Source of the DNA: a virus
DNA: 22,849 nt
Direction: 5' to 3' (one strand)
IMG/VR virus record: IMGVR_UViG_3300032342_000072
Coordinates: 1 to 22,849 of that record
Shown here: in pieces, positions 1 to 22,849 of the stretch
Numbering within the stretch: position 1 is the first letter of the stretch
Layout of the letters: each line of letters starts with the position of its first letter
Program-made: the position numbers and the translations under genes
Notes under the pieces: generated by a model
What the model was told of the DNA's origin: nothing
The model's database searches: none
The model's input: the letters and a program-made list of their open reading frames with translations, nothing else

Positions 1-226
1 CTCCATACACCCACGTATTTCCATACACCCGCGCATCTCCAGACACCCGCGCATTTCCATACACCCGCGCATTTCCAGACACCCGCGCATTTCCAGACAC
101 CCGCGCATTTCCATACACCCGCGCATTTCCATACACCCGCGCATCTCCATACACCCGCGCATCTCCATACACCCACGCATCTCCATACACCCGCGCATCT
201 CCATACACCCACGCATTTCCAGACAC
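1..226. repeat. 18-bp tandem repeat array (12 full copies plus a partial)
   Basis: Twelve complete head-to-tail copies of an 18-bp unit (consensus YTCCAKACACCCRCGCAT) fill positions 1-216, and a thirteenth partial copy ends at 226. The array runs off the left edge, so the true copy number is unknown. Copies differ almost only at three positions (C/T at the first base, T/G at base 6, G/A at base 13). The unit is a multiple of three and codes on the minus strand for six-residue repeats of the type G-D/N-A-R/W-V-Y/S. It is therefore coding DNA rather than an origin iteron or a CRISPR array, since there are no spacers. Confidence 0.95.
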
Positions 227-397
227 ATCAAGGTTTTTTTCTGCTTCGATGTAACCGCCTAATTCTCCCTTCACGACAAAAGAAAAAGTTTTTTTGGCTT
301 TTATCTGAAAAAGTTTTTTTCCGGTAATAGATACCTCGTCGCTCGGTATGAGTTCGTATTTATCATTCATAAAATTATTCACGTTGGGTCTTTCCAT
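1..397 (-). CDS. Hexapeptide-repeat (beta-helix type) phage protein, C-terminus beyond window
   Basis: The reading frame opens at an ATG at 397 and runs off the left edge; 132 codons are visible. After a start of MERPNVNNFM comes the segment NDKYELIPSDEVSITGKKLF, then KAKKTFSFVVKGELGGYIEA, then the repeats, such as GNAWVYGDARVYGDAWVYG. Short N-terminal domains of this kind (KYEL...GK.L..I.A...F..V..G.LGGYIE) followed by N/D-A-x-V-x-G hexads are familiar from phage and prophage proteins, and the hexads are expected to form a left-handed beta-helix. Function is unknown; a surface or virion-attached role is only a guess. The ATG at 397 is preferred over the internal ATG at 370 because GAGGGCGG lies just upstream of 397 and nothing similar precedes 370. 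The gene follows the lysis genes and a terminator, so it probably has its own transcript. Its unique N-terminal part is AT-richer than the tail genes. Confidence 0.85.
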   Translation of the reverse strand, partial: MERPNVNNFMNDKYELIPSDEVSITGKKLFQIKAKKTFSFVVKGELGGYIEAEKNLDVSGNAWVYGDARVYGDAWVYGDARVYGDARVYGNARVYGNARVSGNARVSGNARVYGNARVSGDARVYGNTWVYG

Positions 398-403
398 ATT
401 TTT

Positions 404-417
404 CCGCCCTCTCGGGC
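404..417 (-). promoter_or_regulatory. Ribosome-binding site inside a GNRA-capped hairpin
   Basis: Read on the minus strand, GCCC-GAGA-GGGC forms a four-base-pair stem with a GNRA-type tetraloop. Its 3' arm is part of the only Shine-Dalgarno-like element (GAGGGCGG) of the hexapeptide-repeat gene starting at 397. Pairing would mask the site, so translation may be tuned by structure. The stem is short and could simply be incidental. Confidence 0.4.
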
Positions 418-499
418 TTATTGAATAGTACGTCGCTGTTCCCTACTGTTCTAAATCCTATCACAAAATGAACTATCCGTCAAGGCCCGCCGGAAACGC

Positions 500-527
500 A
501 AAACGCCCCAGGATGCCCCTGGAGCGT
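500..527 (-). terminator. Terminator closing the tail-lysis operon
   Basis: On the minus strand ACGC-T-CCAGG, loop GGCAT, CCTGG-G-GCGT forms a nine-base-pair stem with one mismatch, followed by a short run TTTT. It lies about 85 bases beyond the stop of the holin-like gene and before the next gene starts at 397, which is where an operon end is expected. The stem is nearly symmetrical, so it might also act on the plus strand, but no plus-strand gene leads into it. The rest of the 398-610 gap holds only the RBS hairpin and a possible weak -10 (TACTAT near 430). Confidence 0.6.
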
Positions 528-610
528 CGTTTCTCCCCTTACCCTACCTTTTCCCCTTTCCGCCCCTAAAACCCCGCCTGCCTCCGTTTTGCGCGTCTAG
601 ACCCCCTTCC

Positions 611-982
611 TCACGTCCCCTCCGTCTTGACCCCCTTGGAAATCATCTGGGCCTCGATCAGATCCGGGTTCTTCCCCATCTGCTCGGCCTGCAACCGCAC
701 CAGCAGTTTCAACGTCGCGTCCACTCCGGCTATCGAGGCGTTGACCTTCTCCAACTCCGCCTTCAGGTGGGCGATGTCGTTGAATATCAGCTTGCAGAGG
801 AGTACCGCCACGACCGCCCATCCGCCGAGCTTTTCGATGAGCGCGGTGACGTCCAGCGGCGCGATCGGCAACGACGACGAATCCTGGGCGTAGCACTCGG
901 CCCCGATCATGAACAGCACCGTCGCGAGTATCAACCCATAAACCGTCCATTCGATTATTTTCTTCCTCAGTTCCTTTTTCAT
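611..982 (-). CDS. Holin-like small membrane protein
   Basis: The product has 123 residues: a basic N-terminus (MKKELRKK), a hydrophobic segment at about 12-29 (WTVYGLILATVLFMIG), a second at about 52-68 (GGWAVVAVLLCKLIF), then a charged, probably coiled-coil region at 70-100 and a hydrophilic tail. Two short membrane segments plus position directly after a peptidoglycan-peptidase gene fit a holin, which would permeabilise the inner membrane at lysis. The layout (hydrophobic segment then charged helix) recalls the BhlA/UviB group, but I cannot assign a family firmly. The start was chosen at 982 because this ATG shares an ATGA overlap with the stop of the upstream gene; longer upstream in-frame starts would lie inside the peptidase gene. 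A signal-anchor protein or a spanin component is an alternative. Confidence 0.65.
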   Translation of the reverse strand: MKKELRKKIIEWTVYGLILATVLFMIGAECYAQDSSSLPIAPLDVTALIEKLGGWAVVAVLLCKLIFNDIAHLKAELEKVNASIAGVDATLKLLVRLQAEQMGKNPDLIEAQMISKGVKTEGT

Positions 983-1440
983 ATCCTCGAAAAGAAGGCG
1001 CATCCGACCGGCGTCCATTCCCTCGGGAGCCATCGGTACGTCCCGGTCAGCGGGTCCGCGATCCGCCAGCCGGTCATTAGTTCGTTCCTGACCGCCACCA
1101 CCCAGTGCTTCCATCCGCTCGGTAATTTCACCTCGATGAGCGCGGCCCGGTTCTCGTCCTTGACCGCGGCCTTCACCGCGTCCTGGCAGAACATGCGGAG
1201 CCGTCCGTCGAACTTCAGGCCGTGTATCGCCAGTTTGCCCCACAAGATCAGACCGTCAGGGGTGAACCAGTCGGCATTAGAGGCTATCGCCGCCGGCGTC
1301 GTCCCGTTGGCCGCGTTCCATGCCGTCGAGAGCATGGCCACGCATGTGAGCGTGCATCCTTCTGTTCCGATGCGGAGCTTCGAAGCCCCGATATTGTTGT
1401 TCGCCCATCGCGGGTCCCGCTGTGAAAATACGGTCATCAT
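979..1440 (-). CDS. C39-like cysteine peptidase, probable endolysin
   Basis: The product has 153 residues. It opens with VFSQRDPRWANNNIG, followed by EGCTLTCVAML around residues 27-37, the usual look of C39-like (Peptidase_C39_2) domains: an upstream Gln (Q7), a catalytic Cys (probably C29), then His in WKHWVVAV (H112) and Asp in IADPLTG (D129). These complete a Cys-His-Asp arrangement. Such peptidases cut peptide bonds, and in a phage lysis cassette the likely substrate is the peptide of peptidoglycan. There is no signal peptide, so export would depend on the neighbouring holin-like protein. Both ends are coupled to neighbours by ATGA overlaps. A virion-associated role or cleavage of a host protein cannot be ruled out. 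A second in-frame ATG follows the first immediately. Confidence 0.75.
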   Translation of the reverse strand: MMTVFSQRDPRWANNNIGASKLRIGTEGCTLTCVAMLSTAWNAANGTTPAAIASNADWFTPDGLILWGKLAIHGLKFDGRLRMFCQDAVKAAVKDENRAALIEVKLPSGWKHWVVAVRNELMTGWRIADPLTGTYRWLPREWTPVGCAFFSRI

Positions 1441-1529
1441 ATGATTGCCCCCAAGATGAAAAATCCGATGAACAGTCCGACCGCCGAAACGACGACGCAG
1501 GTTTTCAGGAATCTATTTCTCATGTTCAT
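1437..1529 (-). CDS. 30-residue single-span membrane protein
   Basis: A short frame encodes MNMRNRFLKTCVVV followed by an unbroken hydrophobic stretch (SAVGLFIGFFILGAII) to the C-terminus: a positively charged N-terminus and one transmembrane helix. Its ATG overlaps the stop of the cysteine-rich gene (ATGA at 1526-1529), and its own TGA overlaps the first ATG of the peptidase gene (1437-1440). Perfect coupling at both ends, in a 180-base gap that would otherwise be empty, is good evidence that it is translated. The location next to lysin and holin-like genes suggests a second holin, antiholin or small lysis regulator, but the sequence alone does not identify it. Confidence 0.6.
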   Translation of the reverse strand: MNMRNRFLKTCVVVSAVGLFIGFFILGAII

Positions 1530-1624
1530 CCGCCGTGATTATAGGTGCAACAGCAGGTGCATTTCCCGTCCTCGGTCTTCGGGCACCCGCATTGGCACTC
1601 GGTCAGTTCGGAAGGGCAACTCAT
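1526..1624 (-). CDS. 32-residue cysteine-rich protein, possibly metal-binding
   Basis: The frame from the ATG at 1624 encodes MSCPSELTECQCGCPKTEDG and ends KCTCCCTYNHGG. Eight of 32 residues are cysteine (positions 3, 10, 12, 14, 22, 24, 25, 26), grouped as CxCxC and CxCCC, with one His near the end. This spacing resembles metallothionein-like or zinc/iron-sulfur-binding peptides. No hydrophobic segment is present, so a lipoprotein or membrane role is unlikely. The start overlaps the hub stop (ATGA) and the stop overlaps the next start (ATGA), so it is embedded in a coupled chain. I recognise no family. A structural metal-binding plug for the tail tip, or a redox or metal-handling moron, are speculative ideas. 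Confidence 0.6.
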   Translation of the reverse strand: MSCPSELTECQCGCPKTEDGKCTCCCTYNHGG

Positions 1625-2829
1625 ACGTCCTCATCCGTAAATGCCGCCACCTCGTCGAGTATCGAGTTCTCGGCCTGCATCATCTCGGCCTGCCGTTGCC
1701 AGTCCGTCAGGTCGTTCTTCAGGACGTCGAGCGTCAGCTTCACCGAGTCGAACGCGTATTCCACGGCCGTCACCATCATGTCGGCCCGGAAGAAGTCCAC
1801 CTTGGTCTCGTCGAACCCGCTGAACCTCACGATGTCCCGTGGCTCTATCGATTCGATGTCATAACCCAGCAACTTGTCGCCCAGCTCGTCCGACGTGCTC
1901 GACATCAGCGCGTTATTGTCGAAGACGGTGCATGTGACCGTCACGGGCGGTTGACTCCGGTCCTTGAGGAAATGCGTCGCCCTGGCCCTGTGAGTGTCGG
2001 CGACGGATTCGTTATCTTTGACGAAGACTTGACCGTTCCTCGTCCAGATCTCGAGGCGGGCGCCGTATTTCGCCTTCGCCGCCTGGTCCGTATATCGCTT
2101 GTAAAGATAGTTCGAATTGACGTCTGACGGTTGTCCGTCGAAATAAAGCAGTTGCGTCCTGACCGGCTCCAGGTTCGTCACCACCTTGATGTCCGAAAAA
2201 TGTCTCCCGAAGATGAGCTTGTGCTTCACCTCGCCGGGTTCGAGGAACGTCGCCCGTCCGTTCGCATCCACGTACCAGGTCTGTCCGACGTCGCTCATGC
2301 TCCTGATCATCTCTATCGCGTCCAGATAAGTCTTCCTCTGCATCGTGAAGTTCAGGTCAGTCCCCGGACCATGGAAGTCGGTTTCATCGGCATGAATTTT
2401 CGCGTCCGGATTGTTCTCCCGATAGTTGTCGATGATCCATTTGAACCACCCTCCGGGACTCACCACGTAATTGAGCAGTTTCGTTGTCTCGCCGTCGTGC
2501 ACGACGTCGAGCGCGAGCTTCGTGTGATGTCCGAGACAATGCACCGTCACCGATTCCTTCGCCCCGAGGTTGCGCTCCACCATCGTGACGTACCCGGAAT
2601 AGACCAGCTTGGAGGGTTGACCGATCACGTCCGAGTCGAACACGTGCACCTCGATGTTATTGCCGAGCGCCATGAGGGGAATCCTGGCGTCGAACTTCTC
2701 ACCGAGCGTGAAGACTATCTCCCCGAGTCCGCCGTTCAGCCGCTTCACGAAGGACGAGATGGCCGTCGGATTGGCCGTCCCCATGAAAGTGCCGTCTGGC
2801 GAATAGACCTTGATGACCGTGTTCTTCAT
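1621..2829 (-). CDS. Tail tip / baseplate hub protein (ReqiPepy6 Gp37-like, Tal N-terminal type)
   Basis: The product has 402 residues, beginning MKNTVIKVYSPDGTFMGTAN. It is a soluble, beta-rich protein without signal peptide, following tape measure and distal tail genes as hub proteins do. Features fitting Gp37-like/gp27-type hubs include the N-terminal ring-domain pattern (F.kRLNGGLGEIVFTLGEKF), WFKWIIDNYR, the YLDAIEMIRSMSDVGQTWYV segment and a late VTAVEYAFDSVKLTLDV strand pair. It would form the trimeric tip closing the tail tube and contacting the distal tail ring. No peptidase or lysozyme domain is fused to the C-terminus, so cell-wall cutting must come from another protein. The start at 2829 overlaps the upstream stop by ATGA; an open frame extends upstream to 2958, but that part lies wholly inside the previous gene. 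Confidence 0.75.
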   Translation of the reverse strand: MKNTVIKVYSPDGTFMGTANPTAISSFVKRLNGGLGEIVFTLGEKFDARIPLMALGNNIEVHVFDSDVIGQPSKLVYSGYVTMVERNLGAKESVTVHCLGHHTKLALDVVHDGETTKLLNYVVSPGGWFKWIIDNYRENNPDAKIHADETDFHGPGTDLNFTMQRKTYLDAIEMIRSMSDVGQTWYVDANGRATFLEPGEVKHKLIFGRHFSDIKVVTNLEPVRTQLLYFDGQPSDVNSNYLYKRYTDQAAKAKYGARLEIWTRNGQVFVKDNESVADTHRARATHFLKDRSQPPVTVTCTVFDNNALMSSTSDELGDKLLGYDIESIEPRDIVRFSGFDETKVDFFRADMMVTAVEYAFDSVKLTLDVLKNDLTDWQRQAEMMQAENSILDEVAAFTDEDV

Positions 2830-4157
2830 AGGAATACCGGCTTGTATTCGATCTCGACGTTGACCTGCGCCTCCGTGCCCCCTCCCCCCGCCTCGATCCT
2901 GAATGCCAGGTCTTTCCCTTCGTAGTAGGTCCACGTGCTTCCGATGTCGTCGCTCCATGCCACGCTACCCAGCTCGTAGGTGCCCGGCACGAGCATGTGG
3001 ATGCGCCAGTAATCCGAACCGGTCAGCGGTTCGTCGTCCTGGTAGCAGACTATCCAGTACCGGGTGTTCGCCTTCAGTTCGAATTGCTCGTACGGATGCA
3101 CGTGCGTTATCCATTTCGGCGTCCCGTCCGCCCCGTCGCCGCCGGCCAGGAACTGCACGATCGGCACTCCCTTCGGCTTTCCGCCGTCGTCCTCCTGCAC
3201 CTCGATGTGGAATGGCGCGGGCGACCCGACCTTCGATACGACGAGCGCCACCGAACGGAACGTCGCGTCGTCATAGGGCACCACGAAGCTCTGCGCCATC
3301 CAGATCATGTGCGAAATCAGGTCCATCGAGTCTCCCAGCGCCGTCGGGTCCTCGACTACCGTTTCCTGTATCGGGATGCAACCCGCCTGGATCTCGAAAT
3401 GCGACACCCCGTCGCCGTCGAATTCGCTCCTGAAGCTCGGGAAGACCCCGTAAAAATCCACTTCCCGCTGTGCCGCGTAGTCGACGTTGGACGTCACCTT
3501 TTTCTTATCGCAGTCGATGACGACCGTATCGCCTTCCTCCCATGAGCCGTCCTGCGTGATGATGATCTTCTCCCCGGTGTCCTTGTTGCGGAGCATGACG
3601 CCCGTCGCCTGGTCCCAACTAGGATTCCCGACCGTCACCGTTATCTTCGGCTTCGGCCCCTTGAACCCGACCATCTCGAAATCGACGTCGGTCGGTTCGT
3701 CCTGCGCGTTGAAGTCCGACGCCGGTCCTTCAGTCTCGGTCCCCGCGCCGTAACCGATGCCTTCCGGCACGATGAACTCCGCCGACCAGGGCACGTAGTT
3801 CAGGTGGAAATGGTCACGGTCGAACGTGTGTCTCCGGCAGGTGGCCGTGTAGGAAATCGTCGTCAACCCGTCCGCTCGGGTGAACACCAGCTGGCGCTGT
3901 TCCCGCGAGAACAATTCCTTGAACTCCTGGATGGCCGTTTCGAGCGCCTCCAGGTCGGCGGCCGTCAGGATGCCGTTGACCGTGATGATTTTGGCCCCCC
4001 GGCGAGTCGATACGAACACCTGCCCGTCCTCGCGCGGGAGGTCCACCGAGTTGATGAACTTCTCTGCCGGGTTCTCATGCTGGAAGATCCTCGGCAGGTA
4101 TTCCGAGGTCACGAGTTCCTCGTTGTCGAATGTCACGCTGAGTACGGGTATCGGCAT
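2826..4157 (-). CDS. Distal tail protein (Dit-like) with C-terminal carbohydrate-binding-like domain
   Basis: The product has 443 residues. The first 150 or so (VTSEYLPRIFQHENPAEKF, then VNGILTAADLEALETAI, FKELFSREQRQLVFTR, then FIVPEGIGYG) have the pattern of siphophage distal tail proteins such as SPP1 gp19.1, which form the ring joining the tail tube to the tip. A middle beta-region (about 165-265) probably corresponds to the C-terminal Dit barrel. From about 275 comes a beta-sandwich module (MAQSFVVPYDDATFRSVALV, PFHIEVQEDDGGKPKGVPIV, FELKANTRYWIVCYQDD, DDIGSTWTYYEGKDLAFRIE), a layout often seen in phage proteins with presumed sugar-binding roles. It is therefore an enlarged, adhesion-capable Dit. 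The spacing TAA-AGAT-ATG after the tape-measure gene suggests re-initiation. Confidence 0.8.
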   Translation of the reverse strand: MPIPVLSVTFDNEELVTSEYLPRIFQHENPAEKFINSVDLPREDGQVFVSTRRGAKIITVNGILTAADLEALETAIQEFKELFSREQRQLVFTRADGLTTISYTATCRRHTFDRDHFHLNYVPWSAEFIVPEGIGYGAGTETEGPASDFNAQDEPTDVDFEMVGFKGPKPKITVTVGNPSWDQATGVMLRNKDTGEKIIITQDGSWEEGDTVVIDCDKKKVTSNVDYAAQREVDFYGVFPSFRSEFDGDGVSHFEIQAGCIPIQETVVEDPTALGDSMDLISHMIWMAQSFVVPYDDATFRSVALVVSKVGSPAPFHIEVQEDDGGKPKGVPIVQFLAGGDGADGTPKWITHVHPYEQFELKANTRYWIVCYQDDEPLTGSDYWRIHMLVPGTYELGSVAWSDDIGSTWTYYEGKDLAFRIEAGGGGTEAQVNVEIEYKPVFL

Positions 4158-4161
4158 ATCT

Positions 4162-6069
4162 TTATTGCGCTCCCTGCTTTACCAGGGCGCTTTTCCTGTT
4201 GATGACGTCTATCACTTCCCGGCAGAGCGCGTCCTTGTCGTTGACGTCGCCGTTGAACGTGAAGTTGAACGCATTGGTGATGGTCGGAGCCGGAGCCGCC
4301 GGGATGCTCGGTCCCGGACCTTGCGCCGATCCCGTCGCCGTTTCCTGGACCGGCCTGATCTCCCCGGCCGCGACTGACGCCGCCGCCCGCTTCTTCACTT
4401 CCGTGACGTGCTTGGCCGTTATCTGTTCCTCCAATAAGCCGATGTCGTCGGCCATCTTCTGCCTCTGCTTCATCTCGTCGGCCAGCTCGGTTTCCAATTC
4501 GAGCTTCTTTTTAGCGTGTTCCTCGTCCCTCAATGCCTGCTTGTCCCGGATGTCGGCCAGTTCGCGCTCGAAGTCCGTCATCGCGGCCTTCTTTTCGGCG
4601 TCCGCTATTTCGCCCGCGTAGGCGATCTTGGTCGTCGCGGAGTTCTGCAACGCGACGCTCTCCTGCCTCCATTGGTCGAGCAGTTCCATCTTCTTCTTCG
4701 TGTCGGTCTCGGAGTCTATCTGCGTTCGCAAGTCCGCGACCTTCTGCTCCTGCTTGACGTAGGCCTCGGCGACGCTCTTCCGGACGTCCAACTGTTCCCG
4801 GGCCGACGTCGCGGCTTCGTCGCTCAGGCTTCCTTTCGTAGCCGATATCTTCTTCTCCATGTCGTCCATCTTCTTGCCGGTCTCCTCGATCTGCTTCTTC
4901 GCGTCCTCCAGCTTCTTCGCCGCGTCGGCGGCCGCGTTGCCGAGTTCGCCGTAGCCGGTCTTCCCCTTCGTTCCGAGCTTGCCCGTTTCCGCGATCATCC
5001 CGTCGATGACCGCCGCGGCCTGCTCGTTGCGGTCCACGAAGTCCTGCAGGAACGCGTCGGCCGCGTTGGCCATGTCCCCGATCTTCACCAGTTGCTCGTC
5101 CAGCGCCCGGTTCTTCTTCGTGTCGGCCAGCCCGAACAGGTTGGTCAGCGAGTATTTGTCCGCATAGGTCGCCAGCGCCGCTATCGAGAGTCCGAGTTTC
5201 GTGGTCTCGACCGCGGCCGATGCCGCGAACTCGGTGACGTAGCGGAACGCCGTGAACGTCGCCTTGCTGATGTTGGTCGTCCCCATCATCTGCTCGCCCG
5301 TGTCGGCGAAGGCCTGGGCCAGGTCGCCGATCACCGGCAACATTCCTTTGCCCACCTCCTGTTGGAGGTCGTCCATCTTGTTCTTCAAGATTTCCAGCTT
5401 GCCGGAATAGGTCGCCGCGGCCGCGCTCGCGTCCCCGCCGAACTTCTCGGTCAGCTTGTCCAGGATGATCTTCTGCGCCCCCAAGACGTCGCCGGACTCG
5501 GCCAGCTTCGTCACCATGTCCTTCTGCTGGTTCGTGAACTGCACGCCCGTGCGCGTGAGCATCGAGAGCGCCTGCGTCGGGTCGTTCATGGCCTTGCCGA
5601 CCTGCTCGGCCGCGGTCCTGAGGTCCGTCCCCATCGCCGTCGCCATGTTCATCACCGCCTGGGTCGTCTGCGGAAACACGTCGTCCTTGATGTTCGTGAA
5701 CGTCAGGAGCATCGATTCCGCCGACTTGATGTTCTCCCGCGAATAGGTCGATTGCGCCGCCAGCGAAACGGCCAGGTCGTTCACCGCCTTCGCCGTCATC
5801 CCGGCCGCTCCGGCCGTGGACCTCAGCACCGCGTTCAGCTGGGCGTCCACCTTTTCGGCCTCGGCGAACTTCTCGATGCTGTCCTTGGCGAACAGCACAA
5901 GGGCGCCGAGCGCGACCCCGGCCGCGATCTCGACGCCCTGTATCAGCTTCTTGTGCTTTTCCAACGCGTCGGAGAGGGACTTGACTCCCTTCTCCGCCGA
6001 CGAGAACGCCGCGTTGGCCTTGTTCTCCGCGTCGATTATGAATTGCAGTCTCACTTGGCTGTCTGCCAT
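4162..6069 (-). CDS. Tail tape measure protein
   Basis: The product has 635 residues and is strongly helical. After a short N-terminus there is a hydrophobic segment at about 44-61 (QGVEIAAGVALGALVLFA). The conserved tape-measure core follows, with stretches such as STYSRENIKSAESMLLTF, AMGTDLRTAAEQVGKAMNDP and LTRTGVQFTNQQKDM. A long charged coiled-coil region covers about 380-560. A Pro/Ala/Gly-rich linker leads to a short C-terminal domain. Tape measures fill the tail tube lumen and set tail length; 635 residues is short for the family and would predict a tail of about 95 nm if the usual 0.15 nm per residue holds. No lysozyme or peptidase motif is fused. It begins five bases after the end of the frameshifted chaperone product, as is standard in siphophages. 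Confidence 0.92.
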   Translation of the reverse strand: MADSQVRLQFIIDAENKANAAFSSAEKGVKSLSDALEKHKKLIQGVEIAAGVALGALVLFAKDSIEKFAEAEKVDAQLNAVLRSTAGAAGMTAKAVNDLAVSLAAQSTYSRENIKSAESMLLTFTNIKDDVFPQTTQAVMNMATAMGTDLRTAAEQVGKAMNDPTQALSMLTRTGVQFTNQQKDMVTKLAESGDVLGAQKIILDKLTEKFGGDASAAAATYSGKLEILKNKMDDLQQEVGKGMLPVIGDLAQAFADTGEQMMGTTNISKATFTAFRYVTEFAASAAVETTKLGLSIAALATYADKYSLTNLFGLADTKKNRALDEQLVKIGDMANAADAFLQDFVDRNEQAAAVIDGMIAETGKLGTKGKTGYGELGNAAADAAKKLEDAKKQIEETGKKMDDMEKKISATKGSLSDEAATSAREQLDVRKSVAEAYVKQEQKVADLRTQIDSETDTKKKMELLDQWRQESVALQNSATTKIAYAGEIADAEKKAAMTDFERELADIRDKQALRDEEHAKKKLELETELADEMKQRQKMADDIGLLEEQITAKHVTEVKKRAAASVAAGEIRPVQETATGSAQGPGPSIPAAPAPTITNAFNFTFNGDVNDKDALCREVIDVINRKSALVKQGAQ

Positions 6070-6074
6070 AGGTA

Positions 6075-6580
6075 TCAGGACTCGGCGTCCTTCTTAGACC
6101 ATTTTATGATGGCCTCGACGAACTCCACCGGCGCGTCCTGATATTCCTGGTACGTCCAGTGCATCATCCGGCAGATGCGGTAGGCCCGGAGGTATTCGAG
6201 CGAATCAATTTTTTTTTTGCCTCCGCCCGCACCTCGTCTATCTTCGCCAGGATGAAGTCGTAGTCGTCGGAGGTCATCCCGTTCAGGACATGATTGACGA
6301 TCTTGGCCGGGTCCGTGATGACCAATCCGCCGTCCTCAATCGAGGCGACGTTCTTCTCGATGATGCGGTGATTCCTCACATGAGTCCCCTGCTCGCCGAC
6401 CGGCAGGGCGGGGATGGCCGGATTAACCGCCCTCAGCCGTATTTCGGCGCCCCTCTTCTCGATGCCCGCGAGCACGGGCGCCTCGATGTACTCGGCCTCC
6501 GCGCCGGTTATCCATTCCTTGACTTGCACCTTCGCCCCCGAGTCGGGGCAGATGATTTCTTGAGTCTTGCGGTCGCGCAT
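6075..6580 (-). CDS. Tail assembly chaperone gpGT-type fusion made by -1 frameshift
   Basis: If ribosomes slip back one base on the A-run at 6209-6218, the 124 residues encoded upstream are joined to 44 more (IDSLEYLRAYRICRMMHWTY to ...KWSKKDAES), giving 168 residues and a stop at 6075. Without slippage, translation stops at 6164. The downstream frame has no start of its own, is open precisely between the slip site and the tape-measure start, and has a plausible alpha-helical composition. This is the lambda gpG/gpGT arrangement, in which both products chaperone the tape measure during tail assembly. A +1 shift would meet TGA at once, so only -1 (or +2) works. The join is inferred from sequence, not shown experimentally. 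Confidence 0.75.
6164..6580 (-). CDS. Tail assembly chaperone (gpG-type, unshifted product)
   Basis: The product has 138 residues, acidic and mixed alpha/beta (ITGAEAEYIEAPVLAGIEKR, GGLVITDPAKIVNHVLNGMT, SDDYDFILAKIDEVRAEAKK). It sits between the major tail protein and tape-measure genes, the position of the gpG-type chaperone that keeps the tape measure soluble and recruits tail tube subunits. Its last residues after the KKK codons are read in the zero frame, which is the shorter of two products. It follows the major tail gene with TAA-GAT-ATG spacing and has no Shine-Dalgarno element, so translation is probably coupled. Identification depends on context and the frameshift more than on sequence similarity. 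Confidence 0.75.
   Translation of the reverse strand: MRDRKTQEIICPDSGAKVQVKEWITGAEAEYIEAPVLAGIEKRGAEIRLRAVNPAIPALPVGEQGTHVRNHRIIEKNVASIEDGGLVITDPAKIVNHVLNGMTSDDYDFILAKIDEVRAEAKKKLIRSNTSGPTASAG
6209..6218 (-). other. Programmed -1 frameshift slip site (ten consecutive A)
   Basis: The minus strand reads GCA-AAA-AAA-AAA-TTG in the zero frame, a run of ten A just before the end of the gpG-type frame. A one-base backward slip gives AAA-ATT-GAT and opens a 44-codon extension ending five bases from the tape-measure start. Homopolymer A runs are efficient slip sites because both tRNA-Lys can re-pair. A length error in the run is the main competing explanation. Confidence 0.75.
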
Positions 6581-6583
6581 ATC

Positions 6584-7822
6584 TTAGGCCGGTGATTCTT
6601 CGTCGCCCTGATAGGTCGGGACGAGGTTCCTCAATTCCGCCGAGAACGCCGCCTGGTCGTTGTCGTCGTACAGCGCCTCGAACGTCTGGTCGTTCATGAT
6701 GTACTCTCCGACCGCCAGCGGTTCGGCCTGCTCGATCAGCCCGATGTTGTTGAACAGGAGCGTCAGGTAGTTCTTGGTCGGACCGTCCGGGTTGATGATC
6801 TCCCCGGTGAAGATTATCGCCATCGCCTGCTTCGAGAGCGCCAGCCATTTCTGGTGCTGGTCCGGGCCGTCGAACAGTTGCTTGACCTTCACCTGGCACT
6901 CCGGCACCTGCGGCAAGATCTTCAGCGGGTCGCGCGATCCGGTCGTCGGAGCCTTCAGCAGGTTGTTCTTGTAATCGATTGACACTTCATGGACCGGCGT
7001 GGCGGTCGCCCGGTCGGCCGCGTTGGCCAAGGCTTCCGAACCGTCCGCCCCGAATCCCACCAGCGCGTCGCCGAAGAAGAACGGCTTGGGCAACTTTTCG
7101 ATATCCGTCGGCACTTGTCGCTTCAGGTATACCGTGTCCCCTATCGAGTAACTGGCCACCGGCTGGGAAATCGTCAGCGTCAATCCGTCCTCGTCCACGT
7201 CCGAGATTGTCAGATCCTCGTTGGTGCCGTCCGCCGACTTGACGATCGTCAGCTTGTCGCCGACGCATAACCCGTCCGTGGGCCTCAGGTCGTAGTCCTG
7301 CTTCAGTTTGATGCTCGTGCTCGCCCCGCCCGTGAGAGCCACCGCGCTCTGCGAGGAACTGAATTGCCCCATGGCCTCGACCGCCAGCTCGACTTTCAAT
7401 TTGGCGTCGTCGGTTAATAGCTTCAATTGGTCGGCCCTCAATCCGTAGAACCTCTGGGCGTATGGTCCCTTAGGAATTTCGACCGTGTAGGTGTTCGGCG
7501 CGTCCACCGTGAACTCGTGAACGTAACCGTCCTCCGCACCGCCCCCCACCGAGGGGTCGTGCCGGATGGCCATGTTCAGGGCGTGACCGACCGTGGTCGG
7601 GTCGCCCCACAGCTTGATGGTCCCGCGTTGCGCGCGAGGCCCCTGAGAGAGCTTGCCCGACTTCCAGGCCAATCCCCTCATGCGCCGGTCGGCCGTCAGT
7701 CCGGGTTCGGTCTTGACGTCCGCCGATTCGAGCGGCAGGAAGACGTCCGGCCTCTCGGCGAGTCCCTCCACCGATTCTACTTTGACGGCGAGGTAGCTCT
7801 TGTCCGCTAAATAATTCTCCAT
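6584..7822 (-). CDS. Major tail (tube) protein with inserted beta-domain
   Basis: The product has 412 residues. It carries phage tail-tube features: a beta-rich N-terminus (SYLAVKVESVEG, FLPLESADVKTEP), then KLSQGPRAQRGTIKLWGDPT around 57-76, and conserved pieces late in the chain (EVSIDYKNNL, GPTKNYLTLLFNN). It precedes the tail chaperones, as tube genes do. A segment at about 161-236 (LRPTDGLCVGDKLTIV, DLTISDVDEDGLTLTIS, SYSIGDTVYLKR) looks like a small independent beta-domain of the kind often inserted in or appended to virion proteins; it would decorate the tube surface. This explains why the protein is longer than many tube proteins. A strong promoter lies immediately upstream, in keeping with the high copy number needed. 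Translation starts at the AAGAT-ATG context at 7822. Confidence 0.82.
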   Translation of the reverse strand: MENYLADKSYLAVKVESVEGLAERPDVFLPLESADVKTEPGLTADRRMRGLAWKSGKLSQGPRAQRGTIKLWGDPTTVGHALNMAIRHDPSVGGGAEDGYVHEFTVDAPNTYTVEIPKGPYAQRFYGLRADQLKLLTDDAKLKVELAVEAMGQFSSSQSAVALTGGASTSIKLKQDYDLRPTDGLCVGDKLTIVKSADGTNEDLTISDVDEDGLTLTISQPVASYSIGDTVYLKRQVPTDIEKLPKPFFFGDALVGFGADGSEALANAADRATATPVHEVSIDYKNNLLKAPTTGSRDPLKILPQVPECQVKVKQLFDGPDQHQKWLALSKQAMAIIFTGEIINPDGPTKNYLTLLFNNIGLIEQAEPLAVGEYIMNDQTFEALYDDNDQAAFSAELRNLVPTYQGDEESPA

Positions 7823-7836
7823 ATCTTTTGCTTATT

Positions 7837-7850
7837 CCGCCTGACGGCGG
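7837..7850 (-). other. Hairpin at the 5' end of the major tail transcript
   Basis: CCGCC-TGAC-GGCGG on the plus strand (CCGCC-GTCA-GGCGG on the minus) forms a perfect five-base-pair stem between the putative -10 box and the major tail start. Depending on the true transcription start, it lies at the very 5' end of the mRNA (possible stability element) or is partly outside it. No T-run follows on the minus strand, so it is not a typical terminator. Confidence 0.4.
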
Positions 7851-7852
7851 GG

Positions 7853-7882
7853 CTTATAATCTTAGGATAGCACTTCCGTCAA
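7853..7882 (-). promoter_or_regulatory. Sigma-70-type promoter for the major tail gene
   Basis: The minus strand shows TTGACG at 7882-7877, and TATAAG at 7858-7853 after an 18-base spacer (or TTATAA with 17). It lies 31 bases upstream of the major tail start and overlaps the end of the tail-terminator gene, whose TGA stop is inside the -35 box. A separate strong promoter for the most abundant tail protein makes biological sense. A hairpin follows immediately. Confidence 0.65.
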
Positions 7883-8316
7883 TAATTTTGTACCACCACC
7901 ACGGCCTCGACGTCGACCGTGCAGAAGTTGAACGTACCGGCCTTCACCGTGAAATCGTCGGCGAAGGAAACGACCCTCACGATCTCCACTTCCCCGCCGA
8001 GGTCGCGGTCCGCATCGAACGCCGCGATCACCGCGTCGGCCGCGGCCGTCATCACCTGCGATGCCGTCGCCTTGTCCTTGCCCGCCAGCGACTGCTCCTG
8101 GTAAAGCGCGATGGTGAACGTGAACGTCCTCTCGTTGCGGTGCGTATCCAATACCCTCCCCGACCCGCCCTTGCTGAACACGCAAGCGGCCGGGTATTTG
8201 GTAAAGTCCCCTTCGGCGTGGTCCGCGACCTGCCCGAAGGCCTTGAAATCCCCGATCTTGAGGTCGGAGATCTTGCCCGCGATCAGCGCCTGTATCCCCG
8301 CGATTGTTTTCGTCAT
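7879..8316 (-). CDS. Tail terminator / tail completion protein
   Basis: The product has 145 residues, of alternating helix and strand: IAGIQALIAGKISDLKIGDF at the N-terminus, then TKYPAACVFSKGG, RNERTFTFTIALYQEQ, a helical ASQVMTAAADAVIAAFDADR, and beta strands to the end (FNFCTVDVEAVVVVQNY). This order of elements and the position between the HK97 gp10-like gene and the major tail gene match tail terminator proteins (lambda gpU and SPP1 gp17 type), which form a ring capping the tail tube before head joining. Sequence similarity in this family is low, so the call is largely positional. The stop codon lies within the -35 box of the downstream promoter, so sequence here is doubly constrained. 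Confidence 0.7.
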   Translation of the reverse strand: MTKTIAGIQALIAGKISDLKIGDFKAFGQVADHAEGDFTKYPAACVFSKGGSGRVLDTHRNERTFTFTIALYQEQSLAGKDKATASQVMTAAADAVIAAFDADRDLGGEVEIVRVVSFADDFTVKAGTFNFCTVDVEAVVVVQNY

Positions 8317-8320
8317 ATTC

Positions 8321-8869
8321 TCATTTGAGTGAATCCAGTACCTTCTTCATCGCGGCGTCGAAAAATCCCTGTATCTGCGCCCTCGACCTGTCCGCCGCCC
8401 GCTGTAAAAAAGGGTTCGCCCTCGTCCCCGGATGATGCACTTCCTTCATCACCACCGAGCCGTGGTATTTGACCCGCCCGGCGCGCGTCAGTCCGGGCTT
8501 CACGAACACCACCTTGCCTCCCGCCTGAGCCGCCTGGTATCCGCCCTGCCCCCATTCGAAGGCGAGAGCCTGCTTGGTCCTGGGCCTGATTATGTGGGCC
8601 TTGGTCCCGGTCTCGACGTACATCCCGTAAGGCGCGAGCACTTCCACCATTCCCCTCAGCCGGTTGACCATCGAGGCGTGGATGGTCTTCCTCAGGTTTC
8701 CCCCGCCCCCGCCCTTGTTCACCGGCGCCTCCTTCTTGGCGGCGTTCTCCATCAGCAGGACCGACTTGTTGACCGCCGTGGAAAGTTCCTTGATCACCTT
8801 CTCGGGTATCTGCCTCATCGCGGCCTTCATCTGGTCCAGCCCGTCTATTTTCACGGTCACGATCACCAT
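8321..8869 (-). CDS. HK97 gp10-like head-tail joining / tail completion protein
   Basis: The product has 182 residues. It shows the hallmarks of the HK97 gp10 family: an N-terminal GLDQMKAAMRQIPEKVIKEL helix, an LMENAAKKEAPVNKGGGGGNLRKTI segment (split here only for readability), then APYGMYVETGTKAHIIRPRT, and a late HPGTRANPFLQRAADRSRAQ. These small proteins act at the head-tail interface or in tail completion in siphophages. There is an extended glycine-rich turn (five Gly) at about residue 53 and a longer-than-usual insert between the YVETGT and HPGT motifs. The gene lies between head-closure and tail-terminator genes and starts within a couple of bases of the upstream stop, so translational coupling is likely. 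Confidence 0.85.
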   Translation of the reverse strand: MVIVTVKIDGLDQMKAAMRQIPEKVIKELSTAVNKSVLLMENAAKKEAPVNKGGGGGNLRKTIHASMVNRLRGMVEVLAPYGMYVETGTKAHIIRPRTKQALAFEWGQGGYQAAQAGGKVVFVKPGLTRAGRVKYHGSVVMKEVHHPGTRANPFLQRAADRSRAQIQGFFDAAMKKVLDSLK

Positions 8870-8870
8870 A

Positions 8871-9185
8871 TCAGTCGAGTGACCGCCTGATGCGTATCTC
8901 CATGTGCCGGTCCTCGTTGCGGAACCTGTACCGCTCGACTCCGACCACCCGGTATCCGATCCCCTCCAGTATCACCCGGTCCTCCTCCTGGATATCCTTC
9001 GGGTCGCAGAACATCAGGTAGTCCTTGCCGAAGTTGCCGTTCATGTCCTGGCTGAACGAATCGTCAAGCGGCTGGACATGGCAGGGCACGGCCGCGATGT
9101 GCGACTGGTAACCCTCGGTATCCCCGCTCTCGTCCGAGAGCCGGAGCACCACCGCCGTCTTGTCGTAATGTTCGGCGATCGGCAT
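8871..9185 (-). CDS. Head closure / stopper protein
   Basis: The product has 104 residues and is mostly beta: MPIAEHYDKTAVVLRLSDES, then YQSHIAAVPCHVQPLDDSFS, DYLMFCDPKDIQEEDRVILE and GYRVVGVERYRF. Strand order, the DI.E.DRV....YRVV pattern and gene position after the connector fit head-closure proteins of the SPP1 gp16 / HK97 gp7 type. They form a ring below the connector and plug the portal channel after packaging. Members are short and diverge fast, so the call relies mainly on context and length. Confidence 0.72.
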   Translation of the reverse strand: MPIAEHYDKTAVVLRLSDESGDTEGYQSHIAAVPCHVQPLDDSFSQDMNGNFGKDYLMFCDPKDIQEEDRVILEGIGYRVVGVERYRFRNEDRHMEIRIRRSLD

Positions 9186-9194
9186 AAAATCAGA

Positions 9195-9785
9195 TCAGAA
9201 ATTGTACTTTTTCCGCGACTTCAGGATGTCCTCGACTTCGGCGAAATCGTCTATCTGGTCCTTGGTCTTGTACGTCACGGAGTAACGCCCGATGCTCTCC
9301 GATTGCACCTCTCCCTCGGATAACCAGGCGTTGTTGATTATCCCGGCCACCAGCACCGTCGCCGCGAACTTTATGTCGCCAGGCGCCGTCACCGAGTAAC
9401 CCCAAAAGCCGGTCACCGTCACGTTCTCCAGGTCGCGGAGGAATATCGCGTTTCTCAGTTGAATCAACGTCTTCGGAGTCGAGTTCGACGGCTTCAGGAC
9501 GTAATCCAGCGGGTCCACTTCTTCCAGTTCGGTGACCCCGATCTCCACCTTGTTCACTTCCAGGCAGTCGTCGATCACCAGTTTCGAGCAACCGCTACCG
9601 TCGAACTTGCGGGCCTCGCCGTCCCCGCTTTCGTCGATTTCCACGACGAAGTTCCGGCCGGTCTTGCGGTCTATATATTCCTCGACTTCACCGATCCACT
9701 CGTCCACCTGGTCGTAAAACGACGGGTCCACCGTGATGAGCAGATAGTTCTCGACGTCTTGTATCGTGCAATATCCCTTTGACAT
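9195..9785 (-). CDS. Head-tail connector (adaptor) protein, gp6-like
   Basis: The product has 196 residues. It opens YCTIQDVENYLLITVDPSFY followed by DEWIGEVEEYIDRKTGRNF, the helical pattern of HK97 gp6 / SPP1 gp15-type adaptors (a helix entering the crown, then EYID..TGR.F). The middle is beta (KLVIDDCLEVNKVEIG, YVLKPSNSTPKTLIQL), and another helix is rich in Ala (DIKFAATVLVAGIINNAW). Adaptors bind the lower face of the portal and provide the platform for the head-closure ring. In most siphophages this gene follows the capsid gene closely; here about 5 kb of fibre- and lectin-like genes separates them. Confidence 0.8.
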   Translation of the reverse strand: MSKGYCTIQDVENYLLITVDPSFYDQVDEWIGEVEEYIDRKTGRNFVVEIDESGDGEARKFDGSGCSKLVIDDCLEVNKVEIGVTELEEVDPLDYVLKPSNSTPKTLIQLRNAIFLRDLENVTVTGFWGYSVTAPGDIKFAATVLVAGIINNAWLSEGEVQSESIGRYSVTYKTKDQIDDFAEVEDILKSRKKYNF

Positions 9786-9803
9786 ATTTTCAGTATAGCC
9801 TTT

Positions 9804-12665
9804 TTATGAACCGCGTACCAGCCGATTGTACGGCTTCCCCACCCTCTCGAACGGCGAATCCCGGTCCGCATAGGGCTTCGCCTTCCTGGAATAAGGCGGA
9901 TTCTTGTGTGAGTAGGGCTTATTTTTCGGCTTGTACGGGTAGATCCTGATGACGTATCGCAATCCCTTCTCCCGCCCGATGACGGTGTGGATAGAATATT
10001 TCAGCGGCTTCCCGATTACCGGCGACGACTCGACCTCGTAGGCCAGTCCCTTGCTCGAACCGTGGACCGTCACGATCTGATATCTCGCCGTTTTCTCCTT
10101 GCCCTTGACCGGCGATATCTCGTACCGCGATCCTTTGGATATCGCCGGTGTCCTCACGACATATTTGATTCCCTTCGCGTCCGATCCGACCGTCACGATC
10201 CGGTAGATTACGCCCTTTCCGATCCCCTCTCCTGTCAAAATCTCGTATCTCATTCCTTTGCCGATGCCCGGCGAAGGAATCACGTCGTATCTCATCCCCT
10301 TCTCCGAGGCGGGCGGGACCGTGACGATCGCGTACCTCTCCTGTTTTTCTTTCGCCTCCGGCGTCGTCGGGATGCAGTATTTCAACGCCTTGAAGACCGA
10401 TTCTCGCGCCCGCACTTCGTATCTCAGCGCCTTCCCCGCCGCCTCCGGAGTCAAGACGACATGGTAGGTCATCCCCTTCTCCGTGACGGCCGGTATCGTC
10501 AATATCTCGTAGGTCAGTCCTTTCCCGCCGGTCTTCGCCGTTCGGATGCGATAAGCCAATTCCTTGCCGTCAGGGTGTCCGGTCACGATCGCGTATCTCG
10601 ACGGTTTTTCGACGGCGTTCGGTATTGATTCGATCTCGTATTTCAATCCCTTGATCAATGCCTCTGCGGAAACGACGATATCGTACCGCAAGGCCTCTGG
10701 AATCAACCCGGCCGTCCTGATGGCATATACGGCCTCCTTACCGGAGGCCTCCGGAACCGTGACGATCCGGTATGCGGTCCCCTTCCCCATCGCGCCCGGC
10801 GTCATCACCTCATACCGCAATCCCTTGGCCTGGGCTTCGGGAACCGTCCTTATGGCGTAACCGACGCCCTTCAGTATTTCCCCTGCCGCGGCGACTACCT
10901 CGTAGGCGAGGCCTTTGCCGGTTAGCGCGGAAATCCTCACCCTGTAAGCCAGCGGTTCGCCCTGACCTCCGACCGTCCGCATCGCATATCGCGTCGCCAA
11001 TCCCATCGGCTCCGCCTCGGTTAGGATTTCGTACCGCAGGGCCTTGCCGTGAGGGGTCGCCGTCTTGATCCGATATTCCAGTCCTTTCCCGGCCGGTGAC
11101 GGAGTCGCCCTGACCGCGTAAGCCGAATCCTTGCCCGTTTCCGTCTTGGTCCTGATCGAGTACCTGAGTCCCTTCGCTTGCGCCTCCGGCACCGTCTTCA
11201 CGGCGTAACGGAGCGACTTCATCAGGGCGAACGGCTCGGTCCAGACGGCGTATCTCAGTCCCGCTTTCTTCGCGGCCGGCGTCGACTTCACCGTATATCT
11301 CAATTCTTCCTCGACGGCGATTCCGGCCTTCACCGCGTACCTGACCGGTTTCTCGGTCGCTCCCGGGACCGTCACCACCCGGTACTCCGTCGATTTTTCC
11401 AATGCGCCCGGCACGGTCTCGACCTCGTATTTCAGGCCCTTACCGGACGCCTCCGAAATCGTCCTCACCCGATACGTGATGCCTTTCCCCATGGCTTCCG
11501 GCTTTGCCGTGACCGCGTATCTGATTCCTTTTCCAAAGGTTCCCATCGCCTTGATCAGGTATCTTGATGCCTTTTCGACGGCGATCGGTATCGTCTTCAC
11601 CGCGTACCTCGTCCCCTTTTCAACCTTGATCGGAGTGACCGCCAGGATGTCATATTGTAATCCCTTCTCCTGCGGCTCCGGCGTCGAAACGACGGCGTAT
11701 TTCAAATCGGGTCCGACGCCGTAGAAGACCTTCACCGTGACATAATCCACGAAGACGGTCGTATAATTCTCCTGGCCTGTCGCCGTGCCGGAGCTGAATT
11801 GTAGGAGGAAATGAAGCCCGTCCCCGTTCTCGTTGAAATCATGGACGGTCGGAGTCGTCATTGACGGAAGCGTCGTCGGTCCGCCAAACGTCACCACCGA
11901 GTCGGAATCCTCGTTGAGTTGTTGCGCTCCGCCGATGTCTCCGAAATTGAAGCCGTCCACGTAAATGTTGCACTCCAGGAAACCTATCGGCCCGACGATT
12001 CCGGTCCTGACGTAGTGCCCCTTCGCCTTCACTTCCATTCCGACGATCTCGGCCCCGTCCGGTATCGAGAAGTCGAAGCCGTACAGTTTCATCGTCGCGT
12101 ATCCCGCGGGCAGGAGGTTGCCCGCGGCCACGGCATAATTTTCATCGTCAGAATATACGTTTTCGGGATTCTCCCAAAGGTAATTTGGCCCCCATCCATT
12201 GAAGTTGCCCGATGCGAGTTTCGCTCCTGTATCCTTCGGGACCGAGGCCCGCCCGACGGTGACTACCGAATATCCTAATCCCTTCTGAATCGCGGCCGGA
12301 ACTGACTTCACCGCGTAAGTCAGTCCTTTCTCCGCCTCCGTCGGAACCGTCTTCACCGCGTAGGCGAGCCCCTTCTCTTCCTTGACGGGATTGACCGACG
12401 GAGAGGCGATCTCGTAACTGAGGCCCTTCTCGCTAGCGGCCGGAACCGTCCTGACGCGGTATTCGAGCGCCTTCCCTTCCGCGGCGGGCGTGGACGGCAC
12501 GCAGTACTTCAGCCCCTTCAGCTTCGGCGCGCCCTGTCCTTGGACGACGTACCGCAGGGGCTTGGCCGCCTGCTCCGCCGTGTAGCCATCGAGCAGGATG
12601 AAACTGCCGTCCTCCTGCAGGATGGCCGAACTGTCCTCGGCCAATAGTTTATAGTTGGTGGGCAT
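9804..12665 (-). CDS. Giant repeat protein with about 48 copies of a ~15-residue K-G-L-x-Y unit
   Basis: The product has 953 residues. A short N-terminus (NYKLLAEDSSAILQEDG) leads into about seven repeats (35-140) of the form K-G-L-x-Y-x-V/I-x-T-V-P-x-A-x-G/E. A beta-sandwich-like insert occupies about 141-317 (NENVYSDDENYAVA-type segment, FDFSIPDGAEIVGMEVKAKG, YTTVFVDYVTVKVFY). About 41 further repeats run from 319 to 908. A C-terminal tail of six heptads starting P-Y/F closes the chain. Almost every repeat keeps K(G/A/P/S) near position 1 and Tyr at position 5, with alternating hydrophobics after it, suggesting a long strand-based fibre or solenoid. Copies differ at DNA level, so the expansion is not recent. 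No signal peptide, catalytic motif or membrane segment is seen. Likely an extended virion fibre or adhesin; function is unproven and I know no named family. Confidence 0.88.
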   Translation of the reverse strand: MPTNYKLLAEDSSAILQEDGSFILLDGYTAEQAAKPLRYVVQGQGAPKLKGLKYCVPSTPAAEGKALEYRVRTVPAASEKGLSYEIASPSVNPVKEEKGLAYAVKTVPTEAEKGLTYAVKSVPAAIQKGLGYSVVTVGRASVPKDTGAKLASGNFNGWGPNYLWENPENVYSDDENYAVAAGNLLPAGYATMKLYGFDFSIPDGAEIVGMEVKAKGHYVRTGIVGPIGFLECNIYVDGFNFGDIGGAQQLNEDSDSVVTFGGPTTLPSMTTPTVHDFNENGDGLHFLLQFSSGTATGQENYTTVFVDYVTVKVFYGVGPDLKYAVVSTPEPQEKGLQYDILAVTPIKVEKGTRYAVKTIPIAVEKASRYLIKAMGTFGKGIRYAVTAKPEAMGKGITYRVRTISEASGKGLKYEVETVPGALEKSTEYRVVTVPGATEKPVRYAVKAGIAVEEELRYTVKSTPAAKKAGLRYAVWTEPFALMKSLRYAVKTVPEAQAKGLRYSIRTKTETGKDSAYAVRATPSPAGKGLEYRIKTATPHGKALRYEILTEAEPMGLATRYAMRTVGGQGEPLAYRVRISALTGKGLAYEVVAAAGEILKGVGYAIRTVPEAQAKGLRYEVMTPGAMGKGTAYRIVTVPEASGKEAVYAIRTAGLIPEALRYDIVVSAEALIKGLKYEIESIPNAVEKPSRYAIVTGHPDGKELAYRIRTAKTGGKGLTYEILTIPAVTEKGMTYHVVLTPEAAGKALRYEVRARESVFKALKYCIPTTPEAKEKQERYAIVTVPPASEKGMRYDVIPSPGIGKGMRYEILTGEGIGKGVIYRIVTVGSDAKGIKYVVRTPAISKGSRYEISPVKGKEKTARYQIVTVHGSSKGLAYEVESSPVIGKPLKYSIHTVIGREKGLRYVIRIYPYKPKNKPYSHKNPPYSRKAKPYADRDSPFERVGKPYNRLVRGS
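9942..11711 (-). repeat. Coding repeat block, ~41 units of 13-16 codons
   Basis: This is the main repeat block of the 953-residue protein. Unit starts recur every 39-48 bases, most often 42 or 45. Typical units are KGLRYEVMTPGAMG, KALRYEILTEAEPMG and KGLTYEILTIPAVTE. Tyr at the fifth position is present in essentially every unit. A smaller block of about seven units lies at 12246-12563, separated by a non-repeat domain. Confidence 0.88.
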
Positions 12666-12688
12666 CGCCCTTCAATTAGGAAACGAGT

Positions 12689-13318
12689 TCAAAAACATCC
12701 GAGTCCCATCGCATAGATTCTCCGAATCTTGGCTTGAGTCCATGCGTCGTTCGCGAAAATCACCTCGTCAAGTCCGCCGCCATATCGGTCGGTCGATGCC
12801 GTGGATGGGCCACGCCCGAGATTGAAATTGCCAGTCGTCGGAAACGAACTGGCGGATGTCGCCTTCGCGTTGCCGACTTGTTTGCCGTTGATGTAGGTGT
12901 AGAGATAACCGTTGTTCCTGACAACTGCGTAGTGATATCTCTTGTTCGCGGAGAGTTGAATCACGGTGGTATCAGCCCCTTCGGTAAACCATGCCCCGAA
13001 ACTCCACCGAATCCACCATGACTGGGTGGCGATGGACATGGCATGACTTCCCGAAGTCCCGTAATTGTTGAAATTCATAAACCAATTCCAATTACTGTTT
13101 TCGGACGGCGTATTCAGCCAGAAACAGATGGTGAAATTGTTGTTGAGATTCAACGGGACGGCTATAACGACGTTGGAAGCCGCCGACGTGACCATCTTCA
13201 CTCCTTTGCCCCTTCTGCCGTAGGGGGCGACGTAAGTGACGTTCGTATCAGTGCCGTTCCTGCCGCCAACGAGGTCGGAGGAGTTGCCTTCCATTCGATA
13301 GTAGGAAGAAAGTGACAT
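12689..13318 (-). CDS. LamG / concanavalin A-like lectin domain protein
   Basis: The product has 209 residues and consists almost wholly of one LamG-like jelly-roll domain: SSYYRMEGNSSDLVGGRNGT at the start, then FTICFWLNTPSENSNW, LSANKRYHYAVVRNNGYLYT, YINGKQVGNAKATSASSFPT, FNLGRGPSTASTDRYGGGLD and EVIFANDAWTQAKIRRIYA. These are the standard landmarks of the laminin-G-3 fold (Y.meGn..D..G.n.....v.y, fti.fWl, yvNG, G.lDev.i...alt..eI..iy). Such domains bind glycans. It starts three bases after the upstream stop, inside the accessory cassette, so it is probably a small adhesin assembled with, or decorating, the adjacent fibre-like proteins. Confidence 0.85.
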   Translation of the reverse strand: MSLSSYYRMEGNSSDLVGGRNGTDTNVTYVAPYGRRGKGVKMVTSAASNVVIAVPLNLNNNFTICFWLNTPSENSNWNWFMNFNNYGTSGSHAMSIATQSWWIRWSFGAWFTEGADTTVIQLSANKRYHYAVVRNNGYLYTYINGKQVGNAKATSASSFPTTGNFNLGRGPSTASTDRYGGGLDEVIFANDAWTQAKIRRIYAMGLGCF

Positions 13319-13321
13319 AAA

Positions 13322-14257
13322 TCAAACGGCGTCCCAAAGGTCGTCGTATGAATAAAAGGCGACGACATAGGCGTCTTGAGGCTTGGTCGTCGCGCCAGCC
13401 GCCGTAGGGGTGCGGAGGGTGACGAGCGAACCGCCGACAATGACTTGCGAGGCGGTGGGAGAGATGTTCAACGCGGAAGCGTTGGTAGTCAAGTCGGTGT
13501 CCGAGGTCGTCAAGCCCGTACCATCATCGTAGATGTCTACCGTAAAGGCCGCGCCCGAACCAGCGGCGGCAGTCCCGAGATAGACCGAATAACACAGGAT
13601 GCGCCAATCGTGGTTGGTCGGATTGACGTACATCTTGCCTACGGGATTGGTAGCGTCGGCGACCTGTTCGCCTGGGACGTACCAATCGAGCATCCTGACA
13701 ATTTCCGTCAACGACAGCCTGAAATTCGTGTCGTCCGACGCGAAGGCGACTCCTGACAGGTTCATGGTGACGGTCGTAGACGAAGCCGTGGCATATCGGA
13801 CGAAACCCTGTTTGACCGTAGAACCGTTGGCGGAAGTCCAACGACAGAGTTTCCCGATGATGGAGTTCGCCATCAACGTCGCGGCGGCTTCACTGGCGGC
13901 GGTGAAAGTGATTACAGTGGCCGAGGAATAGGCGACCGTAATGACATCCGACCAGACCTTCATCGACTTGGCCGAATAACCCTTATAGTCACCGCCTTCG
14001 GCGGCGGCGGACATGGCCGAAGCCCCGTTCCCCTTGACGACGCCAGTGATGGTCTGAACTCCCGTACCTCCGAGACTTACCGAAAGGGTGGTAATGGCGG
14101 CCTGGTAGATGCCGTCGAAATACGACTTGAGCGCGGCCTTCACGTTCGCCCAGGTTATTTTCTTCGTGATGCCCGTCGTCACGTCCACGACCGGCACGAC
14201 GTCCGTGTCGACTGGCGGCGTGTACGACGTGAACTGGCTGATTTTCTTGTCCGACAT
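13322..14257 (-). CDS. Putative tail/head fibre protein
   Basis: The product has 311 residues. The N-terminus (MSDKKISQFTSYTPPVDTDV, VPVVDVTTGITKKITWANVK, AALKSYFDGIYQ) is a pattern that recurs at the start of phage fibre and spike proteins. LGGTGVQTITGVVKGNG follows, a typical fibre-shaft motif. The rest is beta-rich, Thr/Ala/Ser-rich and ends in a compact region with FTVDIYDDGTGLTT. Low charge and no cysteines except two fit an extracellular structural protein. It is the first of three consecutive adhesin-like genes. Assignment to tail rather than head fibre cannot be made; the position between capsid and connector genes makes a capsid-attached fibre possible. Confidence 0.7.
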   Translation of the reverse strand: MSDKKISQFTSYTPPVDTDVVPVVDVTTGITKKITWANVKAALKSYFDGIYQAAITTLSVSLGGTGVQTITGVVKGNGASAMSAAAEGGDYKGYSAKSMKVWSDVITVAYSSATVITFTAASEAAATLMANSIIGKLCRWTSANGSTVKQGFVRYATASSTTVTMNLSGVAFASDDTNFRLSLTEIVRMLDWYVPGEQVADATNPVGKMYVNPTNHDWRILCYSVYLGTAAAGSGAAFTVDIYDDGTGLTTSDTDLTTNASALNISPTASQVIVGGSLVTLRTPTAAGATTKPQDAYVVAFYSYDDLWDAV

Positions 14258-14275
14258 AGCCGTGGATGAGGTTGA

Positions 14276-14680
14276 TTAGAACTCGAAATTGAGCCTGCCT
14301 TCGGACTGTACTACCGTGTCGTCGGGCAGGATGCAGTTATATACCTCGGTCTTCGTCCTTTGATTCTGAAATCCGAAGACGCATATCTTGATCTTCCGCT
14401 CGTCCTTCGTCCGGTATCTCAGTACGGCCTTCTGATAAAACATGAAGATCTTATGGTCGGCATTGAGCGCCAGTTCGATCTTCTTCGCCGGTTCGTCGAA
14501 CTTGCTCACCCGGAATATCTTGATGTCTCCCTTGTCGATGGCCTCCTGTATCCGGTGGAACTTCCCGTCCTCTCCGAATTGCCTCAGCTCCGATCCGTCG
14601 CCGAATATCGCGGTCCAGACCCACCGCTCCGGCACCGCCTCGATCTCCTTCCCGTCCTTGTCGACGTAGATATATTTCAT
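14276..14680 (-). CDS. Conserved-looking small phage protein, unknown function
   Basis: The product has 134 residues: KYIYVDKDGKEIEAVPERWV, then WTAIFGDGSELRQFGEDGKF, HRIQEAIDKGDIKIFRVSKF, and a beta-rich second half with FMFYQKAVLRYRTKDERKIK. The W.A.F.DGS.L.QF...G.FH...EI...... pattern resembles small uncharacterised proteins that I associate with phage genomes, but no function is known to me. It is soluble, with no membrane or metal-binding motif. It is the first gene after an intrinsic terminator. The start at 14680 is chosen because the frame upstream codes through the terminator hairpin; an in-frame ATG at 14734 would add 18 residues (MPKSSILARGSFFIQFTT). The bases TCACGACC before its ATGA are identical to those before the terminase small subunit start. 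Confidence 0.65.
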   Translation of the reverse strand: MKYIYVDKDGKEIEAVPERWVWTAIFGDGSELRQFGEDGKFHRIQEAIDKGDIKIFRVSKFDEPAKKIELALNADHKIFMFYQKAVLRYRTKDERKIKICVFGFQNQRTKTEVYNCILPDDTVVQSEGRLNFEF

Positions 14681-14696
14681 GGTCGTGAATTGAATG

Positions 14697-14728
14697 AAAA
14701 AGCTCCCTCTTGCCAGAATGGAGCTTTT
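14697..14728 (-). terminator. Intrinsic terminator after the head operon
   Basis: On the minus strand AAAAGCTCC, a 13-base loop, then GGAGCTTTTT form a perfect nine-base-pair stem ending in a T-run, a classic rho-independent terminator. It comes 77 bases after the stop of the zinc-finger-like gene and only 17 bases before the next start at 14680. That downstream gene therefore needs read-through, or the hairpin acts as an attenuator in its leader. Confidence 0.75.
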
Positions 14729-14804
14729 CGGCATTGTATTGCCCCGATCCTGGCCTTGTATGGCCGCGATTTTGACCTCTAGAGGCCCCTTCGGCCCCTT
14801 TCGA

Positions 14805-14984
14805 CTACTTTGACCCCTTTCGGGCCTTTCCCCTCGCAAGGGCGGCCTCCTGGACCTTCGCGAACCTCTTGCCCTGGTGGGCCGGGTCCGTGGGTTTGAA
14901 TCCGGTCTTCGCGCACTCATGGGCGAGGTAACCGGCTTCGTCCTTGAACTCGCCTTCGCATTTCGAGCAGATGCTTTTGCCCAT
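14805..14984 (-). CDS. 59-residue zinc-finger-like protein
   Basis: The product begins MGKSICSKCEGEFKDEAGYL and continues AHECAKTGFKPTDPAHQGKR, ending in a basic tail (ALARGKARKGSK). Cysteines at 6 and 9 (CSKC) followed by H22 and C24 (AHEC) give a Cx2C...HxC arrangement like a C2HC zinc finger. The C-terminus is rich in Lys and Arg, so nucleic-acid binding is plausible. A longer open frame upstream (to 15359) overlaps the preceding gene and is not used. It begins six bases after the stop of the 173-residue gene and is the last gene before a terminator. Its place amid head genes may mean a virion or packaging accessory, but no function is established. Confidence 0.65.
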   Translation of the reverse strand: MGKSICSKCEGEFKDEAGYLAHECAKTGFKPTDPAHQGKRFAKVQEAALARGKARKGSK

Positions 14985-14989
14985 ATGCG

Positions 14990-15511
14990 TCAGGCGGTCT
15001 CGTCGTACTGGAACGAGAGCGTGGTCGCGTTGCCGGCGACCGCCGAAACGGTCGTCTGAATCTGCATGACCAGGTAATCGCTGTACCCGGCGTCGTCCAG
15101 TCCTCCGGCCAATGCGCCTCCGATCCCCAAGTTCGCGCTCGCCGGTTCGCTGGTCGGCATGGCCTGCGAATACTTGTAGGTCGCGCTCCGGTCCGTGTCC
15201 AGCGGCCCGTTGACCGTGTCGTACGCCTGCGCACCCTCGTATCCCGCGGTCCGGGCGTTCGTCTTGAGCGCGGCTTCGGCGGCCAACGCCTCGCCCCAGA
15301 CCTTCAGGTTGTCGATCAGGCTCGACGTCCCGATGTCCGTGACGTGGAACCTCACCCACTTCTCGAACGAGTTATCGCCGGGCACGATCGGGTTCGCCAC
15401 CGGGTCCAGTTCAGTCTCCTCCGATGAACCCATGTTCAGGTTCGCGACGTCATGGCTGACGTCCTCGCCCGCGCCGTTCGACTCGCATATCTCCACTGTA
15501 GCTGCCGCCAT
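14990..15511 (-). CDS. Unknown, probable virion protein (capsid decoration candidate)
   Basis: The product has 173 residues and is acidic: MAAATVEICESNGAGEDVSH, then SFEKWVRFHVTDIGTSSLID, NLKVWG and later YSDYLVMQIQTTVSAVAGNA with a final LSFQYDETA. The central WVRFHVTD....SLIDNLKVWG pattern suggests a beta-sandwich of the kind found in phage structural proteins. Position just after the major capsid gene is where decoration or cement proteins often lie. There is no signal, membrane segment or enzyme motif. Its ATG shares a base with the TAA of the upstream 41-residue gene (TAATG), so the two are coupled. Function is an inference from place and composition. Confidence 0.6.
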   Translation of the reverse strand: MAAATVEICESNGAGEDVSHDVANLNMGSSEETELDPVANPIVPGDNSFEKWVRFHVTDIGTSSLIDNLKVWGEALAAEAALKTNARTAGYEGAQAYDTVNGPLDTDRSATYKYSQAMPTSEPASANLGIGGALAGGLDDAGYSDYLVMQIQTTVSAVAGNATTLSFQYDETA

Positions 15512-15636
15512 TAATGTGTCTTGGACGGCTTCCGCGGCTTGTCCGCTTTTCCGTCCAGTCTGTTATCTTTTTTCCTGCGGCGCGTCGACTTCGCGCCGTA
15601 TTCCCTCATCATCTTGTCGTCGTAATCCTTGAACAT
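15511..15636 (-). CDS. 41-residue basic protein downstream of the capsid gene
   Basis: A short frame encodes MFKDYDDKMMREYGAKSTRR and ends RKPSKTH. The first third is acidic-mixed and helical; the remainder is dense in Lys and Arg (STRRRKKDNRLDGKADKPRK). The TAA stop overlaps the ATG of the next gene (TAATG), and the upstream bases TTTGGAAAG give a weak purine-rich signal. It fills a 185-base gap between the capsid gene and the 173-residue gene. Nucleic-acid binding or an internal head role is possible from charge alone; no family is recognised. Confidence 0.5.
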   Translation of the reverse strand: MFKDYDDKMMREYGAKSTRRRKKDNRLDGKADKPRKPSKTH

Positions 15637-15649
15637 CTTTCCAAATCGG

Positions 15650-15680
15650 GCCGGTCCGGGTGCCTCTCCCCGGAACCGGC
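15650..15680 (-). other. GC-rich hairpin after the major capsid gene
   Basis: GCCGG-T-TCCGGG, loop GAGAGGCA, CCCGGA-CCGGC forms an 11-base-pair stem with one bulge, just after the capsid stop. No T-run follows, so it is more likely a 3' stability or processing element, or a partial terminator lowering expression of downstream genes, than a full stop. A perfect ten-base palindrome (TCAGATCTGA, 15687-15696) touches the capsid stop codon. Confidence 0.5.
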
Positions 15681-15696
15681 TTCCGATCAGATCTGA

Positions 15697-17004
15697 CTAT
15701 TTCGATTCGCTCTCGGCCACGGCCTTCAGGACGGTGAGTCCCTTCGGCAGGGCGCAGGTGTAGCCGACCCGTTCCACGACGCGCAGGGCCACCAGGTCCT
15801 GTTCGGCGAGGTTGACGATCGTGTCGTCGTCGGTGTCGGTGATCGTCGCCTGGTCGAGCAACTTCACGCGGAGCTGTTGCTTGTCGCCGAAGATGCAGGT
15901 CGTCTTCAGGTTGCCGAACAGGATGAACGCGTCACCCTCTTCGACGTCGGCGACCGCCGGGAAGGCGTCGCTCAGCGTATAAGGCCGGTCCCAGACGGTG
16001 CCCGGGAGGCCGTTAGCCGGAGCCTGGAAGATGTATTGGCCCTGCTTGTCCTTCAGCTTGCGGATGACCGAGAGCCAGGTCCGGTGCATGTAGTAACGCG
16101 CACCGTCCATCGCGCCGGTCGGAGTGGCGTCCTGCAGGTTGAGCAGGTCGTCGGCCGAAATGACCGAATCCTCCGCGTCCACCGTGTTCACGTCGCCGTT
16201 GTTCAGGAGGCCGGTCCACGGTGCGCCCGTGCCCGCGAAGAACTGCAAGTCCTCTTCCTTGGCAGTCGCCTCGGCGAACAGCGCGCCCAGGAGGGCGTTC
16301 AGGTCGATGGCCGAGTCCTCGATTATCTCCTCGGTCATCGGCACGATGGCCGCGAGCTTCTTCAAGGTCTGCGTCACGATGCTGAACTTCGGCTGTGTCG
16401 ATTTCTTCTTGCCGCCTTCCTCGGTCCAGAACACGTTGACGCTGGTGCCGAGGGCCGGAATCGCGCGGGAATTGCCCGGACCGGAGAACGGCAGGTACAT
16501 CATGTCCCTGCGGGCGATGCCGTACTGCGTTTCCTTGATCCTCAGGACTTCGGCCAGCAGTTCCGGAGGAACCGTCAGACCGGCCTGGGCGTCATCCGGG
16601 TCGGAACCGGACGTAGACGTGGTGAGCGCCTTGGCGCCCATCTTGTCGCCGTTCAGCAACGCCTTCATGAACTTGCGGGTCCGATCCTGGACCTTCTGGT
16701 CCACCGGCTCGGCCTTGGCCTCGAGGGCCTTGGCCCTCATCTTCTCGGCGCCAGCCATGAACTTGGCGACGATGGATTCGGCGATCTCGTCGATCTTCTT
16801 CTCGTCCGTGGCGTCATTGACTTCCTTGCGGACGAGCGCCTTGACCGCCTCGACGTCGAGTCCCTCCTCTTCGCCTTTGAGGACGTCCGCGTACTTCGTC
16901 ACCTGTTCCTCGCTGAGGGAGGCGGCGTTCTCGCGGATGAACTCCTTTTCCTCGTCATTCAGGGCCGTCGGGTCCTTGGCGAGGATTTTCTTGAGATTCA
17001 ACAT
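15697..17004 (-). CDS. Major capsid protein, HK97 fold, with N-terminal scaffold (delta) domain
   Basis: The product has 435 residues. Residues 1-125 are charged and helical (LNDEEKEFIRENAASLSEEQ, DEIAESIVAKFMAGAEKMRA), the look of a delta scaffolding domain removed by the prohead protease. The rest has HK97-family landmarks: GLTVPPELLAEVLRIKET, a P-domain region with ALGTSVNVFWTEEGGKKKST, LKKLAAIVPMTEEIIEDSAI, DLQFFAGTGAPWTGLL, ARYYMHRTWLSVIRKLKDKQ and the final VVERVGYTCALPKGLTVLK. It builds the icosahedral shell. It lies directly after the protease gene, with 11 bases between. The likely cleavage point is near KALTTSTSGSD (about 124-134), by position only. Confidence 0.95.
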   Translation of the reverse strand: MLNLKKILAKDPTALNDEEKEFIRENAASLSEEQVTKYADVLKGEEEGLDVEAVKALVRKEVNDATDEKKIDEIAESIVAKFMAGAEKMRAKALEAKAEPVDQKVQDRTRKFMKALLNGDKMGAKALTTSTSGSDPDDAQAGLTVPPELLAEVLRIKETQYGIARRDMMYLPFSGPGNSRAIPALGTSVNVFWTEEGGKKKSTQPKFSIVTQTLKKLAAIVPMTEEIIEDSAIDLNALLGALFAEATAKEEDLQFFAGTGAPWTGLLNNGDVNTVDAEDSVISADDLLNLQDATPTGAMDGARYYMHRTWLSVIRKLKDKQGQYIFQAPANGLPGTVWDRPYTLSDAFPAVADVEEGDAFILFGNLKTTCIFGDKQQLRVKLLDQATITDTDDDTIVNLAEQDLVALRVVERVGYTCALPKGLTVLKAVAESESK

Positions 17005-17015
17005 AATTTTGGTGA

Positions 17016-17810
17016 TTAGTTATTCTTCTTGACGCCGAGCAGTTCCTTGACCGCGCGGTTCAAGAGATTGACCGGTATTCTTTTTTTGCCGCCCCTGACT
17101 TTCAGGGGGTGCTCGACCTTTGCACCATCTTCGCCTTCGGCTTTCGCCTTCGGCTCATCGGCTTCCTGCACCGCCTTCAGCGCGCCGGTCAGCGCCCTGA
17201 TGACGGCGAGTATGGATTCGGGATTGTCGCCGCACTCGTTCATTACTTCCGCGGCTATCTCAAGTATGACCTCTTCCGTGATGTCGGGCGCGGGCGCCCC
17301 GCTCTTCGCCAACGCTTCGGCATTGGCCGGGACGTTCACGCATGATTCCTCCAGCAGTCGGTTCTTGGTCAGCGTCAGAACCTCGTTCACCTGGTCCACC
17401 ACGTACTCGTCGTTGATGAATCCGGCCGAGAACGCGCTCATGTATTTCCCCTTGTAGAGCTTCCAGAGCGTCATCGCCAGCTCGTATTCCGCGGCCGCGA
17501 ACTGTATCGTCCCCTCCAGGTTGCCCTCGGCGTTCGGCCCGAAACTGTCCTCTACCAGCACCTTGCCGACCGCGGGCTTCGTGTGGTCGTGGCAGAACAG
17601 TACGACCGGGTTCTTCTTGAACTCCGTCAGGTCCCATCCCTTCTGTTCCACGATCTCCCCGTGCCGGTCGATCGCCCCGGTCGAGAACACCGCCCGAATC
17701 TGGTATTTCGCTTCGTCCACCGACTTGACCTCGAGGGGAAAGCTCTTATATTGCATCTTCCCCTTCTTCTCCTCGGCCTTTTCGATCAGCCGTTGAAATG
17801 ATTTCTTCAT
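17016..17810 (-). CDS. Prohead protease (HK97 family, U35)
   Basis: The product has 264 residues. Core motifs of phage prohead serine proteases are visible: VFSTGAIDRHGEIVEQKGWD (40-59), NPVVLFCHDHTKPAVGK with the probable catalytic His74 (67-83), and MSAFSAGF with the probable catalytic Ser128 (124-131). The conserved LEESCVNVPANAEALA follows (153-168). The C-terminal third (about 175-264) is Ala/Glu/Lys-rich, typical of the self-cleaved tail. The enzyme removes scaffold domains from capsid subunits during maturation. Gene order portal-protease-capsid is the standard one. An A7 run near the 3' end (17080-17086) could slip but gives no meaningful extension. Confidence 0.93.
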   Translation of the reverse strand: MKKSFQRLIEKAEEKKGKMQYKSFPLEVKSVDEAKYQIRAVFSTGAIDRHGEIVEQKGWDLTEFKKNPVVLFCHDHTKPAVGKVLVEDSFGPNAEGNLEGTIQFAAAEYELAMTLWKLYKGKYMSAFSAGFINDEYVVDQVNEVLTLTKNRLLEESCVNVPANAEALAKSGAPAPDITEEVILEIAAEVMNECGDNPESILAVIRALTGALKAVQEADEPKAKAEGEDGAKVEHPLKVRGGKKRIPVNLLNRAVKELLGVKKNN

Positions 17811-17819
17811 AGGCGATGA

Positions 17820-19937
17820 TTATTGCTCCAGGAACGCCGGACCGAGGACGCACCGGCAGTTAGGCTCCTGCGGGAATCCCAGTCCGTTCGAGAATGTTGC
17901 GTTGAGGGCGACGATCTCCCCGCCGACTCCCACTCCGTCCTGATGCTCGGGACGCACGCGGTCGTCGCCGGCGTTGATCCATTCCTTGCCGTTGGCGACG
18001 CCCGACTGCCTGAACCCTTCTATCATACCCTCATTGTTCGCGGCCGTCGCCTCGGTCCTCGCTATCAGTTCGGTCCGCCATGACGGGAACCGCGAGTATT
18101 CCGCGTCCACTCGGGCCTTCAGTTCGCTGATGCCTTCCTTAGCCGCGATCCCGTCGGCCAGCGTCGCCTCCAGTCCCTGCACCGTGGTGTTGTTCACCGA
18201 CTCGGCCAGGAACTCGGCCCGCTTCCTGATCAGCTCCTTTATCTTCTTGGTCGTTTGGAAATCCTCGGCGGGAGCCGTCATCGAGAGCGCGTCCTTTCCG
18301 GCCTGCTCCAGGTATGCCGCCAGTTGCGGTATCGCCAGGTCGATCAACGCTCCGTTCTCGGCCTCCATGTCGAATATCTGCTTGACCTTCACCGTGACCG
18401 CCTTCGCCTTGGCCTCGATGGCGTCCTTCACGCGTCGGCATTGTTCCTCCGCGTACCGCGCGACCACCGGCTTGAACGTGTCGGTCCGGGCGTCGATGCC
18501 CTTCAAGATCATCTCGGCGTAGGCCTTCTTGATCTCCGGATTGAGAATCATCGGCTTCCATCCCTTCTTCTTCCGCTTCTGCTCGCGCCTGGCCTGCGCC
18601 ACTTTCTCGCGCATCTCCAATTTCACCTTCAGCCAGTACCGGCCCTTGAAGTCGTAGAGTTTCGTCCGGTCCGGCTTGCCTCCGACATATGCCTCGGCCT
18701 CGGTATCGCCTCCCAGCGTCTTGGAGTTCTGCGCCAGGCCTCCGACCGCCTGATTCACGATGGTCATGTACATGCTCCAACCTCCGGCTATCGGCGGCAG
18801 TCCCTCCTTCGCCCTGACCTCGTTGATCAGCAGGTAGTTGTTCTTCAGCCCGTTGTCGTACTCCTTCATCGCCATCTCGCGGTCGGCCGGAGTCGGATCC
18901 ACGTAGGTCACTTCCATCTCCTCGCCGAAGTCCGGATACGTCATTTCCCAGTTGACCTTCTCGACGATCCTCTCCACCAGCGGCTTCACGTTCTCGGAGA
19001 GGAATATCGCCATGCCGGTCTCGGCGTTCGCCCGGTTCACGTCCTCGACGATGCTGACCACGACCTTCGGGGTCTTCATCGCCACCAGGATGTCGTCGCG
19101 GGTGAACTTCATCCCCTCGATGTAGTCCATGTCCTTCTGCGAGAGGCTGATGACCTGGTATTCCAGCCCTCCTTCGAGTATCGCGATCTTGGATGATTTG
19201 CCGACGCCGCGGTGACGCTTCTCCCATCCCTCGCGAATGTCGTCCTTCTGCTCCTTGTCCAGGTTGGCCTCCGGACTCTTGATCACCGCGTCCGGCCGGG
19301 CCGAGTTCAGGAAGAAGTCGCGCTGATACTGCACCGCGTTCGCCTCGGTCTCGATCCTCATCTGCGCGGGCTTCAGCGCCGACATCCCGTAATGCTCGTT
19401 CAGCGGGTCCGGACTCTTGAAATGCACGATGTCAGCCGGGTCGAACGTGATGATCTTCCCGTCGTTCTTGGTCAGCTTGTACGCCTTGACGTACTTCAGC
19501 TCGTCGGCGACCACCGTCATCTTGTCGGGCCTCAGGTTCCACATCTCGACCACCGCGCCGCGCGTGTTCCTCACCTTCAGCCAGAAGGCGTCGCCCACCA
19601 GCTTCAGGTTCATCACCGTCAATTCCCAAAACTCGCTCTTGGTCTGAAACGGGTTCGGCTTATACAGCAAATCCAGAAGCGGATGCGCCTGGATTTCCTT
19701 CATCTCCCCCTTGCTGTTGATTATGCGGTTGAGCTTCAGCGGCACTCCGGCCAGCTTTTCGGCGATCTTCGAAACGCACGCGTAGATATAGACGGACTTG
19801 CCGTACTTTTCCATCATCGCCTGGCGTCCGATGTCCTTGTCGCCGGTGAGTCGCGTCAACAGTTCCAATCCGCCCTCGAGGACGGTCTCCGAACTCTTGC
19901 GCCTTTCGCGCCTCAGCATTTTGGTCAGCCATGACAT
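17820..19937 (-). CDS. Portal protein fused to a MuF-like head morphogenesis domain
   Basis: The product has 705 residues, longer than a plain HK97-type portal (about 400-450). The N-terminal 400 residues are portal: YIYACVSKIAEKLAGVPLKL, HPLLDLLYKPNPFQTKSEFW, DAFWLKVRNTRGAVVEMWNL, HFKSPDPLNEHYGMSALKPA and FTRDDILVAMKTPKVVVSIV. A helical, Lys-rich middle (about 410-590) leads into a C-terminal MuF-like domain: ELIARTEATAANNEGMIEGF, KEWINAGDDRVRPEHQDG, and FSNGLGFPQEPNCRCVLGPA, with the characteristic D.RVRPEH and EPNCRC signatures. The dodecameric portal is the DNA entry channel; MuF proteins are few-copy head proteins sometimes injected with DNA. I chose ATG at 19937; a GTG two codons upstream (19943) is the alternative. 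Confidence 0.93.
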   Translation of the reverse strand: MSWLTKMLRRERRKSSETVLEGGLELLTRLTGDKDIGRQAMMEKYGKSVYIYACVSKIAEKLAGVPLKLNRIINSKGEMKEIQAHPLLDLLYKPNPFQTKSEFWELTVMNLKLVGDAFWLKVRNTRGAVVEMWNLRPDKMTVVADELKYVKAYKLTKNDGKIITFDPADIVHFKSPDPLNEHYGMSALKPAQMRIETEANAVQYQRDFFLNSARPDAVIKSPEANLDKEQKDDIREGWEKRHRGVGKSSKIAILEGGLEYQVISLSQKDMDYIEGMKFTRDDILVAMKTPKVVVSIVEDVNRANAETGMAIFLSENVKPLVERIVEKVNWEMTYPDFGEEMEVTYVDPTPADREMAMKEYDNGLKNNYLLINEVRAKEGLPPIAGGWSMYMTIVNQAVGGLAQNSKTLGGDTEAEAYVGGKPDRTKLYDFKGRYWLKVKLEMREKVAQARREQKRKKKGWKPMILNPEIKKAYAEMILKGIDARTDTFKPVVARYAEEQCRRVKDAIEAKAKAVTVKVKQIFDMEAENGALIDLAIPQLAAYLEQAGKDALSMTAPAEDFQTTKKIKELIRKRAEFLAESVNNTTVQGLEATLADGIAAKEGISELKARVDAEYSRFPSWRTELIARTEATAANNEGMIEGFRQSGVANGKEWINAGDDRVRPEHQDGVGVGGEIVALNATFSNGLGFPQEPNCRCVLGPAFLEQ

Positions 19938-19957
19938 ATCCACAGTCTAGCACTTAC

Positions 19958-19981
19958 GGGGGGAGGCACGCAACCGCCCCC
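19958..19981 (-). other. G/C-run hairpin between terminase and portal genes
   Basis: GGGGG-C-GG, a seven-base loop, CC-TC-CCCCC on the minus strand forms a stem of 5+2 base pairs with a small internal loop. It occupies the only gap between the large terminase and portal genes, 20 bases before the portal start. No T-run follows, so an RNA-processing or translation-tuning role is more likely than termination. Confidence 0.35.
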
Positions 19982-19990
19982 GCTTAGTAA

Positions 19991-21490
19991 TCAAACCCAT
20001 GACACTTTCGGGACCGGCTTCTTCCGTATCTGCCACGCGATCGCCCGCGCGAATACGCGGTCGTCGTGCTTCTTCTTCGGCGCGTCCGCCCGGTAGTTCG
20101 CCTGATTGGTCCGCTTTTCCGTGTAGACCATGCTCATCAGCTCGTCTTCGGCCTGCTTGTAGGTCTCGATCAGGTAGGCCTTGCGGTACGCCTCCTCCAG
20201 GTCGGTGATCATCGTCGGCCTGTTGTGCGGGCCGGTCTCCCATTCAATGAACCGGCACTTCAATTCCCTGAGCTTCTTGCAGTGCGCGACGCCGACGCTG
20301 TTCTTCTCGACCCCGAGCTGGACGTTGAACTCCTTGCATATCCTCGCCACCTTCAGGTCGAAGACGTCTATCGGTTCGTTGCTCGTCATCTCGTAAATCA
20401 CCACGGCCTGTCCGTCCTGTATGTCGATGACCGCGAACGAATGCGCGTCGCCTTCGAGCGTCCCCTCGGCGCAGTCCATCCCGGCGTACAGCCGCCGGTC
20501 CTTGAACGCGTCCACCTGCTCCTCGGTCCATTTCTCCCTCTTGGCCCAGGCCTCGAAGTCGCCTAGGTCGACCCGTCGCCGGACGTCCACGATCACCTTG
20601 CTGAACACCGAACCTCCGGTCTGCAGGAAACAGCTCACGTCGTCCTCGGGATATTCTTGGAAAAACAGCCGCCCCTTGTCCCATATCTTGTACCGCCTCC
20701 ATTTCATCTGCGGGATGTTCAACAGGATGCCGGTCTCGGCCTGGATGCGGGTCCGGGCCTCCGCCTCTTCCGGCTCCAGCTCGAACTCCGCGTCGGGAAT
20801 CGAGAACATCTCCTGCACGCTCCTCGAAAGTCCCGCCCTCTCGTCCTCGTCCAGGTTCACCGACGAGTATTCGCCGTCGACGTACCACGGGATGAATATC
20901 GGCGTGTAGCTCGACTTCCCGCCCTTCGCCCTCTGCCACATGTCATAAAAGGCCTCTCGTCCGTTGGCCGTGGTCTCGATGTCGATCTGCCCGTATTCGG
21001 CCGCCTCCTGCACCCCGCCCAAGATCCTCTCCAAGTCGTCGTAGAACGCCGCCTCGGAAAGGTGCGCCCGGTTGATGGTGTCGCCGCGTCCGAACGCCCT
21101 CTGCCCCGCGGTCCCGATGAAGTAATTGCTCCCCCGCTTCGGGAACCTGATCTCGCTCTTGCTGTCGATGCTGATGGTCGGTTTCACCTTCATGTGCTCG
21201 ACGAAGAACTTGACCGCCGCGAACAGCCGCTTGGTCGCCTCCTTCTCGTGGCTGATGACCACCGCCTGCGTCGCCCGCCTCATGCAGTCGATCAGCTGGT
21301 CGGCGTCGATCCACTTGCTCATCCCCTTCTGCCTCGGCTTCAAGATCAGGTTGCGCCGGGTCTTGCGGGCCAGGTAATGCAACTGCGACGGGTTCGGCAT
21401 GAACCGGACGATCTTACCCCTCTTGTTCCGAATCATCAGCACCTTCTCGATCGCCTCCCGGTTCGTGAAGTTTTTTTGAAACATCCCCAT
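19991..21490 (-). CDS. terL: Terminase large subunit (ATPase and nuclease)
   Basis: The product has 499 residues, a normal length. The ATPase half has a Walker A-like KPRQKGMSK (51-59), an SHEKEATKRLF region (80-90), a Walker B-like segment with HLSEAAF (143-149, catalytic Glu146) and coupling motif ETTANG (172-177). The C-terminal RNase H-like nuclease has YAGMDCAEG (Asp339) plus GDAHSFAVID (Asp348), GVEKNSVG (Glu395) and KKHDDRVFARAIAW (Asp476/Asp477). The motor pumps DNA through the portal and the nuclease cuts concatemers. It begins inside the small-subunit gene (77-base overlap). MGM at the start offers two ATG choices (21490, 21484). Confidence 0.95.
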   Translation of the reverse strand: MGMFQKNFTNREAIEKVLMIRNKRGKIVRFMPNPSQLHYLARKTRRNLILKPRQKGMSKWIDADQLIDCMRRATQAVVISHEKEATKRLFAAVKFFVEHMKVKPTISIDSKSEIRFPKRGSNYFIGTAGQRAFGRGDTINRAHLSEAAFYDDLERILGGVQEAAEYGQIDIETTANGREAFYDMWQRAKGGKSSYTPIFIPWYVDGEYSSVNLDEDERAGLSRSVQEMFSIPDAEFELEPEEAEARTRIQAETGILLNIPQMKWRRYKIWDKGRLFFQEYPEDDVSCFLQTGGSVFSKVIVDVRRRVDLGDFEAWAKREKWTEEQVDAFKDRRLYAGMDCAEGTLEGDAHSFAVIDIQDGQAVVIYEMTSNEPIDVFDLKVARICKEFNVQLGVEKNSVGVAHCKKLRELKCRFIEWETGPHNRPTMITDLEEAYRKAYLIETYKQAEDELMSMVYTEKRTNQANYRADAPKKKHDDRVFARAIAWQIRKKPVPKVSWV

Positions 21491-22034
21491 GGTCGGGTTT
21501 CTTTATCCCTTCCGCCTCGTCGAATATGTCCTCTATCGTTTCCTCGTCGCCGCCTCCGATGATCGTCACCTTCGGCTTGTACTTCGGGTGACGCCGCGAG
21601 AGGTAGAACCGTATCTGCGCGCCGTCGCCGGAACTGATCCCGGCCTTCAGTTGTTCCTCGACGCTCTCCATCTCGATCTTGTCTATCTCGGCAACCGCCG
21701 CCGCGAACTCGGCGTCCTTCATCTTCCATTTCCGATAACATTCCCGCGATATCTCGATCTTCTTGCAGGTCCAGGCTACCGATCCGTACGATCTCTCGTA
21801 AAACTCCAGGAACAGCCGCTTCTTCACCGTTGTGCGCTCTTGCTCCTTCCTCTCGGTTTCGCTTGTCTGGGCCCCGTTCTTGCCGTCTAATGCCCCTCCT
21901 GGGCCCGCTGGTGCCCTCGCTTTTCCCTCGCTTGTGCCAACTTCGCCAACTTTGCCCCCATTTTCAGAAGTTGACGGTCCCGGCTCTCCGCCTCCCTCCC
22001 TCTCCGGTTTTCCCTCTCCCCCGAGCCAGGTCAT
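21414..22034 (-). CDS. terS: Terminase small subunit
   Basis: The product has 206 residues. Residues 1-65 are low complexity (Gly, Glu, Ser, Lys). From TVKKRLFLEFYERSYGSVAW through TCKKIEISRECYRKWKMKDA there is a homeodomain-like helix-turn-helix of the phBC6A51 type. VEEQLKAGISSGDGAQIRFY and LSRRHPKYKPK follow, standard for small terminases that recognise packaging DNA and form oligomeric rings. The C-terminal acidic tail (GGGDEETIEDIFDEAEG) could contact the large subunit. It has no clear Shine-Dalgarno element; TCACGACC precedes its ATGA. The disordered N-terminus makes the exact start uncertain, and a GTG at the TVKK segment would give a shorter conventional protein. Confidence 0.82.
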   Translation of the reverse strand: MTWLGGEGKPEREGGGEPGPSTSENGGKVGEVGTSEGKARAPAGPGGALDGKNGAQTSETERKEQERTTVKKRLFLEFYERSYGSVAWTCKKIEISRECYRKWKMKDAEFAAAVAEIDKIEMESVEEQLKAGISSGDGAQIRFYLSRRHPKYKPKVTIIGGGDEETIEDIFDEAEGIKKPDHGDVSKKLHEPGGDREGADDSEQEG

Positions 22035-22284
22035 GGTCGTGAGTGTAAAATAAATCTTTCTGCTTTATTCCTTGCCTGATCCGTTGACTGTTGCGGGCCG
22101 AATTGCTATCCTCGCCGTCATCCTGCCGGGCGACAAGGGCGCAGTGCGCCGACGTCCCGGAATGACGATCTGCGCGGCTCCGGCTGCCTCTCCCGTCCTT
22201 CCTGCCGTACCCGGCAGTTTTTTTAATCTCGGATAAAGCCGGCTGCGCGTAATTTAAAAGCGTTACATTTTGTAACGGTTTCAT
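21964..22284 (-). CDS. Doubtful 106-residue frame with strong ribosome-binding site
   Basis: An ATG at 22284 is preceded by GGAGGGCGGAA, the best Shine-Dalgarno sequence in the window. The product starts MKPLQNVTLLNYAQPALSEI and then becomes Arg/Gly/Ser-rich because it reads through a terminator-like hairpin, a REP-like palindrome and the start of the terminase small subunit in another frame. Only the first 20 or so residues look like protein. Options are a short leader peptide, a gene disrupted by the palindrome, or a chance frame behind a real regulatory site. No function can be offered. Confidence 0.25.
   Translation of the reverse strand: MKPLQNVTLLNYAQPALSEIKKTAGYGRKDGRGSRSRADRHSGTSAHCALVARQDDGEDSNSARNSQRIRQGIKQKDLFYTHDHDLARGRGKTGEGGRRRAGTVNF
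22084..22112 (+). promoter_or_regulatory. Putative plus-strand promoter
   Basis: TTGACT at 22084-22089 and TATCCT at 22107-22112 are separated by exactly 17 bases on the plus strand. The boxes match the sigma-70 consensus at five and four of six positions. No plus-strand protein gene follows; instead there is a large hairpin and, about 100 bases on, an intrinsic terminator, so the likely product would be a small RNA. Confidence 0.4.
22116..22167. repeat. REP-like imperfect palindrome
   Basis: CGTCAT and ATGACG form the outer arms, CCGGG/CCCGG the middle, and GGCGC-AGT-GCGCC the tip of a 52-base extended stem-loop. This resembles repetitive extragenic palindromes of bacterial chromosomes, whose arms often read CGTCATTCC. 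Only one copy is present here, so repetitiveness cannot be shown from the window. Confidence 0.55.
22119..22224 (+). ncRNA. Candidate small RNA opposite the terminase leader
   Basis: A -35/-10 pair ends at 22112, the region then folds into a long hairpin (to 22167), and a perfect stem with seven T ends at 22224. A transcript of about 105 bases would run against the direction of all genes and be antisense to the leader upstream of terminase. All three elements are inferred by eye; conservation or RNA data are absent, and the central palindrome may just be a REP element. Confidence 0.3.
22202..22224 (+). terminator. Intrinsic terminator on the plus strand
   Basis: CTGCCG-TACC-CGGCAG is a perfect six-base-pair stem followed by seven T, correctly oriented for plus-strand transcription only. 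On the minus strand it is preceded, not followed, by the homopolymer. It would end a small RNA started near 22119, or block antisense transcription coming from the structural genes. Confidence 0.65.
22261..22277. promoter_or_regulatory. Inverted repeat CGTTACA-TTT-TGTAACG
   Basis: A perfect seven-base inverted repeat with a three-base centre, AT-rich, lies just inside the doubtful frame starting at 22284. Its size and symmetry suit an operator for a dimeric regulator. On the minus strand the right arm is followed by CTTTT, so a weak terminator for the methyltransferase transcript is the other reading. Confidence 0.4.
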
Positions 22285-22287
22285 TTC

Positions 22288-22315
22288 CGCCCTCCGTGTT
22301 TCTTAGCGGAGAGCG
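22288..22315 (-). promoter_or_regulatory. Hairpin covering a strong Shine-Dalgarno sequence
   Basis: On the minus strand CGCTCTCCG, loop CTAAGAAACA, CGGAGGGCG pair over nine positions (one G-U). The 3' arm contains GGAGG, the ribosome-binding site of the frame starting at 22284. Such masking is typical of translation controlled by RNA structure. The same element GAGGGCGGAAA precedes the hexapeptide-repeat gene at 397. Confidence 0.45.
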
Positions 22316-22353
22316 TCGCCGTGAGTATTTTGTCTGTATTCTTGGGTAGATTT

Positions 22354-22849
22354 TCATAACAATCTTTTGTTGATAATTTTAATGTATTCTGGTTCTTTTT
22401 CTATTAAGATATAGTTACGGTTTAGGTTTTTACAAGCTACACCTGTTGTTCCACTACCCGCAAATGGGTCGCATACTAAATTACCCTCATTACTAAACTC
22501 CTCTATACACCACTGCATCACATCAAGTGCTTTTTGTGTTGGGTGTGCTACTCGTTCTTCTTTGCTATCTCTTATAAATCCATGCCACCTACTATTATAA
22601 ACCTGTGCTGGTTTATTAAATGAAGTCCACGCTAATTCACAGTCAGCAAATGTTCCACGAGGTAGTCCATCTTTTTTCCACCAGACTAAATAACACGATG
22701 TAGGCGGTAATAAATGAGCAAAGTAGTTCCCCCCCCATATTATTTGATTTTTGCTTATTCTAATTATCTCATCAAAATACTCTTTTGTGGGTATAAAACT
22801 ATCCCAATCTTTTTTAGTAAATGTGTTTTGTTTATCACTAGCACCCTTG
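22354..22849 (-). CDS. DNA methyltransferase (N6-adenine/N4-cytosine, beta-type order), N-terminus beyond window
   Basis: The last 164 residues are visible. VCDPFAGSGTTGVACKNLNR (125-144) is motif I (SAM-binding) and lies near the C-terminus, so motif IV (DPPY-like) must be upstream, outside the window: the beta-class order of the N6_N4_Mtase family. HPTQKALDVMQWCI (102-115) is the usual motif before motif I, and NQIIWGGNYFAHLLPP (34-49) a typical central segment. It methylates DNA using S-adenosylmethionine, probably protecting phage DNA from host restriction. An eight-G run (TGG-GGG-GGG) is in frame, so no frameshift is needed. The DNA is far AT-richer than the structural genes, a sign of separate origin. 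No partner restriction enzyme is visible. Confidence 0.88.
   Translation of the reverse strand, partial: KGASDKQNTFTKKDWDSFIPTKEYFDEIIRISKNQIIWGGNYFAHLLPPTSCYLVWWKKDGLPRGTFADCELAWTSFNKPAQVYNSRWHGFIRDSKEERVAHPTQKALDVMQWCIEEFSNEGNLVCDPFAGSGTTGVACKNLNRNYILIEKEPEYIKIINKRLL

Follow-up and report, generated by a model that had tools for sequence, protein, structure and literature searches.

A tyrosine-anchored repeat protein, putatively a neck-docked fibre shaft, in a probable Patescibacteria phage

The repeat gene and its neighbours

The window, i.e. the whole 22,849-nucleotide stretch of viral DNA analysed here (IMG/VR record IMGVR_UViG_3300032342_000072), carries on its minus strand genes in the order terminase, portal, protease, major capsid protein (MCP), p173, p131, a 311-aa KISQ protein and a LamG protein, followed by the repeat protein, a gp6-like adaptor, head closure, tail tube, tape measure, Dit and Tal; some of these names have sequence and gene order as their sole basis. 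The features around the repeat gene are listed in Table 1.

Table 1. Features of the repeat gene and of the adjoining head and neck genes (G001, closest viral relative with this region covered)
Feature	Position	Strand	Remarks
Head closure / stopper-like protein	8871..9185	-	
Head-tail adaptor (gp6-like)	9195..9785	-	PHROG 442, E 4e-16; starts 19 nt downstream of the repeat gene
953-aa repeat protein, putative fibre shaft with insert and end motifs	9804..12665	-	
C-terminal YPYKPKNKPYSHKNPPYSRKAKPY... tail	9807..9941	-	tail type of 31/34 adaptor (gp6)-linked relatives
Repeat block 2, 41 units	9936..11711	-	
Insert, beta-sandwich-like	11712..12251	-	homologous to the N-terminus of the G001 orthologue (E 1.6e-10)
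Repeat block 1, 7 units	12240..12563	-	
N-terminal tag MPTNYKLLAEDSSAILQEDGSFILLDG...	12564..12665	-	common to relatives of both tail types
LamG/concanavalin-like protein	12689..13318	-	PF13385, E 5e-16; directly upstream of the repeat gene
KISQFTSYTPPVDTDVVPVVD cassette protein (KISQ)	13322..14257	-	no family match; homologues in the same place, 15 matches
p131 homologue (MKYIYVDKDGKEIEAVPERWVW...), conserved cassette gene	14276..14680	-	an internal ATG was chosen as the start
p173	14990..15511	-	~50-60% identical across relatives; predicted beta-sandwich, pLDDT 92.7
HK97-type major capsid protein	15697..17004	-	PF05065, E 2e-43

The repeat protein is encoded by the ORF 12665..9804; the span reported for it in the earlier note was correct, and the coding strand is the minus one. 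Using Y-x-[V/I/M] as the anchor, 48 units with the core K-G-L-x-Y-x-V/I-x-T-x-P were counted, block 1 (Tyr 39..132) contributing seven and block 2 (Tyr 323..904) the remaining 41, which reproduces the previously given number of copies and their division into two blocks. Within the blocks the Tyr-Tyr steps are 13-16 residues long, with one of 18, and are almost always 14 or 15; therefore, every unit has its Tyr. This residue, described earlier as almost invariant, is present in 48/48 units, as is V/I/M at position +3, and Lys is found in 42/48. A partner at +14/15 exists for 43 Y-x-[VIM] sites, compared with a mean of 0.2 and a maximum of 3 in 2,000 shuffled sequences. The DNA copies of the units have diverged: over a 33-base core their mean nucleotide identity is 51%, nearest neighbours show no excess, and a DNA tandem-repeat finder reported no repeat over the ORF. 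Since the shuffles fall far below 43 and the identity of the DNA cores averages just 51%, the pattern is probably old and kept by selection acting on the protein, in agreement with the earlier proposal.

At most loci found in relatives, p173 and p131 accompany the repeat gene, and in 34/39 cases with a gp6 homologue in view the repeat gene is located directly upstream of the gp6 adaptor gene. A second group has p173, p131, KISQ and the repeat gene, followed by nozzle-like and other adaptor-like genes. At one locus (L096), the gene after the repeat encodes an SU10-type adaptor (PF24175, E 2e-12). A few members are placed differently, among them L079, where the repeat lies beside a tail-hub-like domain, as well as L076 and L080, where it is upstream of protease/MCP. 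The cassette is thus carried both by phages with a siphovirus tail (Dit/Tal) and by phages with a podovirus-like neck; what these have in common is the head and neck.

The repeat family in phages and Patescibacteria

Relatives of the window virus were found by a search with the capsid protein; the closest with this region covered (G001) has an MCP 66% identical and encodes a syntenic orthologue of the repeat protein, which is 557 aa long, contains 24 units and ends in the same tail. The wider family was collected by scanning IMG/VR contigs with a two-unit DNA pattern, first checked on known loci; a wide family alignment was too variable to yield a search pattern. Seventy-five viral contigs were matched, with arrays encoded in 70/75; a pattern with a frame slip, run on genome contigs, gave 40 chance matches, almost all of them single, which makes a useful control. 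The family comprises 66 distinct proteins with 5-73 units each, 1,756 units in all, spaced by 14 (1,009 steps) or 15 residues (624), together 1,633 of roughly 1,700 steps. Its consensus is A-I-T-K-S-L-x-Y-x-V/I-x-T; the scan pattern demands K, L, Y and V/I, so the conservation of these residues across the family is partly built in, while the window counts are unaffected. Positions -5, -1, +1 and +3 are hydrophobic in 79-100% of units and positions -4, 0 and +2 are mostly polar; on sequence grounds, one unit would be an 11-residue amphipathic strand plus a turn of 3-4 residues. Arrays can change in length during evolution: between phages whose adaptors are 100% identical, the number of units is 28 versus 32 in one case, and 25 versus at least 39 in another. 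In one array of 73 units (L029:3068-6274), a higher-order periodicity spanning several units (LKYCVITTP / LKYDIFLGS / GLIYDV triads) is a sign of block duplication.

Besides the repeats, the window protein has a YKLLAEDSSAILQEDGSFILLDG tag at its N-terminus and a heptad-like PY tail at its C-terminus. The N-termini of the family vary. Some members have a short LLxETGDxILLD tag, while in others there are different domains, including LamG, kelch and weak CBM96, which are adhesin-like; the variable N-terminal and inserted domains are lectin- or enzyme-like in character, and one viral relative carries a C-terminal amidase (Amidase_2). The insert noticed earlier between the two blocks is a separate domain common to other phages, being also homologous to the N-terminus of an L076 protein; no Pfam or PDB match was found for it, nor any match when it was searched alone against viral contigs. 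The PY tail occurs in 31/34 gp6-linked but in 0/12 nozzle/SU10-linked proteins (Fisher p 1e-8, relatedness not corrected), and this correlation with the neck type may reflect shared ancestry. Because the C-terminus is kept within each neck type, we infer that it docks at the neck, with the N-terminal or inserted domain directed towards the cell. This orientation would be the opposite of that of phage fibres, which are usually attached by the N-terminus.

A one-chain fusion colinear with the sandwich-repeat gene and adaptor gene of the window is found in the podovirus MW202473.1, whose protein annotated as 'tail tubular protein A' (32.1-34.4 kb; L148:3848-6109) is composed of an N-terminal sandwich, a beta-repeat stalk and an adaptor-type tail tubular domain. 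The stalk, however, has a period of 21-22 aa, differing from the 14-15 of the window, and its sandwich is only weakly similar to the N-terminal domain of the G001 orthologue (E 2e-3).

The earlier note could not match the repeat to a named family, and the searches performed here explain nothing of it either: for the window protein no credible match came from Pfam, PHROGs or NCBIfam, the PDB sequence searches, made with the protein itself and with profiles built from 15, 26 and 109 rows, gave chance matches only, and among 50,697 GenBank phages there was no match to the window protein or to two relatives. Pfam matches of relatives to PulA_N1, Laminin_IV_B and TIP49_C were rejected because the family differs from member to member and only sub-threshold stretches are summed; a weak Ufm1 match in the window protein is likewise a repeat-inflated sum in which no single stretch passes. 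The YTV family (PF07639) shares with the window units a K-x-V-x-Y-x-V core and a period of ~15 residues. YTV proteins are planctomycete Cys-rich cell-wall proteins with Cys after Val (PMC8567305), whereas in the window units and in the family Cys is not among the commonest residues at +4. The Pfam profile does not match the window protein, and in the one relative that exceeds the cut-off (24.4 versus 21 bits) it is the sum that does so, as no stretch passes by itself. Kinship with YTV was also unsupported by hhalign (probability 12%, and 0.4% with the window units alone), and the YTV unit score lies inside the range of shuffled controls.

Chromosomes of Patescibacteria (CPR) yielded three family proteins, of which two are encoded by integrated prophages. 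A p173 profile found five genomes of one class, which falls in the same phylum as a Candidatus Parcubacteria genome (Patescibacteria), and none among 150 and 148 genomes of two other phyla; a repeat profile found three (G049, G210 and G660) among 309 genomes of that class and none among 118 genomes of another phylum. The single-contig genomes G049 and G210 contain integrated, apparently complete podovirus-like prophages (G049:C1 about 471-502 kb, G210:C1 about 315-345 kb) with p173, p131 and a repeat protein (8 units, 862-866 aa) that in G049 has an amidase domain. Both prophages carry a C39-like gene akin to the window ORF 979-1440, and that of G049 has a tyrosine-recombinase-like gene at one end. 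Judging from the genes shared with these prophages, the window virus is probably a phage of Patescibacteria.

In the third genome, G660, p173, p131 and an 8-unit repeat protein (C14, about 40.0-42.7 kb; L158:12997-15682) are located amid ordinary chromosomal genes, with no visible phage genes. Two further genomes have p173-p131 adjoining glycosyltransferase-like genes, again with no visible phage genes (G469:C4 about 22.2-23.4 kb, L159, preceded by surface-like proteins; G476:C45 about 7.6-8.7 kb, L160). The idea that p173 and p131 are virion-only markers was dropped because of these chromosomal loci. No signal peptide was seen by eye in p173.

Possible fold and role of the array

The reading preferred here, to which we give an even chance, is that the protein is the long, thin shaft of a virion fibre-adhesin of Patescibacteria phages, built of strand units that pack between chains and docked at the neck. 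Each 14-15-residue unit would contribute a single amphipathic beta-strand (I-x-K-x-L-x-Y-x-V-x-T) plus a turn of 3-4 residues, and the units would pack only between chains, most likely in a trimer similar to the triple beta-spiral, so that gain or loss of units would make the fibre longer or shorter. The variable N-terminal or inserted domain (a sandwich here, and LamG, kelch or CBM-like domains elsewhere) would touch the cell, while the head-tail adaptor or neck would be the docking site of the conserved C-terminal tail. Virion location, trimeric state, orientation and adhesion are all what we infer; gene order by itself is insufficient as proof of virion location, and the fibre module is not strictly a virion part, since G660 holds p173, p131 and the repeat gene without phage neighbours.

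Among the closest likenesses is the triple beta-spiral of the adenovirus shaft, a fold of alternating hydrophobic positions plus a turn, with a pseudo-repeat of ~15 residues. The window units have the corresponding 14/15 spacing and alternation and apparently one strand per unit; they differ in having near-invariant Lys and Tyr and no sequence match to any solved chain. The C-terminus, a PY tail of ~20-50 residues with no family match, has no globular head or foldon, and no knob or trimerisation domain was recognised there. The adenovirus shaft has 22 repeats, whose number sets its length (PMC7248032, PMC2845623), and a near full-length construct forms rods of ~20 nm (PMC8869412). By this analogy, the 41 units of block 2 would span roughly 40-50 nm.

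Neck-held fibres have precedents: six long tail fibres are attached to the adaptor of SU10 (PMC9509320), and the neck of A-1(L) bears neck fibres of ~100 nm (PMC10966104). The likeness lies in the place of attachment, and in L096 the repeat gene adjoins an SU10-type adaptor gene; however, the SU10 and A-1(L) fibres are other proteins, attached by the N-terminus, whereas C-terminal attachment is suspected for the window protein. The head fibres of RcGTA bind the host capsule, and their protein Rcc01080 is flexible and docks by an apolar N-terminal peptide on a beta-jellyroll base (PMC7296036). By description, the peptide and its base recall the LL tag and p173, itself a small beta protein; the tag is restricted to some family members.

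An alternative place for the shaft is the tail tip or baseplate, where receptor-binding proteins mostly sit; an ordinary tail fibre gene would then merely have been placed in the head cluster. Some support comes from L079, in which the units are followed along the chain by a stretch similar to the baseplate hub GPD (E 1e-4, below the cut-off), but this location is unlikely given that the cassette spans Dit/Tal and nozzle/SU10-adaptor phages, which have the head and neck in common, and that the adaptor gene is adjacent in 34/39 cases.

Modelling of the last 10 units plus tail by AlphaFold2 with a 109-row alignment gave a pLDDT of 55, a pTM of 0.28 and almost no strands, compared with a pLDDT of 92.7 for the control p173 (36-row alignment). 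An obligate oligomer and a flexible chain would each agree with such a failed single-chain fold, and the low pLDDT would fit disorder too. It is quite unlikely that the protein is a flexible, mostly unfolded multivalent chain whose units act singly as sticky strands binding surface ligands or partners: besides the lack of a stable model, the even spacing and near-invariant Lys and Tyr could make a linear-motif array, yet strand alternation and strict 14/15 spacing over hundreds of units would be unusual for disorder.

The earlier note had offered a strand-turn solenoid or a long fibre. The long fibre is plausible and is the best reading, whereas a monomeric beta-solenoid, which the regular repeat and beta-type alternation would suit, is unsupported and highly improbable: the structure prediction of consecutive units, proposed then as a check, left ten units unfolded with no single-chain coils despite a deep family alignment, the contrast with the well-folded p173 argues against it, and the near-invariant Lys would stand on the apolar face.

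The least probable reading is a donor-strand thread, in which each unit completes an incomplete beta-sandwich such as p173 to form a bead chain; p173 and p131 do accompany the repeat at most loci, including one chromosomal locus, isolated units are unfolded in AlphaFold2, and among PDB folds the p173 model best matches FimG, FimI and FimA of the type 1 pilus (E 0.05-0.1, probability up to 0.95, TM <0.5). These matches, however, are weak and only of a generic beta-sandwich, p173 is confidently predicted as a complete monomer, and no repeat gene is visible beside p173-p131 in G469 and G476. Very doubtful as a whole is a broader proposal, of which the donor strand is the extreme form, that combines a new inter-chain beta fold, C-terminal neck docking and an extendable fibre module common to Patescibacteria and their phages.

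A modular phage fibre, as preferred here, is of a known kind, and what is new is the repeat family together with its probable C-terminal docking at the neck. The family, with ~1,760 sampled units, is unnamed, and all members found in this analysis come from uncultivated phages or Patescibacteria. It offers a testable candidate for how viruses gain access to the surface of ultra-small epibiotic bacteria, a question nearly unexplored, and an array of modular length with a fold unpredicted by single-chain AlphaFold2 might be a source of new beta-fibre materials.

Two other elements were observed. In the window, an edge-cut minus-strand ORF (2-397) contains 18-bp tandem repeats and encodes a YdcK/bactofilin-like hexapeptide beta-solenoid (PF18836, E 5e-23). 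G001 has a diversity-generating retroelement (L020:19-2317 and L019:3457-3876) with a reverse transcriptase (RT; RVT_1, E 8e-18), whose frame is overlapped in its 5' part by the template, and a pair of candidate targets, of which one, of Lcl_C type, is near the MCP gene; in target 1, 15/17 template-to-target changes are at adenines.
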